Shown in pieces: positions 1 to 64,000 of a stretch of DNA of 64,000 bases (positions within the stretch are counted from its first letter, which is position 1; each line of letters starts with the position of its first letter). The stretch is from Labilibacter sediminis (lineage in GTDB: Bacteria > Bacteroidota > Bacteroidia > Bacteroidales > Marinilabiliaceae), in assembly GCF_005877885.1 (NCBI RefSeq), contig NZ_VCHY01000016.1, forward strand, positions 62,001 to 126,000. Reading direction: 5' to 3'. A program made the translations under genes and the position numbers. The notes under the pieces were generated by a model. It was not told where the DNA came from. It was given only the letters and a program-made list of their open reading frames with translations, and did no database searches.

Positions 1-77
1 ATTATTACAAAAGATACGGTAGAGAAGTAATTAGCAGACTGTGGGGTAAGAAATATGTATCCATGTTTAAATTTTGA
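1..77 (+). CDS. C-terminal tail of a gene cut by the window edge (unknown product)
   Basis: The frame starting at base 3 is open and encodes 24 basic and aromatic residues (ending ...KKYVSMFKF) before a TGA at 75-77. The composition looks like the end of a real protein, and the following 560 bases carry no gene, which fits a gene end here. I cannot name a family from this tail, and a chance open frame this short is possible. Confidence 0.35.
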   Translation, partial: YYKRYGREVISRLWGKKYVSMFKF

Positions 78-637
78 CAATCTGTAAAGGTGGCTTTATT
101 CTTTGTAGCAGTAGCCAGCTGTATTTGTGCTTTTTGAGTTTCTTTAATATTTAATACAGCATGTTTCAATGTTTTGGTACTTCTTTTATTTGTGAATGAT
201 TTTCAGTTGTTTACTCGTATTATATTATTGATTCCTTTTTTTTTAATGAAATGGGGAGATAGTAGTATGTTTTATTTCTCCATCACAAACAAAAGGTGTT
301 TTACATGGATTTTAAGGATTTAACTATTATACTTGCAAATTCTATGATAAAAGGGTCGAATTAACTTAAATCCTCTATATATTTTAGCATCTTGCTTTTG
401 GATAAGAACTTACAAGGTATAGTTCCAAAAGTAATCTACTGCTTAAAATAGTTCCCTGTTTTCTATACTTTTTGGTTGAATCTCAGTAATTATTGCATTG
501 AGCTATAATATTTACGCAGGAATTAGACTATTGTCTTAATTTTAGTGTATGGTTAACAGAAAACAAAAACCAAAAAGTACTGTTTAAAAAAATAGCAAGA
601 TTAAAGAACAAATTAAACGATTAATCCGGAATAAAAT
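78..637. other. Non-coding gap before the exporter operon
   Basis: This AT-rich stretch contains no open frame with coding character on either strand. The operon promoter must lie here, but I see only a weak TACTGTTT box near 580 and no clean TAnnTTTG. A small secreted cargo peptide for the downstream exporter could have been expected here; the best short frame (about 25 codons from the ATG at 248) is not convincing. Confidence 0.5.
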
Positions 638-2269
638 ATGCAGATAAAACCCGTACAAAGATTATGGAAATTGCTGAAGTCTTATGATTCAGTTATCAAG
701 CAGATATATGTATATGCCTTATTTATAGGTTTGGTGAATCTTACCTTGCCTTTAGGTATTCAGGCAATTATAAATTATTTAGAAACGGGCGAATATACAT
801 CCACATGGTTGTTTTTGGTTGGCTTCGTATTGTTAGGTATGACGCTTACCGGTATTCTTCAGGTTTTACAATTGCGTTTAGTTGAAATTAGTCAACAGGA
901 TATTTTTGTTCGTGCAGCATTTGAGTTTGCCTATCGTTTGCCTAAGATTTCCTTTATACAGCTTGATAAACTGCATGCACCTGAGTTGGTGAACCGTTTT
1001 TTTGATACGCTCACTTTACAAAAAGGTCTGCCCAAAATATTAATAGATTTTTCATTGGCCATATTTCAAATCATATTTGGACTTATTTTATTGGGAATAT
1101 ACAGTCCGTACTTTGTAATTCTTGGGTTTGTATTGGCATTTATACTATGGTTTATATTTAAGGTAACGGGTCCGAAAGGTTTAAGAACAAGTTTAAAAGA
1201 AAGCAAGTACAAGTATAATTTGGCACATTGGCTCGAAGAAGTTGCCAGGGTAAATGTCAGCTTTAAGCTGTTCAATAAAAACAAATTTCACATCAACAAA
1301 ACAGACGATATTGCTGTTGATTACATCCGGAGTAGAGAAAATCATTTTAAAGTATTGTTAACCCAGTATTGGTTGTTTATTGGTTTTAAGTTGGTGGTTG
1401 CTGCAGGATTGCTGGTGTTAGGCAGCTTTCTTGTTTTTCAGGAAAGAATTAACCTGGGGCAGTTTGTGGCAGCTGAAATTGTGGTGATCCTTATCGTAAA
1501 TTCCGTTGAAAAGGTGGTGATGCTGGTAGATACGGTTTATGACGTGTTAACAGGACTGGAGAAGCTAGGTTATGTAGGTGATTTAAGTCTGGATAAAAAT
1601 GCGGGTAGTGCGCATTTGAATTCATCGCAGGGATTATCTGTTAAGGCCAAAAATCTTTCATTTGGTTTTACTGATAATAGTAAAAGCTTTAAGCAAAATG
1701 TTTCATTTGAAGTTTCGCAGAATGAAAAAGTAGTACTTACCGGCAAATCAGGTTCAGGAAAATCTATGCTAATTAGAGTGTTGGCAGGTATTCAACCTAT
1801 AAAGGAGGGTGAATTACTAATTAATGATGTACCTCTGGTCAATTACAATAAGGAAAGTTATTTCGATTCTATTGGAGTCGCTTTTCCGACCAATCAAATT
1901 TACGAAGGAACCATCAGGGAAAATATTTTAATGGGCAGAACTATACCCGAAAGTGAATTGCTTGAGGTGATTCACCTTTTGCGCCTGGAGGAATATATCA
2001 ATTATCAATCACAGGGTATTGAAACCATAATAGATAGTGGAGGTCGCAGGCTGCCAAGAAGTGTTATACAGAAAATTCAGGTTGCCAGGATATTAGTTCA
2101 TAAACCACGTTTTTTATTGTTGGAAGATCCATTGCACTTTATGGAGAATGAGGAAAAGATAAAAATCATTGACTACCTTATGGATAGTTCTTTTGCTTCA
2201 ACCATAATGGTAGTATCTGATTTTGACTACTGGCTGCAAAAGTGTGATCGTATTATTGAATTGAACTAA
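638..2269 (+). CDS. ABC exporter, fused membrane and ATPase domains, with degenerate ATPase motifs
   Basis: A 543-residue half-transporter of the type I secretion/bacteriocin-exporter class without an N-terminal C39 peptidase domain. Residues about 20-310 hold five to six membrane helices; 335-543 form the nucleotide-binding domain. Walker A is intact (GKSGSGKS, 369-376). The other motifs are odd: the Q-loop position reads AFPTNQ, the LSGGQ signature is replaced by LPRSV (472-476), Walker B ends LLLED (E496-D497 instead of D-E), and the switch histidine is Asp528 (VVSDF). The frame is full length, so this is not a decayed copy. It is followed after 14 bases by an HlyD-type adaptor and then a TolC-type protein, so the three probably form one envelope-spanning export machine. 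The substrate is unknown. Confidence 0.85.
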   Translation: MQIKPVQRLWKLLKSYDSVIKQIYVYALFIGLVNLTLPLGIQAIINYLETGEYTSTWLFLVGFVLLGMTLTGILQVLQLRLVEISQQDIFVRAAFEFAYRLPKISFIQLDKLHAPELVNRFFDTLTLQKGLPKILIDFSLAIFQIIFGLILLGIYSPYFVILGFVLAFILWFIFKVTGPKGLRTSLKESKYKYNLAHWLEEVARVNVSFKLFNKNKFHINKTDDIAVDYIRSRENHFKVLLTQYWLFIGFKLVVAAGLLVLGSFLVFQERINLGQFVAAEIVVILIVNSVEKVVMLVDTVYDVLTGLEKLGYVGDLSLDKNAGSAHLNSSQGLSVKAKNLSFGFTDNSKSFKQNVSFEVSQNEKVVLTGKSGSGKSMLIRVLAGIQPIKEGELLINDVPLVNYNKESYFDSIGVAFPTNQIYEGTIRENILMGRTIPESELLEVIHLLRLEEYINYQSQGIETIIDSGGRRLPRSVIQKIQVARILVHKPRFLLLEDPLHFMENEEKIKIIDYLMDSSFASTIMVVSDFDYWLQKCDRIIELN

Positions 2270-2283
2270 AGTAATTTTTTACA

Positions 2284-3660
2284 ATGCTTAATATTTCAGA
2301 AAATAGTATCTCAAAATTCATCAACATAAGTGACTATAAATCTTATGCTTCGATTAAACGTATGAAGGTTGGCAAAATTAAACGCTACCTGGTCACAGGA
2401 GTGTTGGTTGTGATACTTATTGGGATGTTTTTGCCATGGACACAAAATATAAGGGCCAAAGGATATGTGACCACCCGTTTACCCCAACAACATCCGCAAT
2501 CAATTCATTCGGTGTTGGCCGGACGTATTGAACAATGGTATGTAAGCGAAGGAGATTATGTAGCTAAAGGCGATACCATTATTTACATATCGGAAGTAAA
2601 AAGCGAGTATTTTGATCCAAACCTGCTGCAACGTACAACAGAACAGATTGATGCCAAACAACAAAGTATTGATTCTTATGATCTAAAAATAGCAGCGCTT
2701 CGAGGTCAGTATATTGCCTTAAAAGAGGCATTGAATTTAAAGCGTGAGCAGATAAGAAATAAAATTACGCAGGCTCATAATAAAGTAAGTATCGACAGTA
2801 TTGATTTAGCGGCCTATAAAAATAATTTTTCCATAGCCGAAAATCAGTATATCCGTACGAAGGAATTGTATGAGAAAGGTCTTAAAACGCTTTCGGAATT
2901 GCAGGAGAAAGAGTATAAAAAGCGGGAGGCAGAGGCAAAAGTAGGTGTGCAGCAAAATAAATGGCTCAATCAAAAAAATGAATTAACGGTATTGTCCATT
3001 GAGCTTTTGGCGGTAGATCAGGAATATGCCGATAAATTGGCTAAGTCGCAGTCAGACCTTCAATCGGCAGTTTCCGCTAAAATGGAAAGTATGGCCACGG
3101 TATCTAAAATGAAAAGTGTTTTAAGTAATTACGATGAGCGTCAAAAGTATTACTATATCACTGCTCCCCAGTCAGGTTATATCACCAAGATAAATAAGAA
3201 AGGACTGGGCGAAACCATTAAAGAGGGAACTGATATTGCTATTATTGTACCTGACGAGTATGATTTAGCTGTAGAAATTTATTTAAAACCCAATGATTTA
3301 CCATTGCTCAATGTGGGTGACAGGGTAAGGCTCAGGTTTGATGGCTGGCCGGCCATTGTTATTAGCGGATGGCCCGACTCAGCAACGGGTGTGTTTGCTG
3401 GAAATATCATTGCCATAGAACAGTTTATAAGTGCTAATGGTTATTACCGCATATTGGTTAGTCCTGATGATAATACCAAAAGCTGGCCACAGCAATTGCG
3501 TGTTGGGGCAGGGGTAGAGGCTTTTGTGCTGTTAAGAGATGTGCCTGTGTGGTACGAGATATGGAGACAACTGAACGGTTTTCCTGCGGATTACTACCAG
3601 GGAGAAAAGGTAAATGTGGGGAATTTAAAACGCAAGGCTCCATTAAAATCGGTAAAGTAA
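2284..3660 (+). CDS. HlyD-family periplasmic adaptor (membrane fusion protein)
   Basis: 458 residues. One transmembrane helix at about 35-52 anchors the protein in the inner membrane. It is followed by a biotinyl-lipoyl-like half motif (HSVLAGRIEQWYVSEGDYVAKGD), a long charged coiled-coil hairpin (about 115-290), the second lipoyl half (ITAPQSGYITKINKKGLGETIKEG) and a beta-barrel domain. This order is typical of type I secretion adaptors that bridge an ABC protein and a TolC channel. It lies 14 bases after the ABC gene and 16-43 bases before the TolC gene, clearly in one operon. The N-terminal cytosolic stretch of about 34 residues is as in exporters that recruit substrate with their ABC partner. 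Confidence 0.9.
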   Translation: MLNISENSISKFINISDYKSYASIKRMKVGKIKRYLVTGVLVVILIGMFLPWTQNIRAKGYVTTRLPQQHPQSIHSVLAGRIEQWYVSEGDYVAKGDTIIYISEVKSEYFDPNLLQRTTEQIDAKQQSIDSYDLKIAALRGQYIALKEALNLKREQIRNKITQAHNKVSIDSIDLAAYKNNFSIAENQYIRTKELYEKGLKTLSELQEKEYKKREAEAKVGVQQNKWLNQKNELTVLSIELLAVDQEYADKLAKSQSDLQSAVSAKMESMATVSKMKSVLSNYDERQKYYYITAPQSGYITKINKKGLGETIKEGTDIAIIVPDEYDLAVEIYLKPNDLPLLNVGDRVRLRFDGWPAIVISGWPDSATGVFAGNIIAIEQFISANGYYRILVSPDDNTKSWPQQLRVGAGVEAFVLLRDVPVWYEIWRQLNGFPADYYQGEKVNVGNLKRKAPLKSVK

Positions 3661-3691
3661 ATATAAGCCCCAATTATTGAAAGTATATAAT

Positions 3692-5128
3692 ATGATCGAT
3701 AAAATGAAATTCATATCAACCAAGATTTTTCTGTTACTCTATTTGACCAGTTGTGCAAGTATTACCTTTGGTCAGGCAAGGCCTGATAGTACTGTGTTAA
3801 GTTACAATGAGTATGTTGAGAATATCTTGCTTTTTCACCCGGTAGCGCAAAAGGCCAATTTAAAAGATTATTATGCCAAAGCCGAATTAATGCAAGCCAG
3901 GGGAGCTCTGGACCCTACTATACTGGCCGATTGGGATGAAAAGAATTTTGATGATAAGCTTTACTATAAAAAGTATCAGGCCAAGCTTAAATTTCCTACC
4001 AGTTTTGGTCTTTCATTTGTTGGGGGATATGAAAATACGGAAGGAAACTATATAAATCCCGAGAATAAAACGGATGAATATGGTTTGTGGCATATGGGTG
4101 TTGAAATGGATGTTTTGAGTGGTCTGTTGGTCAATGAAAGAAAAACAGCCATCAGACAGGCAAAAGTGTATCAGTATTTAGCCAGGAACGAGCAAAATAT
4201 AATTTTAAGTGATTTGCTTTACAATGCTTTATACGCCTATCATACCTGGCAGATGTATCATTATTATATGCAGGTTTTAACAGAAAACATAGCCATTGCC
4301 AGAGTATATTTCGACAATACCAGAAAATCTTTTTTACAAGGGGAAAAAACGGCCATGGACACTTTGGAAACTTTTATTCTTTATCAGGATGCTGTAGGCG
4401 TGTATAATAAGAATGAGCTGTACCTTATTAAATCAAAAAATACTGTTGAAAACTACTTATGGTTTAATGAAGCTGCTGTTACATTGCAATCTCATGTAAC
4501 ACCGGAAAGCTACAAGTCTTTTTTTAATGATAAAAAGTTGTATTACGATAGTGTACAGGTATATAACCATCCTAATATTCAGGCAAGCATAAATAAGCTT
4601 TCCCTGCTAGAAATAGAGCAGCGCTTAAAGCGCGAAAAACTGAAGCCAAAGCTTAAGTTTAAGTATAACGCTCTGGTGACTACAAAGGGCAATGCACATA
4701 TGCATACTTTAGATTTTGACAATAATAAAATAGGTTTTGGATTTTCGATGCCGCTGTTTTTAAGGTCGGAAAGGGCAGATGTTAAAAAAGGACGACTAAA
4801 AATTAGAGAAATAGAACTGGATATTCAGAATAAGAAAAATGAACTCTTAAATAAGCTAGAGGCCAGCTGGGAAAATCAGGAATTGCTAAAAGAGCAAATT
4901 GTATTATTCGACCAGAATGTGGATAATTACAAACGCTTGTTGAATGGAGAAAATGAAAAATACCTGTACGGAGAAAGTTCGGTTTTTCTTTTAAACAAGC
5001 GACAGGAAAAATATATCAATAGCCAGCTTAAGCTAACCGAGTCCTATTTTAATCATCACATAGAGTTGCTGACCTTTTTGTATTACTCAAATCAGCTAAT
5101 TCCTACACCAATAGTGCCTTTGGAGTAG
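3692..5128 (+). CDS. TolC-family outer-membrane efflux protein
   Basis: About 478 residues from the ATG at 3692. An upstream in-frame TTG at 3677 and an ATG at 3704 are alternatives; the signal sequence (KIFLLLYLTSCASITFGQ) is kept in all three. The long amphipathic helices in two similar halves (about 130-250 and 300-460), rich in Q, K, E and N, and the C-terminal repeat-like helix are as in TolC outer-membrane factors. It is the last gene of the exporter operon and should form the outer-membrane exit duct. It converges with the lipoprotein gene downstream, with no clear terminator in the 45-base gap. Confidence 0.85.
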   Translation: MIDKMKFISTKIFLLLYLTSCASITFGQARPDSTVLSYNEYVENILLFHPVAQKANLKDYYAKAELMQARGALDPTILADWDEKNFDDKLYYKKYQAKLKFPTSFGLSFVGGYENTEGNYINPENKTDEYGLWHMGVEMDVLSGLLVNERKTAIRQAKVYQYLARNEQNIILSDLLYNALYAYHTWQMYHYYMQVLTENIAIARVYFDNTRKSFLQGEKTAMDTLETFILYQDAVGVYNKNELYLIKSKNTVENYLWFNEAAVTLQSHVTPESYKSFFNDKKLYYDSVQVYNHPNIQASINKLSLLEIEQRLKREKLKPKLKFKYNALVTTKGNAHMHTLDFDNNKIGFGFSMPLFLRSERADVKKGRLKIREIELDIQNKKNELLNKLEASWENQELLKEQIVLFDQNVDNYKRLLNGENEKYLYGESSVFLLNKRQEKYINSQLKLTESYFNHHIELLTFLYYSNQLIPTPIVPLE

Positions 5129-5173
5129 TATGTAGTTGCCTTATATAATGAATTCAAGTGATGATATTTCTTT

Positions 5174-5914
5174 TTAACAATCAGGCTCGCCGGCATAGGC
5201 AAATTTTGTGTTTCCAAAATAAACACAATCGCTGGCACATCTTTTATAATTATAGGTTGTTGATTGACCATCTTGACCAGTGGTAACAAGTGTACCCGAA
5301 TTCCAGTCGCCTGTAATTTTCCAGGTTCCCTGACCTGCGCCCTGACTGGCTGACCCCCAACCCTCGCCGCTATAACCTGTTTCAGATTGATTTCTGTATG
5401 TTCCGTTTCTGCATAACATGATCTTTGTTTCAGTACCGCCTGTTTGGCCTCCTCCCACAGCAGAAAAACTATAATATGCTCCGGCAAAAGCACTCATAAG
5501 CTGGGTGTTATTTTCAAAATTTGGCGTATTGTTGCCTGCTGACTGAATGACTTGATTTTGTTTTTCCAATTCTTCGGAAATGGTTTTTAGCTGTTGCTGA
5601 CTTTCCTGGTAGGCCTTTGTGTTTTCGGCCCATGAAATAAGTGTTTTATCTTTAGCATCAAAAATAAAATCATACGGAATATACCCTTTCCACATTTCCT
5701 GCAGATTCCATCTTGCAATAAGTTGGTCATCTTTAATCTGGGTATTTTTGGGCTCTCCCAAAATTGACAGCACTTGCTCGTATGACATGCCCGGTGCCAA
5801 TTGACTTGTAAGTTTAATGGAGTTGAGCGATGCAGTTTTACTAACTGAGCAGTTGGTTGTAAGTGCCGTAAAAATGAGTGTTATCAGACCAAGCTTTAAA
5901 ATGTGGGTTTTCAT
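5174..5914 (-). CDS. Lipoprotein with BamE/SmpA-like domain
   Basis: 246 residues. A signal peptide ends in a lipobox before Cys22 (LTTNC), so the mature protein should be lipid-anchored. Residues about 36-75 (LAPGMSYEQVLSILGEPKNT then a turn and ARWNL) match the SmpA/OmlA/BamE fold signature: G-M-x-x-x-Q-V-x-x-x-x-G-x-P. A short coiled-coil-like segment (about 100-120) follows. The last 100 residues are rich in Gly, Ser and Thr and carry paired cysteines (KRCASDC and the terminal PDC). BamE-like domains are also common outside the BAM complex in small lipoproteins, so BamE function should not be assumed. It is a single gene facing the exporter operon. Confidence 0.7.
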   Translation of the reverse strand: MKTHILKLGLITLIFTALTTNCSVSKTASLNSIKLTSQLAPGMSYEQVLSILGEPKNTQIKDDQLIARWNLQEMWKGYIPYDFIFDAKDKTLISWAENTKAYQESQQQLKTISEELEKQNQVIQSAGNNTPNFENNTQLMSAFAGAYYSFSAVGGGQTGGTETKIMLCRNGTYRNQSETGYSGEGWGSASQGAGQGTWKITGDWNSGTLVTTGQDGQSTTYNYKRCASDCVYFGNTKFAYAGEPDC

Positions 5915-6568
5915 AACAAGAGGATTTGATATGCATGTAAATCATTGAAAAAGAATATATAATTTACGAAAAATCATGCATTCTTGCACAAAAAAAAATA
6001 GAGCTGTATCATATGTTTTTCAATGCTATGATGCCTGTTATATTCTGGTTTGCGGAAAAGTAAGGTATATAGAGCATAGGATAATTTCTGAATTATAGAT
6101 TCCAAGTGCTTTAATACCTTACTTTCAACTAGCGACACATTAAAGCCAGTCTTTTGTCCGAATTAATATAACCCTCATGTTTTCCTGGTAGCAACTACGG
6201 AACTGCGTGCTAACAAAGTTGGATATAACACACTATTAAGTCATATTAAACTCACATCAAACTCACATCAAACTCACATCAAACTCATATAAATGTAACT
6301 TTAACCTGTATTAATTCTGAATGATCTCTGATATGAAACTGATTTTTAATCGAAGTAATTCCCATGTAGTCCCTAATTAATTCCGAAGCAATATAAAACC
6401 AGATATTGGTGGTGATCCGTTTACACGATATTTCACACTATAATTATAGTCGAAGTTGAAAATGATTCGTAAATATGGTATTCAGCGGGACAATCAAAAA
6501 TCGCTATCAATCAACTATCAATAAAAAACAAAACCTCTTGACTATCAACTAATCAAGAGGTTGCGAAG
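5915..6568. other. Non-coding gap holding an 11-bp tandem repeat
   Basis: I see no coding frame in these 650 bases between the lipoprotein gene and tRNA-Leu. The only clear structure is the tandem repeat at 6248-6288, listed separately. Confidence 0.5.
6248..6288. repeat. Tandem repeat, unit AAACTCACATC, 3.7 copies
   Basis: Three perfect copies of the 11-base unit lie at 6248-6258, 6259-6269 and 6270-6280, followed by a partial copy (AAACTCAT). The preceding bases TCATATT look like a decayed unit. The period equals about one turn of B-DNA, so all units face the same side of the helix. Confidence 0.9.
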
Positions 6569-6650
6569 TACCCAGAGCCGGGGTCGAACCGGCACGGGTT
6601 GCCCCACTGGTGTTTGAGACCAGCGCGTCTACCAATTCCGCCATCTGGGC
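6569..6650 (-). tRNA. tRNA-Leu (anticodon CAA)
   Basis: On the minus strand the gene begins GCCCAGATGGCGGAATTGGT and ends with acceptor strand TCTGGGT plus discriminator A. The anticodon arm is CTGGT-CTCAAAC-ACCAG, giving anticodon CAA (codon UUG). A long variable arm (type II tRNA) and the T-arm GGTTCGACC are present. CCA is not encoded. The gene has its own promoter upstream. Confidence 0.95.
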
Positions 6651-6677
6651 AAGTTATTACTAACTTTTTTGCGGTTG

Positions 6678-6708
6678 CAAATATAGGTAAAAGTTGAATG
6701 TTTGCAAA
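6678..6708 (-). promoter_or_regulatory. Promoter of tRNA-Leu
   Basis: Read on the minus strand, TTTG (6708-6705) is followed after 19 bases by TATATTTG (6685-6678). This matches the Bacteroidota -33/-7 consensus and lies 27 bases before the tRNA 5' end. Confidence 0.75.
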
Positions 6709-6970
6709 TCTTTTTTTCAAATCTTTAACCCGAATTATGCAATAGAGGTACGTAATGAGCATATAAAATGTGATAAAACAAGAGTTTGCTGAAATGATCC
6801 ATAGCACCGCTACGGTGAATTGAAGCAAAGTAGCATAGCGACTTGTTTTGAAGCAGTTTGGATGCGTAATAGTATTTCTAATGCATATTTCGGGTTTAAT
6901 GCAAACAAAAAAAGCCCGCTTTATTCATTAGTCCTAAAATATTATCTTCACAGTCTGATTAAAACAACGC

Positions 6971-7648
6971 ATGAGCATGTATACAAAAGCAATCTTTAGG
7001 CTAAAAATATTGGTGTTATTTCTGTTGGTAAGCATGAGTGTATCTGCACAGGATGGTTTACTTATTGGGGGAGGCGTCAGTTATCAGATTCCTACCAATA
7101 CTTTTGGTACGCAGGATTTTGGATTTGCCAGTGTAGCCAATAATGGTTATGGATTAAACATAGGTACCTCATGGTTTTTTAACCCGAGGTTATCCATTGG
7201 TTCGGAGTTGGCGTATTCTTATTTTCCAAAGGATAAGAAAGTTTGGAACCAGGAGAACAAAGGAGATATAAAGGTAAATTACCAAATGATGAATTTGAAT
7301 GCTCAGGGTAATTTATATTTTGCGGAGGATGAATTCAGACCGTATCTTGGAGCAGTATTCGGCTTGTATTATTTACGCAACCTGGTTAGTTTCGCTTCTA
7401 ACAATGCCGGCACAGATGGAGATGCCTCGGTAGATTATATCAGTAAATCATGGCATGCTGGTTTTGGTTTGGAATCAGGGATGTTTATTGAATTGGCAAA
7501 GGCCAGTTACCTGCAGTTGAGTTTGCGTTACACCATGATCCCTGATATTGAGTTGGAATATTTCCCTGAAGATGATGTAACTATAAATCCTCATGGAAAA
7601 CAAAACCATTGGAGTGTATCTGCAAAGTTATTCTTTGGTAAAAAGTAA
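6971..7648 (+). CDS. Outer-membrane beta-barrel protein
   Basis: 225 residues with a signal peptide ending at SVSAQ (about residue 26). The rest alternates polar and hydrophobic residues in beta strands with aromatic girdles, for example LNIGTSWFFNPRLSIGSELAYSY, and ends in a hydrophobic strand with terminal KLFFGKK. This is the OmpW/Opa-type small barrel pattern (8-10 strands) common in Bacteroidota. The second ATG (6977) is an alternative start. It converges with the kinase gene with only seven bases between stop codons. Function beyond being an outer-membrane barrel is unknown. Confidence 0.7.
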   Translation: MSMYTKAIFRLKILVLFLLVSMSVSAQDGLLIGGGVSYQIPTNTFGTQDFGFASVANNGYGLNIGTSWFFNPRLSIGSELAYSYFPKDKKVWNQENKGDIKVNYQMMNLNAQGNLYFAEDEFRPYLGAVFGLYYLRNLVSFASNNAGTDGDASVDYISKSWHAGFGLESGMFIELAKASYLQLSLRYTMIPDIELEYFPEDDVTINPHGKQNHWSVSAKLFFGKK

Positions 7649-7655
7649 AGAGGTT

Positions 7656-8270
7656 TTAAAATAGTCCATTCACGTGAGTATCTACTCTGTCGATGATTGA
7701 GCTTAAATCAGACTTATTTTTAATAAAATTATACTCATCCACGTTCACGATTAAAAGCTTTCCTTTGGTATATTGCTCAATCCACGCCTCATATCGTTCG
7801 TTTAGCCTTTTTAGATAATCCAGACGAATGTTGTTTTCATACTCGCGTCCGCGGGTTTGTATCTGTTCCACCAGTTTAGGGACTGATGCTCTAAGATAAA
7901 TTAATAAATCAGGAGCGGGAACCAAGCTGCTCATCAATTCAAATAGTGAGGCATAATTGTCAAAATCCCTTTTGCTCATTAAACCCATGTCGTACAGGTT
8001 AGGCGCAAAAATATAGGCATCTTCATAAATCGTTCTGTCCTGAATAATATTCTTATCCATTTTTCGAATCTCATTCACTCGCGAAAAACGGTTATTCAAA
8101 AAGTATATCTGTAAATTAAAAGACCACCTTTGCATGTCTTCATAAAAATCAGCTAAGTATGGATTATCCTCTACCTCTTCGTAGTGGGCTTCCCAATTGT
8201 AGTGCTTTGATAATAATGAAGTAAGTGTTGTTTTTCCAGATCCAATATTTCCGGCGATAGCAATGTGCAT
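7656..8270 (-). CDS. Deoxynucleoside kinase
   Basis: 204 residues, the usual length for bacterial deoxyadenosine/deoxyguanosine kinases. The P-loop is GNIGSGKTT (7-15). An E-E-V-E-D-N-P segment follows, then the family motif DRTIYEDAYIFA, in which Asp-Arg binds the substrate and Glu is next to the base site. The LID arginines lie in TRGREYENNIRLDYL. It phosphorylates deoxynucleosides for dNTP salvage in the cytosol. Substrate preference cannot be read reliably. It is transcribed with, or just after, the GH3 gene 65 bases upstream. Confidence 0.88.
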   Translation of the reverse strand: MHIAIAGNIGSGKTTLTSLLSKHYNWEAHYEEVEDNPYLADFYEDMQRWSFNLQIYFLNNRFSRVNEIRKMDKNIIQDRTIYEDAYIFAPNLYDMGLMSKRDFDNYASLFELMSSLVPAPDLLIYLRASVPKLVEQIQTRGREYENNIRLDYLKRLNERYEAWIEQYTKGKLLIVNVDEYNFIKNKSDLSSIIDRVDTHVNGLF

Positions 8271-8335
8271 CTCTTAATTATTAAGGTTTAAACTTGATCC
8301 AAAATTAAAAAAATCATCTTCATTAAAACCTTCAA

Positions 8336-9865
8336 TTAGTTTAGATGTTCACTTTTTTGATTAATGACCAGAAGTTCTTCCATTAAAGTACGATTATTGG
8401 ATAATCGAGGTACTTTATTTTGACCGCCAAGCTTATCATGTTTCTTTAGCCATTTAAAAAACAGGTTTTTTTGGGCAACTACAATCTGGGGAAATTCCAG
8501 TGTGATATTTTTATATCGCTTGGCCTCGTAATCTGAGTTAATGGCCTGTAGATGTTCATCCAGCTTTTCAGAAAAAAGAGATATGTCGTTGGGTTCTTTT
8601 TCAAACTCAATAATCCACTGGTGTTTACCTTTTTCTTCGGTACTCATGTACATCGGCGCTGCCGTGTATTCTTTAATAATAGCCCCGGTTTGTTCACAGG
8701 CATACTGAATGGCTTTGTCTGAATTGTCAACGATAAGCTCCTCACCAAATGCATTGATATAATGCTTTGTTCTTCCTGAGATAATGATTTTATACGGATA
8801 TTTAGATGTGAACTGAACAGTATCACCTATGGCATATCTCCAGAGTCCTCCGTTAGTTGAAATCACAACCGCATAATTGGTGTTAAGCTCAACCTGATCG
8901 ATAGTAAGTGCTTTGGGAAAATCTTTGTCCCATTCCTCCATGGGGATGAATTCGTAAAATATACCATAATCCAGCATTAAAAGCATTGAGCTTGAGTTTG
9001 GATCGTCTTGAATGGCAAAAAATCCTTCGGAAGCATTGTATGTTTCCATGTAATGCATCTTATCAGAAGGAATTATTTTTTTATACTGCTCGCGATAAGG
9101 ACCAAAATTAATTCCGCCATGAATAAATAATTCAAGGTTTGGCCATATGTCCAGAAGGTTATCGGTACCGGCAGTTTTTAAAATATGCTTAATTAAAACT
9201 AAAAACCATGAGGGAACACCGGTTAAAGAGGTTACGTTTTCATTGATGGTAGCCTCCGTCATTTTTACCAGTTTCTCTTCCCATTTATCCATAAGAGCAA
9301 TGGACTGATCAGGTGTTCTGATAAAGTTTACCCAGAAAGGTAAATTGCCAATAAGTATGGCTGATAAATCACCGTAAAAAGAGTCGCTGTTATACTGGTT
9401 TAATTGCTGACTACCTCCTAAAGTTAGTCCTTTGCCTGTAAACATTTCTGTTTCAGGATATAATTTATTGTAAATGGCCAGTACATCTTTACCTCCTCTA
9501 AAGTGGCAGTCTTCCAATGATTCTTTAGAAACAGGAATAAATTTGCTTTTAGAAGATGTAGTGCCTGATGATTTGGCAAACCATTTGATATCGCCCGGCC
9601 AAAGTACATTTTTTTCTCCATGTCGGATTTTATCAATCACTGTTTCCATTTGTTCATATTTTTGAACGGGAACTCTTTCCTGAAAATCTCTGATGGTTTT
9701 TATGGATGCAAAGTCGTAATATTTACCCAGTTGAGTGTCGCTGGCTTTTTTTACCAAATCAAAAAGTTGTTCTGATTGAACGTCTTCAGGGTTTTTCTTA
9801 AAGTGTTCAATTTGAGATAAACGCCTGATATTTACAAGAGATATTATTGAATTAAGAATTGGCAT
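8336..9865 (-). CDS. GH3-family acyl-adenylate/amide synthetase-like protein
   Basis: 509 residues, the usual length for bacterial GH3 proteins. Recognisable segments are WFAKSSGTTSSKSKFIPVS (nucleotide-binding loop of the adenylate-forming superfamily), YNASEGFFAIQDD (motif 2) and YAIGDTVQFTSKYPYKIIISGRTKHYINAFGEEL (motif 3, hinge to the C-terminal lid). Plant GH3 enzymes conjugate amino acids to jasmonate or auxin; the bacterial substrate is not established. In Bacteroidota the gene is very common as a single copy. It is divergent from cvpA, with a 200-base shared upstream region. Confidence 0.88.
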   Translation of the reverse strand: MPILNSIISLVNIRRLSQIEHFKKNPEDVQSEQLFDLVKKASDTQLGKYYDFASIKTIRDFQERVPVQKYEQMETVIDKIRHGEKNVLWPGDIKWFAKSSGTTSSKSKFIPVSKESLEDCHFRGGKDVLAIYNKLYPETEMFTGKGLTLGGSQQLNQYNSDSFYGDLSAILIGNLPFWVNFIRTPDQSIALMDKWEEKLVKMTEATINENVTSLTGVPSWFLVLIKHILKTAGTDNLLDIWPNLELFIHGGINFGPYREQYKKIIPSDKMHYMETYNASEGFFAIQDDPNSSSMLLMLDYGIFYEFIPMEEWDKDFPKALTIDQVELNTNYAVVISTNGGLWRYAIGDTVQFTSKYPYKIIISGRTKHYINAFGEELIVDNSDKAIQYACEQTGAIIKEYTAAPMYMSTEEKGKHQWIIEFEKEPNDISLFSEKLDEHLQAINSDYEAKRYKNITLEFPQIVVAQKNLFFKWLKKHDKLGGQNKVPRLSNNRTLMEELLVINQKSEHLN

Positions 9866-10065
9866 ATAGACAAAAATTTAGAGTTTAAATATAGCTAAAT
9901 TTCTTCAAGAACGATCTGCATAAACACAATCTATCCGCTTTTAGTATTCGTGAAAATAATTGCTATTTTAGCAAGCCAATAAAAGTAATTTGTTGATGTT
10001 AAGCCTTTTTTTGTGGTTTGATTTCGATGCTGTTTTTATTTGTAAGTTGTTAAACATATGTATAG

Positions 10066-10590
10066 ATGAATTATTTCGATATAGTTGTTGGTATAATCTT
10101 GATATTGGCCATTATTAAAGGATTTAAAAACGGATTAATTATTGAATTCGCATCGTTGGCCGCTCTGGTACTAGGTGTGATTGGATCCATTAAATTTTCA
10201 AGTTTTACCGAAGCCTGGTTAACTCAGTATTGGTCGAGCGAATATATTGGTATTGTTTCCTTCCTTGTTACTTTTGTGGGAATTGTTGTTGGCGTACACT
10301 TGATTGCCAAGGCTGTAGATAAACTGGTTAAGGCTATTGCTTTAGGAATGGTGAACAGAATATTAGGAGGCGTTTTTTCACTGGTAAAAGTGGGTTTTAT
10401 TCTAAGTATTTTAATTGCAGTATTTAGTTCTTTCGATCGTAGTTTTAAAATTATTCCGGATGAGACTAAAGAGAGTTCGATTTTGTACCAACCACTTTCA
10501 GAATTTGCACCAAGTGTTTTCCCATACCTTAATTTCGACGGAGAGTCTGCAAAGGATAAAGTAGAAAAAGCTATAGGTATTACTACTTAA
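10066..10590 (+). CDS. CvpA-family membrane protein
   Basis: 174 residues with four hydrophobic helices (about 5-25, 29-45, 62-85 and 100-122). The N-terminal DIVVGIILILAIIKGFKNGLIIEF is the conserved CvpA opening with its G-x-x-x-G helix packing. The C-terminal quarter is soluble and charged. CvpA proteins are inner-membrane proteins linked to colicin V export and envelope stress in Enterobacteria; their molecular role is unclear. It appears to be a single gene. Confidence 0.85.
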   Translation: MNYFDIVVGIILILAIIKGFKNGLIIEFASLAALVLGVIGSIKFSSFTEAWLTQYWSSEYIGIVSFLVTFVGIVVGVHLIAKAVDKLVKAIALGMVNRILGGVFSLVKVGFILSILIAVFSSFDRSFKIIPDETKESSILYQPLSEFAPSVFPYLNFDGESAKDKVEKAIGITT

Positions 10591-10782
10591 TGCCAATCAA
10601 GGGTTGAAATATACTCCGGTATTATGCCAACTGTTCTGTTTAACTTTGACCTTGTCTGGTGAGTCTAAAAACAAGGTTGTTTTATTGTAAAATCGCTTTT
10701 GTTTGAGTACGCGACGACAGGAGAGTGCGAGTTTAAGCGATTTAGATAAAAGAACTGTAGTTTTTATAGCGAAGCAGGCACA

Positions 10783-10875
10783 GTCTTGATTTTTTTTGCT
10801 TCCGTTTTTTGTATTAAGACAAAAAATGAAGTCAGGGTTTTAGGGATGAAATCCCTGATGTTATTGAAATTATAC
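10783..10875. repeat. Double-hairpin dispersed element, copy 1
   Basis: Hairpin 1 pairs 10799-10812 (CTTCCGTTTTTTGT) with 10819-10831 (ACAAAAAATGAAG). Hairpin 2 is AGGGAT-gaa-ATCCCT (10842-10856). Both hairpins, the leading GTCT...GA...TTTTTTG and the trailing TTATTGAA are shared with the element at 47731-47812, with changed but still paired stems. It may be a remnant mobile hairpin or a structured RNA. Confidence 0.7.
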
Positions 10876-10995
10876 AAGGGTTTGTAATGAATAACTCAAC
10901 CCTTGATTCACATACTTAAATAAATTCAGGATACTTGGGTTGAGTGATTTGACTGAGAACTAATGCTACAGAATTGATATGTATTCACTTTTATC

Positions 10996-11003
10996 TATCT
11001 TTG
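10996..11003 (+). promoter_or_regulatory. Probable tyrS -7 promoter box
   Basis: TATCTTTG matches the Bacteroidota -7 consensus and is followed by CACAC, a common context. It lies 46 bases before the tyrS ATG. The -33 match (ATTG near 10970) is weak. Confidence 0.5.
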
Positions 11004-11049
11004 CACACTATTAAAAAAATACGTATAAAAATATTTCAAATATATTACC

Positions 11050-12354
11050 ATGAATTTTGTTGAGGAACTGAAATGGCGTGGCATGATTCACGATATGATG
11101 CCGGGAACTGAAGAGCAATTACAAAAAGAGATGACAACTGCCTATGTGGGTATTGATCCTACTGCGGATTCTCTTCATATTGGACATTTGGTGTCGGTTA
11201 TGATGCTAAAGCATTTACAGGTTTCAGGACACAGACCAATTGTATTGGTTGGAGGAGCAACAGGAATGATTGGTGACCCTTCAGGAAAATCAGACGAGCG
11301 TAACCTTTTGGATGAAACGACACTTCGTCATAATCAGGAATGCTTAAAAAATCAGTTAAGTAAATTCTTAGATTTTACCAGTGGAGCCGACAATCAGGCC
11401 ATCATGGTGAATAACTACGATTGGATGAAGGAGTTTAGTTTCCTTGGTTTTATTCGTGATATTGGAAAGAACCTGACGGTTAATTATATGATGGCCAAAG
11501 ATTCTGTAAAAAAGAGAATTAGCGGTGAAGGTAATTCAGGACTTTCGTTTACCGAGTTTACTTACCAACTTGTGCAGGGAACGGATTTTTACCATTTGTA
11601 CAATGAGTTTAACTGTAAACTTCAAATGGGAGGATCTGATCAGTGGGGTAATATTACTACAGGAACTGAGCTTATCCGCCGAATGGCTAAGGAAGGAGAA
11701 GAGGCAAAAGCATATGCTATGACTTGTCCCTTAATTACAAAGGCAGATGGTGGAAAATTCGGAAAAACAGAATCAGGAAATATTTGGTTAGATCCTAAAA
11801 GAACAAGTCCTTATAAGTTTTACCAGTTTTGGTTAAATACTTCAGATGCTGACGCAGAAAAATATATTAAAATATTTACGTTGCTTTCGAAGCAAGAGGT
11901 TGAGGATTTAGTGAAACTACATGCAGAAGCACCTCACGCAAGAGCTTTACAAAAACGATTAGCAGAAGAGGTTACTGTCATGATTCATGGTAAAGAGGCT
12001 TATGAGGCTTCTGTGGAAGCCAGTCAAATACTTTTTGGCAAAGCTACCATGGATGCGTTGAAAAAAATAGATGAAGAAACTTTCCTTTCGGTTTTTGAAG
12101 GAGTACCTACTTTTAATATCTCGATAGCAGAATTGGAAGAGGGCATTGATGTATTGGAACTATTGGCTGTAAAAACACAAATATTCCCATCAAAAGGAGA
12201 AGCCCGTAAAACCATTAAAGGTGGTGGTGTAAGCTTAAATAAAGAAAAAATAACCGCGCAGGATTTATCCGTAACTAAGGATAGCTTGTTAAACGGTAAG
12301 TATCTTTTGTTTCAAAAAGGAAAGAAAAACTATTTCGTTGTTATTGCAGAGTAA
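11050..12354 (+). CDS. tyrS: Tyrosyl-tRNA synthetase
   Basis: 434 residues. It is a class I aminoacyl-tRNA synthetase that attaches tyrosine to tRNA-Tyr. The HIGH motif is at 43-46 (LHIGHL). The tyrosine-binding region has [12 protein letters not shown] and [11 protein letters not shown]. The KMSKS loop reads KFGKT, the usual bacterial TyrRS variant. The last 80 residues form an S4-type RNA-binding domain ([20 protein letters not shown]). It is a single gene with its own promoter and a strong terminator. Confidence 0.97.
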
Positions 12355-12376
12355 GTACCATCAACTTAAAAGACAT

Positions 12377-12415
12377 AAGCCTTCTTTGAATATATTTTCA
12401 GAGAAGGCTTTTTTG
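12377..12415 (+). terminator. Intrinsic terminator after tyrS
   Basis: AAGCCTTCT (12377-12385) pairs with AGAAGGCTT (12402-12410), followed by TTTT. Confidence 0.85.
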
Positions 12416-12496
12416 TTTAAGTGGTTTGTAATGAATAGACTGAGAGTTAGCGGTGAGGATTTTAATTTATCAAAAAATAAATTTGGACATAAAAAA

Positions 12497-12528
12497 TTTG
12501 GCTGATATAATTTCAAAATATATATTTG
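12497..12528 (+). promoter_or_regulatory. Promoter of the beta-barrel gene at 12562
   Basis: TTTG (12497-12500), a 20-base spacer and TATATTTG (12521-12528) match the Bacteroidota consensus. The transcript would start shortly before the ATG at 12562, which argues against the upstream TTG at 12526 as a start. Confidence 0.75.
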
Positions 12529-12561
12529 CCATCACCAAAAATTAAACTAAACCATATCCTT

Positions 12562-13125
12562 ATGATCAGATTTATTTCTACATTAATTGTTACATTTCTT
12601 GTTTCAATTTCTGCACAGGCCCAGGTAGAGATGGGTAAAATTCATTTATCAGGTTCTTCAGATCTTACTTTTAGCTCTCAAAAAATGTCAATGCAAATTG
12701 ATGGCGAAACAGTAGGAGATGAGGTAAGTAATTCAAATTTTAATTTTAATCCCTCCTTAGGTTACTTTTTTGCAGATGGATTTGCTATGGGCTTATCTGT
12801 AAGTTATGAATCTTCAACTCTTGAAGATGTAAATACCACAACTTTTTTGGCAGGACCATACGCCATGGTTTATATTGGACAAGCTAATGTTAAACCTTTC
12901 TTAAGGGCTGATGTACTGTTTGGAAATAGCAAAGAAGATGACTTTGATGCTAAAGCATTTGGATGGGATTTAGGAGGTGGAGTGGCTGCCTTCATAAATA
13001 ATACAGTTGCATTTGAATTTGGCTTGGCTTATGTTTATGGAGACATTAGTAATCCGGACGATTCTGATCAAAAAATAGTTTCTAAAGGCGTTGGTGTAAA
13101 TGCCGGTCTTTCACTTTTCTTTTAA
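12562..13125 (+). CDS. Small outer-membrane beta-barrel protein
   Basis: 187 residues from the ATG at 12562. The signal peptide is MIRFISTLIVTFLVSISAQA. The mature part has about eight amphipathic strands (FNFNPSLGYFFADGFAMGLSVSYE, FLAGPYAMVYIGQANVKPFLRADVLFG, AVAFEFGLAYVYG) and ends in a C-terminal Phe-Phe (AGLSLFF), which fits BAM recognition. This is the OmpX/OMP_b-brl class. Its role is unknown. The gene lies just before another small barrel gene, but that one appears to have its own upstream region. Confidence 0.75.
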   Translation: MIRFISTLIVTFLVSISAQAQVEMGKIHLSGSSDLTFSSQKMSMQIDGETVGDEVSNSNFNFNPSLGYFFADGFAMGLSVSYESSTLEDVNTTTFLAGPYAMVYIGQANVKPFLRADVLFGNSKEDDFDAKAFGWDLGGGVAAFINNTVAFEFGLAYVYGDISNPDDSDQKIVSKGVGVNAGLSLFF

Positions 13126-13268
13126 AGAGATTGTCTTTATGTCATTCACTTGAATTTATTTAGAATACTTGATTAACAGAAAGTTAATACGGAAGTTACA
13201 TCGATGAAATAAGTCATGTATACTTTCACACATCAAATATTTAATTAAACATCTAAACAAAAATTAAA

Positions 13269-13859
13269 ATGAAAAAATTATTGGTTTTAGTAGCTCTTGT
13301 GGCTATGGTTTCAACAGCTTCTTTTGCTCAGGTTCAATTTGGTGCTAAGGCAGGTTTAAACATTGCAAAAGGATCTGGAGATCTTTATGAAGGTACTGAT
13401 TCTCGTATGGGATTAGTTATTGGTGCTTTTGCAAAATTTAATGTTTCTGAAAAATTAGATTTTCAACCGGAATTATTGTATTCTCAGCAAGGGTCTAAAG
13501 AAACAGTTGATTTTGAGGGTTTGGAAATCGATGGAACTGCTAAACTTGATTACTTAAATATTCCGTTAATGTTTAAGTATAATGTAGCAAACGGATTAAA
13601 TATTCAAGCTGGTCCACAAGTAGGATTTTTAATGTCAGCTAAATATAAGATGGAGTTTGAAGGAGAGTCAGAAACAGAGGATATGAAAGAGTTTTTAAAA
13701 GGTATAGATTTTGGTCTTAATTTTGGTCTTGGATATGATTTCGAATCAGGACTTGCAATTGATGCTCGTTATAATCTAGGGATGTCAAATATAAGTGACA
13801 TGGATGATGTAGATGGTAAAAACGGAGTATTGCAGTTTACTGTTGGATATGCATTCTAA
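13269..13859 (+). CDS. PorT-like outer-membrane beta-barrel protein
   Basis: 196 residues. A textbook signal peptide (MKKLLVLVALVAMVSTASFA) is followed by VQFGAKAGLNIAKGSG, the opening of the outer-membrane protein beta-barrel (PorT-like) family: F-G-x-K-x-G-x-N. Later strands include LDFQPELLYSQQGSK, YLNIPLMFKYNVANGLNIQAGPQVGFLMSAKYK and GIDFGLNFGLGYDF, and the C-terminus is FTVGYAF. Such proteins are abundant in Bacteroidota; most have no assigned function. It ends in a clear terminator. Confidence 0.82.
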   Translation: MKKLLVLVALVAMVSTASFAQVQFGAKAGLNIAKGSGDLYEGTDSRMGLVIGAFAKFNVSEKLDFQPELLYSQQGSKETVDFEGLEIDGTAKLDYLNIPLMFKYNVANGLNIQAGPQVGFLMSAKYKMEFEGESETEDMKEFLKGIDFGLNFGLGYDFESGLAIDARYNLGMSNISDMDDVDGKNGVLQFTVGYAF

Positions 13860-13881
13860 GATTATAGAAATCGTTTAAATA

Positions 13882-13907
13882 AAACCGGCCATTGCGCCGG
13901 TTTTTTT
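13882..13907 (+). terminator. Intrinsic terminator
   Basis: ACCGGC (13884-13889), loop CATTGC, GCCGGT (13896-13901), then a seven-T run. Confidence 0.9.
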
Positions 13908-13949
13908 ATGCCCGATATTTTGTGTTATTTTGGATGTAAATTAAATGAG

Positions 13950-14453
13950 ATGAGAGTTATTCTTTTACTGCTATTACTTACGGGGAGTGTAGCTGCAAAG
14001 GCACAAAAGCAAGGCATTATTTTTTATAACGATAGCATTAAAAAAGCTGTTCAGGTGCGTACGGGTGGTATATTAATGGTCCAATACTCCGGTTATTTAA
14101 AGCAGCAGGAATTAACTACGAATTATCTTCTTGAGTTAAACGACAGTACGCTTACTTTAGGTAAGCCCCGTATGTTCAATCATCCGGTCAACGTACGAAG
14201 GATTAAAATTAAAGATGTTACTGGTTTTAGGAAGGTGAGTGCAGGAACTCAGCTGTTAAAGTTTGCCTTAACTGTGGGTGCAACATTGGGCACTTATTAT
14301 GCCATCAGTGAAAACGATAATTTAAACTCTACCGAGCAATTACTGTATTCAACAGCTGCAGGATTGACAACCAGTTTTACGCTAAAACTTGCTTTCCCAT
14401 CGCGCAAAGCAAAGTATAAAATAAAGGATGGTTGGCGTATAATGGTCAGGTAG
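13950..14453 (+). CDS. Secreted or periplasmic protein of unknown function
   Basis: 167 residues from the ATG at 13950, which places a signal peptide (MRVILLLLLLTGSVAAKA) at the N-terminus; the in-frame ATG at 13908 overlaps the preceding terminator and is unlikely. A beta-rich middle (LLELNDSTLTLGKP, VRRIKIKDVTGFRKV) resembles the short domain found in many Bacteroidota secreted proteins. A hydrophobic stretch at about 105-140 (LLKFALTVGATLGTYYAIS and STAAGLTTSFTLKLAF) could be a membrane hairpin. I do not recognise a named family. It converges with the carbamoyltransferase gene. Confidence 0.6.
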   Translation: MRVILLLLLLTGSVAAKAQKQGIIFYNDSIKKAVQVRTGGILMVQYSGYLKQQELTTNYLLELNDSTLTLGKPRMFNHPVNVRRIKIKDVTGFRKVSAGTQLLKFALTVGATLGTYYAISENDNLNSTEQLLYSTAAGLTTSFTLKLAFPSRKAKYKIKDGWRIMVR

Positions 14454-14472
14454 TATGCTTTGTTTATAAGAA

Positions 14473-16131
14473 CTATTGATCCGCTAAAGATTTGTATTCT
14501 CCATTAATGACAACTCCGTCCAGATTCATGTTTTTTGCAGAAAGAATCGCATTTTCAGCAGAGTGCACAATGGGTTCGCCTCTTTTATTAAAAGATGTGT
14601 TGATAAGCGCTTTAATGCCGTAATTATTGTTTAAGTAGCTTAATAAGGCAAACATAAACGGATTCTGGTTTTCATTCTGAATCGTTTGTATTCTGGCTGT
14701 GCCATCAATATGTACTACGCCTTCAATTTCAGCTTGTTTGTCAGGGGTAATGTCGTAATCAAGAAGCATATATTTACCCAAATGATGCAGATCTTGCTTT
14801 TGAGTAAAATATTCCGTGTTTTTTTCCAGCATAATAGGAGCTACTGGACGATACCATTCTCGTCCTTTATGGTACATGCTCACCTTTAGGGCTAATTCTT
14901 TGCTGTCGGCCCGGGCAATAATACTTCTGTTTCCCAATGCTCTTGGGCCAATTTCAGCATCACCATTGCAAATGCCTATTACTTTACTTTCTGCAATTTG
15001 TTGGGCAATTGTAGGGATAGCTTTTAAATCAATTTCCGATATCGCATTTAGCTGCCAGTTGTTTAAATAAGGTGAGTGTATTTTATTTTTACCATGTTTT
15101 TGCCATTCAATAAAAGCAGCAGCCCCCAGAGATAAGCCACTGTCTTCAGGGCAAGGAGGGATAAAGATATCTTTAAAAAGGGCGGAGTCGAGAATAGCTT
15201 TATTGGCCACAATATTTAATGCTGAACCTCCGGTGTAATATAAATAATCAGTTTGTGTTTTATTTTTAAGCTGTTCAAGTTCATGTAAAAAATCACGAAT
15301 AAATATCTCCTGAAGTGTGGCCACTATATCCTGAAGGAAGGGATCTTCGGTGCTAAGTTTTGCTTTTTTCCATCCAAACTTTTCTCTTGCTTTTTGATAA
15401 AATGTACCTTTTTTGCCCCAACAATCTTTAAAATAATCATTTGATTTTAGCCAGCTTTCCATTTGGGTTGAGTAACTTCCATATGAAGCCAATCCCATCA
15501 TTTTACCGGGTACCGAGTTTTGTTGGTTGTATTTGGCTCCAATAATACCAAATACAAGGGCATTCGCATTAAAGAAAGAAGACAGGTATTTTAGTTTCCA
15601 ATGAAAATCTAAATTACTTAGCTTTCCGTTTTTATATTGCCATGCAGAGAAATTTGACAGACTACCACCGCCATCGAAATGTATCAGTAAACTATTTTCA
15701 TTGAAAGAACCATAAAAAGGCAGGCAGCTTCCAACGTGGGCAAGTTCATGGTTTATGGTATATGCTTCTCTCTCATGATCCAACCACCAACACCGTCCTT
15801 TCTCAGGTTTGGGGTGTAATGTATTATTTAGAGGTCCTTCAAATCTTATTTTTCCACATGATGATATAACAGACCGACCCACAACGTTATCCGGAAATAC
15901 CAAATCAAAATCATCCGGGGCAAGCAGTTTTTCATCTTTTAAAACCTTGTAAAGAGATTGCTGTAATTTATTGTCATGCTTGTTTCGGCTGAGCCTTTCG
16001 AAGGTTAGGTGTTTAATAACCTTGCCATGGTGCATTAAGGTAATGGCGTGATCATGTACAAAGTAAGGGGTGCTACTATCTGCTCTATCCTGAATGGCAT
16101 ATATAGCCAAAGTAGGTTTATTGGCATTCAT
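14473..16131 (-). CDS. Carbamoyltransferase (NodU/CmcH/TobZ family)
   Basis: 552 residues from the ATG at 16131, the usual family length; earlier in-frame codons would overlap the upstream gene. The N-terminal half has the ASKHA-like fold with metal-binding INHELAHVGS and the phosphate loop LLIHFDGGGSLSNF. The C-terminal part has the hallmark IGPRALGNRSIIARADS followed by GREWYRPVAPIML, and LINTSFNKRGEPIVHS. These enzymes move a carbamoyl group from carbamoyl phosphate through carbamoyl-AMP to a hydroxyl of a sugar or natural product. The acceptor is not evident: no sugar or antibiotic genes lie alongside. It starts one base after the stop of the DUF6427 gene, so the two are probably co-translated. 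Confidence 0.9.
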   Translation of the reverse strand: MNANKPTLAIYAIQDRADSSTPYFVHDHAITLMHHGKVIKHLTFERLSRNKHDNKLQQSLYKVLKDEKLLAPDDFDLVFPDNVVGRSVISSCGKIRFEGPLNNTLHPKPEKGRCWWLDHEREAYTINHELAHVGSCLPFYGSFNENSLLIHFDGGGSLSNFSAWQYKNGKLSNLDFHWKLKYLSSFFNANALVFGIIGAKYNQQNSVPGKMMGLASYGSYSTQMESWLKSNDYFKDCWGKKGTFYQKAREKFGWKKAKLSTEDPFLQDIVATLQEIFIRDFLHELEQLKNKTQTDYLYYTGGSALNIVANKAILDSALFKDIFIPPCPEDSGLSLGAAAFIEWQKHGKNKIHSPYLNNWQLNAISEIDLKAIPTIAQQIAESKVIGICNGDAEIGPRALGNRSIIARADSKELALKVSMYHKGREWYRPVAPIMLEKNTEYFTQKQDLHHLGKYMLLDYDITPDKQAEIEGVVHIDGTARIQTIQNENQNPFMFALLSYLNNNYGIKALINTSFNKRGEPIVHSAENAILSAKNMNLDGVVINGEYKSLADQ

Positions 16132-16132
16132 T

Positions 16133-17107
16133 TTATAAAAATATTTGACCCGATATGGCAATGGCAAATAACAATACGACAAAGATATTTTGCCATACCC
16201 ATGAGCGAATATGATCAATCAGGTGAGAGATAATGATGGCATATGGAAATGCTAATATTGGGAAATAATCCATGTTGATGCCAGTAACAAGCATCACTAG
16301 TGATATGTATATTCCGCAAAAAACAAATATTTGGTATTGTTTTCGGGTGAATATCTTTTTTGTGCCATATGCATTAATCACAGAAAATAGTGCGATTAAA
16401 AAAATGAATGCTATGCTTATTAAATAAGCAATTTCCGGTGTTTGAAGCCTGGTAAAGTGAGCTATCTTTTCAACAGAGAAAGACAGATGTTGTATAAATT
16501 CATCAGTATGTCCTATGGTAAAATAATATCCAAAGGTAAGTAGCCAGGGCAGTATGATTCCGATGGAGGTGGCTAAAAACGAACGAAATGTAACGACGCG
16601 AAGTGCGAGCATTAGGAAAATAAGCAAAGGAATAAACAACAATGCCTTATAAAAGAATAGGCTTGATAGCGATAACCAAAAGGCTGCCAAAAAACATTCC
16701 TTCATTGGTTTTCTTTTGTGGTGCGCTATAAAAAGGTATTCCAGGCTAATAACCATTAATATAGTTGCAATCCATAATGGGCTAAAGCTATGAGCTGCAG
16801 GAGTACCACCAACCAGAAGAACATAAGTTAGTCCGGGTAAAGCTGACTGCTTACTTAGCAGACCATATTTTGAATTAAAGCGCGTAACATTTAGTGCTAT
16901 GATAATGGCGCAAACAATACTAAAGGAATAAGCTAACCAACTTTTACCATTTGCAAATGAAAAAAGATGCCACAATGGCATTGCATCTTCATTTATGGTA
17001 ATGCCTGCAGAGCCTTCAAGGATAGGCTTAACCCAAAATAGTATAATAAGAAGGAGCATAAATGCATATGCTCCTATCTTATTGCTGTGTATAAGCTTCA
17101 ATATCAT
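16133..17107 (-). CDS. DUF6427-like polytopic membrane protein
   Basis: 324 residues with about eight to nine hydrophobic helices spread along the length (from AYAFMLLLIILFW near residue 13 to IFVVLLFAIAISGQIFL at the end). Features such as an early P-I-L-E-G, a central FYKALLFIPLLIFLMLALRVVTFRSFLATSIGIILPW and GYYFTIG are as I recall for the DUF6427 family of Bacteroidota. The function is unknown; a role in envelope biosynthesis has been guessed from similarity to glycosyltransferase-C-like membrane proteins, but nothing here proves it. It is tightly coupled to the carbamoyltransferase gene (one base apart) and follows purD by 53 bases. Confidence 0.72.
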   Translation of the reverse strand: MILKLIHSNKIGAYAFMLLLIILFWVKPILEGSAGITINEDAMPLWHLFSFANGKSWLAYSFSIVCAIIIALNVTRFNSKYGLLSKQSALPGLTYVLLVGGTPAAHSFSPLWIATILMVISLEYLFIAHHKRKPMKECFLAAFWLSLSSLFFYKALLFIPLLIFLMLALRVVTFRSFLATSIGIILPWLLTFGYYFTIGHTDEFIQHLSFSVEKIAHFTRLQTPEIAYLISIAFIFLIALFSVINAYGTKKIFTRKQYQIFVFCGIYISLVMLVTGINMDYFPILAFPYAIIISHLIDHIRSWVWQNIFVVLLFAIAISGQIFL

Positions 17108-17160
17108 TATAGCTTTTTTAAAAAAGACTGTCTTTTGTAAAAAGAACTTTGTATTCAGAA

Positions 17161-18429
17161 TTAAAGATCAAAACCGATGTCGCTTCTTAGGTATTTAGCC
17201 TCAAAATTGATGGTTTCAGCACCTTTGTATGATTTAGCTAATGCTTCTTTCATGTCATTTCCTGTTGCACTTACAGCAATAACTCTTCCGCCGTTGCTAA
17301 CTACCTTACCATCCTCAAGTTTTGTTCCGGCATGAAAAGGAAGGGCATCTGTTACCTGATCTAGTCCGGTAATTTCTTTTCCTTTTTCATATGCCTCAGG
17401 ATAACCACCAGATACCATCATCACGGTAGTTGCTGTGTGATCTTCAAACTCAATGGTGTAGTCTTTAAGCCTTTTAGCTGCAGTTGCTTCCAGTAACTCT
17501 AAAAAGTCACTTTTAATACGTGGCATTACAACTTCAGTTTCAGGATCACCCATTCTAACGTTGTACTCAATAACGTAAGGTTCGTCTCCAACTTTTATTA
17601 AACCAATAAAAACAAATCCTTTGTAAGGAACCTCATCACCATAAAGACCCGAAATCGTTGGGTGGATAATTTTTCTATGTACTTTCTTCATAAAAGTTTC
17701 ATCCGCAAAAGGAACCGGACTAATGGCGCCCATACCGCCTGTGTTTAAGCCGGTATCGCCTTCTCCAATTCTTTTGTAGTCTTTAGCCTCAGGAAGAACA
17801 ACGTAAGCAGATCCATCAGTTAATACAAAAACAGAAAGCTCTATACCATCTAAAAACTCTTCGATAACTACTTTCTCACTTGCCGCACCAAACTTACCAT
17901 CTAACATGTTCTTAAGTTCGCTTTTGGCTTCGTCAATATCATTAATAATAAGAACGCCTTTCCCGGCGGCCAACCCATCTGCTTTTAGCACGTATGGTGA
18001 CTTCATTTCATCTAAAAAGGAAAGTCCTTCTTCTATGTTTGCTTTAGTAACAGATTTGTATTTAGCCGTTGGTATTCCATAGCGAAACATGAAGTCTTTA
18101 GAAAACTCTTTACTGCCTTCTAGCTGAGCTCCTCTTTTACCAGGACCAATAACAGGTATGCTGGCAAGCTCAGGGTCGTTTAAAAAGAAATCTTTGACTC
18201 CTCTTACCAATGGCTCTTCCGGACCTACAACCATCATGTCAATCTCGTGCTTTAAAGCTACTTTTTTTACAGCCTCAAAGTCATTAGGGTCAATATTTTC
18301 ATTAATGCCAATATTTGCTGTTCCAGCGTTACCGGGAGCAATAATTAGTTGGGTTAATTTTGGGCTTTGTTTAAGTTTCCAGGCCAAGGCATGCTCTCTG
18401 CCTCCCGACCCTAATAGTAGTACCTTCAT
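17161..18429 (-). CDS. purD: Phosphoribosylamine-glycine ligase
   Basis: 422 residues, full length. The start MKVLLLGSGGREHALAWKL is the diagnostic GARS N-terminus. The ATP-grasp core has LKADGLAAGKGVLI, VVIEEFLDGIELSVFVLTDG and NTGGMGAISPVP, then VIEYNVRMGDPETEVVMPR. It catalyses the second step of purine synthesis (phosphoribosylamine plus glycine plus ATP to GAR) in the cytosol. No other pur genes are nearby. Confidence 0.97.
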   Translation of the reverse strand: MKVLLLGSGGREHALAWKLKQSPKLTQLIIAPGNAGTANIGINENIDPNDFEAVKKVALKHEIDMMVVGPEEPLVRGVKDFFLNDPELASIPVIGPGKRGAQLEGSKEFSKDFMFRYGIPTAKYKSVTKANIEEGLSFLDEMKSPYVLKADGLAAGKGVLIINDIDEAKSELKNMLDGKFGAASEKVVIEEFLDGIELSVFVLTDGSAYVVLPEAKDYKRIGEGDTGLNTGGMGAISPVPFADETFMKKVHRKIIHPTISGLYGDEVPYKGFVFIGLIKVGDEPYVIEYNVRMGDPETEVVMPRIKSDFLELLEATAAKRLKDYTIEFEDHTATTVMMVSGGYPEAYEKGKEITGLDQVTDALPFHAGTKLEDGKVVSNGGRVIAVSATGNDMKEALAKSYKGAETINFEAKYLRSDIGFDL

Positions 18430-18543
18430 AAGTTTGCTATTAGATAAGAGTATTTTAGATAAGAGATTTAATTTGTTTCAAATTTAAATGCTTCTTTTCA
18501 AATGTCAATATCTCTATGTGATATCTTATCTTTATTTTTGAGT

Positions 18544-19152
18544 TTATTTAATTATACTTGTTTTATATTTTCTTTCTGCAATTAACTCCATGGTTTTTGG
18601 AAAAGCATACTTCATGTTTTTTTCCGCTTTCACTGAATCATGAAATACAATAATAGAGCCCGGCTTTAAATTTCTTTTTACATTATTAAAAACCTTTTCG
18701 CCTGCCAGCTTATGGTTATAGTCAAAGCTCAATATATCCCACATCACAACTTTTTTAAACTTATCTTTCAGAGGCTTCATGTACCAGGGATAAATTTGCC
18801 CGTGCGGAGGGCGGAATAAATCCGAATCTATCAGGTCGGCTGCTTTATCGATATTTTTAAAATAGGTTTCTTTGTTGTGCTGCCAGCCCCTCATGTGATT
18901 ATAGGTGTGATTACCTACCTGGTGACCTTTGCGTAGAATTTCCTGATAAATCTCCGGGTATTTAAATACATTTTCACCTACACAAAAAAAGGTCAGTTTA
19001 GCGTTCCACATATCAGCTTCGTTTAACACCCATGGTGTTATATCCGGAATAGGGCCATCATCAAACGTAACAAACACCTCGTTCTGAGATGTTTGCTCGT
19101 GCCATGTTGCGCCCTTAAAAAACGATTTGATAAGCGAATGGGGCTGTATCAT
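18544..19152 (-). CDS. Polysaccharide deacetylase (NodB homology domain, CE4)
   Basis: 202 residues covering just the NodB domain. Motif 1 is TFDDGP (Asp31-Asp32), motif 2 is HTYNH (His82 and His86, metal ligands with Asp32), motif 3 is FRPPHGQ, and motif 5 is IIVFHDS. No signal peptide is evident, so the site of action is unclear. The fold removes N- or O-acetyl groups from polysaccharides or peptidoglycan. Its ATG overlaps the stop of the DUF2723 gene by one base (TAATG), which indicates translational coupling and suggests action on the same envelope glycan or glycolipid. Confidence 0.88.
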   Translation of the reverse strand: MIQPHSLIKSFFKGATWHEQTSQNEVFVTFDDGPIPDITPWVLNEADMWNAKLTFFCVGENVFKYPEIYQEILRKGHQVGNHTYNHMRGWQHNKETYFKNIDKAADLIDSDLFRPPHGQIYPWYMKPLKDKFKKVVMWDILSFDYNHKLAGEKVFNNVKRNLKPGSIIVFHDSVKAEKNMKYAFPKTMELIAERKYKTSIIK

Positions 19153-22100
19153 TAATTGTTTATATTCAATTTGTTAGCGTTTGCAGAATCTTTTAAATTA
19201 AAGCGATTGTATTTTTTCATCAATCGGTCAATCTCTCTTTCAAACATTAAGCTTTGTTGATATTGATAAGCGAAGTTTGCTTTCTGATCCATTGGCATCG
19301 ACATATAATATTTAATCGTTTGCGAACTAATATTAGATAGTTCTGCACACAAACGATCTCCCATATTATTTTCTCCGTTTAAATAATATGCTTCAGCCAG
19401 ATATATTTTTAAGATATTATCCGGGAAAACATGAGTCGGTATTGATGCTAGTGATTTGCTTATCGATTCTCTAACATTTTCTCTGTTGTATTGATTTGCC
19501 ATTTTAGCGATTTCCGATAAAATAGCCATACTTCTTTGCATTTCGCTGTTAGCGTTTGCTTGTTTAAAAGGAGATAGAGAAGAAAAGAATTGAATTTCTT
19601 CAATAGATTGTTTTGCAAAATCAGTTAATACTTTGTCTCCTTTGTCAGCCTGTTGTGCCTTGTAATAACCTTCTGCAATAAATATAGAGAAGTAATTATG
19701 AGGAACCTTTTCAACAGGTAATTTGCTTAAAGACATATCTAAAATATCAACGGCTTTGCTTGTTTTACCTTCGTCTAATAAAGACGTGGCCAAACGCGAC
19801 ATGTTGTTGCGGATATTCATGGCCATTCTCTGATGATTCTCATCCAAGTAAACATCAGGATCATCGAAACCTCCCCAACGGAATTTATTTTTGAACTTAT
19901 CGTACATTTTATCGGAAGCTACGCGTCCTATTTGTCCGTCAGGATTTTTGGTTTTTATTGGTACCACTTTGTAGGCAAATCCTTCCAGCTGGAAATAATC
20001 ATCTAAGCCTGCATAGTTATCTTGTCCAACAGTAACAGCAAAATATATTGGTCTGTTCCAGTCATTGTTCGATAACATATCTAAAATCATCAACTCATTT
20101 TTTAAGATGTATGATTTGTTGATTTCAATGTTGAGTTGAGGCACAATTAAGTGAGCTGCATCTTCACTTACAATTCCTTTTTGTACGATTTTAAGACTGT
20201 CGGCAGGTATTGAGAATGATGTTGCCGGTAAATGCTCTACTCTTCCATATTGCGGAAGTTCTTTTGTTTTAGGATTTTCACTTGCCACAAATTTTATGGC
20301 TTCTTTCATGTCTAACCTTCCGTCAATTCTTTTAATCACATGTACAATGTCTCTTGAGCCGGTAACATATTGATCATGTTTAAGTGAGAAAGGCAATGGA
20401 TCAGAATCATATGCTTTTCTTCCCATCTGATCAATGTACCAATCTGTTTGAAGGTAGCTTAAGTTACATACTCTTACATCCAATCGGTATCCTTCAACTT
20501 CCTGAGCATACCATAACGGGAATGTGTCATTATCACCGTTGGTAAAAATAATGGCATTTTCATCGCAAGTATCCAGATAATTAAATGCTAGGTCTCTGGC
20601 TACATTTCTTTTTGAACGGTTGTGGTCGTCCCAGTTTTCGGAAAGCATAATGCCCGGCACCAATAAAAGGGTGATTAAAGTAGCTGCAATACTGGCTACC
20701 TTTCCGGGAGCAAATTTTTTAATTCCTTCAACAACACCTAATACCCCTAGTCCAATCCAGATAGCAAATGCATAAAACGATCCGGCATATGCATAATCGC
20801 GTTCTCTTGGCTGCAAAGGAGTTTGGTTTAGGTACAGTACAATTGCTAATCCGGTTAAAAAGAACAACAACATCACAACCCAAAATCCTTGTTTTCCTTC
20901 TTTTCCACGTGATACCTGGAAGAGTATTCCTATTAATCCAAGAATTAAAGGAAGTAAATAGTATTTGTTTCGTGCTTTATTATTCTTGTATATTTCAGGA
21001 AGTTTCGACTGGTCGCCTAATCGCGCATTATCCAAAAATGGAATACCAGAGATCCAGTTTCCTTTGTGAATTTCACCATGACCTTGAATATCGTTCTGTC
21101 TACCTGCAAAGTTCCACATAAAATACCTAAAGTACATGTGTCTTATTTGGTAATTGAAGAAGAACTTAAAGTTTTGACCAAAGGTTGGCAGTGTTACTGT
21201 TTCCGTTTCCCCAGTTTCAGGATTTGGAATACCAATAGGATTTCCTTTGGGTGAACCTGCCCAACTCTTATATTGATCTATGTGTCTTTGTTCGCGACTA
21301 TACATCCTTGGGAAAATAGTGGTTGTTTGGTCGTTAAATACGTAATCCGGTTTGTGGTCAACCGTTTTGTATTCGCCATCTTTCTTAATGCGTATCGGAG
21401 CACCTTTTCTTTTGCTCGATTTTACCCTGTCAATAGGAGAGTTATAATACTGACCGGTAAACAATGGTCGGTCACCATATTGCTCCCTGTTTAAGTACCC
21501 CATCATTGAAAATACATCTTCAGGAGAGTTTTGGTCCATTGTAGGGTTTGCAAAAGAACGAATAACAATCATCGAAAACGATGAATAACCTATTAAGATA
21601 ACTGTTATAGCAAGTAATATGGTATTAAGTATAACTTTCTCTTTTTTATAAGTATACCATATTCCATAAATTAAACCTGCAATCAATAAAACAATGTAAA
21701 CTGCAATTCCGGTGTTGAAAGGAGCACCTATTCCATTAACAAAAAACAGCTCGAACCAGCTTGCAATTCTAATGGTATTAGGAATGATACCATAAAGTAT
21801 ACCAACTAATATTACAGCAGATAATCCTAAAGCTTTTAGGATTCCATTACGGGATACTTCAAATTTTTTGAAGTAATATACAAGAACAATGGCTGGTATA
21901 GCAAGTAAGTTTAGTAAGTGAACTCCAATGGATAGTCCCATCAGGTAGGCAATTAGTATAAGCCAGCGATTAGCGTATTTGTCATCTGCAACATCTTCCC
22001 ATTTTAAAATGGCCCAAAATACCATGGCGGTAAATAAGGATGACATAGCATAAACTTCACCCTCAACAGCAGAAAACCAGAAGGTATCAGAAAAAGTGTA

Positions 22101-22484
22101 AGCCAATGCACCAACAAATCCGGCTCCAATAACAGCCCACGATCTCCATTCTTCTTTGCCATCGGTGATAAAAATCTTTTTAGCTAAATGAGTAATGGTC
22201 CAGAATAAAAACAAAATGGTGAATGCACTTGACAGAGCACTCATCATATTAATCATAAAAGCTACAGACCCTGTATCAGGAGCAAAAAGAGAAAAGAATC
22301 GTCCAACAATCATAAAAACAGGAGCGCCCGGAGGGTGTCCAACTAATAGCTTATATGATGTTGATATAAATTCACCACAATCCCAAAAGCTGGCTGTAGG
22401 TTCAATAGTCATGGTGTAAACCACAGCGGCAATGGCAAATGATAACCACCCAAAAAGGTTGTTCAGTAATTTATGATTCTTCAT
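19152..22484 (-). CDS. DUF2723 large membrane protein (GT-C-like)
   Basis: 1110 residues. The N-terminal 570 residues have about 12 membrane helices with the family signature TMTIEPTASFWDCGEFISTSYKL and GHPPGAPVF, where the Asp-Cys-Gly-Glu motif corresponds to the acidic residue in the first periplasmic loop of GT-C glycosyltransferases. A periplasmic part follows (for example TNGDNDTFPLWYAQEVEGYRLDVRVCNLSYL), then helical TPR-like repeats to the C-terminus (about 860-1100). Homology to protein O-mannosyltransferase-type enzymes has been proposed for the family; the reaction is not established. It is coupled to a deacetylase downstream. Confidence 0.85.
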   Translation of the reverse strand: MKNHKLLNNLFGWLSFAIAAVVYTMTIEPTASFWDCGEFISTSYKLLVGHPPGAPVFMIVGRFFSLFAPDTGSVAFMINMMSALSSAFTILFLFWTITHLAKKIFITDGKEEWRSWAVIGAGFVGALAYTFSDTFWFSAVEGEVYAMSSLFTAMVFWAILKWEDVADDKYANRWLILIAYLMGLSIGVHLLNLLAIPAIVLVYYFKKFEVSRNGILKALGLSAVILVGILYGIIPNTIRIASWFELFFVNGIGAPFNTGIAVYIVLLIAGLIYGIWYTYKKEKVILNTILLAITVILIGYSSFSMIVIRSFANPTMDQNSPEDVFSMMGYLNREQYGDRPLFTGQYYNSPIDRVKSSKRKGAPIRIKKDGEYKTVDHKPDYVFNDQTTTIFPRMYSREQRHIDQYKSWAGSPKGNPIGIPNPETGETETVTLPTFGQNFKFFFNYQIRHMYFRYFMWNFAGRQNDIQGHGEIHKGNWISGIPFLDNARLGDQSKLPEIYKNNKARNKYYLLPLILGLIGILFQVSRGKEGKQGFWVVMLLFFLTGLAIVLYLNQTPLQPRERDYAYAGSFYAFAIWIGLGVLGVVEGIKKFAPGKVASIAATLITLLLVPGIMLSENWDDHNRSKRNVARDLAFNYLDTCDENAIIFTNGDNDTFPLWYAQEVEGYRLDVRVCNLSYLQTDWYIDQMGRKAYDSDPLPFSLKHDQYVTGSRDIVHVIKRIDGRLDMKEAIKFVASENPKTKELPQYGRVEHLPATSFSIPADSLKIVQKGIVSEDAAHLIVPQLNIEINKSYILKNELMILDMLSNNDWNRPIYFAVTVGQDNYAGLDDYFQLEGFAYKVVPIKTKNPDGQIGRVASDKMYDKFKNKFRWGGFDDPDVYLDENHQRMAMNIRNNMSRLATSLLDEGKTSKAVDILDMSLSKLPVEKVPHNYFSIFIAEGYYKAQQADKGDKVLTDFAKQSIEEIQFFSSLSPFKQANANSEMQRSMAILSEIAKMANQYNRENVRESISKSLASIPTHVFPDNILKIYLAEAYYLNGENNMGDRLCAELSNISSQTIKYYMSMPMDQKANFAYQYQQSLMFEREIDRLMKKYNRFNLKDSANANKLNINN

Positions 22485-22933
22485 GGTTTGTCTTGTTATT
22501 CTCTGTATATCAGATTTATGTTGTATCTATATTGTATGTTCTAAACGAACTGCGATGCCAAAAATAACTAAATTTTGTCAAACACATTTTTTATGTCAAA
22601 GAATGTTTGAACTTTAACCGAATTTTAACAAGTAAATGAGGAGATCTGGTTAATGGATTAAATTAACGAGGTGTATTGATGAGGGAGGTAAATACTATTG
22701 GTTTCATCCAGAGTTCATGTTATATCAGAGTAAAATATTTTTAAAAACTTTATTTGAGAAGGATCTTAAGGAGGACTAAATTTGATAGTAATGTGGATTT
22801 TAGTTGGACGGTTTACTTTTTTTGAAAAAAAAATAAAATAAAATGAGTTTGTGTAATAAAAAGAAATTGAGAAGGATAGATTGTGTATGGGGTGGTTCAA
22901 GAAAAGAGCTTGAAGAAAAAAAGAAAAAAAATA
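22485..22933. other. Non-coding gap upstream of DUF2723 and tRNA-Gln
   Basis: AT-rich, no coding frame. A possible -7 box for the DUF2723 gene (TATTTTTG read on the minus strand, 22566-22559) is present without a well-spaced -33. Nothing else is seen. Confidence 0.5.
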
Positions 22934-22964
22934 TTTGCCAGTATTAAAAAAAGCTGTACTTTTG
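22934..22964 (+). promoter_or_regulatory. Promoter of tRNA-Gln
   Basis: TTTG (22934-22937), a 19-base spacer and TACTTTTG (22957-22964) match the Bacteroidota consensus, 30 bases before the tRNA. Confidence 0.8.
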
Positions 22965-22994
22965 CATCGCTTTCAAAAAGAAAGACATGAGGAT

Positions 22995-23067
22995 TGTCCC
23001 ATGGTGTAATTGGCAACACGTCTGGTTTTGGTCCAGAAGAGTTTAGGTTCGAGCCCTAATGGGACAA
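22995..23067 (+). tRNA. tRNA-Gln (anticodon TTG)
   Basis: Acceptor strands TGTCCCA (22995-23001) and TGGGACA (23060-23066) pair, with discriminator A. The anticodon arm TCTGG-TTTTGGT-CCAGA gives anticodon UUG (codon CAA). The T-arm has GGTTCGAGCCC-type sequence. The U1-A72 pair is typical of tRNA-Gln. CCA is not encoded. Confidence 0.95.
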
Positions 23068-23076
23068 CAAAAAAAA

Positions 23077-23108
23077 GCTTGAAATCATTCGATTTCAAGC
23101 TTTTTTTT
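23077..23108 (+). terminator. Intrinsic terminator after tRNA-Gln
   Basis: GCTTGAAATC (23077-23086), loop ATTC, GATTTCAAGC (23091-23100), then eight T. Confidence 0.95.
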
Positions 23109-23199
23109 ATGCACTAAAATGACTTCCTGACTTTGTAGAGGTGTTGATAAAACGTTGATAAAAAGAAGAATACTTCTGGCTATATATCTGCCTTATTTT

Positions 23200-23222
23200 G
23201 GTAAATTTCTATAAAATTTACC
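23200..23222. promoter_or_regulatory. Perfect inverted repeat before a small open frame
   Basis: GGTAAATTT (23200-23208) and AAATTTACC (23214-23222) are perfect 9-bp arms around CTATA. It abuts a strong Shine-Dalgarno-like GGAGG (23223-23227). It may be an operator or an mRNA hairpin. Confidence 0.4.
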
Positions 23223-23226
23223 GGAG

Positions 23227-23451
23227 GTGATAAAAGTTGTTGCTACTTTCCTTGTTGTATTGTCTGTTTTGAGTTTTATAAATGTGGAGCAGAAAGTTGT
23301 CGTTGATGGCAATAGAGGCATTTTATCTTCCATAGTAAAAACAGATTCTGTAATTATTTCAAATCTTAGTTCCTGTTTAAAAGTACATAATAAAAATAGA
23401 GCATTTGTTGTTCCTTGTGATCAGTGTAGATGTTTTGTTTGTTCTGGCTAA
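23227..23451 (+). CDS. Possible small exported protein with a Cys cluster
   Basis: A 74-codon frame opening with GTG. It starts with a hydrophobic segment (VVATFLVVLSVLSFI) that could be a signal anchor and ends with a C-x2-C-x-C-x2-C cluster (CDQCRCFVC). The GTG is fused to a GGAGG motif, which is too close to serve it as a ribosome site, so the start is doubtful. No homologue comes to mind. It lies 70 bases before a LytTR regulator gene on the same strand. Confidence 0.3.
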   Translation: MIKVVATFLVVLSVLSFINVEQKVVVDGNRGILSSIVKTDSVIISNLSSCLKVHNKNRAFVVPCDQCRCFVCSG

Positions 23452-23520
23452 ATAAAGATCAAAAAATATAATTATTGTATAAGAAGTAAAGGTTTAGGTT
23501 TCATTATAAAAGAGTGAGCT

Positions 23521-24309
23521 ATGAAAAAAATAAAAGTATTGATAGCTGATGATGATTTTAGGATGAATAGGGCTGTAGAGCGCATTCTGAATCAAAATTT
23601 TATTTCTATAGAAGTGGTTGCTCAAACGTCTACGGTTGAAAATACAATTGAAACATTGTATCAGCAAAAGCCTCATGTAGCCATTTTAGATTTGCATTTA
23701 ATAGGAGGTACTGCCGTGGAGGTGGTAAGGAGGACGCGTGACTTGGATTTTAAGGTGATATTTATGTCGGCCTATCAGGAATTTGCTTTGGATGATATAA
23801 GGTTTGCTTCCATTGACTTTGTGTATAAACCATTGGATATTAGTGAGCTTTTGGTGGTTGTGGATCAGGTGATATCGGGTTTGGTTGAAGAAGGGTATAG
23901 GAAAAAGATGAATACATTCTTTAAAAATACCAGTCAGGAAAGTATAGGGAAAGATATTGTTTTTAAAACCCGGTCGGGAATAGTGTCAGTGCCTATTGGA
24001 AATATTGTTTGTGGACATTCAGATTATGGATTGTCTCGGTTTTATTTTCTTAAGCGCCCTGCTATTGCAGTTAATCAGCCATTGAGGCGTTATGAGTCCA
24101 TGTTGCAATCATATAATTTTTATAGATGCGAGTCGCATTATATTATTAATTTAAATCAAATCGACAGACTTGAAATGGAAACCGGAAGTGTATTGATGAA
24201 TAATGGACAGTTGGTTCCGGTTGATTATAAACGTATGGGAGTTATTAAGGATTACTTAAGGGCTCATGCAAGAATGCGTCATGTTTCTGTTGGCGTTTTA
24301 CACAATTAA
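23521..24309 (+). CDS. LytTR-family response regulator
   Basis: 262 residues. The receiver domain (about 4-120) has the acidic pocket ADDD (10-13), phospho-acceptor Asp57 (AILDLHL), Ser88-type switch (FMSAYQ) and Lys (VYKPLD). The C-terminal half is a LytTR DNA-binding domain (FKTRSGIVSVPIGNIVCGHSDYG, then FYRCESHYIINLNQIDRLE and VPVDYKRMGVIKDYL). It should bind DNA as a dimer when phosphorylated. No LytS/YehU-type sensor kinase is adjacent, so the partner lies elsewhere. Confidence 0.9.
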   Translation: MKKIKVLIADDDFRMNRAVERILNQNFISIEVVAQTSTVENTIETLYQQKPHVAILDLHLIGGTAVEVVRRTRDLDFKVIFMSAYQEFALDDIRFASIDFVYKPLDISELLVVVDQVISGLVEEGYRKKMNTFFKNTSQESIGKDIVFKTRSGIVSVPIGNIVCGHSDYGLSRFYFLKRPAIAVNQPLRRYESMLQSYNFYRCESHYIINLNQIDRLEMETGSVLMNNGQLVPVDYKRMGVIKDYLRAHARMRHVSVGVLHN

Positions 24310-24316
24310 TGAGTCT

Positions 24317-24829
24317 TTATAAACTAAATCGCCAAAGTTTGTTTTTCCATATTTCGCCTGCATAATCAATGCCTATTCTTTTTGAGTATGTGCACTTAGG
24401 TGTTTGATTGTCTAATTCTTCTATCCAGATTATTTTTGAAGAACAAAGGTCTGTGCCATAAAAAGACTTGTCAATATTTAACCTTTTACCAACTCTACCT
24501 GGACCATTTACTTCATCTATGCTTCTAATCAAAACTGCTTGTGGGTTATTCTTAGCACCGCAAACAACATTAAGCATCCAGTGTATTCCATATATAATAT
24601 ACGTGTATACTTTACCGCCCTCTTCATACATGACTTCAGTTCGTTTTGTGCGCCCTTTGCTGGCGTGGCATGCGAGATCTTCTTCGCCACAGTAGGCTTC
24701 TGTTTCTGTAATCATGAATTTCTCGATTTTACCATCTGTGTTTTTTACAATATACTTTCCTAAAAGTTGTGGGGCCAAGTCAAGTGCATTTTGTTTAAAG
24801 AATTCTTTTGAAAGTCTTATGGGGGTCAT
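24317..24829 (-). CDS. DNA-3-methyladenine glycosylase (AAG/MPG family)
   Basis: 170 residues, slightly shorter than the usual 185-200. Family motifs are present: LAPQLLGKYIV, ITETEAYCGEEDLACHASKGRTKR (with the catalytic Glu and the Y/H of the active site), YTYIIYGIHWMLNVVCG and AVLIRSIDEVNGPGRVGKRLNID. It excises alkylated purines from DNA in base excision repair. The shortened C-terminus still has the KRIGIDYAGE strand. It faces the LytTR gene tail to tail with a 7-base gap. Confidence 0.9.
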   Translation of the reverse strand: MTPIRLSKEFFKQNALDLAPQLLGKYIVKNTDGKIEKFMITETEAYCGEEDLACHASKGRTKRTEVMYEEGGKVYTYIIYGIHWMLNVVCGAKNNPQAVLIRSIDEVNGPGRVGKRLNIDKSFYGTDLCSSKIIWIEELDNQTPKCTYSKRIGIDYAGEIWKNKLWRFSL

Positions 24830-25206
24830 TTTTGTGTGTTTTTTTAGTTTGCGAATAATTTGCGTTTAAATCAAAAGTTTAATCTCTGGTGATTAAAGAT
24901 TTATTTGTAATCAGGTTGTAGTTTGTTGTGGATTCATAACTATAAGATATTGAGTTCCCTTGAAAGTAATTGAAGAGTAAAATATATGGATTTTTTTATA
25001 AAAATATTCGTGAATAATAAAAATAAACCGTACTTTTGCGGCCGATTATTATTTATGCCGAACAGTGCAAGATGATATAACTGAGTTAGTTAGAATGTTG
25101 TTTACGATGGGAAGTTTACGACTAATAGCTTGCTGGTTAGATTGTTATGCTGTTTGATCTGAATGTTTTAATAATATTTGGTTTAATTTTTTAACAAAGT
25201 AAGATT
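24830..25206 (+). promoter_or_regulatory. Promoter region and leader of the rplM operon
   Basis: A -7 box TACTTTTG (25031-25038), with a weak TTCG 20 bases upstream, implies a leader of about 160 bases before the rplM GTG. AACAGTGCAAG (25061-25071) can pair imperfectly with CTTGCTGGTT (25129-25138), and two direct copies of GTTTACGA lie in between. Ribosomal-protein operons often carry autoregulatory leaders; binding of L13 here is inference. Confidence 0.45.
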
Positions 25207-25662
25207 GTGAATACTTTAAGTTACAAAACAGTATCGGCAAACAAAGCAACTGCTAATAAGGAGTGGGTTGTGGTAGATGCAACTGATATGGTAGTAGGTC
25301 GCTTAGCTTCGAAAGTAGCTAAGTTATTAAGAGGTAAGTATAAGCCTAACTACACACCTCATGTTGACTGCGGAGATAATGTAATTATCCTTAACGCAGA
25401 TAAAGTTCGTTTAACAGGAAACAAGTGGGAAGGTAGAACTTTCTATTATCACTCAGGTTTCCCGGGTGGACGTACTGATGTTACCCCAGCAGAATTGTTT
25501 GCTAAAAGTCCTGAGAGACTTGTTGAAAGAGCTGTAAAAGGTATGTTACCAAAATCACGTTTAGGACGTCAGCTTTTCAGTAACCTATTTGTGTATGTTG
25601 GTGGAGAGCACAAACAAGAGGCACAAAAGCCAAAGTCAATCGATTTAAACTTATATAAGTAA
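25207..25662 (+). CDS. rplM: 50S ribosomal protein L13
   Basis: 151 residues with a GTG start. KEWVVVDATDMVVGRLASKVAKLLRGKYK, the DCGDNVIILNADKVRLTG core and GMLPKSRLGRQ are characteristic of uL13. The operon rplM-rpsI is universal in bacteria. The stop overlaps the rpsI start by one base (TAATG). Confidence 0.98.
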   Translation: MNTLSYKTVSANKATANKEWVVVDATDMVVGRLASKVAKLLRGKYKPNYTPHVDCGDNVIILNADKVRLTGNKWEGRTFYYHSGFPGGRTDVTPAELFAKSPERLVERAVKGMLPKSRLGRQLFSNLFVYVGGEHKQEAQKPKSIDLNLYK

Positions 25663-26054
25663 TGAGTATGGAAGTTATAAATGCAATCGGTAGAAGAAAA
25701 GCTGCTGTGGCTCGTATTTATTTGAGCGAAGGTAAAGGACAAATTACCATCAATAAGCGTGATCTTAAGGAATTTTTTCCATCACCTATTTTACAATATA
25801 TTGTAACTCAGCCATTAAATACTTTAGGAGTAGCTGAGAACTATGATATTAAAGTAAATATTTACGGTGGAGGAATTAAAGGGCAAGCAGAAGCTATTAG
25901 ATTAGCTGTTGCTCGTGCACTAGTAAAAGTTGACGAAGAAAATAAACCTGCTTTAAAAGCACAAGGATTTATGACTCGCGACGCAAGAGTTGTTGAGCGT
26001 AAAAAACCTGGACAGCCTAAAGCTCGTAAGAAATTTCAATTTAGTAAACGTTAA
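25662..26054 (+). CDS. rpsI: 30S ribosomal protein S9
   Basis: 130 residues. NAIGRRKAAVARIYLSEGKGQITINKRDL at the start and the C-terminal PGQPKARKKFQFSKR tail, which reaches the ribosomal P site, are diagnostic of uS9. The start overlaps the rplM stop. A 140-base gap with an inverted repeat separates it from rpsB. Confidence 0.98.
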   Translation: MSMEVINAIGRRKAAVARIYLSEGKGQITINKRDLKEFFPSPILQYIVTQPLNTLGVAENYDIKVNIYGGGIKGQAEAIRLAVARALVKVDEENKPALKAQGFMTRDARVVERKKPGQPKARKKFQFSKR

Positions 26055-26085
26055 TATTTTTCGGGTGCGTTTAGTATCTAAACTA

Positions 26086-26150
26086 CTAAGATTCTTTTCA
26101 TTCAAATGTTACTTGTTAACTGTTAATTGCTAACTGAAAAGACTACTTAG
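26086..26150 (+). promoter_or_regulatory. Inverted repeat in the rpsB leader
   Basis: CTAAGATTCTTTTCA (26086-26100) can pair with TGAAAAGACTACTTAG (26135-26150), enclosing 34 bases with TTAAC/GTTAA repeats. It lies 45 bases before the rpsB ATG. It may be a leader structure controlling rpsB-tsf or only a dispersed motif; there is no T-run, so it is not a terminator on the plus strand. Confidence 0.4.
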
Positions 26151-26194
26151 GGGTTGATATTTAAAGAATGTAAACGACATTAAAAAAAACAAAG

Positions 26195-27013
26195 ATGGCA
26201 AGAACAAATTTCGATGAATTATTAGAGGCCGGAGTACATTTCGGTCACCTAAAAAGAAAGTGGAATCCAGCAATGGCTCCTTATATTTTTATGGAGCGCA
26301 ACGGTATCCACATTATCGATCTTCATAAAACAGTTGCTAAAATTGAGGAAGCAGCAAGCGCATTAAAGCAGATTGCAAAATCTGGACGTAAAGTGTTATT
26401 TGTTGCTACTAAAAAGCAAGCAAAAGAAATTATTGCTGAAAAAATGAAAGGTGTTAACATGCCTTACGTTGTTGAGCGTTGGTCAGGTGGTATGCTTACT
26501 AACTTCCCAACTATTCGTAAAGCTGTTAAAAAAATGGGTTCTATCGATAAAATGATGGCTGACCCAACTGCTTGGAAAAACCTTTCAAAAAGAGAACGCC
26601 TTCAAATCACTCGTCAAAGAGCTAAGTTGGAGAAAACATTAGGAAGTATTGCTGACCTTACACGTTTACCAGCTGCTATGTTTGTTATCGACGTAATGAA
26701 AGAGCACATTGCTGTACGTGAGGCTAATAAATTAAATATTCCTGTGTTTGGAGTAGTGGATACTAACTCTGATCCTTCAGCTTTAGATTTCGTAATTCCT
26801 GCAAATGATGATGCTACTAAATCTATCGAGTTAATTACCGACATTATGGTTAAAGCCATTGAAGAAGGGTTAAACGAAAGAAAAGTAGAGCGTGAAAACG
26901 AAGCTGCTGCTAAAAAAGAAAAAGCTGCTAAAAAAGCAGAGCCAAAAAAGGCTGCTGCTAAAAAAGAAGTAGCTCCTGAAGCTCCAGCTGAAGAAGAAGG
27001 TAAAACTGAATAA
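26195..27013 (+). CDS. rpsB: 30S ribosomal protein S2
   Basis: 272 residues. LEAGVHFGHLKRKWNPAMAPYIF, HIIDLHKTV, KKQAKEII and WSGGMLTNFPTIR are uS2 landmarks. The globular part ends near residue 228; the last 45 residues are a low-complexity Ala/Lys/Glu tail, longer than in E. coli but usual for Bacteroidota. It is followed by tsf after 30 bases, the conserved rpsB-tsf pair. Confidence 0.97.
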   Translation: MARTNFDELLEAGVHFGHLKRKWNPAMAPYIFMERNGIHIIDLHKTVAKIEEAASALKQIAKSGRKVLFVATKKQAKEIIAEKMKGVNMPYVVERWSGGMLTNFPTIRKAVKKMGSIDKMMADPTAWKNLSKRERLQITRQRAKLEKTLGSIADLTRLPAAMFVIDVMKEHIAVREANKLNIPVFGVVDTNSDPSALDFVIPANDDATKSIELITDIMVKAIEEGLNERKVERENEAAAKKEKAAKKAEPKKAAAKKEVAPEAPAEEEGKTE

Positions 27014-27043
27014 CTGATTTAAAAATCTAAAATAGATAATATC

Positions 27044-27868
27044 ATGGCAATTAAAGCTGCTGACGTAAGCAAACTCAGAAAAATGACCGGTGCTGGTATG
27101 ATGGACTGTAAAAAGGCATTAACCGAAACTGATGGCGATTTTGACGCTGCTGTTGAAATCATCCGTAAAAAAGGTCAGGCAATGGCTAGCAAGCGTGCTG
27201 ATCGTGAAACTACAGAAGGAACTTCAAGAGCAACTGTAAGCGCTGACGGTAAAAAAGGTGCTGTTTTAATTCTAAAATGCGAAACTGACTTTGTAGGTAA
27301 AAACGAGAGCTTCGTTGCTTTAGCTGATTCAATTGTTAACGCTGCTTTAAATAGTGATGCTACTACAGCTGAACAAGTTTTAGAACTTGATTTAGATGGT
27401 GCTGCTATTAAAGATGTAATTACTGAGCAAATTGGTGTTATCGGTGAGAAAATCGAAATCGCTGACTTCGCCGTTGTTACTGCTGAAACAGTTATTCCTT
27501 ATATTCACCAAGGAAGTCAACTTTCTGTACTTGTAGGTTTTAATCAAACTGGTTTTGATGCACAAGTTGGTAGAGATGTTGCTATGCAAGTAGCTGCAAT
27601 GGCTCCTGTGAGTGTAGATAAAGATTCAGTTCCAGCTGAGATCATTGAGTCTGAGTTAAGAATTGGTCGTGAAAAAGCAAAAGAAGAAGGTAAGCCAGAG
27701 GCTATGCTTGATAAAATTGCTCAAGGACGTTTAGGTAAATTCTTTAAAGAAAGCACTCTTTTAGAGCAAGCTTTTGTAAAAGATAACAAACAGTCTATTA
27801 AGCAATACTTAAATGCTGCAAGCAACGGTTTAACTGTTACTGAATTCAAACGTTTTTCTTTAAGCTAA
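27044..27868 (+). CDS. tsf: Elongation factor Ts
   Basis: 274 residues. The N-terminal UBA-like domain has VSKLRKMTGAGMMDCKKALTETDGDFDAAVEIIRKKG, and the core has VLILKCETDFVGKNESF, the TDFV contact that displaces Mg from EF-Tu. EF-Ts is the nucleotide-exchange factor for EF-Tu. It is the last gene of the cluster and is closed by a strong terminator. Confidence 0.98.
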   Translation: MAIKAADVSKLRKMTGAGMMDCKKALTETDGDFDAAVEIIRKKGQAMASKRADRETTEGTSRATVSADGKKGAVLILKCETDFVGKNESFVALADSIVNAALNSDATTAEQVLELDLDGAAIKDVITEQIGVIGEKIEIADFAVVTAETVIPYIHQGSQLSVLVGFNQTGFDAQVGRDVAMQVAAMAPVSVDKDSVPAEIIESELRIGREKAKEEGKPEAMLDKIAQGRLGKFFKESTLLEQAFVKDNKQSIKQYLNAASNGLTVTEFKRFSLS

Positions 27869-27888
27869 TAGTTTAACTATTATATTAC

Positions 27889-27924
27889 AATCCCGATTCT
27901 GCATAGCAGGATCGGGATTTTTTG
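27889..27924 (+). terminator. Intrinsic terminator after tsf
   Basis: AATCCCGAT (27889-27897) pairs with ATCGGGATT (27911-27919), then a T-run. Confidence 0.93.
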
Positions 27925-27948
27925 TTTTTTATTTTATTTCTATTTTTT

Positions 27949-28686
27949 ATGGATGAGTTTTCAAAAGCAGATAAAGCTTTTATTCGTAAAGTCATTAATC
28001 TTTCAGGTAAAGCCATTAATAAGTATAAAATGGTGGAGGACGACGATAAGATTTTAGTGGCAGTGTCGGGAGGTAAGGATTCCCTGTCATTGCTCGATAT
28101 TCTAACCCAACGAAGAAAGTTCCTGCCCATTTATTATGAAATTCATGCCATTCATATTATTACCGATGATGTGCCATATGAAATAGATAAAGACTTCTTA
28201 TCAGATTTTTGTCGAGAACTAAATGTTCACCTTCATCTCATCACTACGCATGCGGGTATCGAAGAAAAGTCGCACAAAAAACCTTGTTTCACATGTTCGT
28301 GGAATCGTCGTAAGGAGCTGTTTGAATTTGCCAGAGTAAATGGGTTTAAAAAAATAGCTTTTGGTCATCATATGGATGATGCCGTAGAAACCTTATTGAT
28401 GAATATGATTACGCATGCCAATATCTCATCTATTCCATCAAAGCTCTCTATGTTTAAAGGAACTATTGAAGTTATTCGGCCATTAATTTATCTTTCAAAT
28501 GCTGAGATGATTCGGTATGCACGGATTAAGCAATTTGTTTCCTTAAAAAAGGAGTGTCCTTATGAAGATCATACCCTTAGACAAAAAGCCCGCCATATGA
28601 TTAGAGATATGGTTGAGGTTAATCCTCAGGCGCGTTTAAATTTGTTTAATAGTATGAGCAATATTGACTTAGAGTACTTGCCGTAA
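27949..28686 (+). CDS. TtcA-like tRNA 2-thiocytidine synthase family protein
   Basis: 245 residues from the ATG at 27949; the nine codons upstream overlap the terminator tail. The PP-loop is SGGKDS (40-45). Cys113 and Cys116 (PCFTC) with Cys203 (ECPYE) match the three Fe-S ligands of TtcA, and GHHMDDAVETLLMN is also diagnostic. TtcA uses a [4Fe-4S] cluster and ATP to thiolate C32 of tRNAs. The order of motifs and length fit TtcA better than TilS, which lacks the third Cys. It is a single gene. Confidence 0.85.
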   Translation: MDEFSKADKAFIRKVINLSGKAINKYKMVEDDDKILVAVSGGKDSLSLLDILTQRRKFLPIYYEIHAIHIITDDVPYEIDKDFLSDFCRELNVHLHLITTHAGIEEKSHKKPCFTCSWNRRKELFEFARVNGFKKIAFGHHMDDAVETLLMNMITHANISSIPSKLSMFKGTIEVIRPLIYLSNAEMIRYARIKQFVSLKKECPYEDHTLRQKARHMIRDMVEVNPQARLNLFNSMSNIDLEYLP

Positions 28687-28804
28687 TTATGATAACAAAA
28701 GCTTTGTTTACGACCGATTGGTGCGGCCATAGTTAGGCAGTTTAGAGTAAAAAAAATTGGAGAGAAGTGCTTTCTATCTATCAGGTAGAATTAAAAATAT
28801 TGAC

Positions 28805-28849
28805 AAAAACGGATTTTCGTCTTAGTTTAAGAGCGGAGTCCGTTTTTTT
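28805..28849 (+). terminator. Intrinsic terminator after the ttcA-like gene
   Basis: AAAAACGGA (28805-28813) pairs with TCCGTTTTT (28839-28847); an inner CTTA-gtt-TAAG stem lies in the loop. It sits 120 bases past the stop, and the intervening bases hold nothing recognisable. Confidence 0.75.
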
Positions 28850-28984
28850 GTGTAATATAAGATTGTAAATATGAAATAAGATCCTCTGCTTGTGTACATA
28901 GGGTTATAAGGTTAAAAACCCTTAAATGCCTGCAAATTGCAATTACTTTTAATATACAATTCATTTAAAACCCAAAATAAACAC

Positions 28985-28992
28985 TACCTTTG
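28985..28992 (+). promoter_or_regulatory. Probable typA -7 promoter box
   Basis: TACCTTTG followed by CACCC matches the Bacteroidota -7 consensus. It lies 22 bases before the typA ATG, so the in-frame TTG at 28990, inside the box, cannot be the start. Confidence 0.6.
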
Positions 28993-29013
28993 CACCCTCA
29001 TTTTTTTAATGTT

Positions 29014-30813
29014 ATGCAGGATATAAGAAATATTGCAATCATAGCTCACGTTGACCATGGTAAAACTACCTTGGTTGATAAGATGTTATTGGCGGGAAAG
29101 TTGTTTAAGGATCATCAGGAAGTGGGTGATTTAATTATGGACAATAACGATCTCGAAAGAGAGCGTGGAATTACCATTTTATCGAAAAATGTTTCGGTAA
29201 TGTATAAGAACACAAAAATTAACATCATTGATACTCCTGGTCACAGTGACTTTGGCGGTGAGGTTGAGCGTGTATTGAATATGGCCGATGGTGTTTTGCT
29301 ATTGGTAGATGCTTTTGAAGGACCAATGCCACAAACGCGTTTTGTTTTACAAAAAGCGATTAGTTTAGGGCTAAAGCCAATTGTTGTTATCAATAAGGTT
29401 GATAAAGAAAACTGTCGTCCTGAAGAAGTACAAGAATCTGTTTTCGACCTAATGTTTAATTTAGGTGCTACCGAGGATCAGTTAGACTTTGTTACTGTTT
29501 ACGGTTCTGCCAAAAACGGTTGGATGAGTACCGACTGGAAAAAACAAACTACAGATATTACTGCAGTATTTGAAGCAGTAATCGATAATATTCCTGCTCC
29601 AGAGCCTAACGAAGGAACACCTCAGATGTTGATTACATCTTTAGATCACTCACCATATACAGGTCGTATTGCCATTGGTAGAGTTCAACGAGGTGAATTA
29701 AAAACAAACCAGCAAGTTTCTTTAGTAAGTCGTGATGGTTCTATCACTAAAACTAAAATTAAAGAAATTAACGTATTCTCTGGCTTAGGTCGTACTAAAG
29801 TAGAAAGCGTTAAAAGTGGTGAGCTTTGTGCGTTAATTGGTCTAGAGAGTTTTGATATTGGAGATACTGTTGCTGATGTTGAAGAGCCGGAAGCTTTAGA
29901 TCCCATTTCTATCGATGAGCCAACAATGAGTATGTTATTTACTATTAATAACTCTCCATTCTTTGGTCAAGAGGGTAAATTTGTAACTTCTCGTCATATT
30001 AAGGATCGTTTAGATGCTGAGCTTGAAAAAAACTTAGCACTACGCGTTGAAGAAACAAGCTCTGCTGATGCATGGAATGTATACGGACGTGGTGTACTTC
30101 ATTTATCAGTATTAATTGAAACAATGCGTCGCGAAGGTTATGAGCTACAGGTAGGTCAGCCACGTGTAATCATCAAAGAAATTGGTGCTATCAAACATGA
30201 GCCAGTTGAGGAGTTAACCATTGATTTGCCTGATGAATTCTCTGGTAAAGCCATTGAAATGGTTACCCAACGTAAAGGTGATATGTTAAGCATGGAGCGT
30301 AAAGGTGATCGTATCGTTATCGAATTCCATATCCCATCTCGTGGTATTATTGGTTTACGTAACGCTATGTTAACAGCTACAGCAGGAGAGGCAATTATGG
30401 CTCACCGATTTGTAGAGTTCCAACCTTACAAAGGAGAAATAAATAAGCGCTTAAATGGTTCTCTAATCTCAATGGAAGATGGAGCAGCTATTCCTTACGC
30501 ATTAGATAAATTACAAGATAGAGGTAAATTCTTTGTTGCACCACAACAGAAAATATACAAAGGTCAGGTAATTGGTGAAAATAACCGCGATGGAGATTTA
30601 ACAATTAACATTACCAAAACAAAGAAGCTTACCAATATGCGTACTTCTGGTTCTGATGATAAAGTTAAATTAGCACCGCCAATCATCTTCTCGTTAGAAG
30701 AGGCATTAGAATATATTCAAGGAGATGAGTATGTAGAAGTAACACCTTCTGAAATTCGTATCCGTAAAATATTCCTTGAAGAACACGAACGGAAACGTTA
30801 TGCAAAACAATAA
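29014..30813 (+). CDS. typA: GTP-binding protein TypA/BipA
   Basis: 599 residues from the ATG at 29014. Translational GTPase motifs are G1 AHVDHGKTT, G2 ERERGITI, G3 DTPGHSDFGGEV and G4 NKVD. EF-G-like domains II, III and V follow, then the BipA-specific C-terminal domain (NMRTSGSDDKVKLAPPIIFSLEEALEYI). TypA binds the ribosome near the A site and acts in 50S assembly and stress adaptation. It is a single gene with its own promoter and terminator. Confidence 0.97.
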   Translation: MQDIRNIAIIAHVDHGKTTLVDKMLLAGKLFKDHQEVGDLIMDNNDLERERGITILSKNVSVMYKNTKINIIDTPGHSDFGGEVERVLNMADGVLLLVDAFEGPMPQTRFVLQKAISLGLKPIVVINKVDKENCRPEEVQESVFDLMFNLGATEDQLDFVTVYGSAKNGWMSTDWKKQTTDITAVFEAVIDNIPAPEPNEGTPQMLITSLDHSPYTGRIAIGRVQRGELKTNQQVSLVSRDGSITKTKIKEINVFSGLGRTKVESVKSGELCALIGLESFDIGDTVADVEEPEALDPISIDEPTMSMLFTINNSPFFGQEGKFVTSRHIKDRLDAELEKNLALRVEETSSADAWNVYGRGVLHLSVLIETMRREGYELQVGQPRVIIKEIGAIKHEPVEELTIDLPDEFSGKAIEMVTQRKGDMLSMERKGDRIVIEFHIPSRGIIGLRNAMLTATAGEAIMAHRFVEFQPYKGEINKRLNGSLISMEDGAAIPYALDKLQDRGKFFVAPQQKIYKGQVIGENNRDGDLTINITKTKKLTNMRTSGSDDKVKLAPPIIFSLEEALEYIQGDEYVEVTPSEIRIRKIFLEEHERKRYAKQ

Positions 30814-30864
30814 GTAATACTGCAAAGTATTTTTATTGATTTGTTGTTTTTTGAGTTAGCAACT

Positions 30865-30895
30865 AAGCCGCATCTTTTCAGGTGCGGCTTTTTTA
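30865..30895 (+). terminator. Intrinsic terminator after typA
   Basis: AAGCCGCA (30865-30872) pairs with TGCGGCTT (30883-30890), followed by TTTT. Confidence 0.92.
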
Positions 30896-30987
30896 CAGCT
30901 ATTTAGTTTCTTAAAATAATATAAAATGTTTTTTGTAGCTATATAAGTTATTGTCCTGTTAGCTAACTAGGTATGTAAATAATTAAG

Positions 30988-31056
30988 GAGATATTAAATC
31001 TCAAACTTGCTATCCGTCATGTGATTATTCGTTTAAATGTTTTAGCTTTATGACGG
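30988..31056 (+). promoter_or_regulatory. Two stem-loops upstream of ilvE
   Basis: Stem 1 is GAGAT-attaa-ATCTC (30988-31002). Stem 2 pairs CCGTCAT (31014-31020) with ATGACGG (31050-31056). Both precede the ilvE ATG at 31094. No branched-chain codon run is visible, so classical peptide attenuation is not supported; they may be operators or leader structure. Confidence 0.35.
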
Positions 31057-31093
31057 TAAAATTAATATTAGTTCATTTTTTAATCATTTTTCC

Positions 31094-32110
31094 ATGAGCA
31101 AAATCGATTGGGCAAATTTATCGTTCAGTTATATCAAGACTGATTATAACGTACGAAGTTATTTTAAGGACGGCCAATGGAGTGATTTGGAAGAAACAAC
31201 TTCCGAAGAGCTAACCATGCATATGGCTGCTACAGGTGTTCATTACGGTCAGCAATCATTTGAAGGTTTAAAAGCCTTTAAAGGTAAAGATGGAAAGGTA
31301 CGCATTTTCAGAATGGAAGAAAATGCAAAACGCCTTCAAAACTCAGCTGATGGTATTTTAATGCAACCGGTTCCTACCGAACTTTTCAATAAAGCCGTCG
31401 TCCGTGCAGTAGAGCTCAATCTGGATTATGTACCTCCTTATGAGTCAGGGGCCGCTTTATATATCCGACCACTATTGTTTGGATCAGGACCCAAAGTAGG
31501 AGTTTCACCTGCTGATGAATATACATTTGTTGTATTTGTTACACCAGTTGGTCCTTATTTTAAAGAGGGTTTTAAACCAACTAAACAAATGATCAGTCGT
31601 GAATTTGACAGAGCTGCACCGCAAGGTACAGGACACCTTAAGGTAGGGGGTAATTATGCTGCTAGTATGCGAGCAGGTAAGATCGCGCACGAAGGAGGCT
31701 ATTCTTCTGTTTTATATTTAGATAGTAAAGAAAAGAAATATATTGACGAAGCAGGGCCAGCTAATTTTTTTGCCATAAAAGGTAATAAGTATATTACTCC
31801 GCTGTCACATTCTATATTACCAAGTATCACCAATATGAGTTTAATTCAGTTGGCAAAAGATATGGGTTTAGAGGTTGAGCGTAGAAAGGTTGAACTGGAA
31901 GAACTGTCAGAGTTTGACGAAGTAGGAGCTTGTGGAACTGCTGCAGTAATTAGTCCGATTGGTCAGGTTGATGATGTAGACAATAATAAATCATACTGCT
32001 TTGGTGATCCTAATATAGCAGGAGAAATAAGCACTAAATTATATAATAAGCTAAGAGGAATTCAATATGGAGATGAGCCCGATAATCATGGTTGGGTTAC
32101 TATTTTGTAA
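31094..32110 (+). CDS. ilvE: Branched-chain amino acid aminotransferase
   Basis: 338 residues, a fold-type IV PLP enzyme close in length and sequence to the eukaryote-like BCAT subgroup. GQQSFEGLKAFKGKDGKVRIFR, ESGAALYIRPLLFGSG, the PLP lysine in HLKVGGNYAASM (about residue 183), YIDEAGPANFFAI and GTAAVISPIG are diagnostic. It makes Leu, Ile and Val from their keto acids with glutamate. No ilv or leu genes flank it. Confidence 0.95.
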   Translation: MSKIDWANLSFSYIKTDYNVRSYFKDGQWSDLEETTSEELTMHMAATGVHYGQQSFEGLKAFKGKDGKVRIFRMEENAKRLQNSADGILMQPVPTELFNKAVVRAVELNLDYVPPYESGAALYIRPLLFGSGPKVGVSPADEYTFVVFVTPVGPYFKEGFKPTKQMISREFDRAAPQGTGHLKVGGNYAASMRAGKIAHEGGYSSVLYLDSKEKKYIDEAGPANFFAIKGNKYITPLSHSILPSITNMSLIQLAKDMGLEVERRKVELEELSEFDEVGACGTAAVISPIGQVDDVDNNKSYCFGDPNIAGEISTKLYNKLRGIQYGDEPDNHGWVTIL

Positions 32111-32131
32111 TGAATGAAGAATATATAGAAG

Positions 32132-32165
32132 ATGCCGGTTGCAGAAATGTTGACCGGCATTTTTG
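32132..32165 (+). terminator. Intrinsic terminator after ilvE
   Basis: ATGCCGGT (32132-32139) pairs with ACCGGCAT (32153-32160), followed by TTTT. Confidence 0.9.
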
Positions 32166-32202
32166 TTATAATGGTATTGCCAGTCTGAAAATATGATTTG
32201 GC

Positions 32203-32586
32203 TTATGCCTGAGTCCTGCGTTCCTCTACAATCATTAAGGCTTCTTCTCTAATAATATCGGGTAATTCAACAAGCCTCAGTTGCACGCTTTTCATCCAGC
32301 CGGCTACTTCTCTTTCTTTAAGGGTGTAAAGTACATCTCTAAATTCTTCAATAGCCTCATCTGAGTATTCTGAGGATAATGTGCCTTTAAACCGATCTAA
32401 TTCATCATCGTTGTAGTACTCAATTTTATCACTTGAACTTAAAAGGCTATCACTTTCACAAACTTCATGAGCCCCACAACAATCATCCGCCACTTCAGCT
32501 GCCTCTTTTTTGTTACCTGAGCTTTTTTGAGAAAGAAGCCAGGCTGCAACCAATGCCAATACTATCAGTAATACAATATAAATCAT
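32203..32586 (-). CDS. Membrane-anchored conserved protein of unknown function
   Basis: 127 residues. A single N-terminal helix (IYIVLLIVLALVAAWLLS) is followed by a basic stretch, a Cys pair (DDCCGAHEVC) and an acidic, helical cytosolic domain (FKGTLSSEYSDEAIEEFRDVLYTLKEREVAGWMKSVQLRLVELPDIIREEALMIVEE). I recall similar proteins in many Bacteroidota, without a known function. It is a single minus-strand gene, divergent from the SRAP gene. Confidence 0.6.
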   Translation of the reverse strand: MIYIVLLIVLALVAAWLLSQKSSGNKKEAAEVADDCCGAHEVCESDSLLSSSDKIEYYNDDELDRFKGTLSSEYSDEAIEEFRDVLYTLKEREVAGWMKSVQLRLVELPDIIREEALMIVEERRTQA

Positions 32587-32720
32587 CCCGCAAAATTATA
32601 AAAAAGTATTCGTTTAACGGCACTGTGACCGGAATGTTTAATCGCTAAACGAACGCTGTTATTTCTGTGGCTTAATTATATTGTATGTTCTTTTGGTACA
32701 AGAGTATTAAGTATGATGAA

Positions 32721-32728
32721 TACTTTTG
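32721..32728 (+). promoter_or_regulatory. Possible -7 box upstream of the SRAP gene
   Basis: TACTTTTG matches the -7 consensus, but the nearest TTTG (32692-32695) is 25 bases away, longer than usual. Confidence 0.35.
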
Positions 32729-32802
32729 TTTTTATGCAATTACTGCAGGCTTGATTTTCTGAATTATATCTGATAAATTAAGAACTTTAAAATGAGAAAA
32801 TC

Positions 32803-33594
32803 ATGTGCTACGATGTTAAATATCTAACCCAGAAAAAACTTAAATACGCCAGGCGAAGGGGTGAGACCGAAGCAGAAATTGGCCGTATAGAGTCGGAGTT
32901 AAATGATATCACACGTGACTTTGAAGCACAGTATTGTGTATCGGGTTTTGCACATCCTCGTTTTTTGGTATTTACGGCAGATGAGCCTGTAAAACCCAAT
33001 TTGTTTAGCTGGGGCCTAATTCCTCATTGGGTGAAAGACGAAAAGCAGGCAATTCAAATACAAAACCGCACCATCAATGCCAGGGTAGAAACAATATTTG
33101 ATAAACCATCGTTCCGTAAGCCGGCAGCAGAGCGGCGCTGTATTATTCTCATAGATGGTTTTTTTGAACACTTTTATTACAAAGGGAAGGCTTATCCGAT
33201 ACATGTTTTTGAAACTAACCAGGAACCAATATCAGTGGCTGGTTTATGGGATATTTATAAAAGATCGGACGGGGCATTACATTACTCGGTTACCTTGGTC
33301 ACAAGTAAGTCAAAAGGTATCATGAAAAAAATCCACAACAACCCTAAAATGTCAGAATCGCGAATGCCTCTTATGTTAAATCCTGAATGTGAGAAAATGT
33401 GGTTAAGCCGAGATATTAGTAAAGATTTGTTATTGAATAAGGTAACAGATCCGAATGATTACCTTCTAAAAGCATACCCTGTTGCTCCCATTCGAGGGAA
33501 AAGTGCTTTAGGAAATATACCTGAGGCATGTGATGAGCATGATTATGCTACATTTAATGCACAGTCGTTTAAAGACTATGTCCAGTTAAGTTGA
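32803..33594 (+). CDS. SRAP/HMCES-family abasic-site crosslinking protein (YedK-like)
   Basis: 263 residues. Catalytic Cys2 follows the initiator Met (MCYD), as required for the thiazolidine crosslink to abasic DNA. NARVET (Asn92), DGFFEHF (Glu122) and His178 with RMP (187-189) complete the active site, matching E. coli YedK Cys2-Asn75-Glu105-His160 in order. The protein shields abasic sites in single-stranded DNA. The 25-residue insert after the start (RRRGETEAEIGRIESELNDI) is a helical extension frequent in Bacteroidota. Its stop overlaps the frame of the next gene region. Confidence 0.93.
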   Translation: MCYDVKYLTQKKLKYARRRGETEAEIGRIESELNDITRDFEAQYCVSGFAHPRFLVFTADEPVKPNLFSWGLIPHWVKDEKQAIQIQNRTINARVETIFDKPSFRKPAAERRCIILIDGFFEHFYYKGKAYPIHVFETNQEPISVAGLWDIYKRSDGALHYSVTLVTSKSKGIMKKIHNNPKMSESRMPLMLNPECEKMWLSRDISKDLLLNKVTDPNDYLLKAYPVAPIRGKSALGNIPEACDEHDYATFNAQSFKDYVQLS

Positions 33595-33635
33595 TGAGGT
33601 GTTCCAATAATTGGTTATATTCGAAACAAAAAAAT

Positions 33636-34013
33636 ATGTCTTTTTTAGGAAATATAATTTGGCTCATCTTTGGAGGTTTTATGATTGCAATTGAATTTTT
33701 TATTGCAAGTTTATTACTTATGATTTCAATTGTAGGTATTCCGTTTGGTTTGCAAACGATTAAATTAGGTAGTTTAGCCATGTGGCCCTTTGGTAGAGAA
33801 GCAGTGTCAACGCATCATGCCTCAGGATGCCTGTCGGTTTTTATGAATGTTTTATGGATTCTTATTGGAGGTATCTGGATTGCATTGTCTCATCTTTTTT
33901 GGGGAGTAGTATTATGTATTACCATTATTGGAATTCCTTTTGGGAAACAACATTTTAAATTAGCTTCAGTAGCCTTAACGCCATTTGGTCGTGAGATCAG
34001 GTATAAAAACTAA
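33636..34013 (+). CDS. YccF-domain inner-membrane protein
   Basis: 125 residues from the ATG at 33636. Two similar halves each have a helix pair and the motif GIPFG (SIVGIPFGLQTIKLGSLAMWPFGREA and TIIGIPFGKQHFKLASVALTPFGREI), the hallmark of the YccF repeat. Function is unknown. It lies 42 bases after the SRAP gene, probably the same transcript. Confidence 0.88.
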   Translation: MSFLGNIIWLIFGGFMIAIEFFIASLLLMISIVGIPFGLQTIKLGSLAMWPFGREAVSTHHASGCLSVFMNVLWILIGGIWIALSHLFWGVVLCITIIGIPFGKQHFKLASVALTPFGREIRYKN

Positions 34014-34083
34014 AGTTTGCAAATGTGTTTAAGCTAAGTTTGTTTGAAGGTAAACAGATAAATAAGAATTAATTCAAAGATTA

Positions 34084-34524
34084 ATGAAGAGTTTTATAAG
34101 TAAATTATTAAAAACAGTAGGTGTTTTTATTTTAAGATATGGTTTAGGAATAGTAATTATTTGGTTAGGGTTTTTAAAGTTTAAGAATTCAGAAGCTGAT
34201 TATACCCATCAATTAATATCCGGAGGTTACATGGCATGGGTGTTAAAGTATATAACGCCATATGCATTAAATCAGATTGTAGCTTACCTTCAAATTGCCA
34301 TTGGCTTTTTTATTATGGTAAAACCCATTTCCCGCTCGTTTTCATTTTGGGGAGGCTTGGCTGCATCAATTATGTTTTTGTTTAGCATATCTCTTCTTTT
34401 TTCTTCAGATGTAGTGTGGTTAACCGGATATGGTTTTCCGGAACTGTCAAAGGTAGGCCAAACCATTTTAAAAGACCTGGTGTTATTTGGTGCTGCAGCA
34501 TGGTGTGTGGGAGACAGCATGTAA
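34084..34524 (+). CDS. DUF417 family membrane protein (RclC/YkgB-like)
   Basis: 146 residues with four helices. RYGLGIVIIWLGFLKFKNSEAD near the start and GYGFPELSKVGQTILKDLVLFGAAAW near the end match the DUF417 family, which includes E. coli RclC of the reactive-chlorine response. The rcl context is absent here. It lies 70 bases after the yccF-like gene and 34 bases before the LOG gene. Confidence 0.82.
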   Translation: MKSFISKLLKTVGVFILRYGLGIVIIWLGFLKFKNSEADYTHQLISGGYMAWVLKYITPYALNQIVAYLQIAIGFFIMVKPISRSFSFWGGLAASIMFLFSISLLFSSDVVWLTGYGFPELSKVGQTILKDLVLFGAAAWCVGDSM

Positions 34525-34558
34525 TATAATTGAGTAAAAGATTTATAAATAAGTTTAG

Positions 34559-35149
34559 ATGAAGGATAGTTTAAATCGTGTTTGTGTTTTTTGTGCTTCC
34601 AGTTCAAAAGTAAACGATATTTACTCGAAAGCCGCCAACGATTTAGGTGTTTCGTTAGCTGGTGAAGGTATTGCTATGAATTACGGAGGAGGAGCAGTTG
34701 GTTTAATGGGGGAAATTTCCAATGCCATGCTTAAAAATGGTGGAGAAGTAAGAGGTGTTATTCCAAAGTTTATGGTTGAGGTAGAGTGGGAGCACAAAGG
34801 AGTTGAAGATATGATTCATGTAGATACCATGGCAGAAAGGAAAAAGTTATTGGTAGAAGATGTGGATGCTGTGATCTCTCTTCCGGGTGGAACAGGAACT
34901 TTAGAAGAGCTGTTTGAAGTGTTATCTAATAAAAAACTGGGTTTATTTAATAAGCCGGTGATTCTGGTCAATACCAATGGTTTCTTTAATCCTTTAATCG
35001 ACTTGCTTAATAAAATGATTGAGGAGGATTTTATGCGGGTAGAGCATGGTAACTTATGGACTGTTGTTGATGATAGCAAGGATGTAGTAGAAGTTATAAA
35101 AAATGTTGAACCATGGACTTGCGACGCCTTTAAAATTGCAGCTGTTTAA
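34559..35149 (+). CDS. LOG family protein (nucleoside 5'-monophosphate phosphoribohydrolase)
   Basis: 196 residues, the usual length. The Rossmann-like fold ends its nucleotide loop in PGGTGTLEE (109-117), and VCVFCASSSKVND, NYGGGAVGLMGE and ERKKLL are family landmarks. LOG enzymes release the base from cytokinin or other purine nucleotides; in bacteria they often act in nucleotide salvage. The substrate is not determined by sequence. Confidence 0.9.
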   Translation: MKDSLNRVCVFCASSSKVNDIYSKAANDLGVSLAGEGIAMNYGGGAVGLMGEISNAMLKNGGEVRGVIPKFMVEVEWEHKGVEDMIHVDTMAERKKLLVEDVDAVISLPGGTGTLEELFEVLSNKKLGLFNKPVILVNTNGFFNPLIDLLNKMIEEDFMRVEHGNLWTVVDDSKDVVEVIKNVEPWTCDAFKIAAV

Positions 35150-35182
35150 TCTTTTACCATTATCAAAAATCATACATTTTAC

Positions 35183-35190
35183 TATTTTTG
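35183..35190 (+). promoter_or_regulatory. Possible -7 box before the DUF4271 gene
   Basis: TATTTTTG followed by CAC matches the -7 consensus, 16 bases before the ATG. No clear -33 is seen. Confidence 0.4.
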
Positions 35191-35205
35191 CACAAAATAA
35201 TTTGA

Positions 35206-36423
35206 ATGAATAATACAGGCAGTAAGGATTTTTTCTCTAATCAAGAAACATCGGAAATACCTAATATCTCAGAGTCTACTCAGAACCTGGGTGCCGATAG
35301 TATATCCATACAAGTCAAAAGGCCTGTGTTGCAAACAATTCCGGAAACACCAAAACGTTTTATAAAAACACAGGAGGTTAAATCCAAAGAAAAAGTTAAA
35401 AATTATATCCCGTCGTCTGAAGACTCAGTAAGCTTTAACTTAATTACTAAAGACACGAAAGAAGAGGGTGTTGTAAAAAATACTGTGGTTAAGGATTTTC
35501 TTGAGCCAATAAGCAGGGGAGATAAGCAATGGATTCAGTCAGAAGCCGGGAGAGTTGTTGTTAGCGTGGCTAGTCAGGAGACGGTTATTGATGAAGAAGT
35601 TCAGAAAGTAGAGACCGGATCGGACACGTTAGTAATTACTACGGATAGCATTATTGTGCAACAAAGTGTAGACTCTCTTTCTCAGGCAGGCAGAGATACA
35701 ATTGTAACTGAGGATAAGACTGCTCAAACTCTTGAATCAGTGACGGTTGATCAGGAGAAAGCAGAAGAAGTGTTTTTACAAAACCATTCAAAGGATATTT
35801 TATCGGGATTATTGATTTTGTCGGTGGCCATAGTTGGAGTAATTCGCATGACAAACTTTAAATATTTACGCGAAATATTTTCAGCGCTGGTATTTAGTCA
35901 GTACGCCCGGAAAATGCTAAACACAAATAATGTAAGGAACCAAAAAGCAGCTTTTACTTTAAATGCCTTGTTTTTGTTTAATTCTGCCATTTTTATATAC
36001 GAATACATCAGTTTCTACAAAATACCCACATTGTTAGAAGATAGTTTACTTCTAATACCATTAATCATGGCTTTAATACTGTCTTTTGGGTTTATAAAGG
36101 CAGCTTTGTACTATTTTGTGGGGTACGTGTTTGAGTGCGATAAACAAACAAAAGATTACTTGTTTTTTAGTGGATTACACAATAAAATATTTGCCCTAAT
36201 TATTTTACCTATAATTTTGGTGGTGCCCTATATTGATACAGAGATGCTTCCTGTTTTATTTAATATTGGCTTTGGAAGTTTTATATTACTGTATTTTATG
36301 CAATTATTTAGGGGAGTTGCAATTATTTTAAACAATCTGGCTTCATTATTTTACATGTTTTTGTATCTTTGTGCCCTAGAAATTTTGCCCTTAATTATTA
36401 TGTATAATATTGTAATTAAGTAG
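35206..36423 (+). CDS. DUF4271 membrane protein
   Basis: 405 residues. The first 190 residues are hydrophilic and of low complexity, rich in Ser, Thr, Glu and Val, likely disordered. From about residue 200 there are seven or so helices (HSKDILSGLLILSVAIVGVIRM to ALEILPLIIMYNIVIK). Placement directly before hemD is, as I recall, conserved in Bacteroidota. The function is unknown; the membrane domain belongs to DUF4271. Confidence 0.8.
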   Translation: MNNTGSKDFFSNQETSEIPNISESTQNLGADSISIQVKRPVLQTIPETPKRFIKTQEVKSKEKVKNYIPSSEDSVSFNLITKDTKEEGVVKNTVVKDFLEPISRGDKQWIQSEAGRVVVSVASQETVIDEEVQKVETGSDTLVITTDSIIVQQSVDSLSQAGRDTIVTEDKTAQTLESVTVDQEKAEEVFLQNHSKDILSGLLILSVAIVGVIRMTNFKYLREIFSALVFSQYARKMLNTNNVRNQKAAFTLNALFLFNSAIFIYEYISFYKIPTLLEDSLLLIPLIMALILSFGFIKAALYYFVGYVFECDKQTKDYLFFSGLHNKIFALIILPIILVVPYIDTEMLPVLFNIGFGSFILLYFMQLFRGVAIILNNLASLFYMFLYLCALEILPLIIMYNIVIK

Positions 36424-36463
36424 GCAAGGTGATCGGATCATTGAAATTAAAATTGAAAGAGTT

Positions 36464-37216
36464 TTGAAGATAAAAAGAATTCTGGTTTCTCAACCAAAGC
36501 CTCAAACAGAGAAGTCTCCATACTTTGAACTGGCAGAAAAAAATAATGTTAAAATCGATTTTCGACCATTTATTCAGGTTGAGAGTGTACCTACCAAAGA
36601 ATTCCGTACTCAAAAAGTAAACTTATTAGATCATACTGCAGTAATCTTTACCAGCAGAACGGCGATCGATAATTATTTTAGAGTGGCAGAAGAGATGCGA
36701 GTTACAGTACCTGACTCTATGAAATATTTTTGTATTTCTGAGGCAACTGCTTATTACTTGCAAAAGTATATTGTGTATCGTAAAAGAAAGATTTTTCACT
36801 CAACAGGTAAATTCCCTGATTTAATTGAGGTGATTAAAAAGCATAAAGACGAAACATACCTGGTACCTCTTTCTGATATTCATAAGCAAGAGATACCAAA
36901 TCTTTTAGAAAAAAATAAAATTAAATACTCAAAAGCTATTTTGTACAGAACTGTAAGTAGCGATTTGAGTGATTTAAAAGATATTGATTACGATATTTTA
37001 GTGTTTTTTAGTCCATCAGGAATTGCAAGTTTATTACAAAACTTTCCTGGTTGGGATCAAAAAGAAACTAAGATTGCTTCTTTTGGACCGGCTACAGCTA
37101 AAGCTGTTCAGGATGCCGGATATAGATTGGATATTCAGGCTCCAATGCCTCAGGCTCCATCTATGACAATGGCCTTGGAGCAATTCATTAAAAAGCACAA
37201 CAAGGCTAATAAATAA
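36464..37216 (+). CDS. hemD: Uroporphyrinogen-III synthase
   Basis: 250 residues starting at a TTG. No ATG or GTG is available in frame between the upstream stop (36413) and the conserved opening KIKRILVSQPKP, so TTG is almost certainly used. The HemD bilobal pattern is visible: AVIFTSRTAIDNYF in lobe one and DILVFFSPSGIASLL plus KIASFGPATAKAVQDAGY in lobe two. It closes hydroxymethylbilane to uroporphyrinogen III for haem. Other hem genes are not nearby. Confidence 0.88.
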   Translation: MKIKRILVSQPKPQTEKSPYFELAEKNNVKIDFRPFIQVESVPTKEFRTQKVNLLDHTAVIFTSRTAIDNYFRVAEEMRVTVPDSMKYFCISEATAYYLQKYIVYRKRKIFHSTGKFPDLIEVIKKHKDETYLVPLSDIHKQEIPNLLEKNKIKYSKAILYRTVSSDLSDLKDIDYDILVFFSPSGIASLLQNFPGWDQKETKIASFGPATAKAVQDAGYRLDIQAPMPQAPSMTMALEQFIKKHNKANK

Positions 37217-37238
37217 GCTTTATAAAATAAGAAAATTG

Positions 37239-37267
37239 AAAGGGCATTTTTTTAATGCCCTTTTTTT
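37239..37267 (+). terminator. Intrinsic terminator after hemD
   Basis: AAAGGGCATT (37239-37248) pairs with AATGCCCTTT (37254-37263), with a T-run beyond. Confidence 0.9.
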
Positions 37268-37329
37268 ATCACAATACCAGGAGTATTGAATTTTGTAATT
37301 CACATTTGTTACCAACAACTTTTAATAAT

Positions 37330-37758
37330 ATGATGACCCATTCGCAATATACATTTCCAAAGGCAGAGAGGTTATGTAGTCACAATATTATTGAAGAATT
37401 GTTTACAAAAGGCGATGGTTTTGTTTGCTATCCATTTAGAGTGGTGTATTTAAAAACATCGCTGACCGAAGAAGTGAATTCTCAGGTCATGTTCAGTGTT
37501 TCAAAGCGAAAATTTAAAAAAGCTGTTGATCGTAATCTTCTTAAAAGAAGATGCAAGGAAGCTTATCGCTTAAACAGAAAAGATTTTTCTGATTTTTTAA
37601 TATCCTCAAATCAACAAATTGCATTTGCAATGGTTTATATTTCGAGTCAGCGAATGCCATATTCCAGTATCGAAAAAGGAATGAAGAAGGCATTGTTAAA
37701 GCTGCAGGAAAAACTATCTGTCAATAACAATAATCAGCATGAAACAAATCCTGAGTAA
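37330..37758 (+). CDS. rnpA: Ribonuclease P protein component
   Basis: 142 residues from the ATG at 37330 (37333 also possible); earlier codons lie in the terminator. [20 protein letters not shown] is the usual start and [30 protein letters not shown] is the RNR motif that binds the P RNA. The protein assists maturation of tRNA 5' ends. rpmH is not adjacent, as is common in this phylum. It overlaps yidD by 20 bases. Confidence 0.95.
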
Positions 37759-37993
37759 ACTATGGCTGTATTTAAAAGCGGGTTTAATATTTATTTTAAT
37801 TATTCCCATTAAGATATATCAGCACGTCATATCTCCAATGTTAGGAACCTCTTGCAGGTATACGCCCTCATGTTCTGCATATTCTATTGAAGCAATAAAA
37901 AAGCATGGTCCGTTTAAGGGTATGTATTTAGCTATAAAGCGTATTTTAAGCTGTAACCCATGGGGGGGGCATGGTCACGATCCTGTACCTTGA
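37739..37993 (+). CDS. yidD: Membrane protein insertion efficiency factor YidD
   Basis: 84 residues. An N-terminal amphipathic/hydrophobic segment is followed by the family core [38 protein letters not shown] and [15 protein letters not shown]. YidD aids YidC-dependent insertion. The overlap with rnpA is the widely conserved arrangement. Confidence 0.96.
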
Positions 37994-38014
37994 TAGACTA
38001 AACAGGAATGCAAA

Positions 38015-38050
38015 AGTTGTATTTTGTAAATCATGACGTATAATACAACT
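38015..38050. promoter_or_regulatory. Inverted repeat between yidD and rbfA
   Basis: AGTTGTATT (38015-38023) and AATACAACT (38042-38050) are perfect 9-bp arms with an 18-base loop. No T-run follows on either strand. It may be a weak terminator, operator or leader hairpin. Confidence 0.4.
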
Positions 38051-38085
38051 AAAAAGATTATTTTCGTGAGTTTAATAGTAAGAAA

Positions 38086-38424
38086 ATGGATTCAACCAGA
38101 CAGAAAAAAGTATCAAGATTATTACAGAGAGAAATGAGCCAGATATTTCTTAAAGAGGCAAAGCCTTTAACAATAGGAACAATGGTATCCGTTTCACAAG
38201 TTAGAATATCTCCAGACCTAGGATTAGCTAAGGTATATATCAGTATTTTCCCATCAAATAAAAAGGATGAAGTGTTTGCTTCAATTAAAGAGCACAATCT
38301 TTTGATGCGCCGACATTTAGGTTTAAGAGTCGGTAAACAATTAAGAATTGTACCGGAACTTCAGTTTTATGTTGATGATTCGCTGGATTATATAGATAAC
38401 ATTGACAGGCTGCTAAAAGAATAA
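38086..38424 (+). CDS. rbfA: Ribosome-binding factor A
   Basis: 112 residues. TRQKKVSRLLQREMSQIF, TIGTMVSVSQVRISPDLGLAKVYISIFP and the LRVGKQLRIVPELQFYVDDSLDYIDNIDRLL end are the KH-type RbfA fold. It helps 16S rRNA and 30S maturation. The next gene starts two bases after its stop. Confidence 0.95.
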   Translation: MDSTRQKKVSRLLQREMSQIFLKEAKPLTIGTMVSVSQVRISPDLGLAKVYISIFPSNKKDEVFASIKEHNLLMRRHLGLRVGKQLRIVPELQFYVDDSLDYIDNIDRLLKE

Positions 38425-38426
38425 CT

Positions 38427-39254
38427 ATGCAATACGATCCAATAAAAAGAAGCCTTGGTAAGGTTTTTAATCAATCCCCAACCCTTCGTGTTATTTTTTA
38501 CAAGTTACTAGATCTTTTATTGTTAAGATCGTGGCATATACGTAGAGAAATTAAAGCATGGTCTAAAAAAGTAGGTCAGGATATCAGTGTTCTGGATGCA
38601 GGATCCGGTTTTGGACAATACGTTTATTTTTTATCGTCCTTAAATAAAAGCTGGAAGATTACGGGTTTAGATGTAAAAACAGAACAGATTGAAGATTGCA
38701 ACCAGTTTTTTGCCAAAATTAAACGTGAAGATCAGGTTAAATTTGAATATGCTGATTTAACAAAGTTAGATCAATCAGAAGAGTATGACCTGGTGGTTTC
38801 TGTTGATGTAATGGAGCATATTGAGGATGATGAAGGCGTATTCAAAAATATATATCATGCTATGAATCCGGGAGGTTTAATGATCATATCTACGCCGAGT
38901 GATCAGGGAGGTTCAGATGCTCACCACCACGAAGTGGAGCACGAAGACGGAGTAACAGGTTTTATTGATGAGCACGTTCGTGACGGATACAATCTTCAGG
39001 AAATTATTCAAAAACTCCAGAAAGCCGGATTTAAAGATGTTGATGCAAAGTATACCTATGGATGGCCTGGAAATTTCTCGTGGAAATTATCTATGAAATA
39101 TCCTATTGTAATGCTTAATGCATCTAAAGTGTTTTTTATACTGTTACCATTTTATTACCTAATTACTTTTCCGATTTCGTTTGTGCTAAATATTTTTGAT
39201 GTAAAGCTTAAGCATAAGAAAGGAACCGGATTAATTGTTAAAGCTTACAAGTAG
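38427..39254 (+). CDS. Class I SAM-dependent methyltransferase
   Basis: 275 residues. Motif I is VLDAGSGFGQYVYFLS, with the acidic residue after strand 2 in ITGLDVKTEQIEDC and motif III/IV in YDLVVSVDVMEHIEDDEGVFKNIYHAMNPGGLMIISTPSDQGG. This resembles UbiG/COQ5-like enzymes. The last 60 residues are hydrophobic (VFFILLPFYYLITFPISFVLNIF), suggesting membrane association. The substrate is unknown; position between rbfA and the permease suggests a lipid or envelope role, which is inference. Confidence 0.85.
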   Translation: MQYDPIKRSLGKVFNQSPTLRVIFYKLLDLLLLRSWHIRREIKAWSKKVGQDISVLDAGSGFGQYVYFLSSLNKSWKITGLDVKTEQIEDCNQFFAKIKREDQVKFEYADLTKLDQSEEYDLVVSVDVMEHIEDDEGVFKNIYHAMNPGGLMIISTPSDQGGSDAHHHEVEHEDGVTGFIDEHVRDGYNLQEIIQKLQKAGFKDVDAKYTYGWPGNFSWKLSMKYPIVMLNASKVFFILLPFYYLITFPISFVLNIFDVKLKHKKGTGLIVKAYK

Positions 39255-39317
39255 GAATAAGGTTTGGGTGTAGCCCTTTAAAACCATATATACAGTTTAA
39301 ATTCTGTATCTATTATT

Positions 39318-40550
39318 GTGAAACTCATATTTGAAATAGCCGTAAAGTTCCTGTTTGGGAAAAAATCCAAAGGAATTATCAATATTATTTCTACCATTTC
39401 AATTGTTGGAGTGTCGGTAGGAACATTGGCTTTGTTGGTTATTTTATCTGTTTTTAACGGCTTGCATGGTTTAATAGGAAGCTTGTACGACTCCTTTGAT
39501 TCAGACATCAAGGTTTCAGCTGTCGAGGGCAAGTTTTTTTCAACAGATTCTTTACAAATAGATCAAATTAATGATTTGGAGGAGGTAAGTTTTATTGCTC
39601 CAATCATTGAAGATAATGCTCTTTTAAAATACAATAAGCGTGAGGTTACAGCCATTGTAATGGGGGTTGATTCTACCTTTTCAAAAGTAAGCAGTGTTGA
39701 TTCAATTATTGTAGAAGGAAAGTATAGTTTAAGAGGTAAGCAAGGTTACGAGGGGGTGATGGGTTATATGCTTGCCGACCAGCTAAATTTGCGATTAAAT
39801 TTTCTTACGCCATTACTAATATATGTGCCAAGGCGCGATAAAAAGATTAATTTAATGCGCCCCAATGAGGCCTATAACTCGCATTACATCCATCCCAAAG
39901 GAATATTTTTAGTGAAGCAGGTAGAATATGATTCGCAATACCTGATAGTGGATATAAACCTGGCGCGTAATTTATTTCAGTATAAAGACAGTGAGTTTAC
40001 TTCCTTGTCCATCTCCTTGAATAAAGGAGCCAATATTGAACAAGCTCAGCGTAAGATCAAATCTATTTTAGGAAAATATTTTAAGGTTGAAAACAGGCAG
40101 GAACAACATGCCAGTTTTTATAAAATGATGAAGGTTGAGAAAATTATGGCCTACCTTATTTTATGCTTTATATTGATCATTGCCACATTCAATCTAATTG
40201 GTACCATGTCGATGCTTATATTCGATAAAAAGGAAGGCATTAAAATTTTAAAGAGCATTGGTGCCAACAAGCGTATGGTTATACAAATATTCCTGCTCGA
40301 AGGATGGTTGATTTCCTTAATAGGGGTTTTAGTTGGTCTTGTGCTTGGAATTATCTTAGTACTGGTTCAACAGCATTTTGGTATCATAAGATTTTCAGGC
40401 GGAAGTAGTTTTGTAGTTGAATCTTACCCTGTAGCTTTAAAGCTTGTTGATGTATTTTATACTTTAATCACGGTTACATCCATTGGTTTCTTTGCTGCAT
40501 GGTATCCGGTAAGAGTTATTGTGAGTAAGTATTTTGACGAGCGTATTTAA
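39318..40550 (+). CDS. LolC/LolE-like FtsX-family permease
   Basis: 410 residues with a GTG start. Helix 1 (INIISTISIVGVSVGTLALLVILSVFNGL) is followed by a large periplasmic MacB-PCD-like domain (about 55-255) and three C-terminal helices with the FtsX motif (LIGTMSMLIFDKKEGIKILKSIGANKRMVIQIFLLEGWLISLIGVLVGLVLG). This is the lipoprotein-releasing permease layout. The partner ATPase LolD is not in the window. Confidence 0.88.
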   Translation: MKLIFEIAVKFLFGKKSKGIINIISTISIVGVSVGTLALLVILSVFNGLHGLIGSLYDSFDSDIKVSAVEGKFFSTDSLQIDQINDLEEVSFIAPIIEDNALLKYNKREVTAIVMGVDSTFSKVSSVDSIIVEGKYSLRGKQGYEGVMGYMLADQLNLRLNFLTPLLIYVPRRDKKINLMRPNEAYNSHYIHPKGIFLVKQVEYDSQYLIVDINLARNLFQYKDSEFTSLSISLNKGANIEQAQRKIKSILGKYFKVENRQEQHASFYKMMKVEKIMAYLILCFILIIATFNLIGTMSMLIFDKKEGIKILKSIGANKRMVIQIFLLEGWLISLIGVLVGLVLGIILVLVQQHFGIIRFSGGSSFVVESYPVALKLVDVFYTLITVTSIGFFAAWYPVRVIVSKYFDERI

Positions 40551-40592
40551 CCATTCTATATTTTACTATAAGCGATTAAATATAACTATTCT

Positions 40593-41018
40593 GTGGAGAT
40601 ACGTTATCAATATTTCGAAGAACATCATCTTTTGGTTCAAAAACTTACAGGGAAATTTTGTATTGATGATTATGCCAGATATGCAGAGGTGCTGGTAGCT
40701 AAAGATTTTTGGCCTTTGGTAAAATGTGTTTTAACCGATGTAACAGAAATAGATCCTGCAGATATAACAAATCATTTTAATCGTATTGCCGAAATTAGAG
40801 AGAAAGTATTTAAAAGACATTATTTAAATGTTTTTTTGGTGGATAAGCCTTTGGTAACAGCTTCTGCGCACTTGTATCAACAGGTTTTAAAAAAGGATAG
40901 TTTCGCATACCAGTATTGTTCCACTCTTGAGCAAGCTTTGGCCTATTTAGAACTGGATTTTCTGGAGGATCAAATGCAAAACGTAATTGATTGTTTATCG
41001 CAACAGATAGAGCTTTAA
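40593..41018 (+). CDS. STAS/SpoIIAA-like protein of unknown function
   Basis: 141 residues with a GTG start. MEIRYQYFEEHHLLVQKLTGKFCIDDYARYAEVL, then VLTDVTEIDPADI and LNVFLVDKPLVTASAHLYQQVLK, alternate strand-helix in a way that resembles the SpoIIAA-like/STAS fold of small Bacteroidota proteins. No phospho-acceptor Ser is obvious. The assignment is tentative. It converges with ogt, 12 bases apart. Confidence 0.55.
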   Translation: MEIRYQYFEEHHLLVQKLTGKFCIDDYARYAEVLVAKDFWPLVKCVLTDVTEIDPADITNHFNRIAEIREKVFKRHYLNVFLVDKPLVTASAHLYQQVLKKDSFAYQYCSTLEQALAYLELDFLEDQMQNVIDCLSQQIEL

Positions 41019-41030
41019 TTACGATTGTTT

Positions 41031-41570
41031 TCAATTTTTAAATAAATTGAGTTGAAAACTGAGTTGCTCTTTCGATTCTAATTGTAAAAGCATTTTCTTT
41101 GCTTTTATTCCTCCTGCATAGCCTACTAACTTTCCATCTGAACCTATGATTCTGTGGCAGGGAACAATTATAGAAATAGCATTGGCACCATTGGCTGACG
41201 CTACAGCGCGAATGGCCGTTACATTGTTTAATTTTTGTGATAGTTTTAAATAGCTTGACGTTTGCCCATATGGTATAGTCAATAACATATTCCAGACTTG
41301 TTGCTGAAAAGGAGTGCCTACTAGTTTTAAGGGGAGGTCAAAGTTGGTTCTTTTACCATTGAAATATTCTTCAAGCTGTTGAATGCACTGCCTTATTATT
41401 GGTGAGCTTTCTTCTGTGAATCCAGCATTAAGGCCTTTGCCAATACGATTGTCAATCTGAGCTCTCATTTTTCGATATCGCCAATCACATAAACAAATTT
41501 TATCCTTGAAAGAACCAATGATGAGCTCTCCCAAGGTCGATTTGTAATACGTTATTTTAATGATATCCAC
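41031..41570 (-). CDS. ogt: Methylated-DNA-protein-cysteine methyltransferase
   Basis: 179 residues with a GTG start. The active site is PCHRIIGSDG (Cys138) followed by LVGYAGGIKAKKMLLQLE. The DNA-binding helix is TSSYLKLSQKLNNVTAIRAVASANGANAI with the arginine finger. It repairs O6-alkylguanine by irreversible transfer to Cys138. There is no Ada N-terminal regulatory domain. The gene lies 13 bases after dusB. Confidence 0.95.
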   Translation of the reverse strand: MDIIKITYYKSTLGELIIGSFKDKICLCDWRYRKMRAQIDNRIGKGLNAGFTEESSPIIRQCIQQLEEYFNGKRTNFDLPLKLVGTPFQQQVWNMLLTIPYGQTSSYLKLSQKLNNVTAIRAVASANGANAISIIVPCHRIIGSDGKLVGYAGGIKAKKMLLQLESKEQLSFQLNLFKN

Positions 41571-41583
41571 TGCTGGTTAGTGA

Positions 41584-42585
41584 TTATAGCGATTCAACAA
41601 TAGAAGTGCAGTCGGCATAGGTTTCTTTGATCTCATCAAGACAGGCATGCACTTCCTCTGCAGTATTGGCACGGAGCATTTTTATCTTCAGATCTCTAAA
41701 GTTTCTCAAACCTTTAAAGGTAATGGCCAAATGACGACGCATATGTAATATTCCCCGGCGTTCCCCTAACCATTCAATGCTATTGTTAAGGTGTTCTCTG
41801 ATCATATCAACATGCTCCGGAATTTTTGGTAGTTCAAGTAATTCTCCCGTCTCTAAATAGTGTTTGATCTCCCTAAATATCCAGGGTCTTCCTATGGTAG
41901 GACGTCCAATCATTAAAGCATCTACACCGTACCTGTCTAAATATAACTTTGCTTTTTGTGGTCCGGTAATATCTCCATTCCCAATAATAGGAATATGCAT
42001 GCGAGGGTTGTTCTTTACTTCACCTATCAAGGTCCAGTCAGCCTCCCCGTTGTACATTTGAGCACGCGTTCGCCCGTGAATGGCAAGGGCTTTAATACCT
42101 GTGTCTTGTAGTTTCTCGGCAACATCAACAATTATCTTAGAGTCTTCATCCCAACCTAATCGTGTTTTTACAGTAACAGGTAGTTTAACTGCTTCCACAA
42201 TTTTGCTTGTCATTTCAATCATCTTCGGAATGTCGCGCAGCATTCCTGATCCGGCTCCTTTGGTGGCAATCTTTTTTACCGGACAGCCATAATTAATGTC
42301 TATTAACTCAGGCCCGGCTTGTTCCGCTATCTTAGCTGCTTCAACCATGGCATCAATATCTTTACCATAGAGTTGAATGCCAACAGGTCGTTCCTGATCA
42401 AATATTTTTAGTTTGCGCTCCGTTTTTTCAATGCTTCTAATTAAAGCATCGGCAGATACAAATTCGGTATACATTAAATCTGCACCATATTTTTTGCACA
42501 ATAACCTAAACGAAGGATCAGTAACATCCTCCATCGGGGCTAATAAAAGCGGGTTTTTTCTTAATTCCAGGTTTCCTATCTTCAC
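41584..42585 (-). CDS. dusB: tRNA-dihydrouridine synthase B
   Basis: 333 residues, FMN-dependent TIM barrel, with a GTG start whose G is the last base of the upstream TAG. PLLLAPMEDVTDPSFRLLCKKYGADLMYTEFVSADAL, DINYGCPVKKI (catalytic Cys in the Cys-Pro pair), VKTRLGWD, IHGRTRAQMYNGEADW, IIGNGDITGPQKA and ALMIGRPTIGRPWIF are diagnostic. It reduces uridines in the tRNA D-arm. Coupled to the TlpA gene upstream. Confidence 0.96.
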   Translation of the reverse strand: MKIGNLELRKNPLLLAPMEDVTDPSFRLLCKKYGADLMYTEFVSADALIRSIEKTERKLKIFDQERPVGIQLYGKDIDAMVEAAKIAEQAGPELIDINYGCPVKKIATKGAGSGMLRDIPKMIEMTSKIVEAVKLPVTVKTRLGWDEDSKIIVDVAEKLQDTGIKALAIHGRTRAQMYNGEADWTLIGEVKNNPRMHIPIIGNGDITGPQKAKLYLDRYGVDALMIGRPTIGRPWIFREIKHYLETGELLELPKIPEHVDMIREHLNNSIEWLGERRGILHMRRHLAITFKGLRNFRDLKIKMLRANTAEEVHACLDEIKETYADCTSIVESL

Positions 42586-43187
42586 TACTCAGCTATTAAT
42601 TTATCTAACAGACTTTTTACTTTATCACTGTTCCATTTAGCAGCACCTTTTTTATTTAAAACAATCTCTCCTTTTTTAGAAATAAGAAAAGTTGTAGGTA
42701 AACTGTTGGTGCTTAATATACCGGGTATTTTATCTGCAAGCGTATATGTTGGGATGGTATATCCTTTTTTATCTAAAAATTGATTGATCGCTTCTTGTTC
42801 TTCGCTGCTGATAAGTACAAATTCTATCTTATCGCCATATTCATTGTAAAGTTCCTGTATGGCCGGAAATTCTGCCACACAAGGGGGACACCATGTAGCC
42901 CAAAAGTTAAGTAGTATCACTTTCCCTTTTAACTCTGAGAAATGTTTTTCTTCTTTGGCCGAGTTGGTGTAATGCCATGAGTAATCAGAATCCGATAATA
43001 TTTGTTTATCCTTTATTTCTTTGGGAGAAGTCATGGTGTACCGAATCACAAACGAACTTATCTTGTGTCTGGATACAGGATGTAACATAGCCAAAAAGAG
43101 CAAAAGAAACAGGAAGTCAATTACAATTCCTGCTTTGGTTTTTCGGGCGCTATATTTTTTCCACTGTTCGCTAAAAAAATTACTCAT
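42585..43187 (-). CDS. TlpA-family thioredoxin-like protein
   Basis: 200 residues from the ATG at 43187. An N-terminal helix (IVIDFLFLLLFLAML) anchors the protein in the membrane, placing the thioredoxin domain in the periplasm. The active site is WCPPC (Cys100 and Cys103) in KVILLNFWATWCPPCVAEFPAIQEL; the cis-Pro is in LPTTFLI. Such proteins reduce disulfides, for example during cytochrome c maturation. The specific partner is unknown. Confidence 0.92.
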   Translation of the reverse strand: MSNFFSEQWKKYSARKTKAGIVIDFLFLLLFLAMLHPVSRHKISSFVIRYTMTSPKEIKDKQILSDSDYSWHYTNSAKEEKHFSELKGKVILLNFWATWCPPCVAEFPAIQELYNEYGDKIEFVLISSEEQEAINQFLDKKGYTIPTYTLADKIPGILSTNSLPTTFLISKKGEIVLNKKGAAKWNSDKVKSLLDKLIAE

Positions 43188-43197
43188 CAATATTTAT

Positions 43198-43860
43198 TTA
43201 TATTCTACGTAAGATTAGCCATGTAGGCCATTTTATACTTTTGTATGTTTTACCTGATGTGGTTGAAATAGCCATTTGCACCAACTTATATTCATCTAAG
43301 TTATCAATGTTTGTATAAAACTTTTGTGCATCAATGGTAAAACGCTGACCAGTGCCCGGAGTTAGTGTTAACGGAAAATAGTTAAGACCTCCAATGTTTT
43401 TAATGACAAACTCTCTTTTTTGAGATCCTTTAAAAAAGGCAATGGATGGGTTATTAAAAGATATACTTTTGTCGGTTTTATTCAGCAAAAATATTTTTAT
43501 GACTAAATTTCCATTTGTTTTATTTTTAAGGTGAATCACTCTAAAAATTAGAACTCTGGGGAATGCTTTTTCGAGCAAACCAAAACGTTTGGCCACAAAA
43601 AATCCAAGCACTGCTATGGCCATAAGCATTAAAGTACCAAAGTCATTGTCGTTACCATTGGGTGTTGGATTTTCAGGTATCTGAACCACTGAGTTATCGG
43701 AAGGTAACGAGGTGACATCTTCTATGGCTACTTCCCCTGTTGCTACCGGAGGTTTAGCACCATAGCTGCATACCTGCAATAACAAAGCAATACCTAAAAG
43801 TAAATATATAATAAGCCTGTTTTTTTTCAGGAAGCTTAAGAAGTCGTTTAATTGTTTCAC
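43198..43860 (-). CDS. Conserved membrane protein, unknown function
   Basis: 220 residues with a GTG start. There is one helix near the N-terminus (LIIYLLLGIALLLQVCSY), a Pro/Asn/Asp-rich linker, a second helix (FGTLMLMAIAVLGFFVAKRFG, about 75-95) and a beta-rich C-terminal domain of about 120 residues (VIHLKNKTNGNLVIKIFLLNKTDKSISFNNPSIAFF, then a Gly-Thr-Gly-Gln-Arg-Phe turn). The C-terminal part resembles LEA14/immunoglobulin-like domains, which is only a visual impression. Its start overlaps the stop of the upstream gene by four bases (GTGA). Confidence 0.6.
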   Translation of the reverse strand: MKQLNDFLSFLKKNRLIIYLLLGIALLLQVCSYGAKPPVATGEVAIEDVTSLPSDNSVVQIPENPTPNGNDNDFGTLMLMAIAVLGFFVAKRFGLLEKAFPRVLIFRVIHLKNKTNGNLVIKIFLLNKTDKSISFNNPSIAFFKGSQKREFVIKNIGGLNYFPLTLTPGTGQRFTIDAQKFYTNIDNLDEYKLVQMAISTTSGKTYKSIKWPTWLILRRI

Positions 43861-44249
43861 TTTTTCTTGTTTTCGGGGAATGGGAGCATTCCCTTATAGT
43901 TAATATAAAATTCGCCGCCAACTTTTGGCTTCGACATTTCTTCTTCGGTTTGTCCATTGGCATCGGCAATCCCAACGCTGGCATACCAGCATTTAGCATT
44001 GTGCTTTTTACCCAATTCTTTTACCTGAACAATAACTTCAGGGAGAATGATTCCCATTTCTGGATAAAAACCGGTTTTAACGACAATCATATGGAATTGA
44101 TCATCTTTTTTTGCTAAAAATTGTGGATTAACGTCAATTTCTTTTCTAACGTTTAAAACCTCATATCCTTTGTCTACTAAATCTTTATAAACTACTTTAA
44201 TTCCTAAGAAGTGTAATTCTTCAAGATTCATTGCTTTTCCTTCTTCCAT
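43857..44249 (-). CDS. Conserved small protein, unknown function
   Basis: 130 residues (the ATG at 44231 would give 124). The opening MNLEELHFLGIKVVYKDLVDKGYEVLNV and FHMIVVKTGFYPEMGIILPEVIVQVKELGKKHNAKCWYASVGIADANG suggest an alpha/beta fold of the nuclease-like or NTF2-like size class, but I recognise no family. It overlaps the next gene by four bases, so the pair is co-translated. Confidence 0.6.
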   Translation of the reverse strand: MEEGKAMNLEELHFLGIKVVYKDLVDKGYEVLNVRKEIDVNPQFLAKKDDQFHMIVVKTGFYPEMGIILPEVIVQVKELGKKHNAKCWYASVGIADANGQTEEEMSKPKVGGEFYINYKGMLPFPENKKK

Positions 44250-44335
44250 ACTATATCAAAATTACAGAAGGCAAAATTGGGAAAAATCAACGTAATTATT
44301 TCATCTAAACGAGATAATATCTGGTAAATAAGATA

Positions 44336-45052
44336 TTAATCGTTATCAATCGTAAAAATAAAAGTAGAATTAGGGTATTCAGGTAACAAATCTTGCTGTA
44401 TTGATTGTTCCAGCGTTTTAATGGCTTTTATGCATTGAGGGCTCATTTTATTGTTTTCCAGGTTTATTTGTATATGATAGGTATACTGGCAGTTTTTATG
44501 CTTTTGTGCATTATTGGCCGATTTTAAAATGAGTCTTTTTAGATCGTAAAGGATTCGCTCTTCATTATGATGACAAATAGAAAAGCTTACGGAAGGGCAT
44601 TTTATGGTGCTTTCCTCTCTTTTCTTCACCTCATAAGTACTTTCTTTAATATTTGGAGAGATAATGGGATAAAATATGTTTCCTTCAAGAGAATAGAATT
44701 GTAAATCACCAACAGCACTGTGGGTATAAGGATCAACCATTTGAATATAAACCAAACCCTGGTCAATCAGTTTATGAAAACCCTGATAAATAAAATATGA
44801 GATGTCATGATCTTCTTTATGTGTATTGATTAGGTTGGCTAAAATAAATGCTTCGGAATTAAATTCATTAATGGTTTGTTTTATAAACTCGGGATTGGAT
44901 TTTTCTATGGGATGAAGAATAATTTTACCAAAATTAGAACGTATAAATAATTGATTTTTTTGATGGTTTTCGGTTTTGTAATCGTTTAACAACGTGGTGT
45001 TAGTGCTTTTTATAAGTTGGTTAAGTATAACTGCTGCTTTGAAGAATTCCAT
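44336..45052 (-). CDS. Protein of unknown function
   Basis: 238 residues, soluble, no signal peptide. It mixes helical and strand segments, with a Cys/His-containing stretch KCPSVSFSICHHNEERILYDLKRLILKSANNAQKHKN that resembles a histidine-kinase-like surface only superficially. No known family. It is divergent from the two-component pair, whose promoter must share the 151-base intergenic region. Confidence 0.55.
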   Translation of the reverse strand: MEFFKAAVILNQLIKSTNTTLLNDYKTENHQKNQLFIRSNFGKIILHPIEKSNPEFIKQTINEFNSEAFILANLINTHKEDHDISYFIYQGFHKLIDQGLVYIQMVDPYTHSAVGDLQFYSLEGNIFYPIISPNIKESTYEVKKREESTIKCPSVSFSICHHNEERILYDLKRLILKSANNAQKHKNCQYTYHIQINLENNKMSPQCIKAIKTLEQSIQQDLLPEYPNSTFIFTIDND

Positions 45053-45203
45053 AAACTTGGTTGATTTATTTATTCTTAAATTAATTAAAAATGAGAACTT
45101 TTCCCATTTGATGTGCTTTTTAATTGGGTGATATATGGAATAGTTAATTTCATAAACCAGACTTTTTTTATCTTGCTATAATTTAAATAAAGAGAGATAC
45201 CAA

Positions 45204-46928
45204 ATGCTAAAGAGAATCCGTAATCTGAGTATCAGATCGAAAATTGCGTTAATGCTAAATACCTTTGCCTTATTTATCATTGCGTCCATATCGGTGGTGT
45301 TGGCTCAGCAATTTAAGGGAGCATTACAGGATCGTATTATGCTGCAATTATCTTCTATCCGGCATTTAAAAACCATTCAGATTCAAAAAATACTCGATGG
45401 TCATATTCGGGAAATAAACACAATGCTCACGCATATTGATGACAGCGATTACCTGGATGCATTGGCTATGGATCAATTGGTACATATCGATTCTATTGTG
45501 ATTAACCATGAGTTGTCCGAACAGATTGTTTTAGAAAATGATTCTATACTTATTGAAGATATCAGTGCTGAAATTAATGATGCACGGTTACACCTGGTGT
45601 ATCATTTAGCTCATCAGAAATTGATTTACAGTTTTTACTCTTCGCCGCAATCCATACAAAATGTATTATACGAAAGAACAGGAATGGGTGAAAGTGGCGA
45701 AACTTATATAGTGGGTGAAGATGGCTATTTAAGAACGCAATCACGATTTTTAATAGACACGATTCCTACCTTAATAAATAGTAAAACAGAAGCGTTTATT
45801 GCAACACAAAATAAAAACAACGGTGTAATCAGGCATCTTGATTATCGTGGAATTGAGGTTTTTAGTTCTTATGCTTCATTTCATTATCATGGCTTAAAAT
45901 GGGTTATTCTTTCCGAAATTGATGTAGACGAGGCCTTGCTTCCTTTAAAGGTGATGGAGCGCAGAATTTATATTATTTCGGCATTGATAGCCATTGTTAT
46001 TTTTCTGCTTTCCAGCGGTTTGGCCTGGTATATTGTAAATCCTGTATTAAAAGTTCAAAAAGCACTTCATCATATTTCAAGAGGGGAGAAAACAACAATA
46101 CCGCAGTACCACCCAAAGGATGAGATTGGTAATTTATTCACCACCCTTGAATCGTTAATTCACAATACCGAAGAGATTATTGGCTTTGCCAATCATATAG
46201 CAGCAGGTAATTTAAACCAAAGCATGGTGCCTCGCAGCTCTGATGACCGACTGGTGGGCAGTTTGAATAATATGAAGGATCAACTGGTTGAGATACAGGA
46301 GAGAGAACGTCAGGTTCAGGCACGTAGTCAACGGTTATTAATGGCTGGAGAAGAAAAAGAACGGAGTCGTTTAAGTAAGGAATTACATGATAGTATTGGG
46401 CCATTATTGACAAACTTAAAGCTGCTGCTTTTGCAGGATGATACGGAAAAAAGTATGGTGCAGGAACGTGTGCAGTATTTGATTGAAGAGGTACGGAAGA
46501 TTTCTGTAAATCTGATGCCGTCAGTATTAAAAGATTTTGGTTTGACTGCGGCAACGCAAAGTTTTATTGATCTTTTGCCCAAAACAGATGCATATCAGAT
46601 ATCTTTTTCTTTTGATCGCGATCAGCATTCGAAGATTCCTCTGGATTTGGCACTCAATGCTTTCAGAATTATCCAGGAATCAATAAATAACGCTATTAAA
46701 CATGCTAAGGCATCGGAGATTAAACTATCTATAACCGAGTTTGTTGATCAGGTAAATATTTATATTGCCGACAATGGGGTAGGATTTGATAAGGATAATG
46801 TGAGCTTTGGAAATGGATTAATCAATATTAAAGAACGCGTTCATATGTTTAACGGGCATTTAGATATTACTTCGGATAGAAACGGAACAGTTATTGAAAT
46901 CGAGTTTGAAACAAAACAGTTACCATGA
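45204..46928 (+). CDS. NarL-type sensor histidine kinase
   Basis: 574 residues. Helix 1 (about 12-34) and helix 2 (about 252-275) bracket a periplasmic double-Cache-like sensor with the motif MGESGETYIVGEDGYLRTQSRF. A HAMP domain follows (about 277-330), then a second HAMP-like segment. The HisKA_3 dimerisation domain has His395 in ELHDSIGPLLTNLKLLL. The HATPase domain has N-box IQESINNAIKHAKA and G-boxes ADNGVGFD and GNGLINIKERV. It overlaps the response regulator by four bases (ATGA), so they form a cognate pair. The ligand is unknown. Confidence 0.93.
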   Translation: MLKRIRNLSIRSKIALMLNTFALFIIASISVVLAQQFKGALQDRIMLQLSSIRHLKTIQIQKILDGHIREINTMLTHIDDSDYLDALAMDQLVHIDSIVINHELSEQIVLENDSILIEDISAEINDARLHLVYHLAHQKLIYSFYSSPQSIQNVLYERTGMGESGETYIVGEDGYLRTQSRFLIDTIPTLINSKTEAFIATQNKNNGVIRHLDYRGIEVFSSYASFHYHGLKWVILSEIDVDEALLPLKVMERRIYIISALIAIVIFLLSSGLAWYIVNPVLKVQKALHHISRGEKTTIPQYHPKDEIGNLFTTLESLIHNTEEIIGFANHIAAGNLNQSMVPRSSDDRLVGSLNNMKDQLVEIQERERQVQARSQRLLMAGEEKERSRLSKELHDSIGPLLTNLKLLLLQDDTEKSMVQERVQYLIEEVRKISVNLMPSVLKDFGLTAATQSFIDLLPKTDAYQISFSFDRDQHSKIPLDLALNAFRIIQESINNAIKHAKASEIKLSITEFVDQVNIYIADNGVGFDKDNVSFGNGLINIKERVHMFNGHLDITSDRNGTVIEIEFETKQLP

Positions 46929-47545
46929 TTAGAGTAAGTATTACCGACGACCACGATTTATTCAGGAGTGGTATTGCTATGTTGCTGGAAAGATCTGAAA
47001 ATATTCAGGTGGTTCATCAAACGCCATCGGCTACAGATTTATTGGAAAAACTAAAGGAAGAAACCGTGGATGTAGCTTTGTTAGATATTTCTATGGTTGA
47101 AGTCAACGGTTTGGATGCTTTGCTTTTAATAAAAGAGTCGTTTCCTCAAGTTCGGTGTATTGTTTTAACCATGCATAACGAGGGGCAATATGTGGTTAAG
47201 GCCATTCGGAATGGAGCCTGGGGTTATTTGCTTAAAGATTGTGATCCGCAGGAATTAAATCAAGCCATAATGCAAGTTTATAATGGTAAAAAGCACTTTA
47301 ACAGTGATGTTTCTCACCTGATGATTGAAGCGGTAAATGCCGAAGCCAATACCAAAGATATATCTAAGCGTGAGAAAGAAGTTTTACAATTGGTTGCAAA
47401 GGGATTAACTACCAAGGAAATTGCCGAAAAATTATTTGTTAGCAAACGAACCATAGAAACCCATCGAAGCAATATCTTAAAAAAGCTGGATGTACAAAAT
47501 ACCGCTGAATTAATTACCAAAGCCACACAATTAGGTTTGTTATAG
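46925..47545 (+). CDS. NarL/LuxR-family response regulator
   Basis: 206 residues. The receiver has Asp8-Asp9, phospho-acceptor Asp54 (ALLDISM), Thr/Ser switch in VLTMHNE and Lys in LLKDCDP. The C-terminal GerE/LuxR helix-turn-helix (about 143-203) reads SKREKEVLQLVAKGLTTKEIAEKLFVSKRTIETHRSNILKKL. It is the partner of the overlapping HisKA_3 kinase. Its targets are not evident. Confidence 0.95.
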   Translation: MIRVSITDDHDLFRSGIAMLLERSENIQVVHQTPSATDLLEKLKEETVDVALLDISMVEVNGLDALLLIKESFPQVRCIVLTMHNEGQYVVKAIRNGAWGYLLKDCDPQELNQAIMQVYNGKKHFNSDVSHLMIEAVNAEANTKDISKREKEVLQLVAKGLTTKEIAEKLFVSKRTIETHRSNILKKLDVQNTAELITKATQLGLL

Positions 47546-48013
47546 GTGTACTACAACTAAGCTTTCAGCTATTAAGAGTTTAAGGAATAATTTGGAGCTG
47601 TAAATCATAAAGTGGGATGGCCAGAGCAATAATCCGGGCCAGTGGTAGGAAAGAGGTCTTCAAGGGCGCACTTGAGGAGGGTGTGGGTTAGCAGGAATTG
47701 AAGATCGATGTGGGCAGGAGGATTCTATTGGTCTAGACTTTTTTGCGTCCTTTTTGTGGCGATGACAAAAAGGACGTAGGGTTTGGGACAACGTCCCTAA
47801 TATTAGTTGAATTCAACAAATGAGTTTCTTGGCATATATACATTGACTGTAATTTACGGCCCTTTAATATGTTAAGTTTTAAAGGTTATCCGTATAAATA
47901 CGTAGTCCAACTTCAGAATATATCGGTACTGCAAAATACCAAAATAGCGGAATTGATGCGCCTATACCTATAAGCTACTTTTACATCAGTAAAAACAATC
48001 AACAAAAGTAGTT
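47546..48013. other. Intergenic region with the second double-hairpin element
   Basis: No coding frame is seen. Apart from the element at 47731-47812, the GC content around 47620-47720 is higher than in the neighbourhood and resembles the degenerate upstream part of the element at 10690-10780. Confidence 0.5.
47731..47812. repeat. Double-hairpin dispersed element, copy 2
   Basis: Hairpin 1 pairs CGTCCTTTTTGT (47746-47757) with ACAAAAAGGACG (47765-47776), perfect over 12 bp. Hairpin 2 is GGGAC-aac-GTCCC (47784-47796). The order, spacing and flanks (GTCTAGACTTTTTTG before, ATTAGTTGAA after) match copy 1 near 10.8 kb, while stem bases differ in a paired way. Confidence 0.75.
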
Positions 48014-48346
48014 ATGAAGAATTTATTGATCATTGTATGCTTAGGTATTTCAACATTAGTATTTTCCCAAGAGCAAACAAAAAGAGTATACGGACCAAAA
48101 GCTAAAAATGAGCGGGTATGGATAAATAAAGCCAATACAAGCACAGTGGTTACAAACGATAACGAACGCGTTACCGGAGGTGAGGCTAAAAACAACAAGA
48201 CTTGGGCAAAAAATTACAATAAGTCAGAAACTACTGCAGTAACAACCAATGAAGAAAAGAAATCAGTAAAAGGTCCTAATGCCAAAAACTATGTGGTGTA
48301 TAAAAGAAATAACAATACAGATATAAAAGAAGGGCAGGATCAGTAG
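48014..48346 (+). CDS. Small secreted protein with three GPxAKN repeats
   Basis: 110 residues. The signal peptide is MKNLLIIVCLGISTLVFS. The mature part consists of three imperfect repeats of about 28-32 residues starting near 24, 52 and 84, each with Gly-x-x-Ala-Lys-Asn (G27, G55, G87), an aromatic four residues after the Asn (W36, W64, Y95 region) and Asn/Thr-rich VTTNE tails. It is basic and hydrophilic. I recall short Bacteroidota proteins with GPKAKN motifs but no known function. It has its own spacing on both sides, so it is probably monocistronic. Confidence 0.65.
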   Translation: MKNLLIIVCLGISTLVFSQEQTKRVYGPKAKNERVWINKANTSTVVTNDNERVTGGEAKNNKTWAKNYNKSETTAVTTNEEKKSVKGPNAKNYVVYKRNNNTDIKEGQDQ

Positions 48347-48388
48347 TTGGTTCAAACAAGAGAACAGAAGTGTTAAAGTTTTAATAAC

Positions 48389-48591
48389 TATTAGCTCCTT
48401 GCTGTTAGCTGTTGGTTATTAATTGAAAAGCGCCAGTATGCAATAAAAGTAGAGTAAGGAACATGGAGAAAGCAGAAAGTTGAGGGGTGGAAAGGTATGA
48501 AGGTGAAAATAACGCATATTCAATCCTCCAGCAAGTATAATAAGTTGTTTCATATTGTTTGTATTGTACTAAGAGCTGACAGCTAATAGCC
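48389..48591. repeat. Inverted pair of TTAGCTGTTAGC-type motifs
   Basis: The arm at 48389-48414 (ATTAGCTCCTTGCTGTTAGC and onward) and the arm at 48569-48591 (CTAAGAGCTGACAGCTAATA and onward) are imperfect inverted copies separated by about 155 bases. A related motif occurs at 26112-26140. No coding frame of quality lies between them. Confidence 0.45.
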
Positions 48592-48642
48592 AAATGTGTT
48601 GTATAACAAAAACATTAATTTCTGCCATATCATTTTTTCTAT

Positions 48643-48650
48643 TAGTTTTG
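48643..48650 (+). promoter_or_regulatory. Possible -7 box before the bioB leader gene
   Basis: TAGTTTTG followed by CATCC fits TAnnTTTG. The -33 position (TTTC, 48619-48622) is weak. Transcription would start almost at the ATG at 48657, giving a nearly leaderless message. Confidence 0.45.
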
Positions 48651-48656
48651 CATCCG

Positions 48657-48980
48657 ATGAATCACAAGCATATACATAAATCACAAGCTCTTGGTAAACT
48701 TCATTTTAAGCAATGGAGCAATAAGGGGTATGCTGCATTTTGCTCAATGGGTAAAGTGGTTCATATTGGTAAATTGGCTGTTTCACTTGCACAGTGGATT
48801 GGGAATATAATAGAGCATGTGGAAGAGAGACTTCTCTTATGTATAGATCGAGATGTAGATGAAACAGCGGAGGAGTTGCTTGAACAAGATATGTTGCAAG
48901 CAATACCTGTAGTCGTGAACACTCAAAAAGGGTGTGGTGCTGAAGTAATTGTAAATAGTAAAAATATAAACTGCCGCTAA
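48657..48980 (+). CDS. Small conserved-looking protein upstream of bioB
   Basis: 107 residues from the ATG at 48657; an in-frame ATG at 48594 would add a hydrophobic 21-residue N-terminus. The motif LGKLHFKQWSNKGYAAFCSMGKVVHIGKLAVSL is distinctive: I recall short Bacteroidota proteins with K/R-W-S-x-K-x-Y-A-x-F-x-S-L-G-K upstream of vitamin-related receptor or biotin genes, but cannot verify that here. The C-terminal part is acidic (EETAEELLEQDM-like) and ends NSKNINCR. Its stop codon is the last part of the 5' arm of a terminator placed right before bioB, so translation of this gene could control bioB transcription. Confidence 0.65.
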   Translation: MNHKHIHKSQALGKLHFKQWSNKGYAAFCSMGKVVHIGKLAVSLAQWIGNIIEHVEERLLLCIDRDVDETAEELLEQDMLQAIPVVVNTQKGCGAEVIVNSKNINCR

Positions 48981-49013
48981 TTGGAGATATTCTCCGGTTA
49001 GCGGCTTTTTTTT
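48973..49013 (+). terminator. Terminator/attenuator between the leader gene and bioB
   Basis: GCCGCTAA (48973-48980) pairs with TTAGCGGC (48998-49005). Inside, TT pairs with GG as wobbles and GGAGA (48983-48987) pairs with TCTCC (48991-48995), giving a continuous 15-bp stem with a TAT loop, followed by eight T. The TAA of the leader gene is in the 5' arm. The bioB ATG lies seven bases past the T-run, leaving no room for a promoter between. Confidence 0.9.
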
Positions 49014-49020
49014 GTTTGTT

Positions 49021-50004
49021 ATGGTAAATGAGTTAAAAAACAAAGTATTGGCAGGTGGTTCTATCACCGAACAGGAAGCCTTGCAATTGATGAATGCTGA
49101 AGATAAAGAAGCTCTTTATTCTGCAGCCAACGAGATTCGCCTTCATTTTAAGGGAAATAAAATGGAAATGTGCAGCATCTTAAATGCAAAATCGGGTAAA
49201 TGTACACAGGATTGTAAATGGTGTTCACAGTCGATGTTTCATAAAACAAATGTAGAAGAGTATGAGTTGGTAGATTTAAAGGTTGCAGAACAGCAAGCCA
49301 AGGAAAATGCTGAAAAAGGCGTGCATAAGTTTTCATTGGTAACAAGCGGCAGATCCATCTCTAATAAAAACCTCGATCAGCTTTGTGGTGTGTATAAAAA
49401 AATTCAAAAAAGCACACCGATCCATCTTTGTGCTTCCATGGGATTATTGAACAGGTCGCAACTTGAAAAGCTTAAGGAATCGGGCGTTGAGCATTATCAC
49501 TGTAATATAGAGACGGCACCTTCTTTCTTCCCAGAGGTGGTTTCTTCGCATTCAATTGAAGAAAAATTCAGAACTATTCGTTATGCTCAGGAATTAGGTA
49601 TGGGTGTTTGTTCCGGTGGAATTATAGGTATGGGCGAAAGCATGGAGCAACGCGTTGAAATGGCTTTTACCTTAAGAGAGTTGGATATTGAGTCTATTCC
49701 AATTAATATTTTAACACCTGTTGAAGGAGCAAGTTTAAAAGTAGACGGGCCGCTAAGTGATGATGAGGTGCTAACGACCTTTGCTTTATTCCGTTTTATT
49801 AACCCAACAGCCAATATCCGTTTGGCGGGTGGACGTAATTTAATTGCTCATATTCAGGATAAGGCCTTGGCTTCCGGGGTAAGTGCTGCTTTGGTAGGAG
49901 ATTATTTAACTACCATTGGTACAAATATTAACCAGGATAAAGAACTTTTTGAAAAGGCAGGTTTTAACCTTGGAGAGCATAAATGTAAACATCAACCCGT
50001 GTAG
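49021..50004 (+). CDS. bioB: Biotin synthase
   Basis: 327 residues from the ATG at 49021. It is a radical-SAM enzyme; Cys61, Cys65 and Cys68 (CTQDCKWC) hold the [4Fe-4S] cluster. HLCASMGLLNRSQLEKLKESGVEHYHCNIETA, CSGGIIGMGESMEQRVEMAF and NPTANIRLAGGRN (Arg near the [2Fe-2S] cluster) are typical of BioB. It inserts sulfur into dethiobiotin, the final step. It is separated from bioA by a 209-base gap with a palindromic repeat. Confidence 0.97.
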   Translation: MVNELKNKVLAGGSITEQEALQLMNAEDKEALYSAANEIRLHFKGNKMEMCSILNAKSGKCTQDCKWCSQSMFHKTNVEEYELVDLKVAEQQAKENAEKGVHKFSLVTSGRSISNKNLDQLCGVYKKIQKSTPIHLCASMGLLNRSQLEKLKESGVEHYHCNIETAPSFFPEVVSSHSIEEKFRTIRYAQELGMGVCSGGIIGMGESMEQRVEMAFTLRELDIESIPINILTPVEGASLKVDGPLSDDEVLTTFALFRFINPTANIRLAGGRNLIAHIQDKALASGVSAALVGDYLTTIGTNINQDKELFEKAGFNLGEHKCKHQPV

Positions 50005-50065
50005 TTGATTTAGTGCTTTAAGTGCTATTTACCCAGGGAAATATCTTTGAAAAGATAATGATATA

Positions 50066-50170
50066 CCACCCCGCCTTTTTGCACCCCTCCTAAAATTCAG
50101 GAGGGGAGTGTGCGGTGTTTTTCTCCTCCTTTTAAAGGAGGAGTACCACGATGAATGAGTGGGGAGGTGG
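50066..50170. repeat. GC-rich composite palindrome inside the biotin cluster
   Basis: Outer arms CCACCCCGCC (50066-50075) and GGGGAGGTGG (50161-50170) are inverted. Inside are two hairpins: CCCCTCCT (50084-50091) with AGGAGGGG (50099-50106), and a 21-base near-perfect palindrome at 50123-50143 (CTCCTCC...GGAGGAG). Similar GC-rich palindromic repeats are familiar in Bacteroidota intergenic regions. Its GC content stands out sharply from the surroundings, which suggests a mobile repeat inserted between bioB and bioA. Confidence 0.85.
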
Positions 50171-50213
50171 TTGCATTATTAAAGAAGATTTCCTTGGCAA
50201 TTTACCAGACAAA

Positions 50214-51509
50214 ATGAACAAACAACAATTATTAGAATACGATAAGGAGCATATATGGCATCCGTATACTTCTACAACAAATCCTTTACCCGTTTATGCT
50301 GTAGAAAAGGCGGAGCGATGCACTATTCATCTGGCTTCCGGAGAGAAACTGGTGGATGGCATGTCGTCGTGGTGGGCTGCCATTCACGGATACAACCATC
50401 CTGTTTTAAACCAGGCGGCCGAAAATCAGCTGCAGCAAATGTCGCATATCATGTTTGGTGGCTTAACGCACCAGCCTGCTGTTGATTTGGCTAAAAAGCT
50501 GGTGGAAATAACACCTGAATCTTTACAAAAAGTATTCTTTTCTGATTCAGGATCAGTATCAGTTGAAGTGGCTTTAAAGATGGCCTTGCAATATTGGTCG
50601 AGCAAAGGTATGCCACAAAAAGGGAAATTTGCCACCATTCGCAATGGTTACCATGGCGATACCTGGCATGCTATGTCTGTGTGCGATCCGGATACGGGGA
50701 TGCATCATATTTTTAATGGTCGATTGCCTATTCATTATTTTGTGGATCAACCTCAATGCAGGTTTGGCGATGAGTGTACCGATGTGGATGTTGCACCATT
50801 AGCTGAGCTCTTTGAAAATCATCATACCGAAATTGCAGCATTTATCCTCGAACCCATTGTTCAGGGTGCCGGAGGAATGTGGTTTTATTCGTCCGGTTAT
50901 TTGAAAAAAGTGAAAGAACTGTGCGATAAATACAATGTATTGCTTATAGCAGATGAAATAGCCACCGGCTTTGGACGAACGGGAGAGTTGTTTGCTTGCA
51001 ACCATGCCCATGTATCCCCGGATATCATGTGTTTGGGGAAAGCCATTACCGGTGGTTATATGAGCTTTGCTGCAACATTGGCAACCAATGAAGTGGCAGA
51101 TACTATTAGTAACGGATCGCCTGGTGTTTTTATGCACGGACCAACCTTTATGGGTAATCCTTTGGCCTGTGCCGTAGCTAATGCCAGTATTGATTTATTG
51201 CTATCGGGTAACTGGCAGCAAAGGGTAAAAGATATAGAGGCACAGCTTATTGCTGAATTGGAGCCTTGCCGTGCCTTGACGATTGTCAACGATGTTCGTT
51301 GTTTAGGAGCCATAGGTGTTGTGGAATTAACCAAGTCGGTGGATATGGCAGTTATTCAAAAGGCATTTGTTGAAAAAGGCGTTTGGGTTCGACCATTTGG
51401 AAAATTGGTTTACCTCATGCCGCCGTTTGTAATTTCTAAGGCAGAGCTGTCAAAACTGTGTAATGCTTTGTTTGAGGTCATCAAAGAAACCATGGAGGAT
51501 ACTTTATGA
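50214..51509 (+). CDS. bioA: Adenosylmethionine-8-amino-7-oxononanoate aminotransferase
   Basis: 431 residues from the ATG at 50214; the in-frame ATG at 50151 starts inside the palindromic repeat and is unlikely. HIWHPYT at the start is the BioA hallmark. [19 protein letters not shown] and the PLP lysine in [17 protein letters not shown] are diagnostic, as is [18 protein letters not shown]. It makes 7,8-diaminopelargonate using SAM as amino donor. It overlaps bioF by four bases (ATGA). Confidence 0.97.
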
Positions 51510-52669
51510 ATTCGTTTGAAGAAACCATCGAAAGACTTCAATCGCAAGGATTGGAGCGATCCTTAAAAGATATTGAATCGGATGTGGGTGGATATTGCCA
51601 TTTTCAGGGTAAAAGGATGTTGAATCTTTCTTCTAATGATTATTTAGGTTTGGCTACCTGTCCGGAGTTAAAGCAGGCGTTTATGCATATGGTTGCTGAC
51701 AATCCTCAATACTTATCGTTTGGCAGTGGTTCGTCTCGTTTATTAACTGGCAATACCAGTATATATTCGCAAACCGAAGAGGCTTTAAAGACTTGGTACG
51801 GGAGTGAGGCAGCTGTGTTTTTTAACAGCGGCTATCATGCCAATTCAGGTATCCTTCCCGCAATAAGCGAGAAAAAGGATTTGATATTATCTGATAAGCT
51901 TTGCCATGCCAGTATTATTGATGGTATTCGATTGAGTACGGCTGATCAGGTTCGGTATCGACATGCGGATTACCAACACCTGGAATCTATTTTAGAAAAA
52001 AAGCGAGATCAATATCAGCATGTATTTATCGTGAGCGAGTCGGTATTTAGTATGGATGGCGATGAGGCAGATTTGAAAAAGCTGGTAGAACTGAAAAAGA
52101 AATTTAAGGCCATATTATATGTTGATGAGGCTCATGCAGTAGGAGCAATGGGACAAACAGGACTAGGCCTGTGCGAGGTACAGGGCGTAACGAAAGATAT
52201 TGATATCATTGTAGGTACCATGGGAAAAGCCATGGCTTCGGTTGGAGCATATGCCATCTTAAATAATACACTTAAGCAGGTTATGGTGAATAAGGTACGC
52301 ACCTTAATATTTACTACGGCTCTGCCAGCTATTAATATGGCGTGGAGCAAGTTTATTATAGAAAGGATGCCCAGGTTTACTGATGTCCGTAAAACACTTA
52401 AGCAGTTGGTAGATAAATGTAATGCCAGCATAGCTGAAATGGGTTTTGCGCCTTCAAACGGATATATCATTCCCATAGTGGTTGGCGACAATCAAGTAGC
52501 TGTGGCCTTGGCTGAGCATCTACAAAAAAAGGGCTTTTTAATATTTCCTATACGTCCGCCAACCGTGCCTAAAGGAACTGCCCGCTTGCGCATTTCATTA
52601 ACGGCCAATCTCCATTTTAACGATATGGATAAGGCAATGAATGAAATTGCTGCTTATCTCAAAAGTTAA
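51506..52669 (+). CDS. bioF: 8-amino-7-oxononanoate synthase
   Basis: 387 residues, alpha-oxoamine synthase family. [23 protein letters not shown], the PLP aspartate in [18 protein letters not shown] and the PLP lysine in [15 protein letters not shown] are clear. It condenses pimeloyl-ACP (or CoA) with alanine. The pathway role fits its neighbours BioG and BioC, which supply the pimeloyl thioester. Confidence 0.95.
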
Positions 52670-52700
52670 AATTGTAACACTAGTGCATAAATCATTACAA

Positions 52701-53369
52701 ATGCAATTTACCTGGATACAACAACATACAAGTAACAAACTCATCATCTTCTTTAATGGTTGGGGCTGCGATCATCATCAGTTTAAACACCTAACAAGCA
52801 AAGGATTTGATGTATTGATGATTTCTGATTACAAGAGTTTAGCTTTGAGTCAGGATATATGTGATGCCATAAAGCAGTATCAGGAAATTGATGTGGTGGC
52901 ATGGTCATATGGAGTATGGATAGCTCAGTATGTTTGCGAGAAAGAAAGTATTCCTGTAAACCTGACTGTGGCCATTAACGGAACAATTAAACCTGTTCAC
53001 GGGCAGTTTGGCATTCCCGAAGCTATTATGTTGGGAACCCTGAAGAATTTATCGGAGAGAAACATTAAAAAGTTTCAGCGCAGAATGGTAGGGGGTAATG
53101 AAGCCTGGAAATCATTTGAGGCTGATAAGTCACAACGTACTTTTGAAGAGTTGCAAGAGGAGTTAGCAGCTTTAGTTAATCACTTTAAGTTAGAATTGAA
53201 CAATACTGATTTTTACCAAAAGGCAGTGGTGGGTTCCGAGGATTTAATTTTTACTTCTGCCAATCAACTTGCTTTTTGGCAGGATAAAGCTGAAGTAAAG
53301 ATTATGGAAGTGCCTCACTTTTGCTTTTATGAATTTTCATGTTGGGATGAATTATTGATGTTATCATGA
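52701..53369 (+). CDS. bioG: BioG-type pimeloyl-ACP methyl ester esterase (DUF452)
   Basis: 222 residues from the ATG at 52701; the 20 codons before it overlap the end of bioF and are unlikely. An alpha/beta hydrolase with LIIFFNGWGCD near the start (oxyanion region), nucleophile Ser69 in AWSYGVWIA and His206 in VPHFCFYEF. The FNGWG and WSxGVW features separate BioG from BioH. It cleaves the methyl ester of pimeloyl-ACP, ending the fatty-acid-like elongation begun by BioC. It overlaps bioC by four bases. Confidence 0.92.
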   Translation: MQFTWIQQHTSNKLIIFFNGWGCDHHQFKHLTSKGFDVLMISDYKSLALSQDICDAIKQYQEIDVVAWSYGVWIAQYVCEKESIPVNLTVAINGTIKPVHGQFGIPEAIMLGTLKNLSERNIKKFQRRMVGGNEAWKSFEADKSQRTFEELQEELAALVNHFKLELNNTDFYQKAVVGSEDLIFTSANQLAFWQDKAEVKIMEVPHFCFYEFSCWDELLMLS

Positions 53370-54151
53370 TGATACAAACAGAAATAGCAAAACACATTGT
53401 AAATAAAGATCTTTTGCAAAAAAGATTCCGTTGTGCCAGTAAAACCTACGATAAACATGCGGTGGTTCAGAAAACCATGGCCGGTGTTTTGGTGGATGTG
53501 GCTCTGAATCATATTCCGAAGAAGCAGAATTCTATGATGGAGTTGGGTTGTGGAACGGGTTTGCTAACGAGAGAAATAACGGAGTGTTTTCAGGCACAGG
53601 ATTATACAGCTAACGATCTGGTACCCGAGGTTGAGGAAAATATCAGGCAGATCATTGGGCAAAAGCAGAATATATCATTTCAATTTCAGCAGGGAGATGC
53701 TGAACGTATTGATATGGGAAATAAGAAGGATGTGATATGGTCTGGTGCAACCATTCAATGGATAGAGGATTTGGATGCTTTTTTTGCCAGAATGCATGCA
53801 TCACTCAATGATCAAGGATATTTGGCTATTTCATCATTTGATATCGATAATTTTTTAGAGGTAAAAGCTATAACAGGTATTGGTATCGATTATAAGCCTA
53901 TGCATGAGGTACTGATGCATGCCGGAAAGTACTTCAGAGTACTCGAAAGCGAATCATGGCATCAGAAATTATGGTTTAAGCAACCCCGCGAAGTGCTCAG
54001 GCATATGCGTTTTACTGGCGTTAATGCTGTATCTGCAACCAAGTGGGGCAAAGCCGATCTGGAGAATTTTAATTTGGATTATGAATCTTTTAAAACTGAG
54101 GAAGGTTATCCTTTAACCTATCATCCCTTTGTTTTGGTATTACAAAAATAA
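53366..54151 (+). CDS. bioC: Malonyl-ACP O-methyltransferase
   Basis: 261 residues. The BioC-type opening LLQKRFRCASKTYDKHAVVQKTMA is followed by SAM motif I MELGCGTGLLTREI, then WSGATIQWIEDLDAFFARMHASLNDQGYLAISSF, where Q-W-I corresponds to the family motif LQWC. It methylates malonyl-ACP so that it can enter fatty-acid elongation. BioC-BioG partnership is well known. The overlap with bioG implies translational coupling. Confidence 0.94.
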   Translation: MMIQTEIAKHIVNKDLLQKRFRCASKTYDKHAVVQKTMAGVLVDVALNHIPKKQNSMMELGCGTGLLTREITECFQAQDYTANDLVPEVEENIRQIIGQKQNISFQFQQGDAERIDMGNKKDVIWSGATIQWIEDLDAFFARMHASLNDQGYLAISSFDIDNFLEVKAITGIGIDYKPMHEVLMHAGKYFRVLESESWHQKLWFKQPREVLRHMRFTGVNAVSATKWGKADLENFNLDYESFKTEEGYPLTYHPFVLVLQK

Positions 54152-54180
54152 CTGTTTAGATATAAAGTCTTATGTCTTTA

Positions 54181-54188
54181 TACTTTTG
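54181..54188 (+). promoter_or_regulatory. Possible internal promoter for bioD
   Basis: TACTTTTG in the 73-base bioC-bioD gap fits the -7 box, with a weak TTTA near -33 (54155-54158). bioD may have a secondary promoter. Confidence 0.3.
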
Positions 54189-54224
54189 TCTTTTATCTGA
54201 ATAGCCACTAAAAATAATAAGCAC

Positions 54225-54908
54225 ATGTCAACCTATTTTATTTCAGCCATAGATACCGATGCGGGTAAAAGTATTGTTACGGGTTTATTGGCTCGTCATC
54301 TTAAAAATAAAGGAGAAGATATTATTACCATGAAGATGGCACAAACAGGCTGCCATGTGTATTCAGAAGATATAGAAACGCATCGGGAAATCATGGGTAT
54401 CCCGATGTCGAAAGCTGATAAGGAAGGGGAAACATGTCCGTATTTATTTAAGTTTCCTGCTTCACCACATTTGGCTGCGGAGATGGAATGTGTGCGTATA
54501 GATGAGGATAAAATTTCATCGACCGTGGAACAGGTGCAAATGCAATATAATCATGTATTGGTTGAAGGAGTAGGTGGTTTAATGGTGCCCATTAATGATG
54601 AGGTGATGGTAGTTGATTTTATTCAGCAGCACCAGTTTCCTGTTATATTGGTCACTTCAGGTAGGTTAGGCTCAATTAATCATACCTTATTATCACTGGA
54701 GGTGATGCAAAAAAGAGGCATTGAGGTGTATGGCGTTATTTATAACCATTATCCTGTCACAGAGCCGGAAATAACAGCTGATTCGGCTAAGGTAATTCAG
54801 TCACACCTAAAGAAGTATTACCCAAAAGCTTTATGGGGAGAGGTACCTTGTATAGAAAACTTAGAAGATATTCCAGAGTTGGAGTTAGGGGAGGTGTGGT
54901 TTAGTTAG
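54225..54908 (+). CDS. bioD: Dethiobiotin synthetase
   Basis: 227 residues. The P-loop is AIDTDAGKSIVTG, the BioD version of GxxxxGK[ST] with Ala for the first Gly. KMAQTGC is the substrate-contacting KPxQTG-type motif, and VLVEGVGGLMVPI with VTSGRLGSINHTLLSLE are diagnostic. It closes the ureido ring from diaminopelargonate, CO2 and ATP. It is the last biotin gene; the repeat after it supplies a terminator-like hairpin. Confidence 0.94.
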   Translation: MSTYFISAIDTDAGKSIVTGLLARHLKNKGEDIITMKMAQTGCHVYSEDIETHREIMGIPMSKADKEGETCPYLFKFPASPHLAAEMECVRIDEDKISSTVEQVQMQYNHVLVEGVGGLMVPINDEVMVVDFIQQHQFPVILVTSGRLGSINHTLLSLEVMQKRGIEVYGVIYNHYPVTEPEITADSAKVIQSHLKKYYPKALWGEVPCIENLEDIPELELGEVWFS

Positions 54909-54921
54909 TTCAAGAATTATC

Positions 54922-55154
54922 GGAACGGGACTTTATAGGCGACATGTTCATTAGTCCCGTTCCCTATTTTGAAAAGGATTAATTTTTAAAATGTTTTTTC
55001 AGGCAAACAAGAGTTTGGCAATTCCTATAGTTTCGTAAGTTGTGTATGTAGAGAGCGGTTCTGATTTGCAGCTTGGTTATAGAAAACCGTTCTTTGGCGA
55101 AGAAATTTTGGAACAGGATTATTACAGGGAATTGCTTTTGTAATAATCCGTTCC
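54922..55154. repeat. GGAACGGG dispersed repeat, copy 1
   Basis: It begins with hairpin GGAACGGGACT (54922-54932) / AGTCCCGTTCC (54953-54963) and ends with a longer hairpin, 55110-55126 against 55139-55154. Between, CAAACAAGAGTTTGGCAATT, TTTCGTAAGTTGT and TAGAAAACCGTTCT are shared with copy 2. The element ends are themselves inverted (GGAACGG / CCGTTCC). Confidence 0.85.
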
Positions 55155-55163
55155 ATTTTTTTT
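55110..55163 (+). terminator. Terminator-like hairpin after bioD (right arm of repeat copy 1)
   Basis: GGAACAGGATTATTACA (55110-55126) pairs with TGTAATAATCCGTTCC (55139-55154), followed by A and eight T on the plus strand. Confidence 0.6.
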
Positions 55164-55211
55164 GATAACCACTTCTGTAGATGATTCTACAAATTAAATA
55201 ATGTTATAGTT

Positions 55212-56645
55212 TTAAAATATGCTATATCTTAAGCTAATTCTAAAATTATGGGAAAGATATTTATCGGGATAATCTGTAAATTGGTTATTTGAATTGTCAA
55301 TTCTATAGTTGCCTCCGATGTTACCAAAGTTTATATTCGCATTTCCTTCCTGCCATCTGTAAAAAATAGAAGATTTAAAATTAAACCTTAATCTGGGTGA
55401 GATATAATAATTTAAGTCTAAAAATCCTGTTGTGTTTAAACCATGACCCTCGTAACCTATATATTCATCTTCATTGTCTGTTAAGTCAAAGAGCTTAACA
55501 AATTGTACAACGTATCCAAAGCTTATGTCGGTTCGAGTATTGGGGTAGTAGGCAAATGTCTGGTCAAAAGCGAATTGAATATTAGGAAGTTGGATTTTGT
55601 TTGTTCCTCCAAAGTTTTCCTCGTTTACAAAAACAATACCTGCATAACTATTAAGGTTAATGCTATTTTGCCAAAACAAATTAACCGGTTTCTCACGAGT
55701 TAGTTCAATCCCTGCATCAAACGAAAAAGAACTTACGATCTGTTTGGATTGCGGGTAGCTTCCCGCAGTTTCAGGTTCATAATAATTGTAATAATAGTAT
55801 CCAGGTATAAATGCTCCGGCAACTCTTGTACCACTATATCTAAATGGCCTGTTTCCATAATCCCAAATGTCGGTTAGTGTGGTAAAATATTTTGCATCAG
55901 ACTCTTTTAAATAATTCTTTGCAATTAAAAATGAATCAATAGTTTCAAGCTCTGCCATACGTCTTAAGCGGGAGTCAAAGAATCGTTTATTTTTTAATTG
56001 AGAAATAAGCTGAGCTAATTCTTTTATTTCTTCATCTGTTTTGTCCGAATTAACCCTGTTTATTTTTGATAATCGATCATAAATATAAACTGCATGTCTG
56101 GCATCTTGCACGGGTTCTATTCGGCCTGTACCAAATTTTACTGGTAGTTGAAAAAATAATGTATGAATTTTTATATCGTCAATTACCTTTAATTCAGCTG
56201 ATGGAAAATTAGCTGATTTATTTTTGGTTTTTTCATATTGATAATTGAAGATGATGTCAGTAGTAAGGAACTTATTTTCTTCGTAGTAATGTCTATTATA
56301 CCTCTCATAACTTATACTTGGATCTATTCCCATCCTTGAATATTCATTTTTTTGATGAGAATATTGTGGCGAAATATCAAACTTTACATTTGTTAAGCGC
56401 TGAAAAGAGGATTTATTTTGGTAATGTTGGTAGTTGAGAGATATGTTTCCATGGTATTTATTTTCTCCAATTTTTGCAACCCCATCATATTCGTTATTTC
56501 CTGAGAGATTAACGTAGGTATCTAATGTTCTACGATTCAGATCAGGTAATTTATAGTCCGATAAGTCGAAGCTATTTAATTGTGAATAACCATTTGAGCA
56601 AACAGTAGCCAGGATGAAAATTAATACTTTCGTTGCTTTTATCAT
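55212..56645 (-). CDS. Outer-membrane beta-barrel protein, unknown family
   Basis: 477 residues. The signal peptide is MIKATKVLIFILATVCSNGYS. The rest is rich in Tyr, Asn and Phe with alternating strands (HGNISLNYQHYQNKSSFQRLTNVKFDISPQYSH, FLTTDIIFNYQYEK) and ends in RISLRYSIF with a C-terminal aromatic, as in large barrels. A helical, charged insert lies at about 185-255 (RHAVYIYDRLSKINRVNSDKTDEEIKELAQLISQL). No plug or TonB box is seen. Function unknown. Confidence 0.65.
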   Translation of the reverse strand: MIKATKVLIFILATVCSNGYSQLNSFDLSDYKLPDLNRRTLDTYVNLSGNNEYDGVAKIGENKYHGNISLNYQHYQNKSSFQRLTNVKFDISPQYSHQKNEYSRMGIDPSISYERYNRHYYEENKFLTTDIIFNYQYEKTKNKSANFPSAELKVIDDIKIHTLFFQLPVKFGTGRIEPVQDARHAVYIYDRLSKINRVNSDKTDEEIKELAQLISQLKNKRFFDSRLRRMAELETIDSFLIAKNYLKESDAKYFTTLTDIWDYGNRPFRYSGTRVAGAFIPGYYYYNYYEPETAGSYPQSKQIVSSFSFDAGIELTREKPVNLFWQNSINLNSYAGIVFVNEENFGGTNKIQLPNIQFAFDQTFAYYPNTRTDISFGYVVQFVKLFDLTDNEDEYIGYEGHGLNTTGFLDLNYYISPRLRFNFKSSIFYRWQEGNANINFGNIGGNYRIDNSNNQFTDYPDKYLSHNFRISLRYSIF

Positions 56646-56726
56646 TCGTAATATTTTTTAGGAGTTAAGGGTTTTTAGCAATTATGTTACAAGCTGAATT
56701 ATAGAAGGATATACTTTTTGCCGGAT

Positions 56727-57617
56727 CTACTTACAAAACCGTAAACATATGGAAAGGTCTACTCTGGTCAGGTTTTCGTACTCATCATCTTCTAATTCAA
56801 ATGTTTCACTTGACTCTCCATCGTCAATTGTATATTTGGACAGTGTACCTGCCATTAAAGACAGTTGAAAACCCAGAAACAGGTTGTTGTCAATACTAAT
56901 TTCATAACCAATGTCAATGCAACTACCCAAGGTACTGCCGGTCATCACAAAAGGAGAGACAACTTCTTTATTGTTTTTATAACTCATATACCCCAAGGCT
57001 CCCTGCATATAAAAACAATTGGTGTTGTACTTGTCAAATTTGCGATACACAAGATTAGGCCCCACAAACGAAATGAATAAATCATCACTCATTCTGCCAT
57101 ATTCAGTATCACCATTATCATAAGTGATATAGATATTATCCATGGAATTTTTCGAACGAAACATGGTGTACTTTATACCTAAACCTGTGTTCTCTGATAT
57201 AAAATATGTGGCATCAGCTCCATAGTGATATCCCGACTTTAGTTTCTTAACATAGTCTTTAAAGTCTGGGGGAACCGAGCTGCTCACTCTTGCCAGTTGA
57301 TAACTATATCCTCCATATCCACCAATTCTAAATTTGCGGTAATTGTCTTTTTTAATAAGGGATGGAGATTTGAGAGGATCAACCTTTGGTATTTGAACCT
57401 CAGTATCATAATCGTTAATATATGTCTTAACCTCTTCATTCGGAATTAAAGAGTTTTGCGCTTCTCCATCATTTATAAATCTGAAATAAATAAAGTCTTT
57501 TTTGATTTTGGTAATTTGACAGTTAATGCTGTCGCCATCCTGGGTAATTATTAAGTCTTGTGCAGATGTTAGTTGAGCAAATAATATGAAGGATAAAGCG
57601 ATGATAATTTTTTTCAT
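56727..57617 (-). CDS. Exported protein with C-terminal beta-barrel-like domain
   Basis: 296 residues from the ATG at 57617; nine further in-frame codons upstream precede the signal peptide (MKKIIIALSFILFAQLTSAQ). Residues about 22-75 (LIITQDGDSINCQITKIKKDFIYFRF) match the short N-terminal beta domain common in Bacteroidota secreted proteins, which often precedes a barrel. The last 200 residues contain glycine- and aromatic-rich strands (FRIGGYGGYSYQLARV, GLGIKYTMFRSKN, FVGPNLVYRKFD, LFLGFQLSLMAGTLSKY). Function unknown. Confidence 0.65.
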   Translation of the reverse strand: MKKIIIALSFILFAQLTSAQDLIITQDGDSINCQITKIKKDFIYFRFINDGEAQNSLIPNEEVKTYINDYDTEVQIPKVDPLKSPSLIKKDNYRKFRIGGYGGYSYQLARVSSSVPPDFKDYVKKLKSGYHYGADATYFISENTGLGIKYTMFRSKNSMDNIYITYDNGDTEYGRMSDDLFISFVGPNLVYRKFDKYNTNCFYMQGALGYMSYKNNKEVVSPFVMTGSTLGSCIDIGYEISIDNNLFLGFQLSLMAGTLSKYTIDDGESSETFELEDDEYENLTRVDLSICLRFCK

Positions 57618-57644
57618 GTGTTTAAGTTTTCTTTCAGTTGTCAC

Positions 57645-57705
57645 ATGAAACTAGCCAAATACTTCATACTTCTGAGTGAGAAGTAATTATCATGGCTCGC
57701 TTCAT
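57645..57705. repeat. Nested palindrome with TGGCTCG arm, copy A
   Basis: Outer arms ATGAAACTAGCCA (57645-57657) and TGGCTCGCTTCAT (57693-57705) pair at 11 of 13 positions. An inner hairpin ACTTCT-gagtg-AGAAGT spans 57668-57684. The same outer sequence recurs at 62361-62437 with a different inner hairpin. Confidence 0.75.
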
Positions 57706-57738
57706 ATGAGTCATTTGTAGACAATTATCTTTTTGTCT

Positions 57739-58107
57739 TTAAAGTTTTGTGCTAGCACTTTCAAGTTTTAGAATTTCAGCTGTAATTCGGTGGCAGCTGC
57801 TCCATAAATCGGGACGCACATGCCGGGTTATTTTTATAGCATCACCTCCTGCTTTTCGAGCTTCCATTTTGGCTCGTTCGATTACTTTTTCGTAGCTACA
57901 ATTAATGGTAAATCCTGTATCACCTATATCAAGTGTTCCAATGGAGCAATACTCGCCTGATGTTGGGGTTTCCGAAGGCAAAACTATAATTTCTCTTTTG
58001 TAGTCTGTGGTAGGGTATTTCTGAGTAATAGTTGTATGTACATACGGATTGCATGAACAAAGAAGCATAAGCAAAAGCGTTATGCCCATAATTCCTGGTT
58101 TTATCAT
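57739..58107 (-). CDS. Small lipoprotein of unknown function
   Basis: 122 residues. The N-terminal hydrophobic segment ends in a lipobox (LMLLCSC, Cys19 or Cys17 region), then YVHTTITQKYPTTDYKREIIVLP. The body has IGTLDIGDTGFTINCSYEKVIERAKMEARKAGGDAIKITRH, which resembles the YajQ/YbjQ-like or DUF4156-type lipoprotein fold in which a helix precedes a Gly-Gly-Asp-Ala turn. It is probably envelope-associated. No partner is evident. Confidence 0.65.
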   Translation of the reverse strand: MIKPGIMGITLLLMLLCSCNPYVHTTITQKYPTTDYKREIIVLPSETPTSGEYCSIGTLDIGDTGFTINCSYEKVIERAKMEARKAGGDAIKITRHVRPDLWSSCHRITAEILKLESASTKL

Positions 58108-58290
58108 AGTTTATATTGTTTTGGTTCTACTTCATATGTTTTTTTGAAGTGGAATAAAATGTTAAAGGTGGCGTAAATATAAAGTTTAATGTTTTGTTAT
58201 GCTAATGTAATAATGGTGTTAGAGGGAAAAATAAATAAAATATGTTGTTTTGAAAACTTGATAGGCTAATAACCAAAGAAGGGGTAATGC
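58108..58290. other. Non-coding stretch before repeat copy 2
   Basis: AT-rich sequence without a coding frame; together with the repeat that follows it separates the lipoprotein gene from rlpA-like gene by about 400 bases. Nothing else is recognised. Confidence 0.5.
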
Positions 58291-58502
58291 GCTGCTTAGT
58301 TATAGAAAAACCGTTCTGGCTAAGAATACCGGAACGGGACTTTATAGGCGGCATGTTCATTAGTCCCGTTCCCTATTTTAAGAAGCATGTGTATTTAAAA
58401 TGCTTTTCCTGTCAAACAAGAGTTTGGCAATTTCGTTGATTTCGTAAGTTGTACATGTAGAGAACCATTCTTTAGCAAAGCGATTTTGGAACGGGATTAT
58501 TA
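58291..58502. repeat. GGAACGGG dispersed repeat, copy 2
   Basis: Hairpin GGAACGGGACT (58331-58341) / AGTCCCGTTCC (58362-58372) is identical in arms to copy 1, with nearly the same loop. CAAACAAGAGTTTGGCAATT and TTTCGTAAGTTGTACATGTA follow as in copy 1, and GGAACGGGATTATTA closes it at 58488-58502. The stretch before the hairpin (GCTGCTTAGTTATAGAAAAA and CCGTTCT) equals an internal part of copy 1, so the unit is circularly permuted or modular. Confidence 0.85.
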
Positions 58503-58516
58503 AAGGGATCTGTTTA

Positions 58517-58912
58517 TTATTTTCCTTCTATGCTTGTGTTTTGACTTTTCTTTGCATTAGAAAAAGGTTCTAAAACAAGGAGCTTAACATCAACTATTCC
58601 CTTTTGTACTGCTCCAATTTCCTGCGCTGCACTTTTCGATAAGTCAATAATTCGTCCTGCGATAAATGGACCCCGGTCATTAATTTTTACATCTACAGTT
58701 TTGTTGTTGCTTAGATTGGTTACCCTTACCATGGTGCCGAAGGGTAAAGTACGATGTGCAGCTGTTTTTAAATGATGATGATATATCTCTCCACTGGCTG
58801 TTTTTCTGCCTTCAAACTTATCGGCATAATACGATGCTTTTCCTTGTTCCTGGGCAGTAACCAATGTAAATGAAACAATAAAAAGCAGAAATAGGAATGT
58901 TAATTGTTTCAT
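58517..58912 (-). CDS. RlpA-like double-psi beta-barrel protein
   Basis: 131 residues: signal peptide (to about residue 20, VTAQ) and a single RlpA DPBB domain. QGKASYYADKFEGRKTASGEIYHHHLKTAAHRTLPFGTMVRVTNLSNNKTVDVKINDRGPFIAGRIIDLSKSAAQEIG is highly diagnostic. RlpA cleaves naked peptidoglycan glycans at the septum in Pseudomonas; activity varies between lineages. There is no SPOR domain and no lipobox, so it is a short periplasmic form. It lies 17 bases after the next upstream gene on the minus strand and is likely co-transcribed with it. Confidence 0.93.
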   Translation of the reverse strand: MKQLTFLFLLFIVSFTLVTAQEQGKASYYADKFEGRKTASGEIYHHHLKTAAHRTLPFGTMVRVTNLSNNKTVDVKINDRGPFIAGRIIDLSKSAAQEIGAVQKGIVDVKLLVLEPFSNAKKSQNTSIEGK

Positions 58913-58929
58913 ATTAGAAGTATTTAATA

Positions 58930-59490
58930 TTACAATGTTATATGCTTAAAGATATGGTTCTCCTTAAGTTTACGAAGAGTACAACTTCCATCTGAAATAT
59001 AAAACTCATAACAAGGTACAAATGTTGTTTCTCCTGTATGAAATTTATACAAATGATGTCCTTCTGCATATTTCTGATGTCTGTATACAATAATGCCATT
59101 TTCACTATATATCACATTTAAAAACTGCTTTAACTCTCTTGTTCGTTTGTAAATGCTTTTAGTGCTTATATTCTTTGAATGGAATATGTAAGCTTGGTCT
59201 TTATAAGTAAAACCGTATTCCTTTATCCTTTCCGGAGAATAAGTTTTAAACCAAAATTCACCTTTTTCTTTAAAAGTAGCTTCTAAATAACACCATTCTA
59301 AATCAATACCATTAAATACCCATGCACCTGTATATCTGTTAAATGTATAAACCTTAATGGATCCCCAAATTGTATCTGATTCCTGAGTAATGATATATCC
59401 CGGCAATACTTTGGCTTGGCATGTAGTGCCGATTAGGAAAAAAGTGAAAACTGCGAGTGTTACTTTCAGACATTTAGGTAAAAATGGCAT
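58930..59490 (-). CDS. Exported protein of unknown function
   Basis: 186 residues with a signal peptide (VTLAVFTFFLIGTTCQA). The mature part opens with LPGYIITQESDTIWGSIKVYTFN, the G-Y-I-x-x-x-x-x-D-T-I-x-G-x-I pattern frequent in secreted Bacteroidota proteins. It is beta-rich with aromatic residues and ends in two cysteines (FVPCYEFYISDGSC). No family name is known to me. It is upstream of the rlpA-like gene, 17 bases away. Confidence 0.65.
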   Translation of the reverse strand: MPFLPKCLKVTLAVFTFFLIGTTCQAKVLPGYIITQESDTIWGSIKVYTFNRYTGAWVFNGIDLEWCYLEATFKEKGEFWFKTYSPERIKEYGFTYKDQAYIFHSKNISTKSIYKRTRELKQFLNVIYSENGIIVYRHQKYAEGHHLYKFHTGETTFVPCYEFYISDGSCTLRKLKENHIFKHITL

Positions 59491-59599
59491 ATGTTATTAA
59501 TGTTTCAAGTTTCAGGTGTTGCAAGATATTAATAATTATGATTTAATTGTATTTTGATGCTAGGTTTAAAGAGAACTTTTTTCCTGTCACTTAAATAAT

Positions 59600-59638
59600 A
59601 AAAGGTTACCAACATGGCTTAACAGTTGGTAACCTTTT
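59600..59638 (-). terminator. Bidirectional terminator of the T9SS-cargo gene
   Basis: AAAAGGTTACCAAC (59600-59613) and GTTGGTAACCTTTT (59625-59638) form a perfect 14-bp stem with an 11-base loop. Runs of A/T on both sides let it work for the minus-strand gene ending at 59707. Confidence 0.8.
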
Positions 59639-59706
59639 GTGATTTTAATATGCTGAGTTGAATATATAATCAGTGAGCTAGTCCTTAAGCCAAACTCTGT
59701 TTAATA

Positions 59707-61980
59707 CTAATTTATTATAAATTGTTTTTTATAGACAGTATTAGCTTGTTTTATTTGAAGGATATAAAATCCCTTTCTTAATCCATCTATCTGAATTGAC
59801 TTTTTATTGAATCCAATTACTGTTGGAAAGCTACCTCTTTTTAGGATTTGGCTATGTACGTTATAAATGATATAATCAGCAACTGTATTATCCTGGGTTG
59901 TTAGAGCTGCATTAAATACATTGCCGGAAACAGGATTTGGGTATATGGATAACTCATCTTGTACATCACTTTCTATTGCAGGTAAGTTTGCACTCTTTAT
60001 TGAGCCTTCTACCAATTCAATATCGTCTACATAACCAGCACCATCTAAGCCTTTTCTAACCCTAACCTGAGCGGATGTATTATTTGCTCCTGTAGTAAAG
60101 GTTACGGAAATCTGTTTATAAGAAGTGGTATTATCTCTAATCTTGACAGTAGTCCCGCCGAAGTTTTCGGCAACCAAGGTCATATTTCCCGAAGCGCTGG
60201 CATCCTTTTTTACATATGTCGTAGCAGTATAAGTGGTATTTGCCTTTAGTCCGTTAACAACAACAAGTACCTGAGAGGCTTTTTGAGGTAAATAACATGC
60301 GTAACTGCCTGTGTTCGCATTGTTGCTAATCCGTGCGGCATTGGTTTGGTATACCCATGGGGCATCTCCATCCTCAAAGCCTGAATTTGTAATTAAGTTA
60401 GGGTCGTTAGTGTCGGTTGTTTGATACATTCTTAGTTCAGCAGCAGAGGCAAAAAAGTTACCATTGATTTCGGAGTTGGCCACAAACTTAAAATATCGTC
60501 CGCTAACTGCTGAAAAAGTAACACTTTTTTCAGTTGTGTTCCTGGCGAAGCTTCCGGTTGCCACTGCTGTACCCCAGTTGTTTATGTCCTCGCTGATGTA
60601 TAGCTCATAATCTTTAATGGTTCCATTTTCAGTTCCGTTTTGGCGAGGTAAATAGCTGAACTCATTGATATCATAGGATTGTCCCATATCAATAACAATT
60701 TCATGAGGGAAGCCTGGACTTGCACCGTCCCATTGCGTGTGCCAAATGGTAGTTTCATCTGCATCAAAGGCATTGGTGGCAGCACCATCTTCTCCTGTAG
60801 TTTCTTCGCTATCAACAGAAACCAGTGACCAGTTGGTTTGTAGTATTAATGATGTTGAAGGAGGAGTAAATGTCCAGTCATAAGCATTTGGTGAATCATC
60901 ATCAAATAAATCAACAAATTCTGTTCCTGAAGGAGCAGCTCCAATCACAGAAAAATCCCGTTCCCCATCAAACCAATGCTCAATATATCCATTAGAATGA
61001 ATGGCAATTCTATCGTAAGATGAATAATTCATAAATGCTGCCTCTGCTGCATCCATATCTGTTTCCAGTTTGTTAAAACGAGTGTTGTCATTTTCATCGA
61101 AAATTTCATCGGCATAGGTTTCATATTCTGCTCCAGGCCATTTACCAATAATATCATCTGTTTCTACACCTAAAGCAACAATTTGATCACCTGATATTTC
61201 ATCGGCCCAACCCAGTATTGTTTCTCCTACAGTTTTAAAGCTTGTTCCATTGCTGGTATAGTTCATTACAGCTGCATGCTTATTTTCAGTTAGGTAATGA
61301 TAAGCAACATAGTTATAGCTTCCATTATAGGTTACCCCGTTTGATTTTATCCATCCCGGACGTAATGCAGCAGAATGAATTAATTGACGGGCACCTTCGG
61401 CTTCAAGTGTGTTGTTAAGCGTCTCAAGTCGACTACTGGCTGCATTACAAAACTCAAGAAATGGAACCAGTAAACTTGTGCTTTTAGGTTCATTGTCGTT
61501 TTGTAAACCATGTAAGCCTGCGTTTGGATATGTACTGTTAAAGGCAGCAGCCGCATCCATTATTTTCTGTGCCACTTCAATATGTTGGTCAGTAGAAGTA
61601 TTGCCCATATAATCCAAGCCATTGCCATTATCCATATCGTATAAATAATAAACGCCCCAAACTTTTATGCCGAGGGTATTGGCTTTTGCAATAAACTGTG
61701 CCAGATCCGACTGATTAGGAATACTGTAGTCTGCACCTGCATCCCAGTAGTATTCAGCAATCCATAGGTAAACATCGCTAATAGACTTGTTTCTGCAAAA
61801 ATCTAAATAACGATCTTGAACCGTTTCAGATTTTAGAGCATAGTTGGTCCAGCTCCAGTGTGCTCTTCTAACCGGCTTGTCCAATAAGTCCCAATCGTTA
61901 TGTGCAGTGTTTTGTGCCATAGCAGGCATAAGTAAGCTCAGGAATGAGCATACCATTACAATTCTGTAAAATTGTTTCAT
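59707..61980 (-). CDS. Secreted multidomain protein: TIM-barrel-like, F5/8 C, CBM-like, T9SS tail
   Basis: 757 residues. The signal peptide ends near residue 22 (MPAMAQ). Residues about 30-350 look like a glycoside-hydrolase barrel: SDVYLWIAEYYWDAG, NTLGIKVWGVYYLYD, GLHGLQNDNEP (Asn163-Glu164-Pro165) and IVALGVETDD (Glu273). The N-E-P and a later Glu are arranged as in clan GH-A enzymes, but I do not recognise the family. Residues about 385-525 are an F5/8 type C (discoidin) domain (NAFDADETTIWHTQW, HEIVIDMGQSYDINEFSYLPRQ). Residues about 530-665 are a CBM4/9-like beta-sandwich (NLITNSGFEDG). The last 75 residues are a T9SS type A sorting domain (LSIYPNPVSGNVF to FYILQIKQANTVYKKQFIIN). Probably a cell-surface carbohydrate-active enzyme; not in a polysaccharide locus. 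Confidence 0.82.
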   Translation of the reverse strand: MKQFYRIVMVCSFLSLLMPAMAQNTAHNDWDLLDKPVRRAHWSWTNYALKSETVQDRYLDFCRNKSISDVYLWIAEYYWDAGADYSIPNQSDLAQFIAKANTLGIKVWGVYYLYDMDNGNGLDYMGNTSTDQHIEVAQKIMDAAAAFNSTYPNAGLHGLQNDNEPKSTSLLVPFLEFCNAASSRLETLNNTLEAEGARQLIHSAALRPGWIKSNGVTYNGSYNYVAYHYLTENKHAAVMNYTSNGTSFKTVGETILGWADEISGDQIVALGVETDDIIGKWPGAEYETYADEIFDENDNTRFNKLETDMDAAEAAFMNYSSYDRIAIHSNGYIEHWFDGERDFSVIGAAPSGTEFVDLFDDDSPNAYDWTFTPPSTSLILQTNWSLVSVDSEETTGEDGAATNAFDADETTIWHTQWDGASPGFPHEIVIDMGQSYDINEFSYLPRQNGTENGTIKDYELYISEDINNWGTAVATGSFARNTTEKSVTFSAVSGRYFKFVANSEINGNFFASAAELRMYQTTDTNDPNLITNSGFEDGDAPWVYQTNAARISNNANTGSYACYLPQKASQVLVVVNGLKANTTYTATTYVKKDASASGNMTLVAENFGGTTVKIRDNTTSYKQISVTFTTGANNTSAQVRVRKGLDGAGYVDDIELVEGSIKSANLPAIESDVQDELSIYPNPVSGNVFNAALTTQDNTVADYIIYNVHSQILKRGSFPTVIGFNKKSIQIDGLRKGFYILQIKQANTVYKKQFIIN

Positions 61981-62548
61981 AATAGTAGTACATTAAGTTA
62001 AACAAATAAATACCTGTTTAGAATCATTATACTATAAGCGTTTTTGAAGTATAATGACCTGACCACTAAACAAGTGAGTTAAAAATAGGAAAAAAATCTT
62101 AACAATGTGAACGAGCACGCAATTTTAACAATTGTGGTTAATTAACAATCTATCAAATGAATAGGTCTTAGTGAAGAAATTTAGGCAAGTGTGTGATTTG
62201 CGTGTCTTTTTAAAATTTACTATAGCTTAAGCTAAATATCAAAGTGAGGATACTAGCTGGGATTAGATTTGTTCAGATGGTTTTTATATACGCTTGAATT
62301 GGCTTTGCAATAAATATATTTTAATTTCATGTGTTTATATTTTGCTTTTTATTGCCACAGGGAACTCGCCAAATTAATCATACTTCTGTACCTGCCTGGC
62401 GGTAGGCAGGTGCGAAAAAATTATAATGGCTCGTTTCATATCTCTTTAAGCAGACAAACCACCAGCTGGTCATCAACCGGAAAGTTTAAACGGAACTATT
62501 GAAAGAGAAGCCGGTGGGGATCAGGTATTTTAATTAAATCATTTTTTT
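61981..62548. other. Divergent non-coding region between the T9SS-cargo gene and the HU-like gene
   Basis: No coding frame. It holds the nested palindrome at 62361-62437; the rest is AT-rich. Promoters for both flanking genes must lie here, but no clean -33/-7 pair is seen. Confidence 0.5.
62361..62437. repeat. Nested palindrome with TGGCTCG arm, copy B
   Basis: Outer arms GGAACTCGCCA (62361-62371) and TGGCTCGTTTC (62427-62437) match copy A near 57.65 kb, as does the TCATACTTCTG that follows the left arm. The inner hairpin is different: ACCTGCCT (62390-62397) and AGGCAGGT (62404-62411), a perfect palindrome common in Bacteroidota intergenic DNA. Confidence 0.8.
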
Positions 62549-63247
62549 ATGGCCCTAAAGTATGGATTAACTTTAAATCATCTAACCAAAAACCCTGACG
62601 ATTATAAGGGAATAATTACTGACGTTGAAACTGTAACCACTGAACAAATTGTTGAGAAAATGATCGGGAAAGGTTCTACGGTAACCAAAGCGGAGGCTCT
62701 CTCAGTTATTGAAGAATTTAGCTCTGCTGTTGAGGATGCCATCTCCCAGGGAAAAAATGTAAATACTGACCTTTTCAAAATTACCCCAAGCATGAGTGGT
62801 GTTTTTACGAGTGCTCAAGATAGCTTCGATTCAAATCGTCATTCTATTCGCTTAAATTTAAATGCAGGTAATCGTTTGGTTAAAGCGATTGAAAACATTG
62901 AACTTAGAAAGGTTGCTATTACAACTACTCAGCCTGTGTTGCACATATTTACTGACATAAAAACAAATGCGATTAATGAGCGTTTTACTCCGGGGCAAAT
63001 AGCTTCCATTAAAGGGAGCATGTTAAAGTTTGATGAACAGGACGATGCTCAAGGTATTTATTTTATTGACTCTGATGGAAAATCAACCAAGGTTAGTCAG
63101 GTCGTAAAGAATAAGCCTTCAGAACTTCTGTTTTTTGTACCGGAAGGTTTAAATGGCACCTTTCAGGTTGAAGTGAGGGCAAAAGTTCATAATCACAAAA
63201 CAATAAGGAAAGGCAGATTGAATTCAAAATTAAAAGGGGTAGTTTGA
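62549..63247 (+). CDS. HU-like DNA-binding protein with DUF4469 C-terminal domain
   Basis: 232 residues. The N-terminal 125 residues are HU/IHF-related (MALKYGLTLNHLTKNPDDYKGIITDVETVTTEQIVEKMIGKGSTVTKAEALSVIEEF, followed by a strand region FKITPSMSGVF and RLNLNAGNRL), in the divergent HU-CCDC81-like subgroup. The C-terminal half (ITTTQPVLHIFTDIKTNAINERFTPGQIASIKGSMLKFDEQDDAQGIYFIDSDGKSTKVSQV) is the DUF4469 Ig-like domain. Bacteroidota carry many copies of this architecture; the role is presumed in DNA binding. Downstream lies the palindrome array. Confidence 0.85.
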   Translation: MALKYGLTLNHLTKNPDDYKGIITDVETVTTEQIVEKMIGKGSTVTKAEALSVIEEFSSAVEDAISQGKNVNTDLFKITPSMSGVFTSAQDSFDSNRHSIRLNLNAGNRLVKAIENIELRKVAITTTQPVLHIFTDIKTNAINERFTPGQIASIKGSMLKFDEQDDAQGIYFIDSDGKSTKVSQVVKNKPSELLFFVPEGLNGTFQVEVRAKVHNHKTIRKGRLNSKLKGVV

Positions 63248-63331
63248 TCTAACTACTTTGTTAAAACTATTGGGTTGCTGCATAGATGTCTGCTTTCGTA
63301 TATCTGGTTTAATCATATGCAGCTCGAATAG

Positions 63332-63460
63332 TTCGAGTAGCTTGCTCAAGGTCCTTGAGTAGCCTACTCAAAATGTTTGACTAGCTTACTCAATATTATT
63401 GAGTAACTTACTCAATCTGTTTGACTAATCTGCTCAGATAATTTTGATCAGCTTAATCAG
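63332..63460. repeat. Tandem array of six 17-bp palindromes
   Basis: Units start at 63332, 63355, 63377, 63399, 63421 and 63444, a period of 22-23 bp. The best units are TTGAGTAGCCTACTCAA (63355-63371) and TTGAGTAACTTACTCAA (63399-63415); each is its own inverted repeat around a 3-5-bp centre. Spacers of five to six bases differ. The flanking units are more diverged. There is no gene on either strand. Confidence 0.92.
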
Positions 63461-63476
63461 GCAATTTGAATAACCA

Positions 63477-63583
63477 GGAACGGGACTCTATAAGCATTAT
63501 GCTCATTAATCCCGTTCCTTTAGTATAATATGATTTTTTATGGAACGGTTCTTATTTACAGCCTGCTTATAGAGAACCATTCC
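63477..63583. repeat. GGAACGGG dispersed repeat, copy 3
   Basis: Hairpin GGAACGGGACT (63477-63487) / AATCCCGTTCC (63508-63518), then a second hairpin GGAACGGTTCT (63542-63552) / AGAACCATTCC (63573-63583), which corresponds to the AGCGGTTCT/AAACCGTTCT pair of copy 1. The middle of the longer copies is missing here. Confidence 0.8.
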
Positions 63584-63635
63584 GGAGTGAATTCAACAGG
63601 GGTATAGATTAAAGTGAGATGATTTCGTTTTTGTA

Positions 63636-64000
63636 TTATTCTGTTATATAGACATTATTGTCTAAACCGTAATATTCATCGTAGCTTATATGTAAATAGT
63701 CAGAATGGTCTTGATTATCAAGTCGACCATCTCCGTTTAAATCCCAATAAATAAGATCTCCAATCTCCACATCATTCATATAATAGCTACAGTTGTATAT
63801 ATCTTCTTGTGTTTGTGCTACTCCACGAATCAAATAGCCATCTTTGGTACATTGGGCATTTCCTTTGGAAACAATGGCATAGTACAATTTTGTTCTATCT
63901 CCATAGAATGTTATCTCTCCGTTGTTATCAGTGAACAGCTCCAATATTTTTACATTCTCTTGATTTTCCTCTTTAAAGATTTCAATTTTGGCACCGGCCA
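63636..64000 (-). CDS. C-terminal part of a surface protein with a Ca-loop-like end (partial)
   Basis: The frame stays open past the window edge, so the gene is cut; about 121 residues are visible, starting AGAKIEIFKEENQENVKI. The first part looks like a carboxypeptidase-regulatory-like or Cna-B beta-sandwich repeat (ELFTDNNGEITFYG...YYAIVSKGNAQ). Near the end, DLNGDGRLDNQDHSDY has the spacing of a dockerin/EF-hand calcium loop (D-x-N-x-D-G-x-x-D-x-x-D). It is probably an exported lipoprotein or surface protein; identity needs the missing N-terminus. Confidence 0.65.
   Translation of the reverse strand, partial: AGAKIEIFKEENQENVKILELFTDNNGEITFYGDRTKLYYAIVSKGNAQCTKDGYLIRGVAQTQEDIYNCSYYMNDVEIGDLIYWDLNGDGRLDNQDHSDYLHISYDEYYGLDNNVYITE

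Follow-up and report, generated by a model that had tools for sequence, protein, structure and literature searches.

Introduction

The trp and his attenuators require runs of codons for the end-product amino acid together with an antiterminator, and in TnaC and ErmCL an arrest on the leader favors expression. The BirA regulon places genes for biotin synthesis and biotin uptake under joint control. Promoters of the Bacteroidota carry a -7 box with the consensus TAnnTTTG. TnaC-like peptides sense small molecules on the ribosome, as described in PMC8429421, and SecM, MifM and VemP are named as monitoring substrates in PMC7897499. In a transcriptome of B. thetaiotaomicron, short ORFs in long 5' UTRs were noted to recall attenuator leaders, with BT_4401 given as an example, in passages of PMC7366714 that do not concern biotin genes.

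Here we describe a leader gene directly upstream of bioB in Labilibacter sediminis, a conserved motif in its product, and a family of TonB-dependent receptors that carries the same motif. We found no description of this leader, motif or receptor in the databases and open-licence PMC literature that we searched. Based on comparisons of genomes, we consider it reasonably probable that the leader is a cis-acting nascent-peptide attenuator of biotin genes.

The bioB locus of Labilibacter sediminis

The window, a stretch of 64,000 nucleotides from L. sediminis that was analyzed as a whole, has on its forward strand a leader gene for 107 amino acids (48657-48980), an intrinsic terminator (48973-49013), bioB encoding biotin synthase (49021-50004) and the other biotin genes bioA, bioF, bioG, bioC and bioD (50214-54908). 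BioB was identified with TIGR00433 (385 bits, cut-off 225) and the other genes by Pfam and NCBIfam matches, with bioF at 409.3 bits falling just below the TIGR00858 cut-off of 426.45. The leader frame is open up to a TAA at 48978-48980, and by sequence and folding this stop codon lies within the terminator stem, which has 15 base pairs (5' arm 48973-48987, 3' arm 48991-49005), a 3-nt loop (48988-48990) and a run of eight Ts (49006-49013). The bioB ATG at 49021 is seven bases 3' of the T run. None of 200 shuffled sequences was as stable as the 121-nt stretch that was folded (z = -3.4). The initial annotation of this DNA had placed the leader stop inside a strong terminator directly 5' of bioB, and sequence, ORFs and folding confirm that geometry, with the correction that the TAA does not end the 5' arm but forms pairs 6-8 of the 15, in the middle of the arm.

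There are two in-frame ATGs from which the leader could start, at 48594 (128 amino acids) and at 48657 (107 amino acids). The second is the better start, since nearly all homologues have their nearest ATG 12-17 codons 5' of the motif described below (the exception, L006, has 26 codons), and since a Bacteroidota-type -7 box, TAGTTTTG (48643-48650, forward strand, 14 nt 5' of the leader ATG at 48657), falls between both ATGs. At E <= 1 the leader protein had no match in Pfam or NCBIfam. Its nearest named matches are from Labilibacter marinus and Plebeiobacterium sediminum, and scanning the genome_contigs collection yielded 3 loci. Its predicted structure, built from only 3 sequences, is of low confidence (pLDDT 52).

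We noted two other features around these genes. Upstream of the leader, at 48014-48346, is a gene for a protein of 110 amino acids that begins like a signal peptide and contains a repeated GPxAKN element, for which we found no Pfam or NCBIfam match. The gap of about 200 nt between bioB and bioA (50005-50213) contains G+C-rich inverted repeats, and given that a terminator-like hairpin (-21.8) starts 62 nt past the bioB stop, bioA may have its own control.

The leader and its homologues share a block of 24 residues, F(K/R)xWSRKxYAxFxSLGxxVxIGxL, which in the window reads FKQWSNKGYAAFCSMGKVVHIGKL (48705-48776, forward strand) and was defined in alignments A1-A3, of which A2 has 30 rows and A3 has 62. 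The terminator stem starts 268 nt 3' of the first F of the motif, and this position is kept in relatives. In ten pairwise comparisons among the window and four relatives, the pN of the motif was 0.03-0.26 and the pS 0.53-0.82; pN was also below pS in the C-terminal part of the leader. Across 45 copies of the motif, nearly all synonymous codons of the conserved residues are in use. By these measures, selection acts on the protein sequence of the motif.

Distribution of the motif

A leader search in 61 genomes, the window's own and its relatives, gave matches in 26, and the matches were of two kinds, either short ORFs 5' of a biotin gene, which was bioB in nearly all cases, or the N-terminal ends of TonB-dependent receptors that have about 690 residues. 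In a survey of the order (295 Bacteroidales genomes), the A2 motif matched in 141 genomes, six of which rest solely on a weak match (E 0.002-0.01), and bioB was found in 68. Half of the bioB genomes (34/68, from 18 families by the tool's labels) have a separate short motif ORF 230-515 nt 5' of the bioB match. In two more (G094 and G253) the motif is in one frame with BioB; these are the only BioB fusions of the motif, with the second half of the motif degraded in L056. The remaining 32 of the 68 bioB loci have no motif match within 1 kb upstream, so other control of bioB exists. The genomes of these 32 loci include five with a leader before bioA and one (G051) with a motif-bearing receptor directly upstream of bioB. 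In two loci (L043 in G094:C1 and L042 in G239:C9) the open frames that contain BioB have 851 and 767 amino acids, far beyond the length of BioB, so BioB may be fused to another protein there.

Away from annotated bioB genes there were 18 short-frame matches, of which eight were weak (E 0.002-0.01) and were left out, and ten were strong and were examined by eye. Five of the ten precede bioA (G057, G156, G243, G144 and G325; bioA was recognized by NCBIfam in two of these and by eye in three), one precedes a bioB cut by the end of its contig (G311), three precede receptors (G250, G076 and G316), and one appears to be a decayed receptor (G233). As read from the genomes alone, the motif adjoins or is fused to its target in every case examined, and for all strong matches examined that target is a biotin gene or a member of one receptor family.

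In a search of the phylum (395 genomes), nine genomes had a motif match at E <= 1e-3 and 193 had bioB; the motif and bioB searches scored at most 19-25 candidates per genome, so these counts may include misses. Three of the matching genomes are outside the order, one of them convincing (G594) and two marginal. The convincing case (locus L126) is from the same class, and has a leader and terminator in frame before a receptor, perhaps through lateral transfer.

This distribution bears on whether a specific signal is involved. With the same cis layout and no specific ligand, a general pause or a leader of low efficiency would tie the biotin genes to growth state or to the capacity for translation, and leader translation alone could set readthrough. 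However, a leader of that kind would be expected before other genes as well, while the strong matches examined occur only at biotin genes and one receptor family, and we regard this alternative as rather unlikely.

Leaders, terminators and promoters

Of 58 loci with the motif in a separate leader, 50 have a terminator (43/48 before bioB, 3/5 before bioA and 4/5 before a receptor), compared to 3 of 37 loci where the motif is fused to a receptor or to BioB, and all three of these are in receptor coding sequence and have interrupted T tails. In both counts the stem was required to begin 220-360 nt after the motif; the terminators of the 50 separate-leader loci were found 247-332 nt 3' of it. The T-tail rule misses short T tracts such as those of L051 and L052, and with a laxer T tail the counts become 53 of 58 separate leaders and 10 of 37 fused loci. 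Eight separate leaders fail the terminator rule: L047 (-11.7), L051 and L052 (hairpin with a short T tract), L079 (weak hairpin), and L044, L050, L012 and L078, where the search found no terminator. At L078 (G316) a motif leader is directly followed by a motif-bearing receptor, giving tandem copies of the motif without a clear terminator.

A terminator close to bioB, with its T run beginning within 60 nt of the bioB ATG, is present at 28 of 34 leader loci and 4 of 32 leaderless loci at dG <= -12, and at 29 of 34 and 8 of 32, respectively, at dG <= -9. The initial annotation had held that loci retaining the terminator without the small gene would speak against it, and at dG <= -12 four of the 32 leaderless loci are of this type and 28 are not. 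Two of the four terminators are 72-73 nt past the stop of the upstream gene and one has a poor T tail. The fourth, L084 (G300), is unexplained: a strong terminator about 50 nt 5' of bioB with no recognized leader ORF, which could reflect a diverged leader or other control.

The leader, its stop position and the hairpin are conserved together, as had been suggested, in that a terminator (dG <= -12, within 150 nt of the leader stop) is present in 29 of the 34 leader loci of the order survey, and in none of the 29 does the stop fall short of the stem by more than 13 nt. In other words, the stem starts before the leader stop or no more than 13 nt after it in 29 of 29 terminator-bearing leaders, versus 7 of 30 control genes, which come from 112 genes scanned in the window and seven other stretches with the leader of G122 excluded. 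Leaders are 93-147 codons long, and at some loci the leader frame continues into the next gene. The distance from motif to stem is 253-341 nt in the 29 loci, while that from motif to stop varies over 246-408 nt. Given this spacing to the stem and the wandering stop, what is conserved is the reach of the ribosome to the hairpin and the distance between motif and hairpin. Natural swaps also occur, in which a leader and terminator precede a receptor without the motif (L076 and L114), and in two cases leader and terminator are in one frame with the receptor (L126 of G594, -25.7, and L132 of G255, -21.0).

These data also bear on a possible trans-acting role of the leader protein, as a small biotin regulator or a partner of BioB, with the terminator only setting stoichiometry. 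Protein-level selection on the motif, and the low pN of the C-terminal part, would be in keeping with a functional protein of this type. However, the leader is directly 5' of its target or fused to it in all cases examined, and its frame is tied to the hairpin while its C-terminus varies and may enter the next gene, so we think a trans-acting product unlikely.

Among 36 loci with a leader or a fusion, 28 have a -7 box within 120 nt 5' of the leader ATG, where shuffled sequences give an expectation of 3.0, and the box is not enriched between leader and bioB (3/36, 5.9 expected). In leaderless loci, the box is directly 5' of bioB in 19 of 32 (2.8 expected). The promoter call rests on the -7 box, since the strict pattern of the -33 partner box occurs in one of the 36 loci. 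In 15 of the 36 loci, including the window, the -7 box is only 12-16 nt 5' of the ATG, which may give a leaderless or almost leaderless transcript.

Proposed mechanism

The geometry, its conservation, selection on the coding sequence, the association with biotin genes, and the presence of a terminator with separate leaders and its general absence from fusions are all directly supported. From these we infer an arrest, its ligand and the direction of control. In the attenuator that we propose, a single promoter 5' of the leader would drive both leader and bioB, and the ribosome would make the conserved peptide of about 24 residues early in the leader. If translation is completed, the ribosome would run into the hairpin, given that the leader frame extends to it, and would melt or occlude it, so that polymerase reads into bioB (on). 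If translation is arrested or aborted at or just past the motif, the hairpin would form and transcription would stop (off). The signal for arrest would be sufficient biotin, or a form of biotin, which is the simplest choice for target genes of biotin synthesis and, probably, uptake. With the motif fused to the receptor or to BioB, no terminator would be needed, because the arrest itself would stop synthesis. The sign would thus be common to all formats: arrest means off.

The translation-dependent antitermination of biotin genes that had been proposed from the window sequence alone is supported by this comparison. A second idea put forward at the same time, of a leader product that is itself the sensor of biotin status, is favored, because the motif is defined at the protein level and also occurs in fusions to BioB and to a probable biotin receptor.

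The opposite sign, with arrest in biotin shortage and a stalled ribosome favoring expression, would resemble TnaC and ErmCL. But in the receptor and BioB fusions such an arrest would cut short the synthesis of that very protein, and a ribosome halted where the motif ends would be about 200 nt from the stem, with no alternative RNA fold found that it could favor, which makes this sign very improbable.

Another alternative is a riboswitch whose RNA element overlaps the ORF by chance, and a terminator before a vitamin gene is indeed typical of riboswitches. An Rfam scan of the window at the gathering threshold returned two tRNAs alone, with no match at the leader, and in 29 loci we found no upstream pairing that competes with either arm of the hairpin (mean z -0.05 and -0.35). 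Synonymous codons vary at the conserved residues whereas the amino acids do not, and on this evidence a riboswitch has very little likelihood. We also looked by eye for a conserved run of codons in 15 aligned leaders and found none.

The motif-bearing receptor

The nascent-peptide control that we favor would extend to a family of receptors. In the order survey there were 95 long-frame motif matches, comprising the two BioB fusions, the receptor of G051 and 92 others. Most of the resulting 93 receptor-type frames were defined by frame length and not by annotation; we read 28 of them and all were TonB-dependent-receptor-like. Pfam confirms six receptor genes, four bearing the motif (L034, L039, L104 and L119) and two without it (L076 and L114), and the domains found were only the generic plug and barrel. 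Genomes with a receptor-type match seldom have bioB (5/93, versus 63/202 of those without; Fisher p = 2e-7, although our Fisher tests treat related genomes as independent, which they are not, and some genomes are incomplete). In G122, the receptor is the second gene after bioB. PMC4403557 gives a predicted capacity for biotin synthesis in 96% of its gut Bacteroidetes genomes; with bioB in just 68 of 295 genomes, the present sample of the order is a different and broader set.

The receptor resembles BtuB, with a match to BtuB1 (8blw) over residues 43-676. Two motif-bearing receptors scored 152.4 and 99.6 bits with TIGR01779, far under the cut-off of 599.7 for vitamin B12 receptors. The motif-bearing protein is probably an outer-membrane receptor for biotin, a substrate that we infer. 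Candidate biotin receptors are L034:4402-6456, L104:1244-3310 and L119:3849-5846, mostly in genomes without bioB. At L039, the motif-bearing receptor is followed by a small membrane protein (L039:3632-4144) with a weak, sub-cut-off match to ECF transporters, which could be an inner-membrane partner in uptake, and a second TonB-dependent receptor (L039:1757-3628) comes after the small membrane protein.

In 19 of 20 receptor loci that we read, the motif is close 5' of an apparent signal peptide, the exception being L132. Among six receptor frames of at least 730 amino acids, an in-frame leader is present in two (G594 and G255) and absent from four (G148, G181, G231 and G247; 730-780 amino acids), so the length of a receptor frame does not predict an in-frame leader. 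The position of the motif directly before the apparent signal peptide could suggest an extended signal peptide or targeting tag, with the leader as a relic of a receptor gene, but this is the least credible alternative, since the leaders have no signal-peptide core by eye, the motif also precedes BioB and BioA, which are cytoplasmic enzymes, and receptors without the motif exist (L076 and L114).

The BirA repressor

The biotin ligase of the window's genome has 255 amino acids, and in the 228 amino acids that were scanned the ligase domain alone was over its cut-off. With the BirA DNA-binding model TIGR00122, 28 of the 68 bioB genomes had matches below the cut-off and none had a match above it, and no match was at the ligase. 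Ligases were found in 66 of the 68, and coordinates were compared by eye. The model is a blunt one, exceeding its cut-off in just 2 of the 14 genomes used as controls, and its cut-off by itself is therefore weak evidence. Control by a BirA repressor was set aside for the 68 bioB genomes on the lack of a DNA-binding match at the ligase, subject to this bluntness, and members of the order seem to be without the repressor.

Comparison with known systems

More tentatively, and with somewhat more doubt than confidence, we suggest that the motif is a portable biotin-sensing nascent peptide of about 24 residues that would detect biotin or biotin-loaded ligase in or while leaving the ribosome and arrest translation. 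It would come in two formats, as a remote leader with a terminator about 250-330 nt downstream and as an N-terminal brake on the receptor or BioB, and would replace BirA in much of the order. If true, this would account for biotin regulation in members of the order, which seem to have no BirA repressor, and would bring a vitamin into the small set of signals that act through nascent peptides. It would also be a case of a regulatory peptide that shifts between a leader and the target protein itself, with a terminator kept or missing accordingly, and would suggest which outer-membrane protein serves as biotin receptor where bioB is lacking.

The motif-bearing receptor is BtuB-like (TIGR01779, 152 bits), and differs from BtuB-type receptors in scoring far below 599.7, in carrying the motif of biotin genes and in having biotin as its probable substrate. 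As in the BirA regulon, genes for biotin synthesis and uptake would be controlled together, although here none of the 68 bioB genomes has a BirA DNA-binding match at the ligase. Like SecM, MifM and VemP, the leaders are long proteins 5' of the controlled gene with what would be an arrest function; the targets of those three are protein-localization genes, and the present leaders have no signal peptide by eye.

The locus shares with trp and his attenuation a leader ORF, an intrinsic terminator and a biosynthetic gene. It differs in that the leader is much longer and has a conserved protein sequence, we found no regulatory codon run or competing antiterminator, and the end product is not an amino acid. 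The ligand-sensing arrest peptides (TnaC, SpeFL and ErmCL) are likewise conserved in sequence and encoded by a leader ORF 5' of their target gene, and in them, as proposed here, the fate of the ribosome on the leader sets downstream expression in cis. In contrast to these peptides, the genes that would be controlled here are those of a vitamin, the leader has 93-147 codons with the motif near the start and far from the stop, the ribosome would have to reach the hairpin, and the peptide is also found fused to the N-termini of its targets.
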